From assembly GCF_023705585.1 (NCBI RefSeq), contig NZ_BOQE01000001.1:1377341-1441340 (forward strand): a stretch of DNA of 64,000 nt, written 5' to 3'. The first letter of the stretch is position 1. Every line of letters starts with the position of its first letter. This document shows positions 1 to 64,000 of this stretch, one piece after another. The stretch comes from Collibacillus ludicampi. Its GTDB lineage: Bacteria; Bacillota; Bacilli; Tumebacillales; BOQE01. The position numbers were made by a program, and so were the translations under genes. The notes beneath the pieces are model-generated. The model made no database searches and was not told the DNA's origin. It worked only from the letters and a program-made list of their open reading frames with translations.

Positions 1-929
1 GTGTAGACGATCCCCGTACCCGAAGGCGAGATCACGGCGTCGGCGAACAGAGCGACCGCCAGCCAACCGACCCCAAGGATCATTGCCAGATCGGCAAACG
101 GTGACTTCAACTGTAACCCAGCCCATCCGTTCGCTAACAGGTTTGAAGGAACGCTGCCGATGAACACGAACTGAAGGAAGAAATAAAGCACGCCTGCCAG
201 AAGCAGAGATAATACGACAGCAAAAGGAACATTGCGGCCCGGGTTTTTCGCTTCTCCCGCAAGATTGATCGGTGTTTGAAAACCGTTAAACGCGAACACG
301 ATACCCGATGTTGCAATCGCGGTCAAAACGCCTGACCACCCGTCCGGCATGAACCCACCAGGAGCTTGCGTGAAATTGTTTGTCTTAAAACCGGCTATAT
401 AGATGCCTACAACTGTCAATAGCGGAACGACAAATTTAATGACTGTGACAATGGTATTCGATTTCGCAAACAATGCGACCGTCCAATAGTTGAGAAAGAA
501 ATAAACGAATACCAATAATGATGCTAAGACGAGTCCTGACATTGTCAAATGACGGCCATCATACATCCCCTGCGCCCACGCCCATGGCCATGAGCTCATA
601 TACTGCACGGAAGCTTCCGCTTCGATGGGAATCACAGAGACGATAGCAATCCAGTTCGCCCAACCAGCGATAAACCCGACAAACGAACCGTGGGAGTATT
701 GGGGATAGCGCACCATCCCTCCCGACTCAGGAAACATACCTCCTAACTCCGCATAGGAAAGAGCGATACAAATAATGATCAGACACCCGATGATCCATGA
801 ATAGATCGCTGCGGGGCCGGCTACTTTTGCCGCTTTCCATGCGCCGAACAACCAACCTGAACCGATAATAGAGCCCAATCCCGTCATGGTTAACGCGAAG
901 AGCCCTATATCCCGCTTCAAATTTTCCAT
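1..929 (-). CDS. APC-family amino-acid permease, 3' end outside window
   Basis: This is an integral membrane amino-acid/proton symporter of the APC superfamily. Reading the minus strand from the ATG at 929 gives MENLKRDIGLFALTMTGLGS, followed by the glycine-rich TM1 motif GSIIGSGWLFG and repeated hydrophobic segments. About 309 residues are visible; the C-terminal TM helices lie beyond the left edge. The N-terminal pattern resembles the aspartate:proton symporter (YveA-like) branch, so acidic amino acids are the likely substrate, but that is inference from resemblance. A GAAGGGCGGAG stretch precedes the start. No operon partner is visible, and the next gene is a separately terminated coat-protein pair. 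Confidence 0.85.
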   Translation of the reverse strand, partial: MENLKRDIGLFALTMTGLGSIIGSGWLFGAWKAAKVAGPAAIYSWIIGCLIIICIALSYAELGGMFPESGGMVRYPQYSHGSFVGFIAGWANWIAIVSVIPIEAEASVQYMSSWPWAWAQGMYDGRHLTMSGLVLASLLVFVYFFLNYWTVALFAKSNTIVTVIKFVVPLLTVVGIYIAGFKTNNFTQAPGGFMPDGWSGVLTAIATSGIVFAFNGFQTPINLAGEAKNPGRNVPFAVVLSLLLAGVLYFFLQFVFIGSVPSNLLANGWAGLQLKSPFADLAMILGVGWLAVALFADAVISPSGTGIVY

Positions 930-1134
930 GAATCTCCGCCCTTCTTTAAACCTCATTTGATAAAATATTTTACTAAACAGTTTTACAAAAATCAAACAAA
1001 TGGTTAGTAGTATTTAAGAAATTTTAAACCGAAACACTTTGCATGAAACATGGACGATAAAAAAACTTCAATCGATGTAGCTTGCGAAACAAAGAATGGA
1101 TCAGCCAAAGACCGTTAGGAAAAATGCGGAGCGG

Positions 1135-1171
1135 TGAAAAAACCGGATTCATCCACGGAATGAATCCGGTT
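1135..1171 (-). terminator. Rho-independent terminator after the CotF pair
   Basis: The arms AACCGGATTCAT (1141-1152) and ATGAATCCGGTT (1160-1171) pair perfectly around a short loop. On the minus strand the stem is followed by a T-run. It sits directly after the CotF-like stop codon at 1178. Confidence 0.85.
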
Positions 1172-1177
1172 GTTCGT

Positions 1178-1522
1178 TTACTGCATCATCGTTGGATATG
1201 GAAACTGGGTGGAATAATTGCTAAACTGCTGGTACGCCTGATCGATTTTTTGTTGCTCTTCCGCTTCAAGATTGTACCAGCCTTTCTGAAACATCATATT
1301 GAACATTTCGCGCGCACACTGATGTGTTTCATTTAAGATCGTCATGATGTCCTGATGGAGTGTGTCATGACTCGCTTCCCGTGCAGCGATATTGATACTG
1401 TCCGTCAGATACTTCTCCGTGGCAAGGACATCATTCAAGCGGTCACGATCATTCATGAGTGGACCTTTCACTTGCGGTTCATTCGCCGATTTCGGATTCC
1501 CAATCTGATTTTGTTGCTGCAT
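1178..1522 (-). CDS. CotF-family spore coat protein
   Basis: This is a 114-residue acidic helical protein of the CotF (Coat_F) family, a spore coat component. The body contains the family pattern: LNDVLATEKYLTDSIN, then a helix with AAREASHDTLHQDI, then a second helix around HQCAREMFNMMFQKGWY, ending in a Gln/Tyr/Pro-rich tail. Its stop is followed at once by a strong terminator. It lies 12 bp downstream of a second CotF-like gene (1535-1825) on the same strand, so the two form a small sporulation operon. Mother-cell (sigma-E/K) expression is expected from the family; I did not identify the promoter. Confidence 0.85.
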   Translation of the reverse strand: MQQQNQIGNPKSANEPQVKGPLMNDRDRLNDVLATEKYLTDSINIAAREASHDTLHQDIMTILNETHQCAREMFNMMFQKGWYNLEAEEQQKIDQAYQQFSNYSTQFPYPTMMQ

Positions 1523-1534
1523 AGCAGAACCCCC

Positions 1535-1825
1535 CTATTGATTCTGTGGAGACTTTGGCATACGGATCATCGCCTGGGTGTTATTTGTCTGCAAATGTTT
1601 AAGAAGCAAGTTGTAATGCCGCTGGTGCATTTGCCCTGCCCGATCAATTGCCGACCTTACTTGCGGGTCTGTGCATTCCTGTGCATAGTGGGCACATTTT
1701 TTCATCGCCAAAAGAGTCCAGGACAGTTGATCCCTGAGATACAGATAATCTTTGGTCGTGACGACATCGGGCGGAGTCATCATCACAGGTTGTTGCCCCG
1801 TTTGTCCCATCATCTGCTGTTTCAT
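1535..1825 (-). CDS. CotF-like coat protein, short paralogue
   Basis: A 96-residue protein with a Gln/Met-rich N-terminus (MKQQMMGQTGQQ) followed by a ferritin-like helical hairpin. The first helix contains TTKDYLYLRDQLSWTLLAMK and the second contains AIDRAGQMHQRHYNLLLKHL. It shares the TKDYL and late HxxHY/HQ spacing with CotF-family proteins and lies immediately upstream of the longer CotF gene. A spore coat role is inferred from family and context. No signal peptide or membrane segment is visible. Confidence 0.75.
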   Translation of the reverse strand: MKQQMMGQTGQQPVMMTPPDVVTTKDYLYLRDQLSWTLLAMKKCAHYAQECTDPQVRSAIDRAGQMHQRHYNLLLKHLQTNNTQAMIRMPKSPQNQ

Positions 1826-1890
1826 TGAGGTTTGCCCCTTTCCTTGCCTTCATTTTCACGTATAGTTTGAAACAAAACGCACACTCCCAT

Positions 1891-2111
1891 TCAGAAACGC
1901 GGCAGATTGTCGAGATTGTTCTCTTTGATGCCATCCGGTTCTGAGCGAAGTATGTCCCTGCCGTATTTACGAAAGACATCCACATGCTCCAAGTTGCCAC
2001 TTTTAGCTTCGGCAAGCGCCCGACATAATCGAGGATGCGTCCGCTTTCCGTTTGAACAGCGATGATGTCACCATCTTCATTCTTACGAACGGCTACAATT
2101 TTTTCCGACAT
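1891..2111 (-). pseudogene. DUF3892 protein, frameshifted
   Basis: The start at 2111 (RBS AAGGAGGG) gives MSEKIVAVRKNEDGDIIAVQ and then SGRILDY, the typical DUF3892 opening. At about 2018-2026 the frame breaks. The expected remainder (ALAEAKSGNLEHVDVFRKY, then SEPDGIKENNLDNLPRF and a stop at 1891) is in another frame. Adding one G to the GGG run there restores one 73-74 codon protein with Val-Gly-Ala-Leu at the join. DUF3892 proteins are about 70-residue, function-unknown proteins common in spore formers. Either the gene is truly broken or one G was lost in the assembly; two other genes here show the same lesion. Confidence 0.75.
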
Positions 2112-2117
2112 GAAAAA

Positions 2118-2154
2118 TCCCTCCTTGTGAATAGGATTTTCCACAAAGGAGGGA
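2118..2154 (-). promoter_or_regulatory. Hairpin that sequesters the DUF3892 ribosome-binding site
   Basis: On the minus strand CCCTCCTTTGTG pairs with CACAAGGAGGG, leaving one bulged base, and the second arm is the Shine-Dalgarno sequence of the DUF3892 gene. The stem is followed by ATTTTTC and then the ATG. The same structure could also act as a weak terminator for the upstream membrane-protein gene. Whether it regulates translation, terminates transcription or does both cannot be told from sequence. Confidence 0.6.
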
Positions 2155-2209
2155 AAGCATGTATCAATTCGGCCACTATGGAACAAAGATAAAAAGATTG
2201 ATGGAACAA

Positions 2210-3976
2210 TTATTTGTCTTCTTTTTTCAATTGAAAGAAAACCCATCCCTGCGAATGACCGTCCCCATCTTGAAAGGTTGTATGTAAAACCGGTTCGATC
2301 CGTAACCGTTTGTTTGTATACAGTGAAGCGTAATGCGTATTCAAGTGATTCTCGAAGTACCGCGAGAAAGACGAAAACTGAAAGTAGTCCCCTGACTCAA
2401 AGAATATATAGATCGCATTCTTGTTGTTCACGCTGAACGGAACGATTTCTTTACCTGAAGACAAGCCGTATTGATGCAGGCTGTCATAATAATAAGGCGA
2501 ACGGATCACCCAACTCGCCGGAACCATGTTGTAATGCTGCACATCGCCAAATTCTTTGAAAGGATTTGCCGTGTCCGCCACCAAGTTGATACGTAAATGG
2601 ATAAAGAGCGGATCGCGATACTCTTGTTGCAACAAACGGATACTGTCTTCAAAATGTCGCTTATTGATTTCTCGCACATAGGCTTGCTGCTCAAGATTGC
2701 CATAATTGTTCAGCGATAAAAGAATCATGACCAAACCGGCGACAAAGGTCATTCGTTTCGCGATCGCCCCCTTGTTTTTTTGTGTAAACAAGGGTTTCAT
2801 CAGTACCATGAGGCCGAGAAGATCGATGTATAATGGGATCGCCACCCGATTGGGGAAACGAATACACGCGAGTACCATAATCCCCATGATGATCATAAGG
2901 AACGAAAGAACGGACAACCTTCTGATGAGGCGCTCTTTTCCTAAGGGCAGTTCGTAAGCGACAGTATTTGATCCCATGATGATGAACAGTGCGCATAACA
3001 GAAGCCATCCATATCCCATTGTACCTTTGATTGCGGAAATCCCTTTCGAGAGAGAGAAGAGCGATACATAGGGCACCGCATTCTTCTGCAAAAATGTCTG
3101 AAAGGATTCGCTGTTAAAGATATCTTCGTCATGGATCCACAACAATTTGGCCATCCGGTAATCATCGAGTGTCCAACCTGTCTTACGCAACGCCTCCTCC
3201 GTTCCCGAATGAAAATCTCCCATGGCCGTATCCATAAAGCTACTGCGAACAGAATTAAACTTGTCGTATTGTTTATATGCATCGCTGCCATGCATCACAT
3301 GCGCAAAACCTGATGACAAAGAGACGAAAAGCAAGAGCGGAACGATCATATACACAAATCTTTTCTTCATGTTTGGCAGCAAAAAACTGAACCAGATCGG
3401 GAACGAATAGCATACGCCGACAAAAATGATGTCCGGTCGAATCAGGTAACTGAACCCCAAGAAACAACCGGGTAGAACCGAATGCCAGCCAGCAGGTTGT
3501 CTGGTCAAATTCAGATACGCGAGATACAAGCACGCCATACACCATAAAAAGAGACTGGTGGACGCGAAGTTCAGCCTTAAAAAAATAAAGCTGTATAGGC
3601 TAAAAAACACAAGGATCATCAAAAGTTTATGGAATAAACCTTTCGTAAGTGAAAGAATCATCCGGTATCCGAGGATACATCCGATCCATTGGGCGAGATA
3701 TAACGTAAGACTGTACCATGGTATATGTATGTTGAAGCGGTAGAGAACATACAGAAGCTCACTGAGCGGCAAGGAAAGAAATACTCCATCGGGATGTGCG
3801 TGTTGGCCGTATTGTCCTGATAACAGGCTCACCATAATCATGTCATCGTTGGTTTCGTACATCGGATGTCCGAAAGATAAAACGATCATGCCCGCGAACG
3901 CAAGGAGGATGGAAGATATTCTGTTTTTCGACGAAAATGGATGTACCGGTTGTTTCCATATTGCCGTACGTACCAT
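2210..3976 (-). CDS. Polytopic membrane protein, possible GT-C-type glycosyltransferase
   Basis: A 588-residue protein with about 10-12 hydrophobic segments. After TM1 (SILLAFAGMIVLSFG) it carries MYETNDDMIMVSLLSG, an acidic Asp-Asp pair in the first extracytoplasmic loop. That arrangement is typical of GT-C fold lipid-dependent glycosyltransferases and related membrane proteins. The C-terminal ~150 residues form a soluble domain. I do not recognise a named family with confidence. It starts at 3976, stands alone, and a terminator-like hairpin overlaps the RBS of the next gene downstream. Substrate and function are unknown. Confidence 0.7.
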   Translation of the reverse strand: MVRTAIWKQPVHPFSSKNRISSILLAFAGMIVLSFGHPMYETNDDMIMVSLLSGQYGQHAHPDGVFLSLPLSELLYVLYRFNIHIPWYSLTLYLAQWIGCILGYRMILSLTKGLFHKLLMILVFFSLYSFIFLRLNFASTSLFLWCMACLYLAYLNLTRQPAGWHSVLPGCFLGFSYLIRPDIIFVGVCYSFPIWFSFLLPNMKKRFVYMIVPLLLFVSLSSGFAHVMHGSDAYKQYDKFNSVRSSFMDTAMGDFHSGTEEALRKTGWTLDDYRMAKLLWIHDEDIFNSESFQTFLQKNAVPYVSLFSLSKGISAIKGTMGYGWLLLCALFIIMGSNTVAYELPLGKERLIRRLSVLSFLMIIMGIMVLACIRFPNRVAIPLYIDLLGLMVLMKPLFTQKNKGAIAKRMTFVAGLVMILLSLNNYGNLEQQAYVREINKRHFEDSIRLLQQEYRDPLFIHLRINLVADTANPFKEFGDVQHYNMVPASWVIRSPYYYDSLHQYGLSSGKEIVPFSVNNKNAIYIFFESGDYFQFSSFSRYFENHLNTHYASLYTNKRLRIEPVLHTTFQDGDGHSQGWVFFQLKKEDK

Positions 3977-4047
3977 TTCAATCCCCTAACTTAAAAATTT
4001 TCAAACTTCTAGTGAATCGAATCATGTGGGCAAAGTACGGAATCAAA

Positions 4048-4073
4048 GAAAAATGGCAGTAAGAACTGCCATT
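4048..4073 (-). terminator. Terminator-like hairpin
   Basis: AATGGCAGT (4052-4060) and ACTGCCATT (4065-4073) form a perfect 9-bp stem. On the minus strand it is followed by TTTTCTTTG. It lies downstream of trhO and the composite repeat, and upstream of the membrane-protein gene. Confidence 0.7.
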
Positions 4074-4122
4074 CTCCTGATCGTATTCACTTTACGTTGG
4101 TTTTTTTGAAAAACTGTAGTGT

Positions 4123-4335
4123 GCGGGCGTATGCTTTGCGCTCATGCTCCGTGGAGGTCGTCATTGCGGGCATATGCTTGGCGTTCATGCTCCGTGGAGG
4201 CCGTCTCGCTTGGAATATGTTTAGTTGTTGCGAGACGACCTCCAAAGTCGCTGTTTCACGCCAAGCATATGCCCCTTTAACGTTCCAAAGGAAGCGAGAC
4301 GAGCTCCAAAGTTGCTATTACGCGCAAAGCGCCCG
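4123..4335. repeat. Composite inverted repeat with two nested arm pairs
   Basis: The left side holds two diverged copies of a ~40-bp unit (4123-4162 and 4166-4209), each with ATGCTCCGTGGAGG followed by a CGTC end. The right side holds two copies of the complementary unit (about 4230-4275 and 4294-4335). The inner arms pair over 17 bp without mismatch: GGGCATATGCTTGGCGT at 4168-4184 with its complement at 4258-4274. The outer arms also pair (TGCTTTGCGC against GCGCAAAGCGC). The flanking ~29 bases (4339-4367) include the 3' end of trhO and resemble a second site at 26071-26099. No transposase is present, so this may be a MITE-like or palindromic repeat family. Confidence 0.75.
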
Positions 4336-4349
4336 GCACAAGAAACTTA

Positions 4350-5279
4350 TTATCCTCTGATGGCGCCACTTGTAGCATGGGTGACTACTTTTTCTTTCAC
4401 ATGAGCTCGGTCATGCTCCTCACATTCAACGGAGCAGTATCCCTTAAACTTTTCTTCACATTCCGGACAACAGATATGTTGTTTATGGCACATATCATAG
4501 GCACAATTGATATATCGGTCTTCCGGTTTGCCACAATGATAACACTTACCTACAATCACGTTTTCTTCCTGGTTGATGGGAACCGAAATTCTCTCATCGA
4601 AGACGTAGCATTTGCCATCAAACAGTTTTCCTCTTACCTCAGGGTCTTTGCCATAGGTGACAATTCCCCCTTCCAATTGGGAAACATCTTTAAATCCTTC
4701 ACGCAGAAGAAAACCGGACAATTTTTCACAACGGATCCCACCGGTACAATACGTCAGGATTTTTTTATCTTTATACTGGCTGAGATTTTTGCGAATCCAC
4801 TCGGGAAATTCGCGAAACGCCTTCACTTCGGGACGGATCGCATTGCGAAAATGGCCGATGTCATACTCGTAATCGTTCCTTCCGTCGATGACGATCACAT
4901 CATCTCTTTGCAACGCCTCATAAAACTCTTTGGGTGAAAGGCGTTTGCCCGACAGTTGATTCGGATCGATATCCTCTTCCAGATCTAAACGGACGATCTC
5001 TTTTTTAACTTTCACTTTCATTTTCTTGAAAGCATGTCCGTCTGCCTCATCAATCTTGAACCACATATCGGCAAAACGAGGATCTTGATGCATCGTATCC
5101 ATATAGGTCTGAGTCTGTTCAATGGTTCCCGAAACGGTTCCATTAATCCCTTCTTCGGCAATCAAGATACGGCCCTTCAAACCTAGATCCTGGCAAAACT
5201 TAAGGTGCTCTTCGGCAAACTCGGCCGGATTCTCGATGTGGACATATTTATAATAGAGTAAAATTCGATATGGCTTCAT
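4350..5279 (-). CDS. trhO: tRNA uridine(34) hydroxylase TrhO (rhodanese-like)
   Basis: This is the oxygen-dependent hydroxylase that makes 5-hydroxyuridine at position 34 of tRNAs. From the ATG at 5279 (GGTGGGG upstream) it is 309 residues, the normal length. The N-terminal ferredoxin-like domain begins [18 protein letters not shown]. The central rhodanese domain carries the loop [11 protein letters not shown] with the catalytic Cys. The C-terminus has a Cys-rich zinc cluster ([23 protein letters not shown]). The last residues, [10 protein letters not shown], are encoded by the repeat that also occurs at 26.1 kb, so the repeat may have replaced the original tail. A longer ORF start at 5321 lacks a good RBS. 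Confidence 0.92.
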
Positions 5280-5384
5280 GAGAAACCCCACCTGTCTCTT
5301 AGTTAATGTTATTTTTGACAAACGATCGTAAACTTACACAGAAATAGATTCCAGCAATGGAACCCATTTGTTTTGGAAAAACGC

Positions 5385-5422
5385 GAAAAGACCGCCCTTC
5401 AGTTAACCCTACGTAGCGGTCT
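5385..5422 (-). terminator. Terminator-like hairpin in the atoE-trhO gap
   Basis: AGACCGC (5389-5395) pairs with GCGGTCT (5416-5422) and is followed by TTTTCGC on the minus strand. The rest of the 5280-5662 interval shows no supported gene. Confidence 0.55.
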
Positions 5423-5662
5423 ATTTCTATTCCATAAAACATTCACAGAACTCAAATAGAACTGCTCATTGATAAATTCTTAACAAGTGTCATACTTCGA
5501 CAGAAAGAGTACGGAGATTTTCAATACATGCTGTATATACCATTATTCATATTATCATGATAAGAACAAAAGATCAACTCTTATCTGTTTTCGCTGCCTT
5601 TAACTGCCGATCAACCATTCCAATCGCGAATGCTTCGTTCATATTGTGGACAGCGATGAAAC

Positions 5663-6958
5663 TTAGAAAAATGACAACCCCACAGCGAATATAACCCCGG
5701 ATACAAGCAGTGTCGTTACACAGTAGCCCATGATATCGCGAACACCAAGTCCGGCGATCGCCAATGCCGGCAAAGCCCAGAACGGTTGAGCCATGTTCAT
5801 CCACGCTTCTCCGTATGCGATGGCCATCGCGGCTACTCCCGGATCAACCCCCAGCTTGGCTGCGGCGGGCATAATAAAGGGACCTTGTACAACCCAGTGG
5901 CCTCCACCGGAAGGTACGAAGAAATTGATTAATCCTGAACTCAAAAAGGCGAGAAAAGGGAACGTATGCTGATTGGAAATCGAAATAAAAGCGTTAGTGA
6001 TCATCCCGCCGAGTCCCGACGACTCCATCATACCCTGAATCCCCGCGTAAAACGGAAATTGGATGAGAATACCCGCCGTTCCTTTGGCAGCATTCGCTAC
6101 CGCACGCATATAGGATAGCGGTGTTCCATGCAAAAGCAGCCCTGTCAAGAAGAAGATGAGGTTGACGGTGTTGACATCCACTTTAAATCCTTTTGTAGCA
6201 AAATAGTAGACGAGGTATGAATATCCCAGGATGACGATCAAGAGTGTCAAGATACGGCTATTTTCCATTCTTACGGCAAACGTCTTTTCCGCTGGAATCG
6301 CTTCCGTCGGGGCCGATTCCTCTTCTACCAAGAGACGCGGATCAATACTTACTACTTCATGGGGCTTCGGCATCATCATTTTCGTCATAATCGGAAGAAC
6401 GATGAGCAACGCAACAGTAATAAACAAATTGAAGCCTGTGAAGATCGTTTGCGTTAGCGGAATGAGTCCTGCTGTTTTCTGCATCGGGTTGCCCGGTGTT
6501 GCCGCCAATAGCGGTACAGACCCGGAAAAACCTCCGTGCCATGTGAGAAAACCAATGTAGGCGCTTGCAATCAAGAGACGATAATCGGAACCTTTCACCC
6601 GTTTGGCCACTTCTCTAGCAAACAAAGCTCCGACGATTAAACCGAATCCCCAATTGAGCAAGCATGCGACCGCTGAACCTAACGTTACAAGGATGACACC
6701 CTGCGTCGGTGTCTTCGCCACACCGGCTAAACGCTGAAGCCATCGTTTCACCAGAGGAGAACTCGCCAAAGCATGTCCTGTGACCAAAATAAGGCTCATT
6801 TGCATGGCGAAAGCGAGCAGATTCCAAAAACCGTTGCCCCAGAATTGAACCATTTCCAAGGTGCTATGAGGAGTAAAAATGATTCCGGCAACGAACAAGA
6901 TAAGAGTTAACAATAACGCAAAGACGAACGGATCCGGTAAAAATCGTTGTACAATCAT
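5663..6958 (-). CDS. atoE: Short-chain fatty acid transporter, AtoE/TTA family
   Basis: A 431-residue polytopic permease of the AtoE family, which imports short-chain fatty acids. It shows RFLPDPFVFALLLTLILF in TM1, the NWGFGLIVGALFAREVAKR segment, ASAYIGFLTWHGGFSGS, and the C-terminal NFFVPSGGGHWVVQGP motif typical of the family. The ATG at 6958 lies 27 bases inside the open frame. A strong AAGGAGGGG sits just before an in-frame CTG at 6985, which would add the residues KALSNFFT common at family N-termini, so a CTG start is likely. It is a single-gene unit between trhO and the ectoine operon terminator. Confidence 0.9.
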   Translation of the reverse strand: MIVQRFLPDPFVFALLLTLILFVAGIIFTPHSTLEMVQFWGNGFWNLLAFAMQMSLILVTGHALASSPLVKRWLQRLAGVAKTPTQGVILVTLGSAVACLLNWGFGLIVGALFAREVAKRVKGSDYRLLIASAYIGFLTWHGGFSGSVPLLAATPGNPMQKTAGLIPLTQTIFTGFNLFITVALLIVLPIMTKMMMPKPHEVVSIDPRLLVEEESAPTEAIPAEKTFAVRMENSRILTLLIVILGYSYLVYYFATKGFKVDVNTVNLIFFLTGLLLHGTPLSYMRAVANAAKGTAGILIQFPFYAGIQGMMESSGLGGMITNAFISISNQHTFPFLAFLSSGLINFFVPSGGGHWVVQGPFIMPAAAKLGVDPGVAAMAIAYGEAWMNMAQPFWALPALAIAGLGVRDIMGYCVTTLLVSGVIFAVGLSFF

Positions 6959-7157
6959 TGTGAAAAAGTTCGATAGCGCTTTCAGATCAACCCCTCCTTC
7001 CGAATGGTAGGTATAAAAAATGTATACAAAAGTGTTCCTTTATCACCAATTATAATTTTTATTTTAAATTTTTACAATAATGTTTCTTGGTCTACCACTT
7101 CTATTCTCGAGCGAGCCAACTTCGATTGGCGATTGTTCATATGATATCGCCAGTAAC

Positions 7158-7182
7158 TAAAAAGCCCGCCAGAAGGCGGACC
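7158..7182 (-). terminator. Terminator of the ehu-ect operon
   Basis: On the minus strand GTCCGCCTTCTGGCGGGC forms a compact GC-rich stem-loop followed by TTTTTAG, 15 bases after the ectC stop. Confidence 0.85.
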
Positions 7183-7196
7183 CATCCCTTGCATGA

Positions 7197-7589
7197 TTAT
7201 AATTCCTCCTCAACCAAGGGGTATGCACCGTCCTGGTTGTGAACTTCGCGACCTGTACATGGTGGATTGAACACACAAATCATCCGCAGATCAGTCTTGG
7301 AACGAACACGGTGTTTCTCGTGACCGTTCAGAGTATATAAGGTTCCGGGCTTAAGGGAATAAACCCTACCATTCGAAAGGTCTTCAAGCTCACCTTCTCC
7401 TTCGATACAATACACCGCTTCAATATGGTTCTTATACCACATCGTTGTTTCCGTTCCCGCACGCATGATGGTATCGTGAAGGGAAAAACCGACACCATCT
7501 TTCTTTAACAGAAAGCGGCGACTGTTCCACGTATCAGCAACTACGTTATTTTCCGTGTCGATAATCTCTTCAAGTGTTCGCACAATCAT
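7197..7589 (-). CDS. ectC: L-ectoine synthase
   Basis: The cupin enzyme that cyclises N-gamma-acetyl-diaminobutyrate to ectoine, the last biosynthetic step. It has 130 residues, full length for EctC. It starts MIVRTLEEIIDTENNV and contains the cupin core residues of the family: TTMWYKNHIEAVYCIEGEGE and LKPGTLYTLNGHEKHRV, with Glu/His metal ligands. It is the last gene of the operon, 55 bp after ectB, and ends at a strong terminator. Confidence 0.95.
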   Translation of the reverse strand: MIVRTLEEIIDTENNVVADTWNSRRFLLKKDGVGFSLHDTIMRAGTETTMWYKNHIEAVYCIEGEGELEDLSNGRVYSLKPGTLYTLNGHEKHRVRSKTDLRMICVFNPPCTGREVHNQDGAYPLVEEEL

Positions 7590-7644
7590 TTTTCATATCT
7601 CCTTCCCTCAGGACGTTCGCTTGAACGCATTTTTCCTCGTTGAA

Positions 7645-8934
7645 TCATTCAGTGGAAGATGTTTTACACTTCTTTATACTCTCGTCAAGAATTTCGAACC
7701 CTTTAGTCAGTCCAGCTTCATCAATGATCAAAGGCGGTAACAGCTTGACAACTTCATTTTCGGGTCCGGACGTTTCGATGATCAGTCCCCGTTCAAAAGC
7801 AGCCGCACAAATATTTTCCGCCATTCCTTCCACTCCACACGCAATTCCCTGAATGAGACCTCTTCCGCGCACTTCTCCTTCTAACTCGGGATGGTTTTGT
7901 ACGAGGTCATGTAAGAAATGACGTATTTTCTCTCCCTTATCTTTAATCTCTTTACTGAACGCATCCGTTTCCCAGTAACGGAGTGCCTCGGTTGCCGTGA
8001 CAAAACTTAAATTATTTCCTCGAAATGTTCCATTGTGTTCGCCCGGCTCCCATATGTCAATCTCCGGCCTGATCAACGTCAAAGCCATAGGCAACCCGTA
8101 ACCTCCGATCGATTTGGAGAGACAGATGATATCCGGCTGAATCCCGGAGGGCTCAAAACTGAAAAACGTGCCCGTCCGTCCACATCCAACCTGGATATCA
8201 TCAACGATCAACAAGATCTTCCACCGATCGCAAATGTCCCGGATCCGCTTGAGCCAATGGAAGCTTGCCGCGTGCAGGCCACCCTCCCCCTGGACGGTCT
8301 CGAGGATAATGGCAGCCGGGAGAGAAACGCCGCTACCATTGTCTTCGAGAAACCGTTCGATGAACGAGACTGTATCGATCTCGTCTCCAAAGTAACGATC
8401 AAACGGCATCGTCACGCTGTTTTGCAAAGGGATACCCGCACCTTTACGCTTAAACTTGTTTCCGGAAACGGAGAGAGAACCGATGGTCATCCCGTGAAAA
8501 GCGTTTGTGAAACTCATGACCGTTTCCCGGCCGGTCACTTTACGCGCCAATTTCAACGCGCTTTCCACCGAGTTGGTTCCCGTAGGTCCAGGAAACATCA
8601 CCTTGTAATTCATGCCGCGCGGTTTCAGGATCACTTCGTGGAATCGTTGCAAGAACATCTCTTTTGCCTTCGTTGCCATATCGAGACTATGAGTAATCCC
8701 GTCATTGATGAGATATTGGATCAGTTTTTCTTTCATCCTCATGTTATTGTGCCCATAGTTCAATGCTCCCGCACCGGCAAAGAAATCGATATATTGCTTA
8801 CCCTCTACGTCCCAAAGCTGATAACCGTTCGCTTTTGCAAACAAAGCGGGAAAACTTCGGCAATAACTCCTTACTTCAGACTCCAATTCTTCAAACACTT
8901 GCAACGATGACGGACGATTTTCGATGACCTTCAT
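7645..8934 (-). CDS. ectB: Diaminobutyrate-2-oxoglutarate transaminase
   Basis: A PLP-dependent class-III aminotransferase that converts aspartate semialdehyde to 2,4-diaminobutyrate, the first ectoine-specific step. The start at 8934 ([20 protein letters not shown]) overlaps the ectA stop by 4 bases, which suggests translational coupling; a longer ORF start at 9036 lies inside ectA and is unlikely. Length is 429 residues. Visible motifs are [13 protein letters not shown] near the N-terminus, the PLP-binding aspartate region [15 protein letters not shown] and the Schiff-base lysine in [15 protein letters not shown]. Confidence 0.95.
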
Positions 8935-9446
8935 GCTTTGTAACCTCCTCCTCGTTCTCGCTTCAGAATGGGTCCAATGCGAAACAACTTCTCCTTTTCG
9001 TGGGTTCCCCCTGGGAACAAGTCTTCCTGAAAACACTCCGACACTTCACATCCGGTCCCCAGGTCTCTTGCCAACCCTCGAAACAAAGACTGGGATGGAG
9101 TATTAGACGGACTGATCGTAGTTTCCAGAAAACGTACGTCCTTACACGCTTTCCGAGCAAGCAGTTCTTGTAAAAGAGCTTTTCCCAAGCCTTTTCCCCT
9201 GTGTGAATCATGAACAGCGATTTGCCAGACAAAAATCGTATCCGGACTTGAAGGGGGACGAAAAGAGGAAACAAACCCTGCCATTTGATTCCCGGAAGTG
9301 GCTACTACACACGTTTCCGAAAAGTATTTGCATAAAAGCAAATAGCTGTAAGCGGAATTCAGATCCAGAACACCTGTGTCGCGTACGAGTTTCCAGATCT
9401 TTCGCCCATCTTCCACGTTCGGTTGACGAAGTTGAATGTTTTCCAA
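8931..9446 (-). CDS. ectA: L-2,4-diaminobutyrate N-gamma-acetyltransferase
   Basis: A GNAT enzyme that acetylates diaminobutyrate in ectoine synthesis. The family core is clear: [40 protein letters not shown] (acetyl-CoA loop, RGKGLG), then [16 protein letters not shown] and [12 protein letters not shown]. The only start in frame is TTG at 9446, and it lacks a strong RBS. The strong AAAGGAGG lies 60 bases upstream, before a different reading frame (9451-9507). The 171-residue product is near the normal EctA length, so the TTG start, coupled to the upstream mini-ORF, is plausible. It overlaps ectB by 4 bases. Confidence 0.92.
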
Positions 9447-9450
9447 TTCA

Positions 9451-9507
9451 TCAACGGTACTCAGTTGTGTGACCGAAGTATTCTGAAGTCATTCGTTTGA
9501 GTGGCAT
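9451..9507 (-). CDS. 18-codon mini-ORF before ectA (leader peptide or ectA frameshift)
   Basis: ATG at 9507, seven bases after a near-perfect AAAGGAGG, encodes MPLKRMTSEYFGHTTEYR and then a stop at 9451-9453, only 4 bases before the ectA TTG. It may be a translated leader that couples ribosomes into ectA. Alternatively, the real ectA starts here and one extra base has shifted the frame; removing one base would fuse the frames. The sequence cannot decide between the two. Confidence 0.4.
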   Translation of the reverse strand: MPLKRMTSEYFGHTTEYR

Positions 9508-9552
9508 CTCAATCAACCTCCTTTATGAGTCGGTACAATTTTCCCTCATGGA

Positions 9553-9912
9553 TCACCCCCTTCGAAAACGGCTCAAGAACATTTGCAATCGAGGACTTTT
9601 GGAATTGCCAAAGATCTCTTCCGGCGTTCCTTGTTCCACGATTTGACCACCATCCGTGAAAATCACACGATCGGCCACATCTCGTGCAAAATCCATTTCG
9701 TGTGTGACTAATATCATGGCCATATCCCCTTCAGAGGCGATTCCCTTGATCACTTCAAGCACTTCACCGACAAGTTCAGGGTCTAGGGCCGATGTCACTT
9801 CATCAAACAACATGATTTTCGGTCGCATGACCAAAGCCCGCGCGATCGCCACACGTTGTTTTTGTCCGCCGGAAAGCTCGATCATGCTTGTTGCTCGTAA
9901 AGGGAAGCTCAA
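9553..9912 (-). pseudogene. ehuA: EhuA ATPase, N-terminal half missing
   Basis: This reads as the C-terminal half of a polar amino-acid/ectoine ABC transporter ATPase. The signature [15 protein letters not shown], Walker [15 protein letters not shown] and the H-loop [10 protein letters not shown] are intact. It opens with [12 protein letters not shown] directly before LSGGQ, and the ~130 residues with Walker A and the Q-loop are absent. The ORF overlaps the ehuD stop by 4 bases, so there is no room for the missing part. A deletion seems to have fused the remnant to the ehuD end. Without Walker A it should not bind ATP by itself. Position right after ehuB-C-D supports the EhuA identity. Confidence 0.8.
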
Positions 9913-10616
9913 TATCCCACTTCCTTTCTGCTTCCTATTGGATTTGCCTCTCCGCTCAAATTTGATAACTTTCGATTTAATCGGTACTCTAGACGGCGAA
10001 CCAGAAGCGATGAAGGGTAACTCAAGAGTAGGAACATCAAACCTACGATCGTAAATCCCTCAAGATAGCGAAAGGAGGTAGAGCCGATCATTTTGGCCGT
10101 TTGCAAGATCTCCATTAAAGTGATTGCCGATAGAATCGGTGTCTCTTTAAACATGACAATCAAGTAGTTTCCCAAGACCGGGATGACCGGCGGTATCGCT
10201 TGAGGTACGATGATTCTGCCCCACGTCTGCATTTTTGAAAAGTTCAGAGCGACCGCAGCTTCCCATTGGCCACGAGGGACGGAATCGATCCCTGAGCGAT
10301 ACACCTCGGACAGGTACGAACTATAATGCAATCCTAAGCCGATCACTCCCGCTGTGAAGGGGGAAAGTGAAACCCCAAACACAGGCAGCACGTAAAAAAT
10401 AAAATACAGCTGAACAAGAAGAGGGGTGCTCCTCACAAATTCCACAATTCCGCCTGTAACTAGAGATAAGGGCTTACACGCGGATCTCCTGCCAATCGCA
10501 AGCAAAAGTCCTGCGATCGCTGCTATGAAAAACGCCACGAACGTGGAGGTAACGGTTACCTTTAACGCTTCAAGAAGTTGCGGAACGATGGACCAGGCGA
10601 AATCCCAATCCCACAT
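9909..10616 (-). CDS. ehuD: Ectoine/hydroxyectoine ABC transporter permease EhuD
   Basis: A 235-residue His/Glu/Gln/Arg/opine-type (HEQRO) ABC permease with about five TM helices. The EAA loop reads [25 protein letters not shown], in two blocks. [16 protein letters not shown] and [15 protein letters not shown] are typical of the family. The C-terminal ~18 residues ([18 protein letters not shown]) are not family-like and may be a scar of the deletion that removed the start of ehuA. It starts 3 bases after the ehuC stop. Confidence 0.88.
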
Positions 10617-10619
10617 GGG

Positions 10620-11273
10620 CTATGACCTCCCTGCAGCAACTCTGCGCTCAATCAGGCGAATTCCCCATGTGATGGGGTACGCGAGAATGAAATACATCAC
10701 GAGCAAAAGAGTATAGATCTCGGTGGTTTGGAATGTCGAGGTGCTGAGAATTTTCGCCTGAAAGGTTAAATCTGCAAGTGTAATGAGAGAAACCAAGGCC
10801 GTACCTTTCAGCAATTCAATGAGCAAATTTCCGAAAGCCGGCAACATCATGACAAACGCTTGGGGCCATATGATACATCTCATTCTCTGCCAGGGAGTCA
10901 TGTTCAACGCGATCCCTGCTTCCGTATGTCCTTTTGGTACGGCAAGGATCGATCCACGAACCACTTCTGATCCGTAAGCCCCATAATTGAGCCCCAACGC
11001 AAGTACCGCGGCTGCCATTTTTGGCAATTCGATGCCCAGGATCGGCAGGGCAAAATACAACCAATACAACTGAACCAGCAGGGAGGTTCCGCGAAAAACT
11101 TCTACATAAATAGCCGTTACGCCCCGAATCATTGAATATTTGGACAGGCGGCCAATCCCCGCAAGCATGGCTAAGAAAAGAGCTGCGATCATCGAGAGAA
11201 TCGTAATCTCGAGGGTGATCCCCGCGCCTTTCAAGAGTGGCGGGAGTAAGTCTAGGAACGAATAGATTGACAT
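10620..11273 (-). CDS. ehuC: Ectoine/hydroxyectoine ABC transporter permease EhuC
   Basis: A 217-residue inner-membrane permease, partner of EhuD. The start at 11273 (MSIYSFLDLLPPLLKGAGIT) has AAAGGAG at good distance; a start at 11306 has none. The family segments SLLVQLYWLYFALPILGIEL, the EAA-like loop HTEAGIALNMTPWQRMRCI with WPQAF after it, and LLKGTALVSLITLADL are all present. Together with EhuD it should form the membrane channel that receives ligand from EhuB. Confidence 0.9.
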   Translation of the reverse strand: MSIYSFLDLLPPLLKGAGITLEITILSMIAALFLAMLAGIGRLSKYSMIRGVTAIYVEVFRGTSLLVQLYWLYFALPILGIELPKMAAAVLALGLNYGAYGSEVVRGSILAVPKGHTEAGIALNMTPWQRMRCIIWPQAFVMMLPAFGNLLIELLKGTALVSLITLADLTFQAKILSTSTFQTTEIYTLLLVMYFILAYPITWGIRLIERRVAAGRS

Positions 11274-11378
11274 GCACTCCTTTCGATCTTGATCATCAAC
11301 ACTCAAGTAGAATGAGAATGAAGGATCTTGTGAAATCTGTCTGCATCGAATTATTATAGAATGGGGAGATATGCATTC

Positions 11379-12284
11379 TTACTGTTCGTTTGTACACACT
11401 TGCTCAGCTGTTACATTGCCCGGCAATTCCTGTTTGGTAAATCCGAAGGGCTGAATGATCTTGAATAGTTCACCCGATTCCTTCAGTTTCTGTAACTCAC
11501 GATTGAATGCATCACGGAAGTCCTTGTCTTCTTTGCGGAAAGCCGTTGCCCCGTATCCTCGTGCGCTCTTCCCTTCAATCATCGGTTGTTGAAAGTCCAT
11601 CACTCTTTCAATTGATGGATCTTTCACCGCATCGAGCACCGATTGCAACGAAGGCCCCGTCATCGTAACCACATCCGCTCGGCCTGCTTGTAGTGCGGCG
11701 ACAGCGGAAGGCTGGTCGGGAACCGTTACGATCTGTGCGGCGGAGACTCTCGACTTTTGCAGATAATCAACCTCTATAGCTCCGGTCATCACTGCAACTT
11801 TCACTTTCGGGTTGGCGGAAATATCCCGATAACTATGAATATTCACTACATTCCCTTTCTTCACCGCGATTGCCTCACCGATACTGTATTCAGGGTCGGC
11901 AAATGCCACTTCTTTGCAACGTTCCGGTTTAATGAACATACCCGCCGTGATCATGTCGAAACGCTTAGCTTTCAGCCCGGGTATCAGTGATCCAAATTCG
12001 GTGATCTCACCTCTCATCTCATGAATCCCTAACCTTGTGAGAACCGTACGCGCGACCTCAACCGCTTCACCCGTCAGCTTTCCATCTGGTGTTACATAGG
12101 CGTAAGGTTTTTCATTCGCAAATCCGACGGTCACATATCCTTGTTTTTTTACACGCTGCCAAGTAGATTCCACGGATGTGTCGGAAGAGGTGCCGACACC
12201 CGTCTTTCCTTTGGAGACTCCGCAACCAACCACCGCAGTCATCATGATCAGGGACAGCCCTAAAGTCCTAAATAACTTTTTCAC
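11379..12284 (-). CDS. ehuB: Ectoine-binding lipoprotein EhuB
   Basis: An extracellular solute-binding protein (family 3) anchored as a lipoprotein. The signal peptide MKKLFRTLGLSLIMMTAVVG ends in the lipobox VVGC. The mature part contains GYVTVGFANEKPYAYV, the opening of ectoine-binding EhuB proteins, and ends near IIQPFGFTKQELPG, typical of the family. It is 301 residues, the first gene of the ehu-ect operon, and is placed directly after a riboswitch and terminator. Confidence 0.92.
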   Translation of the reverse strand: MKKLFRTLGLSLIMMTAVVGCGVSKGKTGVGTSSDTSVESTWQRVKKQGYVTVGFANEKPYAYVTPDGKLTGEAVEVARTVLTRLGIHEMRGEITEFGSLIPGLKAKRFDMITAGMFIKPERCKEVAFADPEYSIGEAIAVKKGNVVNIHSYRDISANPKVKVAVMTGAIEVDYLQKSRVSAAQIVTVPDQPSAVAALQAGRADVVTMTGPSLQSVLDAVKDPSIERVMDFQQPMIEGKSARGYGATAFRKEDKDFRDAFNRELQKLKESGELFKIIQPFGFTKQELPGNVTAEQVCTNEQ

Positions 12285-12317
12285 TAGACAACCCCTTTCG
12301 CAAATTCTCGTCTACGC

Positions 12318-12357
12318 ATGAAAAACAAAACCCCCGAGGACAAATACCTACGGGGGT
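12318..12357 (-). terminator. Riboswitch expression platform (intrinsic terminator before ehuB)
   Basis: On the minus strand CCCCCG (12351-12356 complement side) and CGGGGG enclose a short loop and are followed by TTTTGTTTTT. It lies between the c-di-AMP aptamer and the ehuB start (12284). Ligand binding to ydaO-type aptamers generally favours termination. Confidence 0.8.
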
Positions 12358-12392
12358 ATAAAATAAGCGAATACTTTCCCATGAACATCATT

Positions 12393-12532
12393 CACCCCTC
12401 TCTTACACTGCTTACGAAGTTAGCTGACGGATTCGGGCTGAGAGTCGGCCCTACCGGTCATGCGAGACTGCATGCCCGGATTCACCCCAAACGTGGTTCC
12501 CCCGCTTCCCTTTCGGGAATTCAGCATCACAC
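12393..12532 (-). ncRNA. Cyclic-di-AMP riboswitch (ydaO-yuaA type)
   Basis: The minus-strand leader carries the conserved blocks of the ydaO/yuaA aptamer in order: GCTGAAT, AAGCGGGGGAACCA, TTGGGGTGAATCCG, AGGGCCGACTCTC, then CCCGAATCCGTCAGCTAAC and TCGTAAGC. The outer stem closes near GAGAGGGG at about 12395. High c-di-AMP is known to shut these switches off, and the class commonly controls osmolyte uptake and synthesis, which fits the ehu-ect operon that follows. An RNA covariance-model search would confirm it. Confidence 0.9.
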
Positions 12533-12553
12533 AATATTGACTTTTCAGATTTG

Positions 12554-12582
12554 ATTATAATCTTATCCGCAGATAGGGGCAA
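12554..12582 (-). promoter_or_regulatory. Sigma-A promoter of the ehu-ect operon
   Basis: On the minus strand TTGCCC (12577-12582) and a perfect TATAAT (12554-12559) are separated by 17 bases, just upstream of the riboswitch. Confidence 0.8.
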
Positions 12583-12723
12583 ATTACCAGTTGGTAAGGA
12601 ATTCCGACCATAGGGAGGGATATGGGAGAATTCTCTTGCTGAACTACCGTGCACAAAAATGACGGAATATTCTCGGGGAATAAGACAATGTATTCGACAT
12701 ACCAAGAAGGCCATTCGCGAACT

Positions 12724-13263
12724 TTAATGTTTGATGAATTTCAAGACTTCGTCCGGGTCTGCCAACTTGCGCCCGTAATATTTTTTAGAACGGAAATTGT
12801 GGATTTCTTCACACGCCTTGGCCATTTTCTCCATAATCACATTCTGGGGCAAATCTTCCGGACTCCAATAAAAGATATTCATTTCATATGGTTTTCCGTC
12901 TTCATCTTTCCTGCGGTATTGAATACGATCCGCCTTGACAAACCCGTTTTTGCGATAAAATGCTTCCCTCTTTTTCGTGTCTTCATCTTCGTGATCAATA
13001 GGCTCCACTTCTACGATGATCGTCTTCCCCTTTTCTTTAAAACGGTTGAGGAGTTTCGTGCCGACTCCTTTCCCTCTTGTCGCAGGATTGACGAGTAAAT
13101 AGTCAATAAAGATAAATGTAGGGAATTCGGCATACATCACGATGTATTCATCTGTCTCTTCTTTGTGGTAGGTGTCCTTATCCTCAATCAGGTCATAGAG
13201 TTGACGCGGATCTTTCATCTCGTGTTCTGGAAAGTAATCGGCCAGCCGTTCATACCATTCCAT
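12724..13263 (-). CDS. GNAT-family N-acetyltransferase
   Basis: A 179-residue GNAT protein. The start at 13263 (MEWYERLADYFPEHEMKDPR) has GGGAGGGAATGTC upstream and is preferred over 13287. The acetyl-CoA-binding motif A is FIDYLLVNPATRGKGVGTKL, with RGKGVG. The later IVEVEPIDHEDEDTKKREAF and YRKNGF correspond to motif B. Substrate is unknown. It is a monocistronic gene between the riboswitch promoter region and a strong terminator. Confidence 0.85.
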   Translation of the reverse strand: MEWYERLADYFPEHEMKDPRQLYDLIEDKDTYHKEETDEYIVMYAEFPTFIFIDYLLVNPATRGKGVGTKLLNRFKEKGKTIIVEVEPIDHEDEDTKKREAFYRKNGFVKADRIQYRRKDEDGKPYEMNIFYWSPEDLPQNVIMEKMAKACEEIHNFRSKKYYGRKLADPDEVLKFIKH

Positions 13264-13334
13264 GACATTCCCTCCCTTTAAATTCAAGATTTATTCGTAT
13301 CGTTTGTTATACTATACAAAAACATACCCGGATG

Positions 13335-13372
13335 ATAAAAAAGCTTCCCACCATGCTTTTCGTGGGAAGCTT
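13335..13372 (-). terminator. Terminator after the DUF72 gene
   Basis: AAGCTTCCCAC (13341-13351) and GTGGGAAGCTT (13362-13372) form an 11-bp perfect stem with a T-run on the minus strand, adjacent to the DUF72 stop at 13374. Confidence 0.85.
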
Positions 13373-13373
13373 T

Positions 13374-14195
13374 TTAAAAGAAATCCAATTGCCGCGGAGA
13401 CAATCCTTTATATTCTATGCCCAAGAGTTCGATCATTTCCATGGCATTGGCGGCGGCATGTCCGCCCGAATTGTTGTTGAATAAGACACAAATCTCTTGT
13501 GATCTTTGTTGCAGATCTTTCAACTTCTCTTTCCACTCCGTTAACTCTTCCCGGCTATACCGGTATAAGTAACGGATGTCTCTCCAATTACCGTCTCCGG
13601 TATTCGTCCATCCGTTTACATTACGCCCGTGAAAGCGTACGAGTGTTAATTGACGATTCGTCGGATGCAAAACTGTGGGTATGGAGCCTGCTCCCGCTTG
13701 CGGTTCATCGCAAATGCTATGGATCCATCCTTCTTTCTCCATAAACGCGATTGTTTTTTCCAACATTCTGGGCGTGAACCAACTCCTGTTTCTGAATTCA
13801 AGCGCAACCGGAATATCACCCATCTTCTCCTTCGTATAGCGAAGAACATCCACATTTTCTTTGATACATTCAAACCAGGGTGGGTATTGAAAAAGAACGG
13901 CTTTCAATTTACCCGCTTGTATGACCGGTTCAATCGATTGTTTAAACGCATCAAACATTTCTCCCAGACTTGAGAAAGGATTCTTTCCTCTTAAATGTCC
14001 GGTCATTCCTTGGTATGCCTTGATAATGAAAGAAAAAGCGGGCGGGGTTTCTTCGACCCATTTGCTGTAGTTTTTCTCGGGAAGGACGGCATAAAAAGAA
14101 CTGTCTACCTCCACTATCGGAAAATAGGAACTGTAGACTTTCAGTTTATCCCCGCTTGCCACCCCGTCCGAATACAAGTCCTTATGATCCCCCAA
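13374..14195 (-). CDS. DUF72 (YecE-like) protein with frameshift at its start
   Basis: A TIM-barrel-like protein of the DUF72 family, function unknown. Visible family features are YSSYFPIVEVDSSFYAVLPE, FSFIIKAYQGMTGHLR, PVALEFRNRSWF and LYRYSREELTEW. The natural start is an ATG at 14218 with a GGAAGAGAG upstream, giving MIKIGLTGWG. The frame breaks in a 5-G run (plus-strand C-run 14189-14193), and a sixth G would continue as Trp-Gly-Asp-His. As written, translation could only begin at TTG 14195 and would lose the first beta-strand. It may be a real lesion or an assembly undercall. Confidence 0.75.
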   Translation of the reverse strand: MGDHKDLYSDGVASGDKLKVYSSYFPIVEVDSSFYAVLPEKNYSKWVEETPPAFSFIIKAYQGMTGHLRGKNPFSSLGEMFDAFKQSIEPVIQAGKLKAVLFQYPPWFECIKENVDVLRYTKEKMGDIPVALEFRNRSWFTPRMLEKTIAFMEKEGWIHSICDEPQAGAGSIPTVLHPTNRQLTLVRFHGRNVNGWTNTGDGNWRDIRYLYRYSREELTEWKEKLKDLQQRSQEICVLFNNNSGGHAAANAMEMIELLGIEYKGLSPRQLDFF

Positions 14196-14276
14196 CCGGT
14201 CAGGCCGATTTTAATCATGTTCTCTCTTCCTTTTCTCACTGCTCTTTCCGTATATTATAGAAAATTATACATGATA

Positions 14277-14319
14277 AAACGCAGAGAAGGCCCCGCGATA
14301 TAAAGAGGGCCTTCTCTGC
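14277..14319 (-). terminator. Terminator of the permease gene
   Basis: GCAGAGAAGGCCCC (14281-14294) pairs with GGGCCTTCTCTGC (14307-14319). On the minus strand it is followed by GTTTTATC, 11 bases after the permease stop. Confidence 0.85.
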
Positions 14320-14330
14320 GTATGCAAATC

Positions 14331-15737
14331 TTATGATGCGTTCTTTACTTTGTGAAATTCACTTTCTACCTGATTGGCTTTATGAAAACCTTTCCCGTAA
14401 TAAAATGCGACCAAAAGGGCTAACCAAAGAGGTCCGACGATGAGCGCGATACGCGTATCCGGGAAATAAGCCATCAAACCGACGACGGCGACCAAGAATG
14501 CGAGTGATACATAGGAGCTCAATGGCGCCCAAGGCATTTTATAGACCAGTCGGCGTTGCTCCTCTAGAGATAAGCGCTTACGATAGCGTATCTGGGAAAG
14601 AAGAATGACTGCCCAGGTCCAAATTGCTCCGAACGTTGCGATACTTGTGACCCATGTGAATACTTTTTCCGGAACGACATAGTTGAGCACCACCCCGACA
14701 AGCAAGGCCAAAGCAGAAGCGATGATCGCGGGACCCGGTACCCCCGATTTCGTCAGCTTGCCGAACGTGGCAGGCGCCTCCCCTTGTTGTGCCAAGTTAA
14801 AGAGCATGCGCCCCGTGCTGAAAATACCACTGTTACAGGAAGAAAGAGCCGCCGTCAACACGACAAAATTGATAATTCCCGCAGCGCTGGGAATCCCGAT
14901 TTTATCAAATGTCAAAACGAAAGGACTTCCTTTTTGACCAAGTTCGTTCCAAGGATAGATCGACATGATGACAAACAAAGCGCCCACATAGAAAATCAAG
15001 ATTCTCCAAAAGACGGTATCGATCGCTTTTGACAGTGTCTTTTTAGGATTTTGCACTTCTCCGGCGGTCACACCGATCATTTCGATCCCTAAGTAAGCAA
15101 ACATCACCATCTGCAGAGACATGAGGACTCCCTTGATACCGAACGGGAAAAATCCCCCATGTTTCCACAGGTTGCTGATTCCGACAGCGATTCCGCCATT
15201 CCCGAATCCAAAGAGGATCATGCCAAGTCCGACGACGATCATGGCCACGATGGTAACGATCTTGATGAGAGCGAACCAAAATTCCAATTCACCATACGCT
15301 TTCACGGCGATCAGGTTGATGATACTCATCATGACAAGCGCAGCTAATGCCCAAATCCAACGGGGCACCCCCGGAATCCAATATTCCATATAAATGCCGA
15401 CAGCCGTGATTTCTGCCATACATGTAATAACCCACAAAAACCAATAATTCCATCCTGTCAAATAACCGAAAACAGGCCCCATATATTCGCGTGCGTAACG
15501 GCTGAAAGATCCCGCAACCGGGTTCTGGATCGCCATTTCCCCGAGTGCGCGCATGATAAAGAACATCACGATGCCGCCGACGATATACGCTAACAGGATT
15601 CCTGGACCCGCCAGTTTAATGGCTGATGCCGACCCCAGAAACAAACCAACACCGATCGCTGCCCCCAAAGACATCAAGGTAATATGTCTTTGTTCAAGAC
15701 CTCGATGCAATTCAGTGATGCGGTTATTTTTTTGCAT
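14331..15737 (-). CDS. Amino-acid permease (AAT/APC family), probably for alanine or proline
   Basis: A 468-residue, 12-TM amino-acid transporter. The start at 15737 (MQKNNRITELHRGLEQRHIT) has GAGGAGG upstream; 15803 does not. The family signature GAAIGVGLFLGSASAIKLAGPG is split over TM1 (residues about 25-46), and MRALGEMAIQNPVAGSFSRY follows TM2. It matches the AAT branch (GabP/ProY/CycA-like). It is divergent from adeR and next to alanine dehydrogenase, so alanine uptake is a reasonable inference. Its terminator at 14277-14319 isolates it downstream. Confidence 0.88.
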   Translation of the reverse strand: MQKNNRITELHRGLEQRHITLMSLGAAIGVGLFLGSASAIKLAGPGILLAYIVGGIVMFFIMRALGEMAIQNPVAGSFSRYAREYMGPVFGYLTGWNYWFLWVITCMAEITAVGIYMEYWIPGVPRWIWALAALVMMSIINLIAVKAYGELEFWFALIKIVTIVAMIVVGLGMILFGFGNGGIAVGISNLWKHGGFFPFGIKGVLMSLQMVMFAYLGIEMIGVTAGEVQNPKKTLSKAIDTVFWRILIFYVGALFVIMSIYPWNELGQKGSPFVLTFDKIGIPSAAGIINFVVLTAALSSCNSGIFSTGRMLFNLAQQGEAPATFGKLTKSGVPGPAIIASALALLVGVVLNYVVPEKVFTWVTSIATFGAIWTWAVILLSQIRYRKRLSLEEQRRLVYKMPWAPLSSYVSLAFLVAVVGLMAYFPDTRIALIVGPLWLALLVAFYYGKGFHKANQVESEFHKVKNAS

Positions 15738-16155
15738 ACGATACCTCCTCACGGTTTGTTCGCATTTGTTCAATTTGGCTTCCCATGACGTCCACCAAGC
15801 CACACATGTGCAATATCGGTTGTACTCGCGCGCTGCGCGGATAAATCACCCTACCTAACGATTGTTTTGTAAAAGTTGTACATACCCCTTTCATTTTTGA
15901 ACGCGCGACCATTTCACAGATTCAACTTCCAATTTAGATGGCAACGCTTTCAATGATATAATTAAAAATAGATGAGTCCTTCATCGCTATTTTACTTTTC
16001 GTTTTTTATTATAAAAGAATGATTTAATTAATTCAAACATCTTTTGTTTGTAAATATAACCAAATCATTCCCTTGTAATTGGTTGAAAAACACAAATGAC
16101 ATCCGAGCATCCAGAGCGCGTTGGTTCCCAATTTTTTCGTTAGGGGGAAACATGC
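15738..16155. other. Divergent intergenic region between permease and adeR
   Basis: About 418 bases of AT-rich sequence holding the two divergent starts. I see RBSs for both genes but no convincing inverted-repeat operator, riboswitch or small gene. Confidence 0.5.
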
Positions 16156-17394
16156 ATGACGATTGAAAAAGACCCGTTCGACGAAACGTTTGACAGCTTG
16201 GAAACGCTCGTCGATACGATCAGTGAAGTGCTTCATTGTCCAGTTACCCTTGAAGATGCCAACCACCGGCTTCTTGCATATAGTTCTCATGATCCGCAGA
16301 CCGACCCGGCGCGGATTGCCACGATCATTGGGCGGCGCGTCCCTGAAAGAGTCATTCACAGTCTGTGGCGGGAAGGCGTCATCCAACGATTATCCAACAG
16401 TGATGAGCCTATCCGCATCCGGGCGATCCATGAAGTAGGACTCGGCAACCGGGTGGCGATCGCCATCCGCAAAAACAACGATGTCTTGGGCTATATATGG
16501 GTGCTGGAAGAAGAAAATCCGCTTGACGAACAAGCGATGCATCAACTAAAAAAAGCGGCCCAAGCCGCCAAAACAAAACTTTTGCAACTCCAGGTGCAGA
16601 AACGGAAACAAGAAGAAGGGTATCAGGAGTTTTTCTGGAAACTATTGACCGGACATGTTCAATCGCTTGCTGCGATCAAAGAACAGGCCGATAAACTCTT
16701 GCTCACGCTTCCTCCATGTTATCGCGTCCTTGTATTCCAATTTAATGAGGATATAAGCAATCAACTGTATAAGCAAATTCACTATCTGATCACAACCACG
16801 CAACGCGTGCGCATAATTTTCCATGTTGTGGATCGGAACCAGTTGATCATGCTGGCATCCCCTTATCATCAGTCCCAGCCGAACGCGCAGGATACATTCA
16901 CGGAGTTCATTCGCGACTTTTTCACGCAAATGAAAGAACGTTATCAGGTGACATCCATTGGTGCCGGCGCGGGATCTTTATTTTATGAAGATTATACGAA
17001 GGTGGAAAAGAGCTATCAGGAAGCACTGACCGTTCTGCAGATTAAGAAACAGTTCCCGAACAGCACGAAGGACACCTTCCATTTTGAAGATCTTGGATTT
17101 TACCGGTATTTGCCCGCCATGCTCGAACAAAAGAGGGCGCAACGCTTCGTCAACCCCCATTTGCAAAAACTGAGAGATTACGATCGAGAACATCATGCCC
17201 ATCTGCTTAAAACGCTGGAAGTCTATTTAAGTTGTGATTGCAATGTCAAAGAGGCGGCCGATCAGTTGCATGTTCATACAAACACACTGAATTACCGTCT
17301 CTCACGAATCTCGGAAATCGCCGGAATAAACCTGAAAAACATGGATCACAAAGTGTCCCTGTATCTCGATCTGAAAATGGAACAAGGTGAGTAG
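16156..17394 (+). CDS. adeR: PucR/CdaR-family transcriptional activator, AdeR-like
   Basis: A 412-residue regulator. The N-terminal sensory part opens ETLVDTISEVLHCPVTLEDA, a GAF-like pattern found in PucR-type proteins. The middle GGDEF-like region contains SIGAGAGSLFYEDYTKVEKSYQEAL, in two blocks. The C-terminal HTH (PucR C-terminal domain) reads LSCDCNVKEAADQLHVHTNT followed by LNYRLSRI. In B. subtilis AdeR activates ald in response to alanine. Here it lies 116 bp upstream of ald on the same strand, so the same role is very likely. Start at 16156 has GGGGG upstream. Confidence 0.85.
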   Translation: MTIEKDPFDETFDSLETLVDTISEVLHCPVTLEDANHRLLAYSSHDPQTDPARIATIIGRRVPERVIHSLWREGVIQRLSNSDEPIRIRAIHEVGLGNRVAIAIRKNNDVLGYIWVLEEENPLDEQAMHQLKKAAQAAKTKLLQLQVQKRKQEEGYQEFFWKLLTGHVQSLAAIKEQADKLLLTLPPCYRVLVFQFNEDISNQLYKQIHYLITTTQRVRIIFHVVDRNQLIMLASPYHQSQPNAQDTFTEFIRDFFTQMKERYQVTSIGAGAGSLFYEDYTKVEKSYQEALTVLQIKKQFPNSTKDTFHFEDLGFYRYLPAMLEQKRAQRFVNPHLQKLRDYDREHHAHLLKTLEVYLSCDCNVKEAADQLHVHTNTLNYRLSRISEIAGINLKNMDHKVSLYLDLKMEQGE

Positions 17395-17510
17395 TCGTCT
17401 TGTTGGTTTTCACAAATCCTGCTCACCATTTTCTTTTTTCACAACAATGAAAAATAGAGGGATTCGTCTTATACTTGGCTTACATGCAAAGTATAAGGAG
17501 GAGCCCATAA

Positions 17511-18647
17511 ATGATCATCGGCGTACCGAAAGAGATTAAAAATAACGAAAATCGCGTCGCAATCACACCAGCTGGAGTAGAAACACTGAAAAGTTGCGGA
17601 CATGAAATATATATCGAAAAATCTGCAGGTCTCGGAAGCGGTTTCACGGACGAAGAATATCAGAAAAAAGGCGCCGTGATCCTTGATACCGCGGAGGAAG
17701 TTTGGGCGAAATCGGATATGATCATGAAAGTCAAAGAGCCCCTTCCGCAAGAATATGGATATTTTCGTGAAGGTTTGATCCTTTTCACTTACTTGCACTT
17801 GGCACCGGAACCGGAGTTAACAAAAGCATTGATGGAAAAAGGCGTGATTGGCATCGCCTATGAGACGATCCAATTGGATGACCGCTCCCTTCCTTTGCTC
17901 ACACCGATGAGTGAAGTGGCTGGACGTATGGCTGTTCAAATCGGAGCTCAGTTCCTGGAAAAACCGTATGGCGGAAAAGGAATTCTTTTAGGTGGCGTAC
18001 CAGGCGTTCAACCGGCTGAAGTGGTTATCGTCGGCGGCGGTGTCGTCGGTACCAATGCGGCAAAGAGAGCGCTCGGCGCAGGAGCTCGCGTCACAATCCT
18101 GGATATCAATCCCGACCGTCTCCGCTACCTGGACGATATCTTCGATGGCCGAATCACGACATTGATGTCAAACTCTTACAATCTTGAACAAGCCGTTCGC
18201 AAAGCAGACCTCTTGATCGGTGCCGTATTGATACCGGGTGCACGTGCGCCGAAGCTCGTGAAGGATTACATGGTTCAAGGCATGTCGAAAGGATCGGTGA
18301 TCGTTGATGTGGCGATCGACCAAGGCGGTTCCATCGAAACGATTGACCGTGTAACCACCCACTCCGAACCGACCTTCGAGAAATACGGAGTGATTCACTA
18401 TGCCGTCGCGAACATTCCCGGGGCTGTCGCAAGAACATCAACCATCGCTTTAACAAACGTCACCATTCCTTATGCTGTGCAAATCGCGAACAAAGGCGTC
18501 AAACAGGCGATCGCGGAAAACCGTGCGCTCTATCGCGGCGTGAACGTGGCTGGCGGTGTTGTCACATACGAAGCCGTAGCGAACGCTCTTGGCCATGAAT
18601 ACGTTCCTGTTGAAAAAGCGTTGGCGAAAGAGACTTCTCTTGTGTAA
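17511..18647 (+). CDS. ald: Alanine dehydrogenase
   Basis: NAD-dependent enzyme interconverting L-alanine and pyruvate plus ammonia, used in alanine catabolism and spore development. It is 378 residues, full length. It starts [20 protein letters not shown] after AAGGAGG. The Rossmann motif is [20 protein letters not shown], followed by [14 protein letters not shown] and [20 protein letters not shown]. All these are diagnostic for Ald. Preceded by its probable activator adeR and closed by a strong terminator. Confidence 0.96.
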
Positions 18648-18675
18648 GGGATATACAATCGCATAAAAAGAATCG

Positions 18676-18718
18676 AACCCCCTGAACTCCTTTTGTACAG
18701 TCGTTCAGGGGGTTATTC
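18676..18718 (+). terminator. Terminator of ald
   Basis: AACCCCCTGAAC (18676-18687) and GTTCAGGGGGTT (18703-18714) form a perfect 12-bp stem followed by ATTCATTT. Confidence 0.85.
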
Positions 18719-18803
18719 ATTTGATGAAATACTTTTAGGTACAAGACTTGTTGGATATAATTTTAGTATAAATAGAAATCATTCGAAAAAAGGGGATGAT
18801 ACA

Positions 18804-19751
18804 ATGAATCATGTTTCATTAAAATTCCCTTTTGGACCCTTTCACAAATCTGTCCATAATCCGATTTTATTTCCTCAAGGAGATTCATGGGAAGCTAAAG
18901 ATCTATTTAATCCTACCGCAATTGTAAAAGACGGAAAAATCTATCTTCTTTATCGGGCGGAAGACCATACCGGAAGAGGGATATGGAACGGAACTTCCCG
19001 AATTGGCCTTGCTGTCAGTTCAGATGGGATTTACTTTGAAAGATATCCGAAACCCGTTCTTTTCCCGACAGAACCGTATGAATATCCCGGAGGATGTGAA
19101 GACCCGAGAATCGTTCAGCTTGATGATACTTTCTATTTAACTTATACGGCATTTGACGGAAAAACGGCACGTTTATGCCTAGCGACTTCGAAAGATCTTC
19201 TGCAATGGGAAAAACATGGCGTCTTATTCCCCCGTTGGAATCAAGGCCCCATTTATGAGTGGACAAAATCGGGGGCGATTGTTCCCCAGAAAATTCATAA
19301 TCGATATGTCATGTATTTTGGCGATTCGGATATTTGGATCGCTTTCTCCGATGACGGGATTCATTGGCATCCACATGAAGAATGTGTCGTACGTCGGAGT
19401 GAAGATCCGCAAGCTTTCGACAGCTTGCTCATTGAACCGGGACCTTCTCCCGTTGTAACCGATGAAGGCATTCTATTGTTTTATAATGCGGCGAAATCAA
19501 TACAAGAAGGCCCGCATGCCGGTAAACCGTACTACTCGGTCGGTCAAGTCTTGTTCTCACTTCATGATCCGAAAAAGGTTTTAAGTCGCACAGAAACGCC
19601 TTTCTTTATTCCTGAAAAGGAAGATGAAGTGAAAGGACAGGTGGATTTTGTCGTCTTTGCTGAAGGACTTGTCAATTTCAAAGGAAAATGGCTCTTATAC
19701 TACGGCATGGCAGATTCGAGGGTTGGAGTGGCGAGCCTTCAAACTTCCTAG
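18804..19751 (+). CDS. GH130-like glycosidase or mannoside phosphorylase
   Basis: A 315-residue five-bladed beta-propeller enzyme of glycoside hydrolase family 130. These enzymes phosphorolyse or hydrolyse beta-mannosides. Start at 18804 with AAAAAAGGGG upstream. Repeated family motifs are NPILFP, LFNPTAIVKDGKIYLLYRAE, GCEDPRIVQLDDTFYLTYTA, GPIYEWTKSGAIVPQKI and LLFYNAA. The DP of CEDPR carries the general acid Asp. It faces manA and a mannose-type glycosylation cluster, which supports mannose as the sugar. I cannot tell phosphorylase from hydrolase without modelling. Confidence 0.88.
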   Translation: MNHVSLKFPFGPFHKSVHNPILFPQGDSWEAKDLFNPTAIVKDGKIYLLYRAEDHTGRGIWNGTSRIGLAVSSDGIYFERYPKPVLFPTEPYEYPGGCEDPRIVQLDDTFYLTYTAFDGKTARLCLATSKDLLQWEKHGVLFPRWNQGPIYEWTKSGAIVPQKIHNRYVMYFGDSDIWIAFSDDGIHWHPHEECVVRRSEDPQAFDSLLIEPGPSPVVTDEGILLFYNAAKSIQEGPHAGKPYYSVGQVLFSLHDPKKVLSRTETPFFIPEKEDEVKGQVDFVVFAEGLVNFKGKWLLYYGMADSRVGVASLQTS

Positions 19752-19768
19752 ATAAGAAGATCCTTTAG

Positions 19769-19800
19769 GACGACCGCTTGAGGCCAAGTGGTCGTCTTTC
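19769..19800. terminator. Bidirectional terminator between GH130 gene and manA
   Basis: GACGACC and GGTCGTC (19769-19796) enclose an inner CTTG/CAAG stem. T-rich sequence (TTTCTTG) follows on the plus strand. It separates two convergent genes. Confidence 0.75.
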
Positions 19801-19816
19801 TTGTCAAAACCTTCCC

Positions 19817-20779
19817 CTACTCTGGAAGATACGAGACAAACGCCTCCAAATCCCCTGATAAGCTGTATGGTCCGAGAGTCCTTGGGATCAATACATGGTC
19901 TCCTTTTCGGATGACGAGCTCACCTTCTGACCATTGTAAGCGAGCGGATCCGAAAAGAACGGACAAAAGTATGAAACGATCCTTGGATCGCTCTTCGTGA
20001 TTCCCCGACAACTCCCATTTTTCCGCCGAAAAATAAGGTCCCTGCAGATAGTGGGTGATTCGTAATGATCCATGATCCATGATCTTTGCTTTGATATCCT
20101 TTTTAACAAATGGAACCTTTGTGACCTGTAAAACTTTATCGACATGCAACTCTCTTTTGCGGCCAGACGGATCCACACGATCATAATCGAAAGCGCGATA
20201 TGTGACATCCGAGTTCTGCTGTGTCTCCAAGACAACAATTCCTTTACCAAGCGCGTGAATCGTACCGTGGGGAATATAGAAAAAATCACCTGCACGTACG
20301 GGAACTCGTACCAACAATTCATCCCACTGACCTTGTGCCATCATCTCGGCCAATTCTTCTTTCGTCTTAGCCGTGTGTCCATATACAATTTCAGCTCCCG
20401 GTTCTGCATGTACAATGTACCAACATTCCGTCTTTCCAAGTTCCCCATTTTCATAAAGAGAAGCGAATTCATCATCCGGATGTACTTGAACCGAGAGATC
20501 ATCACAAGCGTCCAACAACTTGACTAAAAGCGGAAAACGTTCGAATGGATGATCGGCAAACCAATCCGGGTGTTTTTGGAGCAAATCTTGAATCGTATGG
20601 CCTTTATACACGCCATTGGCGACTGTACTTCTCCCATTGGGATGATCCGATATCACCCAGGCTTCCCCCGTAGATTCACTGGGAATCGGGTAGTCAAAAA
20701 GTGTCCGTAGTCGTGTTCCTCCCCAAATTCTTTCGTGATAGGAAGGCGTAAACAGTAACGGATACGCATTCATGTTCAT
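19817..20779 (-). CDS. manA: Mannose-6-phosphate isomerase, class I
   Basis: Zinc cupin enzyme converting mannose 6-phosphate and fructose 6-phosphate. It is 320 residues (the Bacillus enzyme is close to this) and opens with PLLFTPSYHERIWGGTRLRT. The zinc-binding region is CDDLSVQVHPDDEFASLYEN, with GKTECWYIVHAEPGAEI after it, then FYIPHGTIHALGKGIVVLET. It is the last gene of the cluster running 24496 to 19817 and is 9 bp after the alpha/alpha-barrel gene. It would supply mannose 6-phosphate for the nucleotide sugar made by the first gene. Confidence 0.94.
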   Translation of the reverse strand: MNMNAYPLLFTPSYHERIWGGTRLRTLFDYPIPSESTGEAWVISDHPNGRSTVANGVYKGHTIQDLLQKHPDWFADHPFERFPLLVKLLDACDDLSVQVHPDDEFASLYENGELGKTECWYIVHAEPGAEIVYGHTAKTKEELAEMMAQGQWDELLVRVPVRAGDFFYIPHGTIHALGKGIVVLETQQNSDVTYRAFDYDRVDPSGRKRELHVDKVLQVTKVPFVKKDIKAKIMDHGSLRITHYLQGPYFSAEKWELSGNHEERSKDRFILLSVLFGSARLQWSEGELVIRKGDHVLIPRTLGPYSLSGDLEAFVSYLPE

Positions 20780-20788
20780 TCTCCCCCG

Positions 20789-22003
20789 TCAGACACCAGA
20801 GATTGATCTTTCAGAGTGACTCGCTCGATTTCGATACAGCACTTCTGTCAGTAAATAAGACAGGGTGGATTCTGCGCCTTGATTCAGATTCGGACCACTC
20901 GACGTCAAGCCATCATAACAACTTCCTTCTTCTGCATGAACCATGGGAACACCTAGATCGTTCTCTCCGTAATACCAAGCTCGGCATTTTTCCAATACTT
21001 CTCTGTACGTCATTTGACCCAATGTTTTATCCGCTTCCGATACGGCCAGCGCCAATTTCATGACATCCAGGGGCTGTTGATCCCATTGACTTCTGCTCGT
21101 TTGTGTGCACCATCCCTTGTTCCCGATCGGGCTGATACAACCTTTCTCGCCGGTCATCTTTTCAATGAGAAAATCGAGACTTTCTTTCGCGATATCTAAC
21201 GTTTCCTGACGTCTCGTCACTTGATAGGCGCAAAACAAAGACCAAGGCAAGAGCCCGTTTCCGTATGTCATAGCAGGCTCGAACCAGCGCCACTCCTTAC
21301 TTGCATGTTTCCGGTAAAGAGCGGTCAATTTCTCTTCGAACCCTTCCACAAAGGACGGCAAAGCGGATTCGATAAAATGGTGAAATGGATCCGCATGTTG
21401 TTTTTTCATATTCTCGTGATGTTGTAGAAGTAAACTGCTTGCGGACAGTACATAAGCCCAACCTCTTGGAAAAGTCAAATCTTTGGCTCTTGCCGCGCCT
21501 TTGACGAACATTTCTTGCACGGCGATCTGCCGTTCAGGATCAGGTAATTTGCAATAGGTGACGGCACAAGCCCATAGAGCACGCCCCAGGCAATCGTCGG
21601 AAGGCAGTTCCTGTTCCGGTAGTAAATGATATCCAATATTATTGTGAAAAGATCCGTCTTCCCGTTGAACCCACAGAAGAAATGAAAGATATCGATCAAT
21701 CAGACGCAACAGCTTGTCCTTCAAGTGATTCCCTTGTTTCATCGCAGAGACATGTGGGTACCATTCGACACATACCCAAAGAGCTCGCGCATTATCGTCT
21801 GTGGTATAACCTTCTTTTCTTCTAGGGATTTTTCCCAGAGCATGCTCCAAAAGCCCAGTCCCGTCTGTCAGCCTTTCCAAATGCCGAAAACTTACGAGAG
21901 TCGGATCGGATCGATCCTTTTCCAAGAACCTTTTCATTTTTTCACGTGACAGTTGAATCTTTCGAATACGAGAAAAGTCAATTTTCCCTATCAACGGCCA
22001 CAT
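20789..22003 (-). CDS. Alpha/alpha-barrel glycan-processing protein
   Basis: A 404-residue helical protein that resembles the toroid-fold proteins found beside GH130 enzymes and GT4 transferases. Recognisable parts are DGTGLLEHALGKIPRRKEGY followed by TTDDNARAL, LLWVQREDGSFHN, SDDCLGRALWA and GLTSSGPNLNQGAESTLSYL. The paired Asp residues (TTDD) and the Trp-rich helices suggest a sugar-binding groove. I do not know its reaction. It is often named only by similarity as a glycosyltransferase-associated protein. Position between manA and GT4 supports a role in mannoside assembly or trimming. Confidence 0.7.
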   Translation of the reverse strand: MWPLIGKIDFSRIRKIQLSREKMKRFLEKDRSDPTLVSFRHLERLTDGTGLLEHALGKIPRRKEGYTTDDNARALWVCVEWYPHVSAMKQGNHLKDKLLRLIDRYLSFLLWVQREDGSFHNNIGYHLLPEQELPSDDCLGRALWACAVTYCKLPDPERQIAVQEMFVKGAARAKDLTFPRGWAYVLSASSLLLQHHENMKKQHADPFHHFIESALPSFVEGFEEKLTALYRKHASKEWRWFEPAMTYGNGLLPWSLFCAYQVTRRQETLDIAKESLDFLIEKMTGEKGCISPIGNKGWCTQTSRSQWDQQPLDVMKLALAVSEADKTLGQMTYREVLEKCRAWYYGENDLGVPMVHAEEGSCYDGLTSSGPNLNQGAESTLSYLLTEVLYRNRASHSERSISGV

Positions 22004-22038
22004 AGCTACCTCCCCGTACGTTTAGCTTCTTCGAATGA

Positions 22039-22248
22039 CTAAGCTTTGGGAAAGGACATTTCGTTTCGGGGAGGCCTCATCAGTTGTTGGGCGACGATCA
22101 AATGTTTATCCAATTGCTGAGCCAATGCGACCACGCTTTCATCGGCAAGATTCCCTTTTTCCTTGACTAAATGAATCATTTCCCACCGCAGCGGTTCAAT
22201 TTTTTGCTTCAACATCGTGTCTAAAACCTCGCTGGACATCGTCGTCAC
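22039..22248 (-). CDS. Spo0E-like aspartyl-phosphate phosphatase
   Basis: A 69-residue helical-hairpin protein of the Spo0E family, which dephosphorylates Spo0A~P and delays sporulation. The family pattern is present: IEPLRWEMIHLVKEKGNLAD, then ESVVALAQQLDKHLI, with the SQxLD-like motif as AQQLD. It sits inside the sugar cluster between the GT4 gene (14 bp upstream) and the alpha/alpha-barrel gene, so it would be co-transcribed. A Spo0E protein here may link envelope sugar synthesis to the sporulation decision; that is inference. Confidence 0.75.
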   Translation of the reverse strand: MTTMSSEVLDTMLKQKIEPLRWEMIHLVKEKGNLADESVVALAQQLDKHLIVAQQLMRPPRNEMSFPKA

Positions 22249-22262
22249 CTCCCGGAATTCAC

Positions 22263-23456
22263 TTAGCTTGAGATGGAGACAAGCTGATGTTCGTCCGAAC
22301 GACGTTTTTCGAGAGACATTTGTATCGTCCGGAGAAAGAGAAGCGCGTGCTTTTTACCGACCAGCGGCCATTGCATGTTCTTTCCGATACGTCCGATTTG
22401 TCTTTCCCATTCTTTCAAAGAGGATTCGTCAGATAGTACCATCGATAGTTTTTCGCTCCACTTGGATCGATCATGGAACGGGATTAGCATCTCTTCATAT
22501 CCTGCAAGCAGATCTTTTGCATAGCTGTACGGTGTACTCAAAACGGGGCGTCCTAATCCTACGGCATAAGCCAATGTTCCGCTCGTGATCTGTTCCATTC
22601 CCGGATAAGGGGTGATATACAGATCACAGGCTGTGATATATTGAACAAGTTCCTCTTCTTCCATGTACCGGTCGATCATCAACACGTGGTTCTCCAATTT
22701 CTTCGAACGAATCAATTGTTTTAATTGCTCTCGATAAGCTTCACCCTCCCGTTTTTTCACCTCAGGATGGGTTTGTCCGACGATTACATACAGGACTTCG
22801 GGAACTCTTGCAACCACCTCGGGCAAAATCTCGAGAATCATTTCGATCCCTTTATTCCTGCTCAGTAAGCCGAACGTCATTAAAACTTTTCGATTGTTCC
22901 ACTGCAATTGGTCACGAAGCAGACTTCTCGTTTGCGGGTTGGGTACCGGTGTTCCGTGTGGAATAAACGCAATTTTTTCTTGTGGGACGGAGAAGGAATT
23001 CATCAAGTAATGAATGGCCTTTCGATTCATAACGATGATCCGATCGCTTCTTCTGGCAATTTCCTCTTGAATGGAACGATAGGGTTCTTCAGGATTTTGG
23101 AAGACTGTATGAAAAGTTGTTATGAGCGGTTTTTTCAATTCCCGAATAAAATCAAGAATATACGAACCGGCTTCTCCCCCAAAAATTCCGAACTCATGCT
23201 GTAACGAAACTAACGAGATGCTACTGTCGTTTATTTTTTTGGCCATAAGGGAATAGGCCTCTCGATCATCACGAAGTAAAGTCCATAAATTCGGACGATC
23301 ATAGTTATTGCGATCCTTTTCGTCTGTTAAAACGACCACTGGATCCGCCGCATTCCACATCTTCGAATTTTTTACGCTTTGTCTAAGGTGGTATGTGTAG
23401 GTCGCTAAGCCGCATTTTTTGGGAACATAGGTGCTCACATAAGCCACTTGTGTCAT
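22263..23456 (-). CDS. GT4-family glycosyltransferase
   Basis: A 397-residue GT-B retaining transferase of family GT4. The N-terminal domain starts VAYVSTYVPKKCGLATYTYH. The C-terminal nucleotide-binding domain contains LMTFGLLSRNKGIEMILEIL, VIVGQTHPEVK, and the conserved acidic stretch YITPYPGMEQITSGTLAYAV with Glu. Its ATG overlaps the stop of the sugar nucleotidyltransferase gene by 4 bases (coupled), so that enzyme's product, probably GDP-mannose or a related sugar nucleotide, is likely its donor. Acceptor unknown. Confidence 0.87.
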   Translation of the reverse strand: MTQVAYVSTYVPKKCGLATYTYHLRQSVKNSKMWNAADPVVVLTDEKDRNNYDRPNLWTLLRDDREAYSLMAKKINDSSISLVSLQHEFGIFGGEAGSYILDFIRELKKPLITTFHTVFQNPEEPYRSIQEEIARRSDRIIVMNRKAIHYLMNSFSVPQEKIAFIPHGTPVPNPQTRSLLRDQLQWNNRKVLMTFGLLSRNKGIEMILEILPEVVARVPEVLYVIVGQTHPEVKKREGEAYREQLKQLIRSKKLENHVLMIDRYMEEEELVQYITACDLYITPYPGMEQITSGTLAYAVGLGRPVLSTPYSYAKDLLAGYEEMLIPFHDRSKWSEKLSMVLSDESSLKEWERQIGRIGKNMQWPLVGKKHALLFLRTIQMSLEKRRSDEHQLVSISS

Positions 23457-24496
23457 CCCTGAATCACTCCCACTGCCCGATTCATGACTGCTTCATGTAA
23501 AATATGTCTTGACCCCACTTCCAAACCATATCCGAAAATACAATTGTTCAACTGGGTAGAATCATGTACTTTGCATTTGTCCCACATGATCGTTTCCGAA
23601 CAACGTACATGCCTGCCCAACTCACAATGATCACCGATGACGGCATAAGGACCGATGACACTTCTCTCTCCAATATGTACCTCATCACCGATCAAAACGG
23701 GTGGTACTAGTAACACGCCCGGTCCAATTTCCGTATTTCGCCCCAACCATATCCCTTTGCCTTGCTCTTTCTCTTTCAACGGTAATGTAAATTTTCCATC
23801 CAACAGATCCCAGTGAAGTTGACGGTAGCGGTTTTTGGTACCCATGTCCATCCAATACCCGTTGATCGTTTTTCCATAGACTCCGATGTTCTTTTCGATC
23901 AATAGCGGGAATGTCTCCCGTTCGATGGAAACTTCCTTGTGTTTGGGGATCCATTGAAGTGCCTCTTTTTCCATGACATAAATGCCCGCATTGATGAATC
24001 TGGAAGGCGCTTCATGTTTGTTTGGTTTCTCAACAAAACGCAGAATCCGGCCTGACATGTCCAGCTCGACGACTCCGTATTGAGAAGGATCTTCAACCTC
24101 GGTCAAACCTATGGTTACCAAACCGTTATGGTTTCGGTGAAACTCTAACAGGGGGATGATCGATATCTCATGAATAATATCGGAATTCACTACAAGAAAT
24201 CGATCGCTCAGCAGATCTTCCGCATTTTTAATGGCACCTGCCGTACCAAGCAGGTCTTCTTCGATTGCATATTCAATACGAACTCCCAGAGAGCTTCCAT
24301 CCCCAAGGCGTTTTTTGATAACGTCTGCATAATGTTTTACGGCTAGAACAAAGTCACCGATCCCTTGCTGTTTCAGGTGGACAATCAAATGTTCTAACCA
24401 AGGCTTATTACCGACAAGAGCCATGGGCTTTGGAAGATTTTCTGTAAGCGGCCGTAAACGAGTGCCTAAACCTCCTGCCAAGAGCAAAGCTTTCAT
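23453..24496 (-). CDS. Sugar-1-phosphate nucleotidyltransferase (mannose-1-P guanylyltransferase-like)
   Basis: A 347-residue enzyme with an N-terminal nucleotidyltransferase domain and a C-terminal left-handed beta-helix. The signature LLAGGLGTRLRPLTENLPKP is followed by LVVNSDIIHE (metal-binding Asp). The helix repeats run from IWLGRNTEIGPGVLLVPPVL to CELGRHVRCSETIMWDKCKV. This layout matches GDP-mannose pyrophosphorylase-type proteins. The GT4, manA and GH130 neighbours favour mannose, but a glucose-type enzyme cannot be excluded. It is the first gene of the five-gene unit. Confidence 0.85.
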   Translation of the reverse strand: MKALLLAGGLGTRLRPLTENLPKPMALVGNKPWLEHLIVHLKQQGIGDFVLAVKHYADVIKKRLGDGSSLGVRIEYAIEEDLLGTAGAIKNAEDLLSDRFLVVNSDIIHEISIIPLLEFHRNHNGLVTIGLTEVEDPSQYGVVELDMSGRILRFVEKPNKHEAPSRFINAGIYVMEKEALQWIPKHKEVSIERETFPLLIEKNIGVYGKTINGYWMDMGTKNRYRQLHWDLLDGKFTLPLKEKEQGKGIWLGRNTEIGPGVLLVPPVLIGDEVHIGERSVIGPYAVIGDHCELGRHVRCSETIMWDKCKVHDSTQLNNCIFGYGLEVGSRHILHEAVMNRAVGVIQG

Positions 24497-24601
24497 TGTG
24501 CTTCTTCACCTCCATAAGGTATGACCCCAATTGAACGGAATAAAAAAAGAAGTCTTGAACATAGCAGAAATCTTTTATACATGAGCCCATGATAAAAAAT
24601 T

Positions 24602-24775
24602 TCAAGTATGAACAAACTTCTTGACGTGTATCGTTCGTTTCCGCTTCGTCTTTAGAGTCACGATACGGAGTTGGTTCAGGTCGACATTGGATTCTCGCAA
24701 ATCATGACGCCCGATCAAGACAGTTTTAATTTTTGGATGGTGCCGATTGCGGCTGTACGTTTACTGTAAATTCAT
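24602..24775 (-). pseudogene. Decayed small ORF under a CIRCE operator
   Basis: ATG at 24775 follows a strong GGGAGG and lies 25 bases from the CIRCE element. The frame reads MNLQ and then an in-frame TAA (24761-24763), but stays open afterwards to a TGA at 24602, encoding a basic stretch (KIKTVLIGRHDLRESNVDL and a KTKRKR patch). I do not recognise the protein. It may be a nonsense-mutated gene or a leader with a 4-residue peptide. Confidence 0.4.
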
Positions 24776-24799
24776 CGTACCTCCCTCTTTTTCAAATTG

Positions 24800-24826
24800 T
24801 TAGCACTCGATCAAGGTGAGTGCTAA
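24800..24826 (-). promoter_or_regulatory. CIRCE heat-shock operator (HrcA site)
   Basis: TTAGCACTC, nine spacer bases, then GAGTGCTAA: a perfect CIRCE inverted repeat, the binding site of the repressor HrcA. It sits just after the promoter at 24834-24863, the normal position. The transcript reads toward the sugar-nucleotide cluster, not toward groE or dnaK. Confidence 0.93.
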
Positions 24827-24833
24827 CAATTTG

Positions 24834-24863
24834 AATATATGGAACTTGGCAGGTTTCTATCAA
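24834..24863 (-). promoter_or_regulatory. Sigma-A promoter preceding CIRCE
   Basis: On the minus strand TTGATA (24858-24863) and TATATT (24834-24839) are 18 bases apart, and the CIRCE element follows immediately. Confidence 0.7.
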
Positions 24864-25060
24864 GCTCTAAAATAGGTGACATTGATGTGTTTCTTCCTCT
24901 TTTTTCGAATTTACTATGATGAGTTTGGAATTTTCGCTAAATTGCTCTTGATTGCTATCACCCTCACGCTCTTAATATCTCTGGATGTCTGATCTCAAGT
25001 GAAAAAGCCGCCTCCACTCCCAAGGGTTGTGAGACGACTTTCAGATGAGTTTTCTTGACG

Positions 25061-25729
25061 TTATGAGGTATCCAGGTAAACCCTTCTCAATACACACTTC
25101 CTCCTCTGATTGTTTCGCATATAGCATAAGCGGATCGAAGAAAGTGTCCATGTGGAATGATTCATGCTACACGTTCTTACGTGTTCAACGTGTCTGACAC
25201 GCCAGTGGATACGTCCAATGAAATCATAAAGCCACCCGATTGCGAAATCCCCCTTGAATCGCAAACCGACAGGACCATCACGCGCGATATTCAGATCATC
25301 TCGTGGTCTGTTTTTCATCCACTTTTCGCGTGATGCTCTACCATCAAGACCCGTTTTTGATGTCGCCGCAAAACCTGCCGTGCTTACACCCGTTGACCTG
25401 CCGGTCATGTACAGAGTCATAAACGCCCATTGGATCATCATGCGAACGAAATGACCGATTCCAATACCGGACTTCAAAAAGGCTCGCTTGCAATAGAAGG
25501 AAATGAAAGCGGCATTTGTAAATACAGACGGCCATTCAGCATATGAGAGGGCAGCACATGAAGTCAGAACGGCTGCGATCATATAGCTTGCAAACAAAGC
25601 CGTCCCGATCATTTTTCCACCGATTCCGGGTAAAACAAAGACTCTCTTTTCCGTAGATGCAGCTCCGCCCTTTGAATGAAGACCTGAAGAAACTCTTCTG
25701 CCGAATATCGTTTGTTTTACCATCATCAA
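25061..25729 (-). pseudogene. Remnant of an APC-type amino-acid permease
   Basis: The first ~100 residues resemble the start of an APC permease: FGRRVSSGLHSKGGAAS, VFVLPGIGGKMIGTALFASY, ALSYAEWPSVFTNAAF, then YCKRAFLKSGIGIGHFVRMM. The Ala-Leu-Ser-Tyr-Ala-Glu motif corresponds to the end of TM2. After about residue 110 the sequence becomes basic and non-membrane, with no further TM helices, so the gene is decayed or truncated. The 222-codon ORF as a whole is probably not a working protein. Confidence 0.5.
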
Positions 25730-25906
25730 TCACTCCTCCGGGAATATTTTTTAAAATTCCGTACCAACCAAGGTGTCATCCGCTTGTATATATAAAGTTT
25801 GATAATATTCTATTATTTCCTTCTCTTGTGATCAAAATTTTCAGAAAAATTTTTCGTCAAATTTTTCGGATGATCGACTTTTAAAATTACTTGAAAGCTA
25901 GTGCTT

Positions 25907-26024
25907 GGGTGGATGTATCGCTTTGCGCTTGGGTTCGGAGAAGGTCGTTCCGCCCGGATTCTTAGCAGAAGTTGCGGAACGACCTTCAACTCACCTCTGC
26001 GCTGCAAAGCGATACCATCCACCC
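25907..26024. repeat. Long nested inverted repeat, second copy of the 4.1-kb family
   Basis: The outer arms GGGTGGATG-TATCGCTTTGCGC (25907-25928) and its complement (about 25999-26024) enclose a 13-bp perfect inner pair, AAGGTCGTTCCGC (25941-25953) and GCGGAACGACCTT (25974-25986). The next 100 bases contain a segment (26071-26099) that matches 24 of 29 bases to the 3' end of trhO (4339-4367), both including TCCTCTGATGG, and both run to ATGGGTG. It lies after the SNF2 gene stop (26174). Function unknown: possibly a terminator-like palindromic repeat or MITE. Confidence 0.75.
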
Positions 26025-26173
26025 AAAAGCCACTCCGTTGCTTGTGGCAGACTTCATCCTCTTCTCCGCATAAGTAACTTTTCATCCTCTGATGGTGCCG
26101 CCCATGCGGTATGGGTGCCTAATTTGAAGATGAGTGCTTGCGTGAATAAGAGTTCATCCTGTATCAAATCATG

Positions 26174-29100
26174 TTATATACCCAGTATTTCGCGGATTTC
26201 CGCTTCGGATAAGCTGGAAAGTGCCGTTTCCCCTGGCTGGATGACTTGTTCAATCAGCTCTTTTTTCTTCTGTTGCAATTCGTATATTTTTTCTTCAATC
26301 GTTCCTCGCGCAATCAATTTCATCACATGGACGCTGTTTTTTTGTCCAATGCGGTGGGCTCGACCCGCAGCCTGTTCTTCAACGGCGGGATTCCACCACA
26401 AATCATAGAGAATGACCGTATCGGCTCCAGTTAAATTCAATCCGATGCCTCCCGCTCTTAACGAAATGAGAAAAATGTCTTTTTCCCCATGATTAAATCG
26501 CTCTGTCATTTCCACGCGTTCTTTGGAGGGCGTTTGTCCATCCAGATAAAAGTATCCGATATTTCTCCCCTCCAGTTCCTCCCGAATGATCTGGAGCATG
26601 CTTGTAAATTGAGAAAATACTAACAATCTTCTTTTGTTTTGAAGCGCATGTTCAATGATTTCCGTCAACTGTTCCAGTTTACCGGACTTGCCGTCATAGT
26701 TTTCAAGGAAGAGAGAAGGATGGCAGCATAGTTGTCTGAGGCGCGTCAATCCCGCCAAAATTTTCATTCGACTCTTTTCAAACCCTACTGTTTGCAATGA
26801 TTCTTTCGTTTCCTGTTGGATTTTTTCGAGGTAGCCGATGTATAGTTCTTTCTGTTCCTTCGTCAAGTCCGATTGATGAACGGTTTCGATCTTATCAGGC
26901 AGTTCCTTCAATACATCCTGTTTGACCCGTCTCAAGATAAACGGACGAACCATCCGCGCGATCTTATCTTGCGAGAGACTCCGGAATGAGCTCTGATTTT
27001 GAAAAAATCCGGGCAGAATGGCATCAAAAATGGACCACAGTTCATCCAGGGAATTTTCGATCGGCGTACCGCTCAGCGCAAATCGCTTCGTTGCCTTGAT
27101 TTTTTTGACGGCATCGGCAGTTTTGGTCGAATGATTCTTGATCGCCTGTGCTTCATCCAAAATCAGCGAATCAAACTCCATATCTTGATAAACTTCAATG
27201 TCTTGCCGCAAAAGCGGATAGGATGTAATGAACACATCTGGGTTACAACTGCGGAGACATTCCAATCGCTCATCCGGTGTCCCATAGGCGACCACAACAT
27301 CTACATCGGGCGCATATCTTTCAAATTCACTTTTCCAATTATAAACAAGCGATGCTGGAACGACGATGAGCGACGTTCGTACCTTTCTGTTTTCATCCGC
27401 TTTTTCGGAGAGAAGATAGGCAATCGTCTGCAAAGTCTTTCCGAGTCCCATATCATCAGCCAAAATGCCTCCCAGGCGATAATGAGCCAAAGTTTTTAGC
27501 CATTGAAAGCCAAACTGTTGATAGTCCCTGAGCTTGGCATGCAGTGTTTCCGGTACCGCAAAATCAATCGTATCTGGATTTTTGAGATCCTGGATGAGAC
27601 GGCGAAACTTTTTCCCTAGCTTGACAGAATACCTGTCCCTTTCGCCGACGATTTCATCGATCTGCAGGCCGCGATACACAGGAAGCTGCAAGACTCCCGC
27701 TTTTACCTGCGATTTATTGATGTGTAATTCCGTAAACAGACGATTCATGGTTTGAAATGCTTCGTTTTCCAATGACAAGAATGCGCCATCCGGCAAACGA
27801 TAATACTTTTTCTTCTCCACAACGGATTGCAAAATCTTTTTGACTTCTCGTTCGTCAATTCCTTCGATGCCAAAACTGATCTCCAGCAAATTCCCGTCCG
27901 TATTTACATCAATCTTGGTCACCGGTGTGTTTGGTTTGACCGAAATCAAGGCTCTGACAGCATGGGTCATATAAATTTCCGCTTTTTGCTCAAGTTTTGG
28001 GACGACTGTGAACAAAAAGTTGTAAATCTGGTCATCACCTTCAAGATAACATTCTTTCCCGTTATACTTGAAGGGAATACTTTCGAATACTTTCATGATC
28101 GCTTGCTCTTTTTCCGGTTCTCGCAAGAGAATCATGCCTTGTTTGGATTCATTTGCCGCCTTCGGCCGAAACGGATCGATGACGATGTTTCCATAGTGAT
28201 ATTCGATTTTGACAAATAACCGTTCATCTGTTCGATCGATATATACCTTGGCGTTTAGTGGTACACTGACTATTTGGTCAGACACTTGTTCTGCTAGTTC
28301 CACCCGACCGATTTCTTTCAATCTGGGCATCACATAGGATACAAATGTTTCCATTTGTTTGCGAGCGACCGGAAGTAATCTCTCACCGGCAGGATTCATA
28401 AACGGAGCAAGTTTGATCATAATATCCTTTTGGGCGGGGGGTAATTTATAGAACGTCCCTTCTTGAAAGAGCCACCCATAGTCTTCAAAGAAGGTGATTC
28501 CCTTCAAAGAGGTCAGGTCCAGTTGGAAATCGTCTCCCGTTCCTTTCATCAAACGAAATAGTAACGGGAAATTATGTTCTTGGGGTTCCGTTTGAAAGCG
28601 TACGTTATCATGATTCTCATATACCACTGTTCTCCCCTGCAGTTTCGAAAGAAGCTCATCCGCAATCATCGGAGGAATGAGCAGTGAGCGCTCGTCCTCA
28701 TGACTCCCATAGTAATAACTCCGTTGCTTGCGGAAAAACCCTTCATTTCTCTGTATTTCCCGCAAAAGTTTCAGGACTTCTTGGTCTTCTTCCAGAAAGT
28801 AATGGTCAGATGGATCATAGGCGAATTTGCTGGTGAAAAAACAAGTTGTTTTTTCTTCAACACTTTGTAGGAATTTGCCGATCTTTTTCACGACGTATGT
28901 CCGTTTTGTTCCCACTTTCAACTCGATCGAGAGAAATTTTGGGCTCAATTGCGAATATGGGACATAATTTTTGCTTAGATGATACTCCACCTTTAGTGGT
29001 TCTTTGTCTTGTCTCTCTTTCACCTCGATCTCCGGATTGAACCGATTCATAAACGTGCGAATTATCTGATCCGCTTGCCGGTATATGTGTGGATCCGAAG

Positions 29101-29449
29101 TGTCTACTCCCTGTCTTGAAGCTAGTTTTATCGCATTTGCTCTGCCCGTTTCATACCGTTGTCTTTGTTCGATTCCCAGGAGCACTGCAACGATATGTTT
29201 GCATGCCCAATATGTTTCGTATGCCGGGCAATCGCAAGAGGCATCGATACATCCGTCCATGATATATACCTCTACGTTATATTCTTTATTTCCAGCAACG
29301 GTGGCGTACCAGGCATTGCTATTTGGATCATAATCGAGCTTGATCACTCTTCCCTGTTGATAATAAGAGAGTCCGCGTTCATATATCGTTTTCGACCCGC
29401 ACCACCGTTTCGCGTATTCTTTTGTGATAAAAAGAGCATCTTCGCTCAT
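26174..29449 (-). CDS. SWIM zinc-finger SNF2-family helicase
   Basis: A 1091-residue DNA-dependent ATPase. The N-terminus carries a SWIM zinc finger (DASCDCPAY then WACKHIVAVLLG, Cys-X-Cys ... Cys-X-His). A long central SNF2-associated region follows. The C-terminal motor has Walker A ADDMGLGKTLQTIAYL, motif II LDEAQAIKN, motif III ALSGTPIENS, motif V SLRAGGIGLNLTGADTV and motif VI GRAHRIGQKNSV. Start at 29449 is preceded by AGAGGTG. It is monocistronic. Such proteins are common in Bacillales; the exact DNA process is not established. Length is typical of the SWIM-SNF2 subfamily. Confidence 0.93.
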   Translation of the reverse strand: MSEDALFITKEYAKRWCGSKTIYERGLSYYQQGRVIKLDYDPNSNAWYATVAGNKEYNVEVYIMDGCIDASCDCPAYETYWACKHIVAVLLGIEQRQRYETGRANAIKLASRQGVDTSDPHIYRQADQIIRTFMNRFNPEIEVKERQDKEPLKVEYHLSKNYVPYSQLSPKFLSIELKVGTKRTYVVKKIGKFLQSVEEKTTCFFTSKFAYDPSDHYFLEEDQEVLKLLREIQRNEGFFRKQRSYYYGSHEDERSLLIPPMIADELLSKLQGRTVVYENHDNVRFQTEPQEHNFPLLFRLMKGTGDDFQLDLTSLKGITFFEDYGWLFQEGTFYKLPPAQKDIMIKLAPFMNPAGERLLPVARKQMETFVSYVMPRLKEIGRVELAEQVSDQIVSVPLNAKVYIDRTDERLFVKIEYHYGNIVIDPFRPKAANESKQGMILLREPEKEQAIMKVFESIPFKYNGKECYLEGDDQIYNFLFTVVPKLEQKAEIYMTHAVRALISVKPNTPVTKIDVNTDGNLLEISFGIEGIDEREVKKILQSVVEKKKYYRLPDGAFLSLENEAFQTMNRLFTELHINKSQVKAGVLQLPVYRGLQIDEIVGERDRYSVKLGKKFRRLIQDLKNPDTIDFAVPETLHAKLRDYQQFGFQWLKTLAHYRLGGILADDMGLGKTLQTIAYLLSEKADENRKVRTSLIVVPASLVYNWKSEFERYAPDVDVVVAYGTPDERLECLRSCNPDVFITSYPLLRQDIEVYQDMEFDSLILDEAQAIKNHSTKTADAVKKIKATKRFALSGTPIENSLDELWSIFDAILPGFFQNQSSFRSLSQDKIARMVRPFILRRVKQDVLKELPDKIETVHQSDLTKEQKELYIGYLEKIQQETKESLQTVGFEKSRMKILAGLTRLRQLCCHPSLFLENYDGKSGKLEQLTEIIEHALQNKRRLLVFSQFTSMLQIIREELEGRNIGYFYLDGQTPSKERVEMTERFNHGEKDIFLISLRAGGIGLNLTGADTVILYDLWWNPAVEEQAAGRAHRIGQKNSVHVMKLIARGTIEEKIYELQQKKKELIEQVIQPGETALSSLSEAEIREILGI

Positions 29450-29579
29450 GCTTTCACCTCTAGAGCCAGGGATTATATAATGCGTCTATTGTATCATCAT
29501 TTGTTGTAGTTTCCATTTCCATATCCTGAACAATAAACATTTTTCTCAGCGGTGAATTCGCTTCTTCATCGTACAAGAG

Positions 29580-30635
29580 CTAAACCTTTCTCCACCGGGC
29601 ATTTCTGCCCCGTTCGATACATTCTATAACGCCTTCTTTCCCCATTTCATTCAAAACCTTTGTAATCGTCGGTCTGCTTATTCCCGGACAACGTTCTTCC
29701 ACATCGGAAACCGTGAAATCCGCAATCATATGCTCAACAACTGTTCTGACTCTTTCTTGTTTCCAACCGCGTTTATCCGATGTGACTATACCGGCTCGTT
29801 CCTCAAATCGTTTGTAGGCGTTTAAAATCATCATCAGAAAGTAATCCAACCATGGCTTTATGTTGTGTTTTCCTTCATGCCAACCTTGAGAAGAGATCTC
29901 TAGGGTTTCGTAATACTGTTCTTTCGTATCTTCAATCACTTTTTCCAGACTGATATATCGTCCTACAATATACCCCGCCTGATAAAGCAGTAATAACGTA
30001 AGAAGTCTCGCCATCCGACCGTTACCGTCGGAGAACGGATGGATACAAAGAAAATCCAAAACGAATGCAGCGATCAGAATGAGATCCTCGACTTCCCCGC
30101 GATCCCGTTCTATGTTGTATTGCCTACAAAGCTCATCTACAGCTTCGGCGGTTTTCCAAGCAGGAACCGGCGTGAAACGTATGCGTTCCTGACCATTCGG
30201 TAACTTTTCCCGAATGTCATTGTCAGTTAACTTCCATCTCCCTCCCGCTCCCGTGGCTAATTCCATGAGATCCCGATGGAGTTGCAGGATGACGTTGGGA
30301 GTCAAACGGATATGTTCATAACTGGAATGAATCGTATCTAAAACCTCACGGTATCCTGCAATCTCTGCTTCGGATCGGTTTTCAGGTGCAAGTCTCTCCT
30401 TCAACAAACGCTCCAAACGATTCGTTGCAATGGTGATTCCTTCGATTCGGTTGGAGGATTCCGTACTCTGTATAATCGCCACTTGACGCAACGCCTCCAA
30501 CACTTCGGGTTTTTGGCGTTGGAATAGGGTTTCCTTGCCCTTGTATTCGTGTATTCTGGCGATCAATTTAACAGTTGAGCCGGTATAAGATAGATTTTGC
30601 AAGTATTGATTTCGAAAAGACATCATTTGACCCAC
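29580..30635 (-). CDS. Fic-domain AMP-transferase with inhibitory helix and C-terminal wHTH
   Basis: A 351-residue Fic protein. The catalytic loop HPFSDGNGRMARLL is complete with the His. An N-terminal inhibitory motif SNRIEG ([S/T]xxxE[G/N]) marks a class II, self-inhibited enzyme that would AMPylate a target when relieved. The C-terminal ~60 residues resemble a winged helix (VSDVEERCPGISRPTITKVL), which is common in this subfamily. A long AT palindrome sits directly upstream and may be its own operator. The target protein is unknown. No toxin-antitoxin partner gene is adjacent. Confidence 0.92.
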   Translation of the reverse strand: MGQMMSFRNQYLQNLSYTGSTVKLIARIHEYKGKETLFQRQKPEVLEALRQVAIIQSTESSNRIEGITIATNRLERLLKERLAPENRSEAEIAGYREVLDTIHSSYEHIRLTPNVILQLHRDLMELATGAGGRWKLTDNDIREKLPNGQERIRFTPVPAWKTAEAVDELCRQYNIERDRGEVEDLILIAAFVLDFLCIHPFSDGNGRMARLLTLLLLYQAGYIVGRYISLEKVIEDTKEQYYETLEISSQGWHEGKHNIKPWLDYFLMMILNAYKRFEERAGIVTSDKRGWKQERVRTVVEHMIADFTVSDVEERCPGISRPTITKVLNEMGKEGVIECIERGRNARWRKV

Positions 30636-30638
30636 CCC

Positions 30639-30678
30639 TTATATATATAATTTTACCAAAAAATTATATATATAAAAG
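30639..30678 (-). promoter_or_regulatory. AT-rich palindromic operator before the fic gene
   Basis: TTATATATATAATTTT and AAAATTATATATATAA face each other across a short spacer, directly upstream of the start codon at 30635. The fic product has a C-terminal winged helix, so autoregulation is possible. Confidence 0.5.
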
Positions 30679-30984
30679 GAGCGGAAAAGAAAAAAAAGAA
30701 GCATACGATCTATGCTCCCTTGTTCTTTATCTTCAAATATCTTCGTGGTGTTCGTGTACCATGGCTTTAATATATCGGATGTCTTCCTACATATCTTCAA
30801 TTCTTTTAGTGGCTCCACTGGAAGTATCTCGACGTTTATGACTTTACGCAATCACCTGCTTTCAGACCTAAGATTTCGTCACCAATACGGGTCGCGCCTT
30901 GAACGAAAGCTGCCAAATTCCCCAGACCATCATTCAGCATAAGGCACTTGCTTGAAACCCGAAACTCCAGATGATAAAGCCCAG

Positions 30985-31022
30985 AAACAAAAACGGCGCA
31001 AGAGGAACGAAAGCCGTCTTTT
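30985..31022 (-). terminator. Terminator of the ligase-mce operon
   Basis: On the minus strand ACGGC and GCGCCGT enclose an AT-rich loop, followed by TTTTTGTTTC, about 60 bp after the mce stop. The remaining 30679-31082 interval shows no supported gene. Confidence 0.6.
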
Positions 31023-31082
31023 GTTTTCGAATAATCCGTATGAACCAAAAGATGGCAATGATGACGTTTGCGTAGCGCCCGA

Positions 31083-31487
31083 TTACTTCGCAGGTTGAAC
31101 CAACTCAATCACGACCCCGTTAAAAGATTCACGTTCCGCGAACGCAACGGTGGAGTTGTGTGCGCCCTGACGCGGTGTCATATCTTTCAAAAGAATACCG
31201 GAACTAACTGCTCGGTGAATCGCTTCGTTAATATCATCGACTTCCATCGCGATATGGTGGAGTCCACCTCCTGTGGCGCGGAGAAATTCAACGAGTTCTC
31301 CCTCGTCGCCCAATGGCTGCACCAATTCGATCTGCGTATCCCCGATGGGCATAAACGCAACTTTTACGTGATACGATTCTACATATTCGATGTTGGAAGG
31401 GGTTAACCCCAGTCCCTTTTGATAGGGCACGAGGGCTTTTTCGATATCATCCACGATGACGGCGATGTGATTGATTTTCTTAATCAT
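31083..31487 (-). CDS. mce: Methylmalonyl-CoA epimerase
   Basis: A 134-residue vicinal-oxygen-chelate protein that interconverts the two methylmalonyl-CoA epimers in propionate metabolism. The metal-binding pattern of the family is present: INHIAVIVDDIEKAL (His), FMPIGDTQIELVQPLGD (Gln/Glu), GGGLHHIAMEVDDI (His) and SFNGVVIELVQ (Glu). Its ATG overlaps the acyl-CoA ligase stop by 8 bases, so the two are co-translated. Confidence 0.93.
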   Translation of the reverse strand: MIKKINHIAVIVDDIEKALVPYQKGLGLTPSNIEYVESYHVKVAFMPIGDTQIELVQPLGDEGELVEFLRATGGGLHHIAMEVDDINEAIHRAVSSGILLKDMTPRQGAHNSTVAFAERESFNGVVIELVQPAK

Positions 31488-33051
31488 GAACTTTCGCTCC
31501 TTCCTGATGCATCTTTCTCAAAATATGTTTCTGTATCTTGCCGACGGAGGTACGGGGCAGCTCCGTCACGAATTCCACCAATTCCGGAACTTTAAACTTG
31601 GCCAATCTGGTTTGACAAAACGATACGATTTCATCCGGCAACACTTGATGCCCTTCACGTAATACTACGTATGCCTTAATCGTTTCATCCCGTATCTCAT
31701 CGGGAATTCCGATGACGGCACAGTCGAATACCGCCGGATGTTGCATAATGACCGATTCGATTTCATTGGCCGCCACATTTTCGCCGGCTCGTTTCAGCAT
31801 GTCTTTTTTCCGGTCTACAAAGAAAAAGTACCCTTCCTCATCCACGCGGACGTTATCACCGGTATATAACCAGCCGTCCTTCAGCGCCTCTTCGGTTGCT
31901 TCTGGATTGTTAAAATATCCTTTCATTAACGTTCTTCCGGGAACTCCTTTCACAATCAACTCTCCGACCTCTCCCTGCGGCACCTCGTTCCCATAGTCGT
32001 CAACAATTTTTACTTCATATCCCAAAACCGGTCTTCCGATCCCCATGTTCTTACGCACTCCATCGATCGGGTTCATCAAGGGAGTTCCAATCGTTTCGGT
32101 CATACCATACAACTGCAACAGCTTTGTATTGTAATTCTCTTCAAATGCCGCAAGTTGTTCTTCTGTAACCGATTGCGCAAACCAAACCACGCGCAGATGG
32201 TGATCCCGATCCGCCGGATCGTACTCTTGCCGTAAAATCATCCGAATAGGCGCAGCAAAGAGAGAACCGACAGTCGCTCCCAATCTCTTCGCCTGTTTAA
32301 AATACCTGGAAGCGCTAAAGCGCTCGGTTATCGCCATACTTGCGCCCACGGTGAGGGCTGACATGGAAGAATAATACTGCGCGTTTCCATGAAACAAAGG
32401 AAGCACTATGAATTGTCTGTCGTCAGGTGTTAAGCGAATGGATTTGGACATCACTTCTCCTGCATACAAGTAGTTCGCATGGGTGATGAGTACTCCTTTT
32501 GGACGGGACGTTGTTCCCGACGTATACATGATGGCGGCCACATCTTCGGAATGAAGCGGAACGATGGGGACTTCTCCTTTCGACTGTTCAATGATTCGAT
32601 CCAAACTTTTGTCTAGATATTCGGTACCTTCATAACGGGCCAGCCAAAAATCGCGAAGCGGCAGTTCATCCTTGATATTGTTGAACTTGTTCAAGTAGTC
32701 TTCCTCGGTAATCAACAATACCGACTCCGAATGTCCCAGAATAAATTCCATCTCATCTTCGGTTGACAGGATGTTGGTCGGAACCATGACCGCCCCAATA
32801 TGTGCCAGCGCAAACCAAGAAATCATAAATTCCAGGCAGTTGGGCAGATGAAGGGTGACTTTGTCCTCTTTTTTTACCCCAAATTCAAGGAGGGCTGTCG
32901 CAAGTCGATACACTTTGTCTGAGAACTCTCGATACGTGAGAGCAAATAGTCGTTCCTTGTGATTTTCAAATACGAGAAAAGTTTTGTCCGGGTGATGCGT
33001 GACTTTTTCCGTCAGAAGATCGCGAAGCGTACGATTCCCAATAATGTCCAT
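31480..33051 (-). CDS. Acyl-CoA ligase (AMP-forming), CaiC-like
   Basis: A 523-residue adenylate-forming enzyme that activates a carboxylic acid to its CoA ester. Start at 33051 (MDIIGNRTLRDLLTEKVTHH) after GGGGGG. A3 motif YTSGTTSRPKGVLITHAN, A5 LYGMTETIGTP, A7/A8 YTGDNVRVDEEGYFFFVDRK and A10 PRTSVGKIQKHILR are complete. It resembles crotonobetaine/carnitine-CoA ligase and short-chain acyl ligases. Pairing with mce suggests propionate- or branched-acid-related catabolism. Just upstream are a sigma-54 promoter and the activator gene. Confidence 0.9.
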   Translation of the reverse strand: MDIIGNRTLRDLLTEKVTHHPDKTFLVFENHKERLFALTYREFSDKVYRLATALLEFGVKKEDKVTLHLPNCLEFMISWFALAHIGAVMVPTNILSTEDEMEFILGHSESVLLITEEDYLNKFNNIKDELPLRDFWLARYEGTEYLDKSLDRIIEQSKGEVPIVPLHSEDVAAIMYTSGTTSRPKGVLITHANYLYAGEVMSKSIRLTPDDRQFIVLPLFHGNAQYYSSMSALTVGASMAITERFSASRYFKQAKRLGATVGSLFAAPIRMILRQEYDPADRDHHLRVVWFAQSVTEEQLAAFEENYNTKLLQLYGMTETIGTPLMNPIDGVRKNMGIGRPVLGYEVKIVDDYGNEVPQGEVGELIVKGVPGRTLMKGYFNNPEATEEALKDGWLYTGDNVRVDEEGYFFFVDRKKDMLKRAGENVAANEIESVIMQHPAVFDCAVIGIPDEIRDETIKAYVVLREGHQVLPDEIVSFCQTRLAKFKVPELVEFVTELPRTSVGKIQKHILRKMHQEGAKVHD

Positions 33052-33089
33052 AAAAATCCCCCCCGAAATCTTTTCTGGGAGGTTTTTAA

Positions 33090-33106
33090 AGCAAATATTA
33101 TGCCAA
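33090..33106 (-). promoter_or_regulatory. Sigma-54 (-24/-12) promoter of the acyl-CoA ligase operon
   Basis: On the minus strand TTGGCATAATATTTGCT has the invariant GG and GC ten bases apart and matches TGGCA-N6-TTGC closely. It lies 40 bases before the ligase start and at the 3' end of a sigma-54 activator gene. The pairing supports that the activator controls the ligase. Confidence 0.85.
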
Positions 33107-33107
33107 A

Positions 33108-34532
33108 TCATAGGCCATGCTTTTTCTTCTTGCGAACCAAGGTGGCCAAATCGATGCCGAGCGTCTCCGCACATCGCTTTAACGGACGGTATTTCGACAA
33201 ATACCAACTCAGAATTTGCTTTTCATGATCGTTTAAAAGTTCCTTCAGCTTTTTTCTTTGATATGAATGGGTAAAGTCCTGTTCGTTAACAATGGCCGAG
33301 GACGTACGATGAAAGCTCAAAAGATTAAAAGGCAGTTGGTGTTCATCTATCGAATCCTTATCCGACGTCAAAATAAATCGTTCCACCATATTCTTCAACT
33401 CGCGAACATTGCCCGGCCATTCATACGCAAGCAGTTTGTCGATGGCGGAGGAAGTTAAAATCTTGTTTGTGCGGTATTTTTCGTTGAATTGATTTAAAAA
33501 GTGCATCAAAAGAGCGACAACATCATCCTTGCGTTCCCTGAGCGGAGGAACTTGAATCGTTAATACGTTAATTCTGTAATAAAGATCTTTTCGAAAGCGT
33601 TTTTCTTGTATTAAAGTCTCCAGATGAGCGTTGGTCGCGGCGATGATACGAACATCAATCGGTATAGGTTTGGTTCCCCCCAACCTTTGAATTTCCATGT
33701 CCTGCAGTACACCCAATAGTTTGACCTGCAAGGATAATGGCATTTCGCCGATCTCATCCAGGAAAAGAGTTCCTTTGTTTGCCACTTCAAATAAACCGGC
33801 TTTTCCCCGGCGGCCTGCGCCGGTAAATGCTCCCGGCTCATAACCGAACAATTCGGATTCCAACAGATGCTCGGGAATCGCTCCACAATTCACTTTCACG
33901 AAAGTTCCTTTATCATGACGTTCACTGATCGAGTGTATATATTTCGCCAACACATCTTTTCCGACCCCTGATTCTCCGAGAATAAGGATTGGAGTATCCG
34001 TGGACGCAATTTTGTTCGCCAAAGAAATAATTTTCTCCATGGCATGACTCCGATAAATCATTTGTCCACCTTCCAGTTCCGCCGACTGAACCTCTTGCAA
34101 TGTTTGTCGATAGCCTTCGTTTAACGCACGGGTCTCATCCAGTTGTCGTTTTAGTTCATTTAATTCCGTCAGATCCCTCACATTTGCAATGACACGCAAC
34201 AAATGGCCCGCATCGTCAAAAACCGGAGTGGCACTGATCAAACCCTCGGAACCATTAAAATAATGAATGAGACTGGTCACTGTTTTTTGTTTCTGGATGG
34301 CTTCGGCTACCACCGAATTGGGGAGCCAACCGTTTTCTAATAATTGAAAAACAGTATGTCCATCCAATTGGGCGGGTGTCAATCCCGAGATTCGCAAAAA
34401 CGCCTTGTTATACCAGGTCGTAAGTCCGTTTCCGTCCGTAATGTAAATCCCATCATAGGAACTATCGATTAAGTGCTTTAATAAAAGCTCAGACTCATAC
34501 AGTTGCTTGGACAGATCATTCATACGGACCAC
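33108..34532 (-). CDS. Sigma-54-dependent transcriptional activator
   Basis: A 474-residue bacterial enhancer-binding protein. A PAS domain (residues about 15-110, [20 protein letters not shown]) senses an unknown signal. The AAA+ domain has Walker [17 protein letters not shown], the sigma-54-contact loop GAFTGA, and Walker [10 protein letters not shown]. The C-terminal Fis-type HTH contains [20 protein letters not shown] -24/-12 promoter directly downstream of its stop identifies the ligase-mce pair as its likely target. TTGCATAT motifs upstream of the activator itself (34560-34600) are repeated three times and might be binding sites. Confidence 0.92.
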
Positions 34533-34737
34533 CTTCAGATTCGAATATTTTTAATATATGTATTATTGCATATTTTTAGCAAACATGCATATGCAAAATT
34601 GCATATTTCCTGCGCCAGATGTATTCATTCCGTCCTTATAAACCATGATGTTTGTAACCAATTACATGAGCCATGTAAAAATAAAGCCATGGCTCACGAA
34701 CGGAAAAGGAATCATGGCTCTCGCTACATACACAAAA

Positions 34738-34783
34738 AAAGCACTTCTCTGCCCATCGAGGGTGAGAAAGTGCTTTTCTTTTT
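34738..34783. terminator. Bidirectional terminator
   Basis: AAAGCACTTCTC and GAGAAAGTGCTTTT form a long stem. T-runs follow on both strands. It follows the sugar isomerase gene and precedes the activator's upstream region. Confidence 0.75.
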
Positions 34784-34805
34784 ATCAGCGCTTACGGAAG
34801 CAATT

Positions 34806-35626
34806 TCAATTCCGCCTCTCGAGCCGCCGTTCCATGTCACGGAATGCTCTGAGCGAGCGACTCAGCTTACTATAGGCGTCGCCCCCCTCACTCCAGCCCT
34901 GAAAGCCAATCATTCCATTAAAACCGATCTTTTTAAGCTGTCCAAGCAACGCGAAATTGTCCAACTCTCCTTCGTCCAACGGCTCGATCGTCGCAACGTT
35001 CCCAAAACCGTGTGGATTCCGACGACTACCGGACAAGTTTGCCTGCTTCAGGTACGGCGCAACCGCTTCCAGCGTAGCCGGCAGGTTTGTCCCATCGACG
35101 GCGTACCAGTGGTAGCCACAGAACACGATACCTAAATTTGGATGATTCATCCGGCGACACAGTCGCACCGCATCTTCGTGGCGCTCGATCCAGAAGGATA
35201 GGTGCGTGTAAAGCAGAATATCGATGTTTCGCCGCTCGCAAATCTTGAGCGCCTTTTCCAACCACTTCACCGCAATGTCGTCACCCGCCGGGTCTGAGGG
35301 GCGCAGATGCATTCCTACGGATTGGATCGCCAGTTCCACAGTCGACACCCCTCGAGTGTCTCCAACAGCTTCAGGATGCCCTCATTTCTCGGATGGCTCT
35401 CTCCTAATGAGAGATCCAACACGACGTACACACCCGCTACGTCCAGCCCATATTTCTGCTTGACGCTGCTGAGCTTCTCCGCGTCCCGCCACCGCTCTCC
35501 GTGCCAGATGGACAAATGCGTTGCATCGTATCCGATCTCTTTCAGCATCTCGCACCGTACCTCGAAGCTGTAAATTCCCATTGAGTTATAGAAGGAAAAA
35601 TCCATTGCATAAACACGATAAACCAT
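34806..35626 (-). pseudogene. Sugar phosphate isomerase/epimerase, frameshifted
   Basis: A xylose-isomerase-like TIM-barrel protein split in two frames. The N-terminal part (35315-35626) has MDFSFYNSMGIYSFEVRCEM and GYDATHLSIWHGERWRDAEK. The C-terminal part (34806-35348) has TVELAIQSVGMHLRPSDPAG, NLGIVFCGYHWYAVDG and FNGMIGFQGWSEGGDAYSK. Together they give ~272 residues, the normal length. The break is in GAGGGGTGTCGACTG at about 35345, and one more G restores Glu-Gly-Val-Ser-Thr-Val-Glu. Real pseudogene or sequence error. No partner gene is adjacent. Confidence 0.75.
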
Positions 35627-35952
35627 AGCTGCTCGTTCCCCTTTTTCGGAAAATCGTTTCTCAGATCATCATCTAATACCCAAGAATCTTCCTCAGACTT
35701 TGCACATCGACGAACTCTAAGTAAAAACCATTGAAATTGACTAGGTAGAGGGATAGCCCTGGTCCATTTGAAACCTCCCTTTCTTACATATTAAAAGTGG
35801 CATTTGGAAAATCCTTCACATTTCTATAATTAACAGGAGCAGGAATCCGTTCCGTGATTCCTTTCATAAATATTCCCATAGATTGACCTCTCTTTCCAAA
35901 GTATCTAAAATACAACACATATTAAAACTTTAAATAGAAGAGGAGCCACAAG
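35627..35952. other. Intergenic region upstream of the chemoreceptor
   Basis: About 326 bases between divergent genes. The last 40 bases hold GAGGAG, the RBS of the chemoreceptor. I see no small gene, RNA or clear repeat. Confidence 0.4.
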
Positions 35953-37638
35953 ATGAAAATCAAATCGAAGATAGTGCTGAGCCTTTCCGTTTTAATGGGC
36001 ATTCTAGTGGTTTCTTGCGGTGCAACTATCGTAACTGAGAAACGCCTACAGTCTTCTTATGAACAGCTGATACATACGGATCAAACGATTTGTTTTGATC
36101 TGAAAGCGATTCAGTTTCGTCTCGCAGGACTTTCCAATGACGAGAGAGCATTCCTTCTCACTGGAGATAAAAGCTATCCCATGGAAATGAAAGATAAACA
36201 AACGGATCTTGAATTCTACATAAATCAACTAAAAGGATTGCAGCTTGATGATCATGATCAATCGATTCTGGATCAAGTGACTAACCACTATGATGCCTAC
36301 TTAAAAGCAAGCAATCAAGTCATCCAGGCCTATAATGCCGGCCAACCTGAGCAGGCCAAATCGGTGCATTTTAATCAGGAGCGCAAGGCACGTAAAGAGC
36401 TTGATCCCATTGTCCAGTCGTTTTTGAACGATAAGCAAAAACAACTGGATAGTCGTATGGCAGCTTTACATCGATCGGCCCAACAAACACAGATCCTTAT
36501 GCTGGTTTTGATCGGACTGTGTATAGGTTTTGGAGTGCTATCCAGCATCAGCTTGATTCGTTCAATCCGCCCTTTATCCGAAGTCAATCGTCAGCTAAAA
36601 GATATTGCTGACGGTCATGGAGATTTGAGCAAGACGATCACGGTGACAACGAAGGATGAAGTGGGTGAGTTGGCCCATACATTCAATCGGATGATTGCCA
36701 ACCTTCGATCGCTGGTGTTACAGACCAGAGAAATGGCCACTCAAGTCTCGTTAGCTGCACAGGAATTGAATGCGTATGCAGAAGAAACGACCCAGGCATC
36801 GAGCCAAATGGCAACCACCATGCAGGAACTCGCTTCCGGTATGAAGAATCAATCGAACTCCGTAAATTCGGCCTCCATTGCATTTAGGAGAATGGATGAA
36901 AACATGCAGAGAATTGAACAAAGCGCTTCCACTGCAGCTACTCTGTCGCAGGATACCTCTTCTGTTGCTGATAAAGGTAGTGCATCCATATACAGGGCCG
37001 TCCAACAGATGCGAACGATTCATGAAAGCGTGTCTGCATCCTCTCAAGCTGTCTATTCTTTATCTGAGCAGGCAGAGCGAATCCGTTTTATTGTTACTGT
37101 TATTCAGGAGATCGCTTCTCAAACGCATCTCCTTTCACTCAACGCTGCGATTGAAGCTGCGCGGGCAGGAGAGCAAGGGCGAGGATTCGCAGTAGTTGCC
37201 GCGGAAGTGAGGAAGCTGGCCAGTCAATCGGAAGAATCAGCTAAACAAATCGCTGAAGACATCACTTCGATCCAGCATCAGATTCAAGAAGCCGTTTCAA
37301 TGATGGAAACCGTTACTAATGATGCATCTATTGGAATGGATGTTGTAGTGGAAGCAGGCGAATCCTTCCACCGGATCCAAGAATCGATCGAGCACGTGGA
37401 GCATCAAATCAAAACGGTATCCATCGCTGTATCAGATATGGTGAAACATTCACACCACATTACCACTTCCATGCAGAAAATCACCGAAACACAAGATATG
37501 GCTTTGATTGGTACACAGAACATTTCGGCTGCGTCTGAGGAACAATTATCTGCAATACAAAAAATTACAGATTCGGCTTCTGTTTTATCTGGAATTGCAA
37601 CAAACCTTGAAGAGATGATGCAGCAATTCAACGTTTAA
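35953..37638 (+). CDS. Methyl-accepting chemotaxis protein
   Basis: A 561-residue membrane chemoreceptor. It has an N-terminal TM ([17 protein letters not shown]), a 4-helix-bundle sensory domain (residues about 35-185, [17 protein letters not shown]), TM2 ([20 protein letters not shown]), a HAMP domain, and the signalling domain with the highly conserved tip [20 protein letters not shown] then [19 protein letters not shown]. Ligand unknown. It probably feeds the chemotaxis kinase CheA. The gene is isolated, with no che genes nearby. Confidence 0.93.
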
Positions 37639-37990
37639 TCGAGCTTGCCGATATTTTTACGAAGTGTCGAGAACGTGAAGACCGATGTACCGGATTGAAT
37701 AGAGAGTTTGTGGTTTTATCCGTCAATTAGGAGTTTTAATCTGGGCAACGACAAAGACTCATTGGACAGAAGCTGCGGACATCCGCCACAGTAAGCGGAT
37801 CATTAACATGGAGAAAACCCACCGAGACAGGAGCCATACCTATCTCGCGGTGGGTTTTTCCCGCTCCATTTTCTACTTACACGAGCTTGCTTGCTTTTCA
37901 TTGAACCACAGGCCCAATGAATTTGCTATTCCTCTAAGGGTGACATGGTCGAGCACGAAAGTAGCCAGGGCGATCCCCCATTACTCAGGG
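37639..37990. other. Intergenic region after the chemoreceptor
   Basis: About 350 bases between convergent genes. Apart from the terminator at 37814-37860 I see no supported gene or repeat. Confidence 0.4.
37814..37860 (+). terminator. Rho-independent terminator
   Basis: AACCCACCGAGACAGG and the complementary CCTATCTCGCGGTGGGTT flank a short loop and are followed by TTTTTC. Confidence 0.8.
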
Positions 37991-38785
37991 CTATAAAATG
38001 GAACGTACGATTCCGCCATCTACCCGCAGTGCTGCACCCGTAATTGCAGAAGCCTGTTCTGAAGCCAAAAATACTACGAGATCAGCCACCTCCTTCGGCT
38101 TGATGAAACGTTTCAACAAGGAAGTGGGCAAATAGGTTTGGAACGTCTCCTTTTCCGCTTCTTCAAAGGTTTTTCCAGACTCCGCAAAATTTCTTCTCAT
38201 AAAATCATCCGTTCTTTCGGTAAGCGTTGGACCGGGAATGAACGCGTTGACTGTGACCCCCCTATCAGCCACGCTTTCGGCAAGGCCACGCGAGAGCCCT
38301 AACAATGCTGTCTTGGTTGCACCATAATGCACCATTTCACCCGAAATAAAACCTGCAGTAACGCTTGCATTGAAAAGGATTCTCCCCCACCCCTTTTTCA
38401 CCATACCCTGAGCGTAATGACGGGAAAGACGTACAGCACTCATGACATTTACCTGAAAATACTGTTCCCAATCCTCGTCCGTTATCTCAAAGAAAGGCTT
38501 TGGCTCGAAAATCCCCAGGTTATTCACCAGAATATCTGCCTCTGGACAATAGGCTATCAATTGGCTTACACCTTCTGTGTGGCTCAAGTCAGCGGCAAAA
38601 CCATACACCTCAGCTCCCGGAACTTCCTTTTTCAACCGTTCCACGGCTTCAGTCACACGCTTTTCGTTTCGCCCATTCACGAGCACTGAAGCCCCAGACT
38701 CGGCTAGTCCTTTTGCGATAGCGTAGCCGATACCTGTCGTTGACCCACTGATGATTGCTTTTTTTCCTGTAAGTGTAATCTCCAT
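37991..38785 (-). CDS. Short-chain dehydrogenase/reductase
   Basis: A 264-residue NAD(P)-dependent oxidoreductase of the SDR family. Start at 38785 (MEITLTGKKAIISGSTTGIG). The coenzyme glycine motif is SGSTTGIGYAIAKGLAES; the active site is FNASVTAGFISGEMVHYGAT (Ser, Tyr-X-X-X-Lys as YGATK). The C-terminal ASAITGAALRVDGG closes the fold. Substrate unknown. A 17-bp palindrome and a direct copy of its arm lie just upstream and may be the operator. Confidence 0.88.
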   Translation of the reverse strand: MEITLTGKKAIISGSTTGIGYAIAKGLAESGASVLVNGRNEKRVTEAVERLKKEVPGAEVYGFAADLSHTEGVSQLIAYCPEADILVNNLGIFEPKPFFEITDEDWEQYFQVNVMSAVRLSRHYAQGMVKKGWGRILFNASVTAGFISGEMVHYGATKTALLGLSRGLAESVADRGVTVNAFIPGPTLTERTDDFMRRNFAESGKTFEEAEKETFQTYLPTSLLKRFIKPKEVADLVVFLASEQASAITGAALRVDGGIVRSIL

Positions 38786-38857
38786 GACTATACTCCTTAC
38801 GAACAAATGAATTGTATGAGACGCTCAACCCGATATAGGTTATCAGCATCGCTTATT

Positions 38858-38930
38858 TAGGTAAGTTTGTGTCGTCGGATTGAAAAGTAGGTATGTTTGT
38901 GTCTCGAAAATGCGACACAAACATACCTAC
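38858..38930. repeat. Inverted and direct repeats upstream of the SDR gene
   Basis: GTAGGTATGTTTGTGTC (38887-38903) pairs perfectly with its complement (38914-38930). A nearly identical copy, TAGGTAAGTTTGTGTCG, lies at 38858-38874. The set is in the 5' region of the SDR gene and after the OsmC stop, so it may be either an operator array or the OsmC terminator (the minus strand continues with CTTTTC). Confidence 0.65.
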
Positions 38931-39338
38931 AAAAAATAGAGTATATGTTACGCTTTCACCCAATTTGATTCCAGTTCAACACCTGCTGCTTTAAGTGTTG
39001 TATAAACAGGACAGCGAGAATCAGTTATTTCCTGCAGTTCCTTTAGTCGATCTTCAGATTCGCTTGTCTTTACTTTCGCATGAATGGTCACTTTTTCAAA
39101 GTATGGGCGAACGTTTGGATCCCCCATCAACCCGCGCGGGTCAAATTCACCCCGGATATCAAATTCAATGCCTTGCAAGTCGAAGTTGATTTCTTTCGCT
39201 ACGAGATTTGCAACGATGTTTTCGCAACCGGCTAGAGCACTTAATACCAAACTCAACGGATCCGGTCCAGTTTCTTTTCCTCCAAAGGCAGGAGTTGTAT
39301 CAATAATAATCTCATGGTTTTTTATACGTGCATGAGTC

Positions 39339-40729
39339 GATCAAGTCCGAATTTGTGTGTAAAATCCCCTCTTTGGTAGAACAGGTCGTCTAGCGAAGAT
39401 GGTGTACCTTGGAAGCCTGTTTCAAAGTCTCTTTCTGTACTTTGCGCCAATCCCAGTACTCAGTCATGTCCAGGTAGCGACGGCCCGTACTCCACTTCTC
39501 ATCCATCTCCATCAGCAACGCACCAAGCAGCCGTAAGGCGGACTCTCGATTGGGAAAGATGCGGATCACCCGCTCGCGTCGACGGATTTCTTCGTTCAGG
39601 AGCTCCTGGCCATTGGTTGTGCGTAATCGCTTGCGATAACGTTCTGGAAGCTCCAATACAGCTGTCACATCGTCAAATCCTTCTTCAAGCACCCGCATAG
39701 CACGTGGAGCTTTTTCGTAATAGTCTTCGATCACCTGGTTCAGTAAGACTCTCGCCGTTTTTAAGTCAGGAGCGTCAAGAATCGCTCTTACACGCCCATA
39801 GACATCCCCTTGTAGGGACTTGGGTGTAGCATCCAGTAAGTTACGCATAAAATGAGTTTGACAACGTTGCCACGTACATCCCTGAAATTGCGCTTTTACG
39901 GCATTTACCAACCCACTATGGCTGTCCGAGACGACGATATCCACGCCTCGCAAGTCTCTGCTTTTGAGCCATGAAAAGAACTCTGTCCAGCTTGCTTCCG
40001 ATTCGCTGTCTCCAAGCATCAGCCCCAGGATTTCACGATATCCTTCTTCGTTAATGCCCGTTGCGATCATGACACTCCGAGAACGCACACGTCCCTCTTC
40101 CCGGATTTTTAAAACCATGGCATCCACGATGAGAAAGGGATACGTATGCTCTCTAAGGTTCCGATTGTTCCAGGCATGTACAATGGGATCCAGGCGTTTA
40201 CACAAGTCCGACACCGTTGATTTTGAGAACTCTGTTCCACACAATTCCTCCGTAATTTTGGCTACCTTACGGGTGGAGACCCCATTGACCACCATTTCCA
40301 TTAAGGCTAAGACGAGAGCTTGTTCACTCCGCTGATAGCGCATGAAAAGGTCTGTAGAGAATTGACCATTCCGGAGTCTTGGAACGCGAAGCGTGAGCGT
40401 CCCTACTCGTGTAGTGAGAGTATGGGGGAGTGTACCATTCCGGTATCCTTGACGTTCTTCGGTACGCTCATACGGAGCTGCTTTCAGCTGTTCTGTAACC
40501 TGGGCCTGAAGGACCTGATTCAATACTTGCTCGATTAATCGAGCTACCGCTTCATCCCTCTGAAATAAACCGTGCAAAATTTCATCATTTAGGTTAATCT
40601 GATATTGAGCCATTTTCCATTCCTCCTTAGTAGATTAGTCGCCAACCTTATTCTACCAAAGAGGAAGCGAAATGGCTCAATTTTTGCTAGATTACTGAAC
40701 CATTTTTACACAGTATATCGGACTCAACT
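39339..40729 (-). mobile_element. IS256-family insertion sequence, complete, in osmC-like gene
   Basis: 1391 bp. The termini are GATCAAGTCCG and, on the other strand, AGTTGAGTCCG, followed by GTGTAAAA-type sequence, matching the known IS256 end pattern. An 8-bp direct repeat CATGAGTC flanks it exactly (39331-39338 and 40730-40737), the expected target duplication length. It contains one intact transposase. The perfect duplication suggests a recent insertion. Confidence 0.92.
39390..40613 (-). CDS. IS256-family (mutator) transposase
   Basis: A 407-residue DDE transposase. It has the N-terminal region MAQYQINLNDEILHGLFQRD, the RNGTLPHTLTTRVGTLTLRVPR-type signature in two blocks, DAMVLKIREEGRVRSRSVMI around the first Asp, GVDIVVSDSHSGLVNAVKAQ around the second Asp, and the WQRCQTHFMRNLL block. 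No frameshift, so it is potentially active. It lies inside a complete element with target duplication. Confidence 0.95.
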   Translation of the reverse strand: MAQYQINLNDEILHGLFQRDEAVARLIEQVLNQVLQAQVTEQLKAAPYERTEERQGYRNGTLPHTLTTRVGTLTLRVPRLRNGQFSTDLFMRYQRSEQALVLALMEMVVNGVSTRKVAKITEELCGTEFSKSTVSDLCKRLDPIVHAWNNRNLREHTYPFLIVDAMVLKIREEGRVRSRSVMIATGINEEGYREILGLMLGDSESEASWTEFFSWLKSRDLRGVDIVVSDSHSGLVNAVKAQFQGCTWQRCQTHFMRNLLDATPKSLQGDVYGRVRAILDAPDLKTARVLLNQVIEDYYEKAPRAMRVLEEGFDDVTAVLELPERYRKRLRTTNGQELLNEEIRRRERVIRIFPNRESALRLLGALLMEMDEKWSTGRRYLDMTEYWDWRKVQKETLKQASKVHHLR

Positions 40730-40930
40730 CATGAGTCTGCATTTCTTGAGAAATGATCACCGTTAAGTTTATTGAAAGTAGTGACTATATCCCCTTTAGT
40801 TGGTAAATTTGGTTCTAGTGATATAATTTCCAGGAATCGATATCAAGTTCCTGTTTACACTTACGATTATTTGTGATAGCGTTCTCATTAACCCACCTTA
40901 CATAAATCCCCGTAAATATAATCTCAATCT

Positions 40931-40966
40931 TTCGCTTTACTATCACTCGTGATACGGTTCACCGAT
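40931..40966 (-). repeat. rlmH-type att site e (left-most)
   Basis: On the minus strand GGTGAACCGTATCACGAGTGA, in which the last codons of RlmH (GEPYH, then Glu for Lys, stop) are spelled. It continues TAGTAAAGCGAAAG, shared with sites c and b. One mismatch to the core CCGTATCANAAGTGA. This is the outermost copy in the window. Confidence 0.75.
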
Positions 40967-41048
40967 CTTCACCTAAACACATAGTTGATTATGAACATAA
41001 GGTTTTCATTAATAATATACCACCCTTATTGGAATGGCCCTGTTAAAG

Positions 41049-41072
41049 GACGTGAGCAATCACGTCTTTTTT
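41049..41072 (+). terminator. Orphan terminator-like hairpin
   Basis: GACGTGA, loop GCAA, TCACGTC, then TTTTTTG on the plus strand. No plus-strand gene precedes it. Confidence 0.6.
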
Positions 41073-41115
41073 GATTTCATACATAAAACAATCCTTCCAA
41101 TTGCCTCTCATAACA

Positions 41116-41145
41116 AAAGAAAAGCACCATCTACCACAGATGGTG
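41116..41145 (-). terminator. Original terminator of the sigma/anti-sigma operon
   Basis: CACCATCT and AGATGGTG form an 8-bp stem followed by GCTTTTCTTTTG on the minus strand. The IS4 element (41174-42605) now separates it from the operon it once ended. Confidence 0.7.
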
Positions 41146-41173
41146 ATTGAATAGAGAATTACTTATTTATAAC

Positions 41174-42605
41174 CACTAGTGTTGCATAAATTATAACTGA
41201 ATTTTCTGCGTTTTAATCTAATGCTATTTTAACAAAATAAGGACAGAGCACGTTAAAGGTAGCCCCGCCCATTTGGTATAATATGTATATTCTAAAAAGA
41301 AAGGGTTCCGTTACTGTCCTGTATTCTGGCATGCCGATTCATTGCTGAGATCTCTTACCTTCGCCTTTTTTTCGATGATCTATTGTACTTGAACCATTCT
41401 ATGTAATCGCACCATAAGAAGGCCTTTAGACTTCGAAGCAACTCCAATAAGCTTTTGGTAGTTTGAATTTGCATCTTCATTAGAATCATCAGACAATAGG
41501 TGATCAAAGCAAGATACACTTGGTTCCAAACCGCCGTTTCGGAGAGACCATAAAACGTTTTGATTCTCAAATGTTGTTTCATCCATTTAAAAAACAATTC
41601 GATTGCCCATCGTGTACGATATATGTCACTGATCTCTTCTGCTGACAAATCAAAACAGTTGGTAATAATTCTTATGTCATTGCCCTGTGAATCCTTTGCC
41701 TCGACCAGTCGAAGTACGTGATCCATGGGCTTTTGAGGGGATCCTAGCAACACTTTTGTGTCCGCAAGGACAGGACTCTCATGAAGCACTTGAGATTCCA
41801 GAAGGTAGAACGTTGCATTGTCCTTCAAACGGGTAACAAAGCCTATTCCCCTACGGCAATAATCATCAAATTTCTTGTAATCGACATAACCACGATCAAA
41901 CACATAGATGGCTTCCGAATCATCAATCAAGGAATCCATTTGTGTGATGTCATTAGGCTTCGCCGTCGTTAGACGAATCTGTTCAGGATAGACTTCATCA
42001 TGATCGACAAATGCCAAGCTCACGTGGATTTTTATTCCCGCTTTGGTTTTCCGAAAGCTCGCCCAGCGGTATTTTGATAAACATAAACTGATCGTAGTTG
42101 AGTCTATGATTTTGTATGGCTTCCGCCCGGCAGGGTTAGCAGCCATGCATTGGATTTTTCCAACTAAAGAAAAAAACAGATGAGCGAGTAGATCGGTATC
42201 CACCTGACGGTGTTTCCGTGAAAGTTGCGAATAGCTGATGGAATCTAATTGCAAGAATTCTTGCATATGAGGATTCAAGATATCTGCCGCAACGGCACGT
42301 AAACTTTCACGTTTTTGCAAGATGGCGTGCAGAAATAACAGGACGTAAGATTTCGTAGTAAGCTTCTTAGCGTATTTATCTTGTTGGTTTTGATCTACTT
42401 TTTCTTGAAAATTACACTGAAAAAGTGGTTCAACCCATTTACCAAATGCCGAAAGTAGGGTATCCTTATCCTTGTCCATAAGTGTATTTCCTTTCAATGG
42501 ATTTGGACAGGACTACCTGACCTCTCCATTGTAAAGGATTTTTTTATTTAAGAGATGAAAAAAATAATAGAAGAATATTCTGAATTAATTAATGCAACAC
42601 TAGTG
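41174..42605 (-). mobile_element. IS4-family insertion sequence, complete
   Basis: 1432 bp. Both ends begin CACTAGTGTTGCAT in inverted orientation, and the imperfect homology continues further. A 9-bp direct repeat ATTTATAAC flanks it exactly (41165-41173 and 42606-42614). It lies at the last codons of the anti-sigma gene: before insertion the protein would end KVINK, and now it ends KVINH with a stop in the element. Confidence 0.9.
41355..42479 (-). CDS. IS4-family DDE transposase
   Basis: A ~375-residue transposase from MDKDKDTLLSAFGKWVEPLF (ATG at 42479; a longer ORF starts at 42497). The helical N-terminal domain is followed by KPYKIIDSTTISLCLSKYRW (first Asp), AIYVFDRGYVDYKKFDDYCR (second Asp) and the Tyr-Arg-Glu region YRTRWAIELFFKWMKQHLRI. 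No frameshift. It belongs to the IS4 family, close to the IS4Bsu1/IS231-type groups by resemblance. Confidence 0.93.
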   Translation of the reverse strand: MDKDKDTLLSAFGKWVEPLFQCNFQEKVDQNQQDKYAKKLTTKSYVLLFLHAILQKRESLRAVAADILNPHMQEFLQLDSISYSQLSRKHRQVDTDLLAHLFFSLVGKIQCMAANPAGRKPYKIIDSTTISLCLSKYRWASFRKTKAGIKIHVSLAFVDHDEVYPEQIRLTTAKPNDITQMDSLIDDSEAIYVFDRGYVDYKKFDDYCRRGIGFVTRLKDNATFYLLESQVLHESPVLADTKVLLGSPQKPMDHVLRLVEAKDSQGNDIRIITNCFDLSAEEISDIYRTRWAIELFFKWMKQHLRIKTFYGLSETAVWNQVYLALITYCLMILMKMQIQTTKSLLELLRSLKAFLWCDYIEWFKYNRSSKKRRR

Positions 42606-43112
42606 ATTTATAACTTTAGTATCAACAGAATGAGCACTGTTCAACTTATCAAAGTAAGGTTGTATTTCCTTTTTGATTTGCTCATATTTCTTTTGGTCTT
42701 CGGCACTTAAACGTTCAGGATGCAGATTCCCATGTATATCTGCCATCTTTACATTGTAATAAGCCATATCTTTAAGCAGTAGTATAAATTGCCCAAATTC
42801 CTCCGCACTCAACGTTGATTTTGCTCGTTGGAGTTTCGATTCTAAATGTTCGTAACCTTTTTGATTTCCACCAGCTTGAATGAAGTTTTCTTTAGAACCA
42901 TATACTTGGTCGACGAGATAAGAATACGCGAACGCCCCTGATGGAATCAAAAACACTGCAACCAATGCTCCTGCTATCAATCGTTTTTTCATTTTAGCTC
43001 CTCCATTTTTAAACTCAATCCTACTTAGAATTTTTTCCTTCAATTCGGCTGATGGTTTAATCTTCTGAGCATTTTCCTGTAAGACACTACGAATTTGATT
43101 TTCAAAATTCAT
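42600..43112 (-). CDS. Anti-sigma factor-like membrane protein (DUF3600-like)
   Basis: A 170-residue protein. It has an N-terminal cytoplasmic helix with NAQKIKPSAELKEKILSRIE, one TM segment (LIAGALVAVFLIPSGAFAYS), and an extracytoplasmic domain. It overlaps the ECF sigma factor by 11 bases, the usual arrangement of a sigma factor and its negative regulator. The extracytoplasmic part resembles DUF3600 proteins. The IS4 element replaced the last codon only, so the protein is intact. Signal unknown. Confidence 0.78.
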   Translation of the reverse strand: MNFENQIRSVLQENAQKIKPSAELKEKILSRIEFKNGGAKMKKRLIAGALVAVFLIPSGAFAYSYLVDQVYGSKENFIQAGGNQKGYEHLESKLQRAKSTLSAEEFGQFILLLKDMAYYNVKMADIHGNLHPERLSAEDQKKYEQIKKEIQPYFDKLNSAHSVDTKVINH

Positions 43113-43689
43113 GTTGATTCTCCACCTTTCTTAAAAGATTTACTGAACTCTCCTTTTTTTGCCGTAGTTTTGTTAAAGCTGAATTGATTCTAGATTTCAC
43201 CGTTCCTAGTGGAATATCAAGAATCTTCGCGACTTCCTCCTGTGAATAGTCGTTCAGATAATGAAGGATAATCACTTGCTTTAATTTGAACGGTAGATGC
43301 TGGATTGTATTAAGTAACTGTTCATTCGACAGGTTATCTACAACTCCATCGGAAAAATCAGGTTCAATTAAGATTTGGGGTTGTTCCATGTTTTTATTTG
43401 TAATTCGAAATCGCATCCACTTCTTTCTGCGATTGGAATTAACCTGCCGAATCACAATTCCCATTAACCATGAATGAAAAGATTTGGTTATATCAAATCT
43501 GGCTAGAGATTTGTGTAGTTGAATGTAAATCTCCTGTACCACATCCTCTAAATCCGATTTGTCCTCGAGCAAAAAATGAACGGTTTTGTAAACATTCCCA
43601 ATCGTTTGTTCATAAATCTCACTAAAGGCTTCTCGATCACCAGCTAATGAAAGGCTGACGAGTTGATTAAGTTCATTCGAATTATTCAT
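43102..43689 (-). CDS. ECF-type RNA polymerase sigma factor
   Basis: A 195-residue extracytoplasmic-function sigma factor. Region 2 includes YEQTIGNVYKTVHFLLEDKS and DVVQEIYIQLHKSLARFDIT (region 2.2). Region 4 includes LKQVIILHYLNDYSQEEVAK and ILDIPLGTVKSRINSALTKL, the helix-turn-helix that binds the -35. Paired by overlap with a membrane anti-sigma factor. Its regulon is not visible here. It is carried in an rlmH-linked island, which is unusual cargo. Confidence 0.92.
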   Translation of the reverse strand: MNNSNELNQLVSLSLAGDREAFSEIYEQTIGNVYKTVHFLLEDKSDLEDVVQEIYIQLHKSLARFDITKSFHSWLMGIVIRQVNSNRRKKWMRFRITNKNMEQPQILIEPDFSDGVVDNLSNEQLLNTIQHLPFKLKQVIILHYLNDYSQEEVAKILDIPLGTVKSRINSALTKLRQKKESSVNLLRKVENQHEF

Positions 43690-43859
43690 CCATCACTCCC
43701 CCTCAAACTTTTCACACTATATTGGCCTGAAACAGAAATATCGTTCGATTTTTTTTATCAAAAAGTGACTTCACGAAAACAAAATATTCAACTTGTTGTT
43801 TTTGCATTGTAATTCTCCAATCACCTAGGCTTCCATAATATACCTAATAGAGTGGGGGT

Positions 43860-44018
43860 ATGAGAATATTCTTCGTCCTATTTTCTGTAATTTTTAATAC
43901 TTTCGGTAAATTTCTTTTCGTAGCCTTAGCACCATTGGGAATATACGTTGCCTGTGTAGCAGATGGGCCTATTGGTTGGATAGTTGGCGCAGTAATATTT
44001 ATTTTTTTCGCGCTGTGA
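43860..44018 (+). CDS. Small membrane protein (52 residues)
   Basis: The ATG at 43860 encodes about two hydrophobic helices (RIFFVLFSVIFNTFGKFLFV then GPIGWIVGAVIFIFFAL). A GTGGGGGT stretch precedes it and it ends 21 bp before the zinc-ribbon gene on the same strand. The family is unknown, and the small size makes this tentative. Confidence 0.45.
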   Translation: MRIFFVLFSVIFNTFGKFLFVALAPLGIYVACVADGPIGWIVGAVIFIFFAL

Positions 44019-44039
44019 AACGATAAGGAGGTATACAAT

Positions 44040-44420
44040 ATGCTTCAATCGAAGATAGCTATGATCTCCTCAAACCCTAAACTAGTAGGTAAACTGTGTG
44101 ATCTTATTGGTTCAATGCCGAATATTGACTTTTCAACTATGGGTGGACTTTTCTTTTGGGACACATTAGCCGAGTCAGGTGGATGGAAACTTCAAAAGAA
44201 TAAATTTACTGATCACTGCAGACTTCTCGATCCGAACAATATTAGAAGGGCTTGGGGATCAGAGAGAGCAATGATGAGCGCCTTGGAGAAGTTGCACTCT
44301 ACTACTGCTTCCAATAGTCAGACAAGTAAATCGGATAGTAGGAAAGTTTATTGTCCAGAATGTGGTGAGAGAGTACCAGAAGGTAAGTTTTGTAAGGAAT
44401 GCGGATCGAGGATGGAATAG
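44040..44420 (+). CDS. Zinc-ribbon protein of unknown function
   Basis: A 126-residue protein. The N-terminal ~80 residues form a soluble domain (AMISSNPKLVGKLCDLIGSM, TLAESGGWKLQKNKFTDHCR) I cannot place. A Ser/Thr-rich linker follows. The C-terminus is a double-CxxC zinc ribbon (YCPECGERVPEGKFCKECGS). The RBS is a strong AAGGAGG. A small membrane protein lies directly upstream. A terminator at 44457-44480 ends the unit. Confidence 0.75.
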   Translation: MLQSKIAMISSNPKLVGKLCDLIGSMPNIDFSTMGGLFFWDTLAESGGWKLQKNKFTDHCRLLDPNNIRRAWGSERAMMSALEKLHSTTASNSQTSKSDSRKVYCPECGERVPEGKFCKECGSRME

Positions 44421-44456
44421 TTCTACGGGTTTTATACTTTAAAAAACAATTGGAAA

Positions 44457-44481
44457 GAGCCTCTCTAAAACGGAGGCTCTA
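44457..44481 (+). terminator. Terminator of the zinc-ribbon gene
   Basis: GAGCCTC and GAGGCTC enclose a short loop and are followed by TAAAATTT, 36 bases after the stop. Confidence 0.7.
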
Positions 44482-44489
44482 AAATTTGT

Positions 44490-44514
44490 GTCACTTATGA
44501 TACGGTTCGCCACC
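44490..44514 (-). repeat. rlmH-type att site d
   Basis: On the minus strand GGCGAACCGTATCATAAGTGA. In rlmH frame it spells GEPYHK and a stop. After the stop it shares little with the other copies (ACACAAATTTT). Confidence 0.75.
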
Positions 44515-44704
44515 TCTCTAAAAAAAGAACCTTCAATCCAAAGATTGATCAAAAGATCTGTGTTAAATCCCCAATTTATTCCATATAACTGTTTATTTCA
44601 ATCATTTCCTTTTCAATCTCTTTATCATAGAAACGATTGTCCATAGATGAAAAAATGATGTGTTAACTTTTTTATTCAATTCCTTTGTTTCTACATCCAA
44701 AGGA

Positions 44705-46204
44705 TTAACTATAGACCAGTTCTTTTTCGGTTAGACCAAGCGTCTGCGCCGTAGAAGTATGAATTTCTTGCAAAAGATCTGGATTTTCCACGAGTGACAC
44801 GCCATAAGAAGGAATCATTTCTTTTATTTTCATTTCCCACTCCATCATATGTTGCGGGAAACATTTTTCTAATACCTCCAGCATAACATGAACGACAGTA
44901 GAAGCACCCGGAGAAGCGCCGAGCAACGCAGCGATCGATCCATCAGCGGCACATACAACTTCCGTACCAAATTGAAGTGTTCCTTTACCGCCTTCCTTTG
45001 TATCTTTGATCACTTGCACACGTTGGCCAGCTACCACGATATCCCAATCTTCACTTTTGGCGGTCGGAATAAACTCACGCAATTCTTCCATGCGCTGTTC
45101 ATTCGATAACATCACTTGCTGGATCAGATACTTTGTCAATGCCATCTCTTTTATACCTGCCGCCAACATCGTCAAGATATTATCCAGTTTTATGGAACGG
45201 ATCAAATCAAAATATGAACCCGTTTTCAAGAATTTTGGTGAGAAGCCGGCAAACGGTCCAAACAGCAATGTTTTTTGGTTTTCAATATATCTTGTATCAA
45301 GATGGGGAACAGACATTGGAGGAGCACCAACCTTAGCTTTACCGTATACTTTTGCATGGTGCATGGCTACGACTTTCGGATTTTTACATACCATAAACAG
45401 TCCGCTTACTGGGAATCCTCCAATATGTTTTGACTCAGGAATACCGGTTTTTTGCAACAAAGGCAGACTTCCGCCCCCCGCGCCGATAAAAACGAATTTT
45501 GCCGTATGGTATTCGATTTCACCGCTAACGAGATCATGCACTTTCACTTTCCACGAGCCGTCGCTCGCACGTTTAATATCCTTCACTTGATGCTTGTAGT
45601 TGATCTCGACGTTTTTACGCTTCAAGTGGTCAAACAACATGCGTGTTAATGCACCAAAGTTGACATCTGTTCCAGAGTCGATTCTCGTGGCCGCAATCGG
45701 TTCATTCACTTTACGGCCTTCCATGATAAGCGGAAACCATTCCCTCAATTTTGCAGGGTCATCAGAAAATTCCATACCTTTAAACAAGGGGATGTTTGAA
45801 AGCGCTTCAAAACGTTTTTTCAAAAACGCTACATTCTTTTCCCCTTGTACGAAGCTCATATGAGGGATTGGCATGATAAAGTCCTTCGGATTCCGAATCA
45901 GATTTCTGTTTACAAGATAAGACCAAAACTGTTTTGAAAGCTGAAATTGTTCATTCACTTTAATAGCTTTGCGAATATCGATAGATCCGTCAGATTTTTC
46001 GGGGGTATAGTTCAGCTCGCATAGTGCAGCATGTCCCGTACCTGCATTATTCCACTCGTTTGAGCTTTCTTTACCTGCCATTGCGAGTTTCTCAAACACT
46101 TTGATTTCCCATTCCGGTGCTAACTCTTTCAGCAATGTTCCCAAAGTCGCGCTCATGATTCCAGCACCAATTAAGATAACGTCTGTTTTATTCTCGTTGC
46201 TCAT
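44705..46204 (-). CDS. mqo: Malate:quinone oxidoreductase
   Basis: A 499-residue FAD-dependent membrane-associated enzyme that oxidises malate to oxaloacetate and reduces quinone. The N-terminal FAD-binding fold is [20 protein letters not shown]. Diagnostic family blocks follow: [60 protein letters not shown] and [20 protein letters not shown], with [20 protein letters not shown] at the C-terminus. Full length. It lies between att sites d and c, which suggests that it arrived as island cargo. Confidence 0.95.
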
Positions 46205-46436
46205 GATCCTCTTCCTTTTCCCCTATATTTGTTAAAAAAGAGTAGGCACTCCTGCTTAGGCGTTACAAAAGGAGGGCCTCCACCTCGGAACGCGCCTTCT
46301 GTCTCAATTAGACCATATCATAATCTATTATGATATTTATCGATTCAAATATCTACTATAATCTGATGGTAATCATCCAATTAGGGGCTGGTTAAGATGA
46401 GGAGTCCGTCTACAAGGGCCTGGGAACACACAATAC

Positions 46437-46480
46437 CAAAGCCTTAACCCATCTTCTTGCAAGGGTTAAGGCTTTTATAC
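46437..46480. terminator. Strong hairpin upstream of mqo
   Basis: AAAGCCTTAACCC and GGGTTAAGGCTTT enclose an 11-base loop. T-rich sequence follows on the plus strand. It lies between the IS110 remnant and mqo. Confidence 0.6.
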
Positions 46481-46528
46481 TGACCACATGTGATTCCAGA
46501 CACACTCTTGGTTATCTTGAGTATAGGA

Positions 46529-46690
46529 TCAAAAGGGGGCATTTTTATATGTTTGTTTGCGTATCAAGAGATGGTAAACAATCGTCAAGATGCGATGGGC
46601 GACAGCCACAGCGGCGCGGTTTGCCCTTCTTCGAGCGTCGATACGGTGATAGAGACTAGACAATAGGTATTCCATGTACGAGCGGCTGCC
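46529..46690 (-). pseudogene. C-terminal fragment of an IS110-family transposase
   Basis: Reading minus gives GSRSYMEYLLSSLYHRIDAR followed by RRANRAAVAVAHRILTIVYH, which is the C-terminal end of IS110/IS116-type transposases, then a stop at 46529. Upstream coding sequence is missing. This is the scar of an earlier insertion at the edge of the mqo segment, close to att site c. Confidence 0.7.
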
Positions 46691-46709
46691 TTTCAAGCAC
46701 TATTTCAAA

Positions 46710-46746
46710 CTTCCGCTTTACGATCACTTATGATACGGTTCACCTG
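46710..46746 (-). repeat. rlmH-type att site c
   Basis: On the minus strand GGTGAACCGTATCATAAGTGA, spelling GEPYHK and a stop in rlmH frame, followed by TCGTAAAGCGGAAG. The extension after the stop is shared with sites b and e. Confidence 0.8.
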
Positions 46747-46811
46747 AGTGGTTGTGGTAAAGCAGACCATTTTCACACACTCTTCTCTCAAACACGATGT
46801 AACGTATTGTC

Positions 46812-47711
46812 CTATAAAATATCAACCGATCGTTTATAAAGCTCCTGCTTGAGAAATCGATAAAGCTTTGAGCTTGCCAGCTTCAATGGATATTCTGATG
46901 TTTTGCAGAGGATGCCGAAAGTCATATCTATGAGACTACCGTTGATAGTCCGTACCGTGGTTCCTATAGGAACTGTCTTCAATACAGTATTTGGAACAAG
47001 GGCAATACCTAATCCGCTTTCGACATAGTATTTCAAAGCCGTCATACTCCCTATCTCCATCGTGTCTAATGAAATGTTCCCTGATTCCTGCAACACCATC
47101 TCAAGTTTTCTGCGGTACGGACAGGTTGCTGAAGTAATGAGAAGACGATGTCCCCGAATATCATCCGGCGCAATAACCTCTTTTTGAGCAAGCGGATGGT
47201 TCTCCGGCATCAAGACCACAAACTCTTCCTTAAATAACGGTTCAAAATAAAGATCAGAACCCAGATCGGGCGCCGAGCAAAGAGCCATATCAAGGTCCCC
47301 TTTGAGAAGTCGTTCACTCAACGTTGGCGTATTTGCAATGTCCACGGAGATACGGATTTTCGGATAGTGAGATAAAAACCTCTTCAAGATATCAGGTAAT
47401 CGATAGCTGGCAGTTGGCTCCGTAACCCCTAAACGAATATTTCCCGCTTCACCTAATCGAATATTAGACAAGTTCGTTAGCAATTGCTCCATATTCTTTA
47501 CAATTTGCAAACTTTGTTCGTAAAACAGTCTTCCGGCTTCTGTTAACCGAATTTTTTTCCCGCGTTCGATCAACTGAACGCCCAAGTCGGATTCAAGTTT
47601 TTGGATTTGCATCGTGACTGTGGATTGAGCATAATTCATTTCTTCAGCTGCACGGATAAAGCTCCCGAAGTTCACTATCATTTGAAACGTTTTTAATGTT
47701 TTAAGATCCAT
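46812..47711 (-). CDS. LysR-type transcriptional regulator
   Basis: A 299-residue regulator. The N-terminal HTH (residues 1-60) reads TLKTFQMIVNFGSFIRAAEE and MNYAQSTVTMQIQKLESDLG. The C-terminal inducer domain includes YFEPLFKEEFVVLMPENHPL and PYRRKLEMVLQESGNI. Start at 47711 (MDLKTLKTFQM, with GGAG upstream) is preferred over 47768. It is divergent from an SDR gene at 47837, so it probably regulates that gene. Confidence 0.9.
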   Translation of the reverse strand: MDLKTLKTFQMIVNFGSFIRAAEEMNYAQSTVTMQIQKLESDLGVQLIERGKKIRLTEAGRLFYEQSLQIVKNMEQLLTNLSNIRLGEAGNIRLGVTEPTASYRLPDILKRFLSHYPKIRISVDIANTPTLSERLLKGDLDMALCSAPDLGSDLYFEPLFKEEFVVLMPENHPLAQKEVIAPDDIRGHRLLITSATCPYRRKLEMVLQESGNISLDTMEIGSMTALKYYVESGLGIALVPNTVLKTVPIGTTVRTINGSLIDMTFGILCKTSEYPLKLASSKLYRFLKQELYKRSVDIL

Positions 47712-47836
47712 CTTAGTATCTCCATTCCACAATTCAAAGATTTTTAATGAATAATTTAATTTATTCAATTATAAAAATAACGAACGGCAATATACAATTC
47801 TTTTAGATAATGATTTAACAGAAGGAGATGACTGAT

Positions 47837-48577
47837 ATGGATTTAAAAAACAAAGTGGCACTCGTTACCGGCGGCGGTACTGGGATCGGTAGGGCTACAT
47901 GCCTCGAACTGGCTAAGCGAGGTGCAGCCGTTGTAGTGAACTACTCGCGTTCTAAAGCCGATGCGGAAGAAACGGCACAAATCATCAATCATGAAGGTGG
48001 GCGCGCAATAGCCATACGAGCCGATGTTTCCCAAGACAAGGAAGTAAGGGAAATGGTCGATACCATTGTGCAACGATTCGGGACTGTTGATTTGCTTGTA
48101 AATAATGCCAGTATTACACGACATATTTCGTTTGACGATTTAGAAGCGGCAACGGAGGAAGTATGGGATGAGCTTTATGATGTTAATGTCAAAGGAATGT
48201 TTTACTGCGCGCGAGCCGTTGCCCCTTTTATGAAACGTAATAAACAAGGTGCGATAGTCAATCTTGGCAGCATTGCGGGCCAAACAGGGTTAGGCTCTTC
48301 GCTTCCATACGCCGTATCCAAAGCGGCAGTTCACGGTCTTACCAAATCGTTAGCACGTGCTCTAGCTCCAGACATCAGAGTCTGCTGCGTTGTACCGGGA
48401 GCCGTCGCGACAAGATGGTGGGCTGGAAGGGAAGAACAAATGAAGAGGTTAGCTCCGAATCTTCTGTTGCAGCGTATTTCAACACCCGAAGATATTGCTC
48501 AATTTATCTGTGCAGTCTTGGAACAAGAAGCGATGACAGGACAAATTATTACGATAGATAGCGGACAAACGTTGTAA
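47837..48577 (+). CDS. SDR-family oxidoreductase (FabG-like)
   Basis: A 246-residue NAD(P)-dependent reductase. Start ATG 47837 is well spaced from AAGGAG; an in-frame ATG at 47828 abuts it. The coenzyme motif is LVTGGGTGIGRATCLELAKR. The catalytic residues lie in NLGSIAGQTGLGSSLPYAVS (Ser, then Tyr-X-X-X-Lys as YAVSK). The C-terminal part reads MTGQIITIDSGQTL. It resembles 3-oxoacyl-ACP reductases, but the substrate is unknown. Divergent LysR regulator next door; both in one rlmH-island segment. Confidence 0.88.
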   Translation: MDLKNKVALVTGGGTGIGRATCLELAKRGAAVVVNYSRSKADAEETAQIINHEGGRAIAIRADVSQDKEVREMVDTIVQRFGTVDLLVNNASITRHISFDDLEAATEEVWDELYDVNVKGMFYCARAVAPFMKRNKQGAIVNLGSIAGQTGLGSSLPYAVSKAAVHGLTKSLARALAPDIRVCCVVPGAVATRWWAGREEQMKRLAPNLLLQRISTPEDIAQFICAVLEQEAMTGQIITIDSGQTL

Positions 48578-48582
48578 CATTC

Positions 48583-48622
48583 AAAATGACCGGACAAGTA
48601 CGTGCTTGTTCGGTCATTTTAT
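48583..48622 (+). terminator. Terminator of the SDR gene
   Basis: AAAATGACCGGACAAG (48583-48598) and CTTGTTCGGTCATTTT (48605-48620) form a long stem 6 bases after the stop. Confidence 0.88.
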
Positions 48623-48701
48623 AATTACCATAGTTCAATTCCTTTGCATTTGAAGCGTTAAGCCTTAATTCCCCACTGTTTCAGGTTTACCATAATCTCC
48701 A

Positions 48702-48735
48702 CTTTCCGCTTTACCTTCACTTGTGATACGGTTAA
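48702..48735 (-). repeat. rlmH-type att site b
   Basis: On the minus strand AACCGTATCACAAGTGA then AGGTAAAGCGGAAAG. The core and extension match sites c and e. In rlmH frame Gly-stop-Pro-Tyr-His-Lys-stop. It marks the end of the segment that carries the SIR2/GTPase pair. Confidence 0.78.
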
Positions 48736-48906
48736 CCTTAACGGTCATAACGGCGAAATTTTTGTCGCTGCTTGGTCCTCGAAGAGCCTCTGCAGTAAAT
48801 GTCCTACCCGTTCCCTTCCGTAAGTAGTGTCAGTGGTGTAAGTAGCGAAAAGCTTGAGACGCTTCTTCTGTACCTCAGTCTCTCGCTTTGTCTTGATGCA
48901 AATGAC

Positions 48907-48936
48907 CCCTCTGCATAGTTCGCAGAAGGGTCAGCG
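48907..48936 (-). terminator. Terminator of the GTPase-like gene
   Basis: On the minus strand TGACCCTTCTGCGAACTATG pairs back via CAGAGGGGTCA and continues TTTGC. It lies 24 bases after the stop of the gene at 48960. Confidence 0.6.
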
Positions 48937-48959
48937 AATATAGTTTCAAAACATTATGA

Positions 48960-51197
48960 TTAGACAAACCTGCCACCTTTCAATGTAATTGCAGTTTTTA
49001 CTAGCTGTCTAATACCTAATAGATATTCATGTGACTGTGTTGTTGCCGCTTCTCCCGGAATCGGTGCAGCTTGATCGTAGATTCTCTCCATGTGTTCAAT
49101 TCGTCTTTGTGCAGAACCCCTGCCGCTAAGATTAAAAGCATTATTCCAGGAAGTAAGTCGATCGGTCCAGAGACGCTGAGTTGTTAGGTCGAAGAGCTTG
49201 GAGTGAATTTCACGAGCAATTCTATCAACGGCATTCTTCTTTTCGTCGTCCGATACATTGCCTGGAACCCAACGAACAGGTTGGTTTAGATAAATTCTAA
49301 TATGTTCCATTAATCGATCTTTAAGTTCTGATACTGGGCGGAGGTTATCGTATTCCCCATTATCATAGTTCAAAGCAAGACGGCGAGATAAGGCTTTTAA
49401 TCTCGTCCAGTGCTGGGCTGGTTCATTAGATGAGCTTGCTTTACCAAAACGACCTCTCCATATATCATGAAATCTTTTGGTTGCATTTTGAACAGCAATT
49501 ATCAAATTTGCCTCATCGTAAAAAGGGATTGCCTCTGATATCTTCTCCACAAAGATGCTTGTTTCTAAGGTAGAAATCAAATCTTTAAGTTGTTCAAGAG
49601 TGTGCTTATCTTTTTCTTGCATGACTTGATCTAAGTTTGCCAAGTAATACGAGCGCTCAGATAACAACAGATCCAGATTTACTGCAACTTCGTATCCCAA
49701 TGTTTCTCTAATGTGAGAAACAACCTGATTTAAGGAAGCCCCGACGTGGTTAATTCGGCTTTTTCGAGTCGGTAAATTATCGCCTTTAAGTTCGTCAAGG
49801 TGAGTGAAGCAAATACGAAGCTTAGAGATGTGCCCACTAGCTACAAGTTCCTTAATAACAGATAAGGCAGCTGTTTGCATTGGCTGTTTCGCACTATCAA
49901 CAAGTATAATTGCATCACAAGCATCAAACTTTCTAGATGTTTGTGAAGGTAAGCTACTTGTTGACGACACCGTGTGTCCTATACCCTGACCATCGATTAA
50001 AACCAATCTTGGCACGACGTTGTACCAGTTCGGCATAAATGGCCCCTTGACCCTAATGCCCTGAACTAAGGGCGTTAACAATTTTCCAAATTGAGGGGCA
50101 TAGTTACTTGACAGCCTTCTCACATTTTCTATGAATGTTGTTCTATCCTTGGTGCGATACTTCCATGTTAAAGGCCATTGATCTCCATCATATTCTAATT
50201 CTCCATCTTTCAACAGTTTAAACCGTTCCGCCATCTCATCTAGAATTTCATCAACTAAAGCGTGGAATTCCTTCTTTTGCCTAAGCTCCTCATCGAAGAT
50301 TTCCTCAAAAGCTGTCTTGTCTTCCGAATCCAAAGAATCAGGGTTAATGTTGAGTTCCTTAATTAGCTGTTCTTTTACTTTTGTACTTACCGAAGCAAGT
50401 TCGTTCACTTGGGCTAAGTAACCCTTAATTACTGCTAAAAATCTGCTCCTCTCTTCTGTAGTTACTCGGTGCTCATTGACGGACAACTCTTGGTCTTCAT
50501 CTTCCTCTTCTTCATCGTCCAAATCTAAATTTGGGTCGCCGAGTACATAAAAAAATCGAAAACGTTGTTCGCTATGTTCAAGTAATCTCATGGAAACTGT
50601 GTTGTCATCCATGCCGTTTACTTTAGCTAGTACCGCAGCCATAACACAATCCTCAACATGAAGCCTGATTTCCCTGAGTTCAAAGAAAGTGACGATCGCT
50701 TCGTAATCACCCGGAGAACAAATAACTTCAATATCTGAGACAGTTGTTTTATTGGGTGATGTGGAGGGAAACCGGTCTTTTTTGGGGTCAGAACCTATAA
50801 ATTGACGTAGCAAGGTGGTTTTCCCAGCCCCTGTAGATCCCACAAGAAGCACCTTTGCGTAGCCTTGATCCGCCCCAGGTAAAGGCAGATGAGCTTCTCT
50901 AAGGCTGTAATAGTCCGTGTTTTTGGGTTCCAAGTAGTCATAGAACGCAGCAACAATCTTCTCATTGTAGCGCAGAAGGGCTAACGGCTTGGCACTTAGG
51001 TCCCAAAGCGAACTGTCCGAAAGAATCTCATTCATTTGATCCACTAAGCGCTGTGCTTCGTTCTCATCAGTTGTTCCCAATCCTCTTCTTACCCTAAGTC
51101 CAACCTTACCTGTCGGATCTTTACGAACCGGATGCCTAAAAACAATTGACCAAGAATGCCTACCTACACCCTTCACCTTGCTCGCCGTATAACTCAC
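48960..51197 (-). CDS. P-loop GTPase-like protein with integrase-arm-like N-terminus
   Basis: A 745-residue protein. Residues about 10-60 (GRHSWSIVFRHPVRKDPTGK, GLGTTDENEAQRLVDQMNEI) look like the arm-type DNA-binding domain of tyrosine integrases. The P-loop is VLLVGSTGAGKTTLLRQFIG at about 114. G3-like LVLIDGQGIGHT and G4-like CFTHLDELKGDN support a GTPase fold. A long, mostly helical, acidic middle (DLDDEEEEDEDQEL) separates them. GTG start at 51197 (GAGGAGG upstream). It is not a family I can name. It follows the SIR2-like gene on the same strand, 277 bp away, and is expected to work with it. Confidence 0.8.
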   Translation of the reverse strand: MSYTASKVKGVGRHSWSIVFRHPVRKDPTGKVGLRVRRGLGTTDENEAQRLVDQMNEILSDSSLWDLSAKPLALLRYNEKIVAAFYDYLEPKNTDYYSLREAHLPLPGADQGYAKVLLVGSTGAGKTTLLRQFIGSDPKKDRFPSTSPNKTTVSDIEVICSPGDYEAIVTFFELREIRLHVEDCVMAAVLAKVNGMDDNTVSMRLLEHSEQRFRFFYVLGDPNLDLDDEEEEDEDQELSVNEHRVTTEERSRFLAVIKGYLAQVNELASVSTKVKEQLIKELNINPDSLDSEDKTAFEEIFDEELRQKKEFHALVDEILDEMAERFKLLKDGELEYDGDQWPLTWKYRTKDRTTFIENVRRLSSNYAPQFGKLLTPLVQGIRVKGPFMPNWYNVVPRLVLIDGQGIGHTVSSTSSLPSQTSRKFDACDAIILVDSAKQPMQTAALSVIKELVASGHISKLRICFTHLDELKGDNLPTRKSRINHVGASLNQVVSHIRETLGYEVAVNLDLLLSERSYYLANLDQVMQEKDKHTLEQLKDLISTLETSIFVEKISEAIPFYDEANLIIAVQNATKRFHDIWRGRFGKASSSNEPAQHWTRLKALSRRLALNYDNGEYDNLRPVSELKDRLMEHIRIYLNQPVRWVPGNVSDDEKKNAVDRIAREIHSKLFDLTTQRLWTDRLTSWNNAFNLSGRGSAQRRIEHMERIYDQAAPIPGEAATTQSHEYLLGIRQLVKTAITLKGGRFV

Positions 51198-51217
51198 ACA
51201 TCAACACCTCCTCATTA

Positions 51218-51254
51218 TGTGTTCCAAATGTATGGCATTGTGTTCCAAAGTATG
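51218..51254 (-). promoter_or_regulatory. Paired direct repeats before the GTPase-like gene
   Basis: TGTGTTCCAAATGTATG (51218-51234) and TTGTGTTCCAAAGTATG (51238-51254) are 20-21 bases apart, two helical turns, between a TTGACA box (about 51290) and the GTG start. This is a plausible operator; the GTPase's own arm-like domain could be the binder. Confidence 0.55.
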
Positions 51255-51390
51255 CATATTTGTATCCTACTGTTGCTGATCTGGGCAAAATTGTCAAGGA
51301 TTTTTTCCAGTCTTTGCACAATGGGTGACTCTTTCAGACGTTTAAGTGATAAAAACTCAATTAATGGGGCAAACAAGCGAAAATATAGAA

Positions 51391-51419
51391 ATAACCGAAG
51401 AGGGGGACCCCTTCGGTTA
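51391..51419 (-). terminator. Terminator of the SIR2-like gene
   Basis: TAACCGAAG(A)GGGG and CCCCTTCGGTTA form a 12-bp stem with one bulge; the minus strand continues TTTCTATATTTTC. It lies 56 bases after the stop and separates the two cargo genes. Confidence 0.75.
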
Positions 51420-51474
51420 CTCAAGAAATGTTAGTCACTGATAGTAAGGAATACTTTTCAAGCACCGATTCCCA

Positions 51475-52977
51475 TCAAATCTTTCCATGGTTTAATCGGT
51501 CGTCGTTTATTGTGAAAACGTCAAGGTTGTCAGAAGATAATAACCTCAATTTGGCTTGATATTCTTTTTTGAGTGTTGATTCATTTTTGTTACCATAATG
51601 TAAAATGGCTAGTCTCTTACCTTCAACAGCCAAAGACCTGAAAAGCCCATTGATATGGCCATCATCTCCATTAAAGCCATACCCAATGATGCATATGATG
51701 TCCGATTCTCTAAATTTATCGTATAACTCAACGTATCTTTTCGACATTGTAATGGAAGTCAACGGCTTAATTCCGCTTTGGGTAAATATGAACGGTACAA
51801 CGATGTGTTCATAGCTCGCTAGCTGCTGTTCAGTTGGGTTTATCAAAATGTTATTGCAATAAGGATCATAAAATTCTGATACACTGCCGTTGAGGTGAAA
51901 TACAGGTACAGAAGAGAGCGTGGTGTTGTCAAGAACTTGCTCTGCAAAACTGTTATAATTTGTTGTTCCTATTGCAGTAATTGTTGCATACTTGGACAAG
52001 GACAATAAATCATGATAGTATCCTGGCCCATTGGCAATTTTATCAGGGTCAATGTTGCTGTGGGAACTTATGTACCTTCTAACCGTATGAAGAAAGATAC
52101 TGATCCTAGTAAACTTTGCCCAATGTGCTTTCGGATTATAAAGATAGCGAAAATGGCTGTCGATTAGGGCCTGATAATCAATCGATTTTGAGTATATGTC
52201 CTCAAGAACTGTTCTCCCTAGCTCTGCCATGATCTCTTCTAGTGAACTGTTGGCTGAAACAGCATGCGGTTTTTCTTCAAGCACAATCTCCATACCCGTT
52301 TGGCCAACATTGCGGTAATCCAAACTGAAAATTCCTGATAAATCATCAAAAACCGATAGCCTCTCAGGGGCTGATTCAAACAATTCTTCGTTTAGTTTAG
52401 AAATTAGTCGCTGACCACAAGAACCGACAAGAAGTTCTAATATTGCTCGAATGGTACGTTGTAACTTTCGATGTTCGGGATTCGATTCCAAGGTTTTTAA
52501 CATCGCGGAAAAGAAGGAGGACTCGAATAACTTTACACTATCAGCTAGACGGTTATTCAATTTTACAGCTTGTCCATATAAAATGTCCCCAATCTCAATA
52601 TCCGTCTCTTTTTTAAACTTTGCTCGCAATTCATCCTCTGAAATGTGCCAGTTTTTAAGAAGGTTGTGAACGCCATGATCAAAATTGTCCAAGTATGACA
52701 GTATTTCTTCTCGTCTATTTTCCAAGCTGGAAGCAACAATGGCCTCATAATCCCCCCGTCCGAATACATGAACCCTCTTCTTTTGGTAGTCATTAGGCAA
52801 CCACTTTACAGCATAGGTTGATGTATTGTTGATTTTCTCAAGTTGTTTACGAAACTCAGCTTTATCTTCATCAACTGGCGTTCGGAAGAGGTCTAATGCG
52901 AATTTTCCACCCGAGGGTAATCCATAACCAATTTCTGCGCCTGCTCCAAAAAATAACGATATTTTAGCCCCCGTCAT
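51475..52977 (-). CDS. SIR2-like domain protein, candidate NADase effector
   Basis: A 500-residue protein with the SIR2 fold split by a long helical insert. The N-terminal NAD-binding motif is SLFFGAGAEIGYGLPSGGKF. The C-terminal half has the remaining motifs: ITAIGTTNYNSF, VPVFHLNGSVSEF (catalytic-type His) and IICIIGYGFNGDDGHINGLF. In bacterial defence systems such domains hydrolyse NAD to stop growth. Start at 52977 (MTGAKISLFFGAG, AGGTG upstream). Upstream, an inverted repeat overlaps the likely promoter. Downstream is the GTPase-like gene. Sure of the domain, inferential on the role. Confidence 0.82.
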   Translation of the reverse strand: MTGAKISLFFGAGAEIGYGLPSGGKFALDLFRTPVDEDKAEFRKQLEKINNTSTYAVKWLPNDYQKKRVHVFGRGDYEAIVASSLENRREEILSYLDNFDHGVHNLLKNWHISEDELRAKFKKETDIEIGDILYGQAVKLNNRLADSVKLFESSFFSAMLKTLESNPEHRKLQRTIRAILELLVGSCGQRLISKLNEELFESAPERLSVFDDLSGIFSLDYRNVGQTGMEIVLEEKPHAVSANSSLEEIMAELGRTVLEDIYSKSIDYQALIDSHFRYLYNPKAHWAKFTRISIFLHTVRRYISSHSNIDPDKIANGPGYYHDLLSLSKYATITAIGTTNYNSFAEQVLDNTTLSSVPVFHLNGSVSEFYDPYCNNILINPTEQQLASYEHIVVPFIFTQSGIKPLTSITMSKRYVELYDKFRESDIICIIGYGFNGDDGHINGLFRSLAVEGKRLAILHYGNKNESTLKKEYQAKLRLLSSDNLDVFTINDDRLNHGKI

Positions 52978-53016
52978 TTTCCACACCTCACTTTACTTCA
53001 AAATGTTACGATTATT

Positions 53017-53046
53017 CTATTACAAATGATACCACGAATGTAATAG
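53017..53046 (-). promoter_or_regulatory. Inverted repeat at the SIR2-like gene promoter
   Basis: CTATTACA (53017-53024) and TGTAATAG (53039-53046) are perfect inverted repeats. On the minus strand they overlap a TTACAT/TAGAAT pair spaced 18 bases. A perfect DnaA box TGTGGATAA lies at 53058-53066, just outside. Confidence 0.5.
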
Positions 53047-53219
53047 GTTGTGGAATCTGTGGATAACACACTATCAATCGATGTTGATGGATAATTTAAT
53101 CAAGACATTCTCATAAAGCACCTCGAAAAACGTATATTTCCCTTTCCGAAAAGCAACTACCCCTTGGACGGTTTCTGGACGTTTAGCATCCATTTATCGC
53201 AAGGGGCGGGTAGTAGAAG

Positions 53220-53402
53220 TTATTCTTTTTTCGGTCGCGGATAATCCCGCATCAGCATATCGTCTTTATCGCCATGGTCGAGGTATTCGATAACTTCCTT
53301 CGGCTTCGGTGCCTTTATATATCGAAAGCCTCTTTTCGCTAGTTCGTTCTGACCGAACGTGCGGATTTCGCTCATACCGATCAGGTCAGGGTAGCCCATA
53401 CG
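53220..53402 (-). CDS. Small hypothetical protein between SIR2-like gene and rlmH
   Basis: From an ATG at 53402 (GGAG upstream) a ~60-residue protein is encoded: MGYPDLIGMSEIRTFGQNEL then KRGFRYIKAPKPKEVIEYLD and MLMRDYPRP. The frame is open further upstream to 53480. Another frame upstream (EETLNEVTELASVWATLT) also looks protein-like, so a frameshift is possible. The family is not recognised. It is inside the first rlmH-island segment. Confidence 0.35.
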   Translation of the reverse strand, partial: RMGYPDLIGMSEIRTFGQNELAKRGFRYIKAPKPKEVIEYLDHGDKDDMLMRDYPRPKKE

Positions 53403-53497
53403 CTCGCCAGCTCCGTGACTTCGTTGAGCGTTTCTTCCCATAAACAATATTACACATTCCAAGTCTATTAAATGTATCAAAACTGTACTCGAAGAAA

Positions 53498-53523
53498 TTT
53501 CGCCGTTACTTGTGATACGGCTC
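53498..53523 (-). repeat. rlmH att site a (native 3' end of rlmH)
   Basis: GGGGAGCCGTATCACAAGTAA encodes GEPYHK and the stop. This is the insertion site used by SCC-type elements in staphylococci; the four other copies lie downstream in the same orientation. Confidence 0.75.
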
Positions 53524-53985
53524 CCCCCGCATGATCCTGAACCCCCGGTACAACTGCTCCAGCAAAATCACGCGCACCATCTGATGAGGGAACGTGAAAC
53601 TGGAGAAGGATAGCTTTAAATTCGCCCGCGTTAAAACAGAATGATGCAATCCTAATGAACCACCGATCACGAAGGCAAACGAACTATGCCCCATCGTGGT
53701 GAGGCGTTCCATCTCTTTGGCCCACTGTTCGGAAGTGAATGTCTTCCCTTCGATGGCGAGAGCCACGACATAATCGCGGTCTTTGATCTGCGCGAGGATG
53801 CGAGTGGCTTCTTTTTCTTTGATCGCTTCTTCTTCCGCCGGGGAGAGAGTATCGGGAGTGGACTCATCGACCACTTCCACGATCCGCAGTTTGGCATACG
53901 CGGAGAGGCGTTTGGCGTATTCCGCGACGGCTTGTGTCCAATATTTTTCCTTCAATTTGCCGACAGCGATGATGTTGATTTGCAT
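53506..53985 (-). CDS. rlmH: 23S rRNA pseudouridine(1915) N3-methyltransferase
   Basis: A 159-residue SPOUT-fold methyltransferase that modifies pseudouridine 1915 of 23S rRNA. It opens [20 protein letters not shown] and contains the trefoil-knot SAM region [20 protein letters not shown] and the C-terminal [16 protein letters not shown]. Full length. Its 3' end is the insertion point of the island array. Upstream is the CxxH/CxxC gene and then htrA, as in other Bacillales. Confidence 0.97.
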
Positions 53986-53998
53986 AAGAAAGCCCTCC

Positions 53999-54184
53999 TT
54001 ATACGATCAGGTACTTCGGAGGGCGTTCGCAGTACTCGCAATGCGCGGGTGCCTCCCATGCGGTGAAGGAAGTCTCCGCCAATACATAAATATCAGGAGA
54101 TTGCTCGTATTCGTTCACGAAATCTTCGAGTGCTATCTCCACATGCTCTGCACATACAACAAACACTTGCCCACCCCGTTTCAT
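53999..54184 (-). CDS. yyzF: CxxH/CxxC small protein (YyzF-like)
   Basis: A ~61-residue protein from [20 protein letters not shown] to [15 protein letters not shown], with the paired CxxH and CxxC motifs that would bind zinc. In many Bacillales it lies beside rlmH. Function unknown. An ATG nine bases further upstream (54193) is also possible. Confidence 0.8.
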
Positions 54185-54334
54185 ATCTTCCAATTTCAGT
54201 ATTATACCAGAACCATAGAGTAAGCATCAATCGAAACGCTACGCGTGACATGTAGCAACACATGGATTCAGAGCGTATGTCGAGAGAATATGTAGTTGAA
54301 AAAAGAGTGCCACAGATCATACATTCCTATACAT

Positions 54335-54362
54335 AAAAAAATCCACCCGCTAAGGGGTGGAT
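54335..54362 (-). terminator. Terminator of htrA
   Basis: ATCCACCC and GGGTGGAT form an 8-bp stem with a loop GCTAAGG. On the minus strand TTTTTTTA follows. It is 75 bases after the htrA stop. Confidence 0.85.
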
Positions 54363-54437
54363 GATGCTGCTCAAACACCGCTATATTTACTCTGACTCAG
54401 TGATCCGCTGCTCTAGATCCGTATGCCGAACGATCCG

Positions 54438-55604
54438 CTAATTCTGCAGCGTTTGCAGTTTGACCGAGACCGTCTTTTGATTGTGTCCTCTGTAAACCGT
54501 TACTTGAACGGTATCACCCGGCTGCTTGGTGAACAGGTATTTTTTCAGATCGGACATATTCTTGACATCCTGATTGTCGATCTTGACGATCACGTCTCCT
54601 CTTTGCAAGCCGGCACTCTTCGCTTCGGGACTGAGAGTTTTGATGAGCACACCCTCATCTACGGGAACATCCGGACGATATTCTTCAGGCACATCGGAAA
54701 GATTATATCCGGCAACCCCCAACATCGGGCGGACGACTTTCCCGTTGTTCATCAATTGTTGGATGATTGGTTTGGCTTCATTGATCGGGATGGCAAAGCC
54801 GATGCCTTCGACACCGGTCATGGCGATTTTCGCCGAGTTGATACCGACCACCTGTCCGGCGATATTCACGAGCGCCCCGCCGGAGTTACCGGGGTTAATG
54901 GCAGCATCCGTTTGCAGAACCGTTTGGGTCATCAATTCCTGTCCGGTCTCCGGATCTTTGACGGGAAGATCCCGTTTCGTGGCCGAAATGACGCCGACGG
55001 TGACCGATTGCGCGAATGCTTGTCCCAGAGGATTACCGATAGCGATCGCCGGTTCCCCGATTTGCAACGCATCGGAGTTACCGAATTGCGCAGGCTGAAT
55101 ATCTTTGACCTTGTCAGCCGGCACTTGCAGGACGGCCAAATCGGTGTATTTGTCCTGACCGAGCACCTTTGCCTTCACCTGCTGATCCCCGATCACGACA
55201 TCCACCTCGGATGCGCCTTCCACCACATGGTTATTGGTCACGATATGACCTTCTTTGTCAAAAAGGATCCCCGATCCGCTTCCCGTTTCCTGCGTTTGCG
55301 ACTGATCCGACCAGAAATTATTCGTTTTCTGCAAATTGAGAACACCGACAATGGCAGGCTTCACTTTGTTCACCGCTTGGGTGACCTGGGAATTGACATT
55401 CACGGTAACACCCGTCGTTCCCACAGGCTTGTCAAGCGCGGGTGCCGTCGCTGACGGGATATTGATCCAATTGGATTTGATCATCGTAGGAACTAACGCT
55501 AACGTCGTACCTGAGCCAACCAAGGCTGAAACGACGATTAAGGCGAACCATTTAAGTGGTGACTGCCGTTTTGGGCGTGTATCGAAATCATCGTAAAAAC
55601 CCAT
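54438..55604 (-). CDS. htrA: HtrA-like S1C serine protease
   Basis: A 388-residue membrane-anchored protease/chaperone for envelope stress. TM near the N-terminus (WFALIVVSALVGSGTTLALV). The catalytic triad is His in TNNHVVEGA, Asp in YTDLAVLQVP and Ser in NPGNSGGALVN. A PDZ domain (GVLIKTLSPEAKSAGLQRGD) follows. This is the YycK/HtrC-type protease next to the wal operon. Separate from yycJ (474 bp gap) but the same strand. Confidence 0.93.
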   Translation of the reverse strand: MGFYDDFDTRPKRQSPLKWFALIVVSALVGSGTTLALVPTMIKSNWINIPSATAPALDKPVGTTGVTVNVNSQVTQAVNKVKPAIVGVLNLQKTNNFWSDQSQTQETGSGSGILFDKEGHIVTNNHVVEGASEVDVVIGDQQVKAKVLGQDKYTDLAVLQVPADKVKDIQPAQFGNSDALQIGEPAIAIGNPLGQAFAQSVTVGVISATKRDLPVKDPETGQELMTQTVLQTDAAINPGNSGGALVNIAGQVVGINSAKIAMTGVEGIGFAIPINEAKPIIQQLMNNGKVVRPMLGVAGYNLSDVPEEYRPDVPVDEGVLIKTLSPEAKSAGLQRGDVIVKIDNQDVKNMSDLKKYLFTKQPGDTVQVTVYRGHNQKTVSVKLQTLQN

Positions 55605-55803
55605 TCGACAAACCTCCTAATAACCACTGTAAGTCATTTCGTGAAACATAATTTTATTATACAAAGTGGGTGAACAGTGGAACAACTGTACCGTGATTCC
55701 TTTCACAAAACGTTCGTTATCCTACATATTTTTAACTTTCATGATTAAATACTTATCTATTTGCAAATACTAGATTGTAAAAAAGAAAAAGGAGGAATCC
55801 CAC

Positions 55804-56028
55804 ATGAAACGTATCCCGAAAATGCCTTCGGAAGTGGATCTATTCGCACAATTGGCCGACCTGAAAGAAGTCGATTATAAAAATACACTCGTCATCACAG
55901 CGGTTGTGGAGTTGCTTGTCGAAAAAGGAATTTTGGAACGGCGCGATGTCATACAAAAAGCGAAACAATTGGATCACAATCTTTCTCTGGAGATCGATCG
56001 GATCATTGAAGAAAAAACAAAACACTAG
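55804..56028 (+). CDS. Small hypothetical protein
   Basis: A 74-residue, helical, hydrophilic protein (MKRIPKMPSEVDLFAQLADL then VVELLVEKGILERRDVIQKA and KQLDHNLSLEIDRIIEEK). AAGGAGG precedes it. It is on the opposite strand between htrA and yycJ. I do not recognise the family. Confidence 0.65.
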   Translation: MKRIPKMPSEVDLFAQLADLKEVDYKNTLVITAVVELLVEKGILERRDVIQKAKQLDHNLSLEIDRIIEEKTKH

Positions 56029-56078
56029 ACACAGAACAATCAAACACGAACCGTCTGTCGAGTAACCCCAATGATGCG

Positions 56079-56885
56079 TCACCGTCTCGTGAGAGAACGG
56101 ATGGGCGTCGGCTTTTTGCGGTACGTTTGATGCAATTGCACATCTTCTCCTACTTGTATACCCGCTCCCTGCAAGATCGTTTGCACGGTTAACTCGGCCA
56201 ACTCAGGCACGTTATTATCGGGAGAAAGGTGTGCCAGATAGACATCTTGTGTATCGCCGCTGATCACTTCTGACAGCGCTTCGCCAGCCGCTTCATTGGA
56301 GAGATGCCCTTTGTCACTCAAAATCCTTCGTTTCACATTCCATGGATGCGGACCTACGCGCAACATCTCCACATCATGGTTCGATTCGAAAATGTAGGCA
56401 TCCGCACCGGCAATTGTTTCTTTGACCCTTTCGCTCACATACCCCAGATCGGTGACATGTGTAAGTTTTGTTTCTCCCTCATAGATATTAAAGCCGACCG
56501 GTTCGTTACAGTCATGGGAAATCGTGAATGGCTCAATGGTGAGCTCGCCGAATTCCAGTTTGTCACCCGCCTTGATCACATGGCGGTCACTTTCCGGAAT
56601 CCCTTCAACCACTTTATCCAACTCTCTCCAAGTCCCCTCTGTTGCATACACAGGGATTTGAAACCGCCTTGCCATCACTCCGACCCCTTTGATGTGGTCA
56701 GAATGTTCATGTGTAACAAGGATGGCATCGATCGATTCGCCGGATACGGCGATCTCTTCCAGAGCGGCTTGTATCTGCTTGCCAGATACTCCTGCGTCGA
56801 TGAGCAAATGTACTCCATCGGCCCCTATATATGTACAATTCCCCGTACTACCGCTTGCCAACACACTAAACTTCATCGAAGCCAT
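56079..56885 (-). CDS. walJ: Metallo-beta-lactamase fold exonuclease-like protein WalJ (YycJ)
   Basis: A 268-residue metallo-beta-lactamase fold protein. The start at 56885 (MASMKFSVLASGSTGNCTYI) has GGAGG at 5-base spacing. The zinc motif is ILVTHEHSDHIKGVGVMARR. HLSNEAAGEALSE, DVYLAHLSPDNN and the FESNHDVEML segment complete the active site. YycJ/WalJ links the cell-wall kinase operon to DNA metabolism in some Firmicutes. It is the last gene of the wal operon. Confidence 0.92.
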   Translation of the reverse strand: MASMKFSVLASGSTGNCTYIGADGVHLLIDAGVSGKQIQAALEEIAVSGESIDAILVTHEHSDHIKGVGVMARRFQIPVYATEGTWRELDKVVEGIPESDRHVIKAGDKLEFGELTIEPFTISHDCNEPVGFNIYEGETKLTHVTDLGYVSERVKETIAGADAYIFESNHDVEMLRVGPHPWNVKRRILSDKGHLSNEAAGEALSEVISGDTQDVYLAHLSPDNNVPELAELTVQTILQGAGIQVGEDVQLHQTYRKKPTPIRSLTRR

Positions 56886-56993
56886 GAGCCCTCCTTTCCT
56901 AATTTTAGGGATTGGTTGAGCGTATTCAAAGCATGACATCCCACCGAAGCTACTACTCTCTGATTTGGCAGTGCCATCCATTAAGCATAGTAA

Positions 56994-57860
56994 CTACCGT
57001 ACTGTTTCCAGTTCTCCCGTCATTCCGTTGACAAAATAGACATTCTGATCCGTGGTGATTCGCCACATCGGTGCCAAATACCAAGATTCCGTATTAAAAG
57101 GCTTGCTGAAAAAACCGAGACGGATATCGCGAATGACTCTATTATGCGCCGGTACCGCAGATTTGTCCATGGACTCCGCCAATGAACGCAACGCACCGAC
57201 CGCAGAGATCACCGGTCTCTTGTTTCCTTCTTCACCGATGACCTCTAAAGCCGACTGCTGAATCAAGGTAACCTGACCGTTTTGCAGGGTTACAAGTATC
57301 GGCGCGGAAAAAATGGGGTAACTCTGATACATTTGCAAATAGCGCACGGTTGCATCGTTTACTCCTTGCTTAAGGACACGATCCCCTCCATAGGAGAGTG
57401 GGTTCCATACGAATGTACCGATTTCCGCATACAAACGGTCAAAAATTCTGGGATCATCCGGCGATATCGTGACATGCATAGGGGTCACATCATAGAGCAG
57501 CTGACCTGAACCTTTGTACGTAATCGTACCCTTGTCCCCTTGATATTGTACCCAAGAGGGGTGGGAACTAGTGGTATCCGCCAACCGAGGATTTTTTAAT
57601 AATTTTGAAGCGACCAGTTTCGGATCGACTTGCGCGTAACGCACGCGCAAGAATCCCAGCTCAGGGGTTTCCTTGGGAATATCCGTACCGAGCGTCAGAT
57701 TGCGGCTTTGCAAGAGATCCCGCACTTCCGCCACTTGCTCCTCAAAGGACTGCACCGTTCCCGCCTCGACATTTCGTACCGCATAATACTGATAACCGAG
57801 CAAGAGATCCAACAGTAAAAATGTAAATATTAAGTAGGTCTTCGCTTTACTCCAGTCCAT
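56994..57860 (-). CDS. yycI: WalK regulatory membrane protein YycI
   Basis: A 288-residue protein with one N-terminal TM (AKTYLIFTFLLLDLLLGYQY) and an extracytoplasmic domain. Start at 57860 (MDWSKAKTYLIF). It overlaps yycH by 14 bases. With YycH it controls the WalK kinase through TM contacts in Bacillus. The C-terminal YycI domain residues AVGALRSLAESMDKSAVPAH and WRITTDQNVYFVNGMTGELE are visible. Confidence 0.9.
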   Translation of the reverse strand: MDWSKAKTYLIFTFLLLDLLLGYQYYAVRNVEAGTVQSFEEQVAEVRDLLQSRNLTLGTDIPKETPELGFLRVRYAQVDPKLVASKLLKNPRLADTTSSHPSWVQYQGDKGTITYKGSGQLLYDVTPMHVTISPDDPRIFDRLYAEIGTFVWNPLSYGGDRVLKQGVNDATVRYLQMYQSYPIFSAPILVTLQNGQVTLIQQSALEVIGEEGNKRPVISAVGALRSLAESMDKSAVPAHNRVIRDIRLGFFSKPFNTESWYLAPMWRITTDQNVYFVNGMTGELETVR

Positions 57861-59175
57861 GCAACCATCCCCCATTATCTGCCCATAATTCTCCGCTGAC
57901 AGCATCCACATGTACGGGGGATTCACCTTTTCTCTGGATGAACCAGACAGGCCTTAACAGGAAACGGTCTTTTTCCGCATACTCTGGCACATAACAGAGG
58001 GAAATATCGGTGATCGTCGTATTCGTAATCCCGCGTTTCCGTAATGAGTCCAATAACGCAGGACCCGAGAGAACATACGCATCCTCCCGTTTGACAAGCA
58101 CTCCCGGATATACGACCGAACGAACCATCTCGAAAACGATATTGCCACGCATTTTTACTCGAATGGAAAAGTAAGAATCATCCATCGGCAAGCCGTTGAT
58201 GTAACTGCGAAACAGATACGACGAAGTGATGTCCCGTTGCATCGAGCCGTCCACCGCCAAATAGGTTCCTTCCATTCCCCCGTGATCATTCACAAATTCG
58301 ATGGCTTTCTCCAACGAATGATCCATTTCCTCCCCCGTCGTGTACAGATCAGTACTTGGATTTGTATAGTCGATCATTTTTGTGGATGAGGAGAATTGAA
58401 CGCCACGGCTACCGTCTGTCAGGATAACGGATCCGTCCCGTTCCGCAATACGCCTCGTCAATGAAGGATCGACAAAAAACGAGGACATGAGTTGTGTTGT
58501 ATTGAATACGTTTCTTTCATACGTATCGACTGGGACCTTCATCTTGTCACTCGGCAAGTAATACGCATGTTTTGCATCCCCGTATAATGCGTAGAGTGGA
58601 AGTTTTCCCGCCATGTTCCAGATCTCTAGGAGAGAATCCGCAGGAATTTGAACCTTTGCCCAATAGGCAGCCGTGTCCCCTTTTAACAAAAGCCGCATAT
58701 TCCCATCCGCATCGTACATGAGATATAAGGAACGCGCTTTAAGAGAATTGAACATGCCGGAGGGGAGCGATAACGTCTGCGCCAAATACTGGGCTTGCAC
58801 CTCAATCCCGTAATCATATTCGATCGAGCGTTTAGTAACGGTCGATTCCCATACGGATTCCGACCATGTCACAGGCGTAAATTCCGAGACGGTCGCTTTA
58901 CGCAACAAATCACGAGTCATATGGTATGGGTCACTGTCTGGAAGGATGACTGCATGCCTGCCATCCCCCAAATGTACCAATATGCGCGTCGGTTGCAGCA
59001 CTTGTGTCACCGTTTTCCCTGGGCCCCATGCGGTTCCACCGACATATCCGGAGGAGTCCACCGCTTCATAGACGGGAACGCTATACCACAGTTTGAATGA
59101 CAAGACGACAGAAAAGAGCACAAGCACCGTTAAGATCCATGTCTTCACCGTCTCGATATGAATCTTCGCACGCAC
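57847..59175 (-). CDS. yycH: WalK regulatory membrane protein YycH
   Basis: A 442-residue protein with one N-terminal TM (TWILTVLVLFSVVLSFKLWY) and a large extracytoplasmic part. The GTG start overlaps the walK stop by one base. The order walR-walK-yycH-yycI fixes the identity. In Bacillus YycH forms a ternary complex with YycI and WalK to tune wall homeostasis. It has the YycH-family FVNDHGGMEGTYLAVDGSMQ segment. Confidence 0.9.
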   Translation of the reverse strand: MRAKIHIETVKTWILTVLVLFSVVLSFKLWYSVPVYEAVDSSGYVGGTAWGPGKTVTQVLQPTRILVHLGDGRHAVILPDSDPYHMTRDLLRKATVSEFTPVTWSESVWESTVTKRSIEYDYGIEVQAQYLAQTLSLPSGMFNSLKARSLYLMYDADGNMRLLLKGDTAAYWAKVQIPADSLLEIWNMAGKLPLYALYGDAKHAYYLPSDKMKVPVDTYERNVFNTTQLMSSFFVDPSLTRRIAERDGSVILTDGSRGVQFSSSTKMIDYTNPSTDLYTTGEEMDHSLEKAIEFVNDHGGMEGTYLAVDGSMQRDITSSYLFRSYINGLPMDDSYFSIRVKMRGNIVFEMVRSVVYPGVLVKREDAYVLSGPALLDSLRKRGITNTTITDISLCYVPEYAEKDRFLLRPVWFIQRKGESPVHVDAVSGELWADNGGWLHGLE

Positions 59176-60926
59176 TACGCCACCCCTTCTTTCGCGACAG
59201 GCAACGTGAACAAAACGGTCGTCCCTCGTCCCAATTCGCTCTCGATTTGGATTTTGCCCCCGTGCTTTTCAATGATCTGCTGGGCAATCGACAGGCCTAG
59301 TCCCGTTCCTCCCAATTTGCGGGAACGCGCTTTGTCTACGCGATAAAAACGTTCAAAGATCCGCGGCAAATCTTTCTTGGGAATACCGATTCCCGTATCG
59401 ATCACTTTTACGACAACCATATCGCCGTCCCGGGATGCGGCGAGACGGATCATCCCTTTTTCCGGCGTATATTTAAGCGCATTGGAAATCAGGTTATCCA
59501 AGACTTGATCCAGCTTGTCCCGATCCACCACGACTTGAGGCAGGCGGGGTTCCACCTCGACAAACATACCGATCCCCTGATTCCTGCATTGAACCGAAAA
59601 ACGTTCCACCGCACGATCAAGCAGCCCTGCCAAGGATTGAGGGGAAAAGTTCCATCCTTCCGTACCGGAATCGAAGCGGGACAATTGTAACAGATCGTTT
59701 ACCAACCGAACCATTCGATCCGTCTCGTTGTGAATGACGCGCAAGAAATGGGCTGACAATTGCGGGTCATACATCGCTCCGTCTTCCAAAGCCTCTATAT
59801 AACTCTTGAGTGTGGTCAAAGGTGTACGGATTTCATGCGAAACGTTAGCGACAAAATCTCTCCTCGCTTTTTCCTCTTTCTCTTCTTCCGTAATGTCGCG
59901 CAAGACGATCACTTGTCCCGGTTTTTCCCCTTCGGCCCCCTTTAATGTCGATGCGTACGCGTAGAGGATGCGCCCATCCGGACCGCGAAACTTCATTTCC
60001 GGTCCTTCCCACTCATCCACTTCCAACACCTCATGCAAAGGATGGTTGATCAAATCTTTTTCCTCCACCATCAAGAGCTCTTGCGCAACCGGATTCGCCA
60101 GCAAAATAAGGCCCTGTGCAGATACGGCGATCACGCCGTCAGACATATGAGCGAGAATCGCTTCCATTTTATCTTTTTCTTGTTCATTCTCTGCCAGGGC
60201 ATCCCGCAACCGGTGTGTCAAGTAGTTAAACGTGAGTCCCAGTTCCCCGATCTCATCATCTCCCTTGACAGCCACTTCTTGGCCAAAGTCCCCTTTGGCC
60301 ATCGCTTTCGCTTTTTTCGTAATTTCCATGATCGGGTGAGTGATCGTACGGGCCAGCATGATCCCCAGAATCGCCGTCAAAACCAGCGCGATCAGAATCC
60401 CTGTATAGAAGATCCAGTTGATCTCCGACATCGTTTGGTAGATCGTCTTCATCGGCGCCACGAGGTAGACGGCTCCGATAACTTGGCCCGCATCCCGTAC
60501 AGGAACGGCAAGAAATGTATAGCGCATTCCCGTCTTTTCATCCACACGGATGACTTCTTCCTTCGTTCCGGACAGCGCCCACGTCACTTCCGTGCGCACG
60601 CGTTTCTGCCCCACATACGAACGGTCTTCAGATGTGGCGACGATGATCCCGTTTTTGTTCAAGATGTAGATATCGGCACCTGTCAGTTCCGCAAAGGAGC
60701 GGGCGAGGTTCTCCAAATCACCGTCCGCTTCATCCGTCACTTCCTTTTCAAGATAGTGCGGCACCAATTCGGCCAACAAACCGGCTTGAGAATTGATCGT
60801 TTTTGAGAAATTGCCCAAAAAGTACATGTTTAACGATCGGATAAAGTACACGCCGATCAATTGCATCGCAAACAAGATCAGTAACAAGTAAATCATGACC
60901 AATTTCCAGCGTATACTGCGAAACAA
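59175..60926 (-). CDS. walK: Cell-wall sensor histidine kinase WalK
   Basis: A 583-residue kinase. TM1 (LVMIYLLLILFAMQLIGVYF) is followed by a PAS-like extracytoplasmic domain, TM2 (IFYTGILIALVLTAILGIML), HAMP, PAS (ILAHMSDGVIAVSAQGLILL), and the HisKA H-box NVSHEIRTPLTTLKSYIE. The ATPase motifs are N-box LDQVLDNLISNALKYTPEKG, G1 DTGIGIP and G2 GGTGLGLS. It controls cell-wall hydrolases with WalR and is essential in many Bacillales. It lies 4 bases after walR. Confidence 0.96.
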   Translation of the reverse strand: MFRSIRWKLVMIYLLLILFAMQLIGVYFIRSLNMYFLGNFSKTINSQAGLLAELVPHYLEKEVTDEADGDLENLARSFAELTGADIYILNKNGIIVATSEDRSYVGQKRVRTEVTWALSGTKEEVIRVDEKTGMRYTFLAVPVRDAGQVIGAVYLVAPMKTIYQTMSEINWIFYTGILIALVLTAILGIMLARTITHPIMEITKKAKAMAKGDFGQEVAVKGDDEIGELGLTFNYLTHRLRDALAENEQEKDKMEAILAHMSDGVIAVSAQGLILLANPVAQELLMVEEKDLINHPLHEVLEVDEWEGPEMKFRGPDGRILYAYASTLKGAEGEKPGQVIVLRDITEEEKEEKARRDFVANVSHEIRTPLTTLKSYIEALEDGAMYDPQLSAHFLRVIHNETDRMVRLVNDLLQLSRFDSGTEGWNFSPQSLAGLLDRAVERFSVQCRNQGIGMFVEVEPRLPQVVVDRDKLDQVLDNLISNALKYTPEKGMIRLAASRDGDMVVVKVIDTGIGIPKKDLPRIFERFYRVDKARSRKLGGTGLGLSIAQQIIEKHGGKIQIESELGRGTTVLFTLPVAKEGVA

Positions 60927-60930
60927 ATCG

Positions 60931-61617
60931 TTACCTCCTCAGCGAGTAACCCACCCCGCGACGAGTGATGATATACTCCGGGTTGGACGGATCATCTTCA
61001 ATCTTCTCTCGCAAGCGCCTGATCGTCACATCGACCGTTCGTACATCTCCGAAATAATCGTATCCCCAAACTTCTTGCAACAGGTGCTCCCTCGTCAGCA
61101 CGGTTCCGCGGTGTTTCGCAAGATAGCTCAATAATTCGAATTCCCGGTGCGTGACTTCTACAAGAACGTTCCGCTTATACACTTCATATGTGGCTGTATC
61201 GATCACCAGATCTCCGACAATCCATCTCGGTTTCTGTTCCCTAACCTCCGTGGTGGCCGAGCGGCGGAGGTTCGCTTTCACCCGAGCGATCAATTCACGC
61301 GAAGAAAAAGGCTTCGTCACGTAATCATCCGCCCCGATCTCCAGCCCTAAGACTTTATCGATTTCCGAATCCCTGGCTGTCAACATGATCACCGGTACGC
61401 TGGAAAAAGTCCGAATCTCTTTGCATACTTCAAAGCCGTCTTTCTTTGGTAACATAATATCTAAAAGCATCAAGTCTGGCTGTTCCGTTCGCGCCATCTG
61501 TACCGCTTCCATGCCGTCATGAGCGACAACCACTTGGAAGCCCTCTTTTTCCAGAGAAAATTTCAGGATTTCCGCAATCGGCATCTCATCATCTACAACC
61601 AGTATCTTCGGAATCAT
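60931..61617 (-). CDS. walR: Response regulator WalR
   Basis: A 228-residue OmpR-family regulator. Start at 61617 ([20 protein letters not shown]). The receiver has the acidic pair VVDDE, the phospho-acceptor Asp in [13 protein letters not shown], and Lys in [17 protein letters not shown]. The C-terminal winged helix has [20 protein letters not shown] and [17 protein letters not shown]. First gene of the operon. Confidence 0.97.
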
Positions 61618-61748
61618 CGTTTCACCTCGATCGAACATAATCTAGTTATTCTTTCTATTCTATTATACAAAATGCTATCTTGAGAAATTTATTTTTTGCT
61701 CATGCTTTTTCCCGCAAAAAAGCACACTAGAAGTAGGAGGTGGAAGTC

Positions 61749-62111
61749 ATGGCAGAGCAGGCGATACTCGCCACATTCAAAAGCCCGGAAGACGCTGAAC
61801 ATGCGGCCAAGAAACTGAGATCCATCGGCATTGAAACGATACAAATCGACCGTGTATCCTCGTTTCCCGGAGAACCGACCGACGAGCTTGTCAATCCGCT
61901 CACGGGAAATATCCCTTCGTTAGGGCATATGACATTAGGTACCGATTTCGACGGACGGAACGCATCCGTCCTCGCAGCCGCCGACCCGGCGGCGAGCGGA
62001 CAATCAGGGGAGCTTGTATCCGGTGAAGATATCCTGTTGACCGTGGTATGTGAGAAAGATCAAGTGGAGAAAGCCGTGAAGATCATAAAGGATGCAGGAG
62101 GAAATACGTAA
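61749..62111 (+). CDS. Hypothetical protein between walR and purA
   Basis: A 120-residue protein (start ATG 61749, GGAGG upstream; GTG at 61740 is less well placed). N-terminal pattern AILATFKSPEDAEHAAKKLR resembles an RRM-like or general-stress (17M-type) alpha/beta fold. The rest ends with EDILLTVVCEKDQVEKAVKI. Function unknown. Divergent from walR. Confidence 0.65.
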   Translation: MAEQAILATFKSPEDAEHAAKKLRSIGIETIQIDRVSSFPGEPTDELVNPLTGNIPSLGHMTLGTDFDGRNASVLAAADPAASGQSGELVSGEDILLTVVCEKDQVEKAVKIIKDAGGNT

Positions 62112-62140
62112 GGCTGCCTCATTCGAGGCAGCCTCATTTA
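62112..62140. terminator. Bidirectional terminator
   Basis: GGCTGCCTC, loop ATTC, GAGGCAGCC (62112-62133), then TCATTTAATT. Between convergent genes. Confidence 0.85.
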
Positions 62141-62141
62141 A

Positions 62142-63425
62142 TTAATACAGAGAAGAGACAGGAACGGTTTGCTCGCGATTCGGTCCGACAGAGAAAATCG
62201 AAAGCTTTACACCCGTTACTTCCGTGATCTTCTCGATATATGCGCGCGTATTTGCCGGCAGTTCGTCATAAGAACGGACATTGGTGATATCTTCGGTCCA
62301 CCCAGGCAATGTTTCATAAACCGGCTCACATGCGGACAACACTTTAAGACTGGTGGGGAACTCTTTGAGAATCTCGCCATTGTATTTGTAAGCCACGCAG
62401 ATTTTTAACTCGGGCAGTCCTGTCAAAATGTCAAGGCGCGTTAACGCCATTCCGTCAAGTCCGGAAACGCGACGCGCATGGCGCACGACGAGCGCATCCA
62501 GCCAACCCACGCGCCGTGGCCGCCCCGTAGTCGTCCCATATTCATGACCCGCTTCACGAATCGTCTGGCCGATTTCATTCAAGAGTTCCGTGGGGAAAGG
62601 ACCGTCACCGACACGCGTGCTGTAAGCTTTCACGACGCCGATCACTTTGTCGATTTTGGTCGGTCCGACACCCGATCCGATACAAACGCCGCCCGCAACC
62701 GGGTTGGATGAGGTTACATACGGATACGTCCCCTGATCGATATCCAGCATGGAAGCTTGTGCCCCTTCGAACAACACATCCTTGCCCGCATCGATCGCTT
62801 CATTCAAGACGACGGAGGTGTCTGTGACATATGGGCGGAGAACTTCCGCATATTCGAGATATTCATCAAGGATTTCTTGATATGAGAAACCTTCCATACC
62901 GTAGAACTTCTCCAGGATTTCATTTTTGTCCGCGAGATTGCGCTGGAGTTTTGCAGCGAATTCATCCCGATCGAGCAGATCGACCATACGAATGCCTATG
63001 CGTGCCGCCTTATCCATGTAGGCAGGACCGATTCCCTTCTTCGTCGTACCGATTTTTCCTTCACCTTTGCGCAATTCTTCCGCTTCATCCAAGCGAAGGT
63101 GATAAGGCATAACCAGATGAGCACGGTCGGAAATGCGAAGATTATTCGCGGAAATCCCGTTCTCTTGCAAGTATTTCAGTTCTTCCACTAATGCTTTGGG
63201 ATTGACCACCATGCCGTTTCCGATCACACAGATTTTTTCTGGATAAAAAATTCCGGAGGGAATTAAATGCAATTTGAATACCTTGCCGCTGATCGATATG
63301 GTGTGACCTGCGTTATTCCCGCCTTGATAACGGGCAACGACATCCGCTTTCTCGGCGAGAAAATCGGTAATCTTCCCTTTTCCCTCGTCTCCCCATTGTG
63401 TGCCGACGACCACTACTGTTGCCAT
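62142..63425 (-). CDS. purA: Adenylosuccinate synthetase
   Basis: A 427-residue GTP-dependent enzyme joining IMP and aspartate in AMP synthesis. Start at 63425 ([20 protein letters not shown]), with the diagnostic phosphate loop [39 protein letters not shown] and [19 protein letters not shown] are also present. Full length. Confidence 0.97.
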
Positions 63426-63609
63426 CCTCAAGACACCTCCATATATTTCATAAGTTCCCCCAAGCAGGGACACTTTTACTCGCACCTTGAAACTACAGAT
63501 TGAGTGTAACAAGGGGGAGAGCTCCTGTCAATAAAAAACCGAACATTTCTTATTCCTAAAAAAATTTTGTTCGTATTTTAAATCATGATGACAAGAAAAA
63601 AGCGACTCC

Positions 63610-64000
63610 CTAACGAGAGCCGCGATAATACCTCCACACGACACGGCTGGGTGAATCCACGATGATGCGATACTCTCCTAATCGTTCATAAAACTCGCGC
63701 ATTTCTCCCGCATTGGAAGGATTGCCGTATGAAGCAAGGTCAAAGAAAGGCGGCCCGAACCACCACGTTTTGTAAACCACATACCCATCCGCTCGGGCAG
63801 CGGCCATCGAATCGGTGAACGCGGATGGGATATCGTACACATATGCAAATTTCGCCCAAAATATGAATGCCAAAGCAAGCGGAACGGCGATCAGCACGAA
63901 GAGCGAACGCCGGAGAAAACGTGTCCAGGCCGAGCGTGTCGTTCTGCTTTCCCGTTCAGACCCTCTTTTCTTCGTGCGAGACGTTCTGCTTAAACTTCCC
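63610..64000 (-). CDS. Hypothetical membrane protein, 5' end outside window
   Basis: The frame is open from the right edge to the stop at 63610 (about 130 codons). A Lys/Arg/Ser-rich basic stretch precedes one TM segment (VLIAVPLALAFIFWAKFAYV), then an extracytoplasmic domain with TWWFGPPFFDLASYGNPSNA and ends WRYYRGSR. No family recognised. The start codon lies right of the window. Confidence 0.6.
   Translation of the reverse strand, partial: GSLSRTSRTKKRGSERESRTTRSAWTRFLRRSLFVLIAVPLALAFIFWAKFAYVYDIPSAFTDSMAAARADGYVVYKTWWFGPPFFDLASYGNPSNAGEMREFYERLGEYRIIVDSPSRVVWRYYRGSR

Follow-up and report, generated by a model that had tools for sequence, protein, structure and literature searches.

A c-di-AMP riboswitch aptamer precedes a predicted ectoine uptake and synthesis operon with a truncated ehuA in Collibacillus ludicampi

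What signal controls the ectoine uptake (ehu) and synthesis (ect) genes of Collibacillus ludicampi is the question raised by the DNA immediately 5′ of ehuB. Among 41 Paenibacillus genomes with ect genes, 37 were reported to carry an ehuBCDA-ectABCD operon (Richter et al. 2019, PMC6915088); the accessible part of that paper left ehu-ect control in Paenibacillus and its relatives open and contained no mention of a riboswitch or c-di-AMP. The region examined here, termed the window, is a 64,000-nt stretch of the C. ludicampi genome, in which the original prediction had placed a sigma-A promoter, a ydaO-type c-di-AMP aptamer and a terminator at positions 12318-12582. All three elements were found, and the span correctly encloses them. 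The aptamer (12536..12393, minus strand) matched the curated Rfam covariance model RF00379 (c-di-AMP, ydaO/yuaA) with 97.6 bits versus a gathering threshold of 38 (E 7e-22 in the window), and the match extended over the full model (1-134), which was the check that the original prediction had suggested. The invariant columns of the RF00379 core (GGGG-GAAUCC and CCGUCAGCUAAC-UUCG) were conserved, and the paired arms covary. This aptamer was the sole Rfam family above threshold in the 64-kb window; thus, no second riboswitch was found beside it by Rfam in this stretch. A sigma-A-type promoter, TTGCCC-17-TATAAT (12554..12582, minus strand), matched 10 of 12 consensus bases and ended 17 nt before the aptamer; promoter-like sites were detected 11 times in the whole region versus 6.9 expected, so the promoter call rests mainly on its position. 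Between the aptamer and the GTG start codon of ehuB at 12284 was an intrinsic terminator (12320..12357, minus strand), the predicted expression platform, composed of a hairpin (12357-12330) of the sequence ACCCCCGUAGG-uauuugu-CCUCGGGGGU followed by the U-rich UUUUGUUUUU, with a dG of about -17.

The genes behind this leader were identified by use of NCBIfam equivalog models for EhuB, EhuC, EhuD, EctA and EctB and a subfamily model of ectoine synthase for EctC, and all six proteins exceeded the cut-offs. In order on the minus strand these are: ehuB (11379..12284; ectoine/hydroxyectoine-binding protein, TIGR02995, 307.5 bits versus 190.9); the permease genes ehuC (10620..11273, with an ATG and Shine-Dalgarno sequence at 11273 in a frame open from 11306; TIGR03004, 262.5 versus 196.95) and ehuD (9909..10616; TIGR03003, 306.5 versus 205.2); and, beyond a remnant of ehuA, ectA (8931..9446, from an uncertain TTG start; diaminobutyrate acetyltransferase, TIGR02406, 201.2 versus 120.6), ectB (7645..8934; diaminobutyrate-2-oxoglutarate transaminase, TIGR02407, 684.7 versus 552.2) and ectC (7197..7589; ectoine synthase, NF009806, 199.8 versus 128). 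The nearest solved structure to EhuB was 2q88, given as the ectoine-binding protein of Sinorhizobium meliloti in the accessible parts of PMC5924519 and PMC6915088. EhuB residues E58, Y61, F97, F117, R122, I170 and E171 matched by spacing the pocket positions of the Paenibacillus lautus protein, as listed in the accessible part of PMC6915088, which suggests that the ligand residues have been kept. From ehuB to ectC the intergenic gaps were 105, 3, -4, 106, -4 and 55 nt, the last -4 being the overlap of ectA and ectB, and a terminator-like hairpin of 9 pairs with a 4-nt loop and T tail (7162..7183, minus strand) closed the unit after ectC. With a promoter 5′ of ehuB, a terminator after ectC and no strong terminator between the two, the layout is that of a single operon, and the genes are predicted to be cotranscribed; the gaps of 105 and 106 nt (ehuB-ehuC and ehuA-ectA) may be wide enough for internal promoters or for processing. 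Thus, ehuBCD and ectABC do form one predicted unit as had been proposed, though the truncated ehuA within it had been overlooked. A riboswitch that governs ehuB or the ehu genes only, with ectABC regulated separately, would be consistent with the 106 nt separating the ehuA remnant from ectA and with the aptamer-ehu arrangements that lack ect in some Clostridia and Desemzia; however, this appears unlikely, as neither a minus-strand terminator-like site between ehuA and ectA nor a promoter-like site just before ectA was found, and the accessible part of PMC6915088 presents the Paenibacillus ehu-ect genes as one operon.

The ehuA open reading frame (9553..9912, minus strand, 119 aa) was found to cover only positions 145-250 of the 252-position EhuA profile, corresponding to the last ~106 residues (TIGR03005, 172.6 bits versus a cut-off of 345.4). 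Likewise, when a complete EhuA was compared with the window by tblastn, the match was limited to residues 175-280 of the query, which was derived from an aptamer-ehuBCDA-ectABCD locus in another family of the same order (G006). The half of the protein with the Walker A motif and Q-loop is therefore gone, and the Walker A half was absent from the window in every frame. Elsewhere in the genome, no ATPase scored above the EhuA cut-off (best other matches ≤328 bits versus 345.4), and at least two of these other matches are located near a separate binding-protein match and hence look like the ATPases of different amino-acid importers. Of the components of an Ehu importer, EhuB, EhuC and EhuD were accordingly present and a complete EhuA with Walker A was not. 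With EhuA truncated and no replacement above the cut-off, ectoine import in this strain has probably been lost or relies on a borrowed ATPase, and the proposed riboswitch control of import together with production does not apply to the genome as sequenced. At the other ehu loci for which the ehuA region was covered, the EhuA match was near full length (the sequence of L106 ends before ehuA and was outside this comparison). This difference could reflect an assembly or sequencing error in an operon that is actually complete; we regard such an error as improbable, since the assembly, in 7 contigs, reaches a completeness of 99.87%, the remnant overlaps ehuD by 4 nt with no ambiguous bases, and the ~160 missing codons are a large loss for a base-calling error.

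The start of ectA was also unusual. A Shine-Dalgarno sequence and start codon (AAAGGAGGTTGATTGAG-ATG at 9507) precede ectA and open a frame of 18 codons (9453-9507, minus strand) that ends in TGA TGA and is out of frame with EctA; this may result from a frameshift, or the frame may be a short leader ORF with coupling to ectA. The EctA frame itself offers only the TTG at 9446 and no clear in-frame start with a Shine-Dalgarno sequence, so synthesis may also be impaired. Apart from this uncertain start, ectoine synthesis looks intact as judged from the genes. The truncated EhuA without a replacement above the family cut-off, its near full-length counterparts at the other covered loci, the out-of-frame position of the strong Shine-Dalgarno-ATG pair and the absence of ectD, which nearly all ectABC-bearing relatives have, would together suit a decaying operon, in which the riboswitch is real and the locus is losing function, such that the switch now controls little. 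This explanation is possible but somewhat doubtful given that ehuB, ehuC, ehuD, ectB and ectC are intact, that the ligand residues of EhuB appear to be retained, and that the leader has an intact promoter, aptamer and terminator.

We favor the reading that a c-di-AMP riboswitch gates the ~5.4-kb transcription unit extending on the minus strand from the promoter (12582-12554) to the terminator-like hairpin after ectC (7183-7162), with a rough probability of 0.85, and consider this regulatory reading well supported as a prediction. The aptamer and terminator together predict an OFF switch, the mode by which most known c-di-AMP riboswitches act through termination (PMC9960051, PMC9337991). When c-di-AMP is high, with K+ and turgor sufficient, the aptamer would fold with c-di-AMP bound, the terminator ahead of ehuB would form and the operon would be off. 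After an osmotic upshift c-di-AMP would be expected to fall; at low c-di-AMP the upstream strands of the aptamer could capture the terminator left arm by base pairing, and antitermination would allow RNA polymerase to transcribe ehuBCD, the ehuA remnant and ectABC, such that ectoine is made. In relatives with an intact ehuA, a similar leader would switch synthesis and import jointly. Fold prediction, with an energy model that includes neither ligand nor pseudoknot, gave a probability of 0.91 for terminator formation in the full leader, and in the minimum-energy fold of the intermediate that lacks the right arm of the terminator, the left strands of the aptamer were paired with CCCCCGUAGGUAU, the terminator left arm. 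The energetic advantage of this antiterminator was not unusual (of 300 left-arm shuffles, 55 did equally well), and the predicted pairing in the window is suggestive only. The antiterminator is clearer in the Paenibacillus ehu leaders, where the 3′ end of the aptamer, UCAGCAGUGGAUGGGUC, can pair with the terminator left arm GACCCCCUGCUGGCGG. A conserved hairpin after the Paenibacillus aptamers (GACCCC-TGCTGGCGGAGCTATG) was considered as a separate new RNA element and rejected; as it pairs with the aptamer 3′ end and recurs after an unrelated aptamer, at L054, it is best taken to be the expression platform. That aptamer (L054, 5256-5400) lies at a non-ehu locus, before a gene pair encoding DUF1611 (DgcN-like) and ornithine-racemase-like proteins, and its leader has the antiterminator/terminator design of the Paenibacillus ehu leaders.

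These features were compared with known systems. The P. lautus ehu-ect operon, as described in the accessible part of PMC6915088, shares with that of C. ludicampi the order ehuB-C-D-A-ectA-B-C, the combination of synthesis and import in one unit and the EhuB ligand residues, but differs in that ehuA is truncated and ectD absent in C. ludicampi. The kimA (ydaO) and ktrAB riboswitches of Bacillus subtilis (Nelson et al. 2013, via PMC9960051 and PMC7288161) likewise belong to RF00379, have a downstream terminator, serve a target in osmotic balance and are predicted OFF switches; their target is potassium uptake, whereas here it is a compatible-solute operon. Predicted OFF control of osmolyte synthesis by termination is also common to the tandem Na+/c-di-AMP riboswitch before lysine 2,3-aminomutase in Dehalobacter (PMC9337991). 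There, and likewise in the Paenibacillus ehu leaders, pairing is possible between the P1 right arm of the aptamer and the terminator left arm; in the window, by contrast, it is the left strands of the aptamer that are predicted to pair with this arm. The Dehalobacter system further differs in its osmolyte and its tandem Na+ aptamer, no second riboswitch having been found by Rfam in the C. ludicampi leader.

A scan for relatives of EhuB was performed in named genomes, and the resulting 80 loci were examined with a survey covariance model built from 10 aptamers. An aptamer was found directly upstream of ehuB at 23 of these loci, with 3 further weak matches. A search for the core motif concurred at 22 of the 23 (L129 being called by the models), and Rfam confirmed all seven of the strong cases that were rechecked (L059, L064, L088, L096, L099, L104 and L129). 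The weak matches before ehuB in Desulfosporosinus (25-28 bits; L065 8741, L066 8712 and L071 8743) are possibly degenerate or variant aptamers and were left uncounted; Rfam reported nothing above threshold for the match at L065. When ect-bearing ehu loci were considered, with the window and G006 included, the aptamer was directly before ehuB in about a third (17 of the 56 that could be scored) and absent from this position in 39. For L059 and L063 only part of ect was observed, and a single MAG accounts for both L093 and L094, on separate contigs. Aptamer-bearing loci before ehu-ect included those of P. glucanolyticus, P. solani and P. barengoltzii. The aptamer was also found before ehu without ect in 9 further entries, some of Clostridia, two of which (L049 and L068) have identical EhuB and are apparently the same genome. 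Three control loci with ehu among apparent catabolic genes (L048, L050 and L051) had no aptamer. On the EhuB tree, presence of the aptamer required 7 changes, at least 4 of them forced by starred branches, and thus the aptamer has been gained or lost several times. In an alignment of 39 distinct aptamers from ehu and neighboring loci, 94.3% of the modeled pairs were standard, and their covariation was 0.346 compared with 0.166 when shuffled and at most 0.093 when slid; the alignment was fitted to the structure and therefore leans toward the modeled pairing.

Reviews place c-di-AMP riboswitches before genes of osmoprotectant synthesis and transport (PMC7288161, PMC9960051), and one before an osmolyte gene is described in PMC9337991. 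No term for riboswitch or c-di-AMP was found in a large review of ectoine (PMC5924519), and the searchable text of the literature yielded no link of either to ehu-ect, although a listing in the primary surveys (Block 2010, Nelson 2013) is possible. The view that this association is not commonly noted was thus upheld for the riboswitch-ehu-ect link in that text, while the ehu-ect operon and c-di-AMP riboswitches of osmolyte genes were already published. What is new, an earlier listing being possible, is ehu-ect as a recurrent target in Bacillota for a known riboswitch class. The aptamer at about a third of the loci would provide a direct and testable link from a messenger of K+ and turgor to the production of ectoine, an industrial product. 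The usual targets of this riboswitch, genes of ion transport and of the cell wall, would thereby be joined by a full osmolyte pathway. A wider and speculative interpretation, which we put forward only tentatively, is twofold: (i) c-di-AMP may, by way of RNA, directly restrain the import and synthesis of compatible solutes in Bacillota, a brake that was acquired repeatedly and that spans ectoine (ehu-ect), osmolytes of the beta-lysine type (KamA family) and neighboring betaine uptake; and (ii) EhuBCD of C. ludicampi may borrow the ATPase of another system or be reduced to ectoine binding, the switch being left to govern synthesis.

The C. ludicampi genome has nine RF00379 aptamers in total, eight besides that of ehu-ect. 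Two proteins with a DAC domain are encoded, and the strain therefore probably makes c-di-AMP. One aptamer (L003) precedes a KimA-like amino-acid permease and others (L002, L005, L006 and L052) precede LysM-3D or NlpC/P60 cell-wall proteins; the genome thus has an ordinary c-di-AMP regulon plus ectoine. Three strong aptamers had no recognizable target gene, one being followed by small unassigned ORFs (L001) and two (L007 and L008) by no co-directional ORF of at least 70 aa in the next ~700 nt. In Paenibacillus, c-di-AMP aptamers adjoining the ehu-ect locus were observed ahead of the gene of a radical SAM aminomutase of the KamA type (L070 7216-7352, L073 3130-3268, L081 8483-8627 on the minus strand, L086 15325-15462 and L101 11899-12038), with the KamA family confirmed for L070 and assigned to the other four by similar sequence; at L070 this gene points into ehuB. 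Further aptamers were located 3′ of ectD and preceded a gene that encodes a ~140-160-aa protein (L056 15363, L061 10315, L073 15870, L081 15285 and L083 7037). The proteins of L056 and L081 had no Pfam or NCBIfam match, and at L061 the gene is followed by that of a glycine betaine BCCT transporter. Within the ehu cluster of a Syntrophothermus MAG (L132), a c-di-AMP aptamer was detected between ehuD and ehuA (5804-5941).
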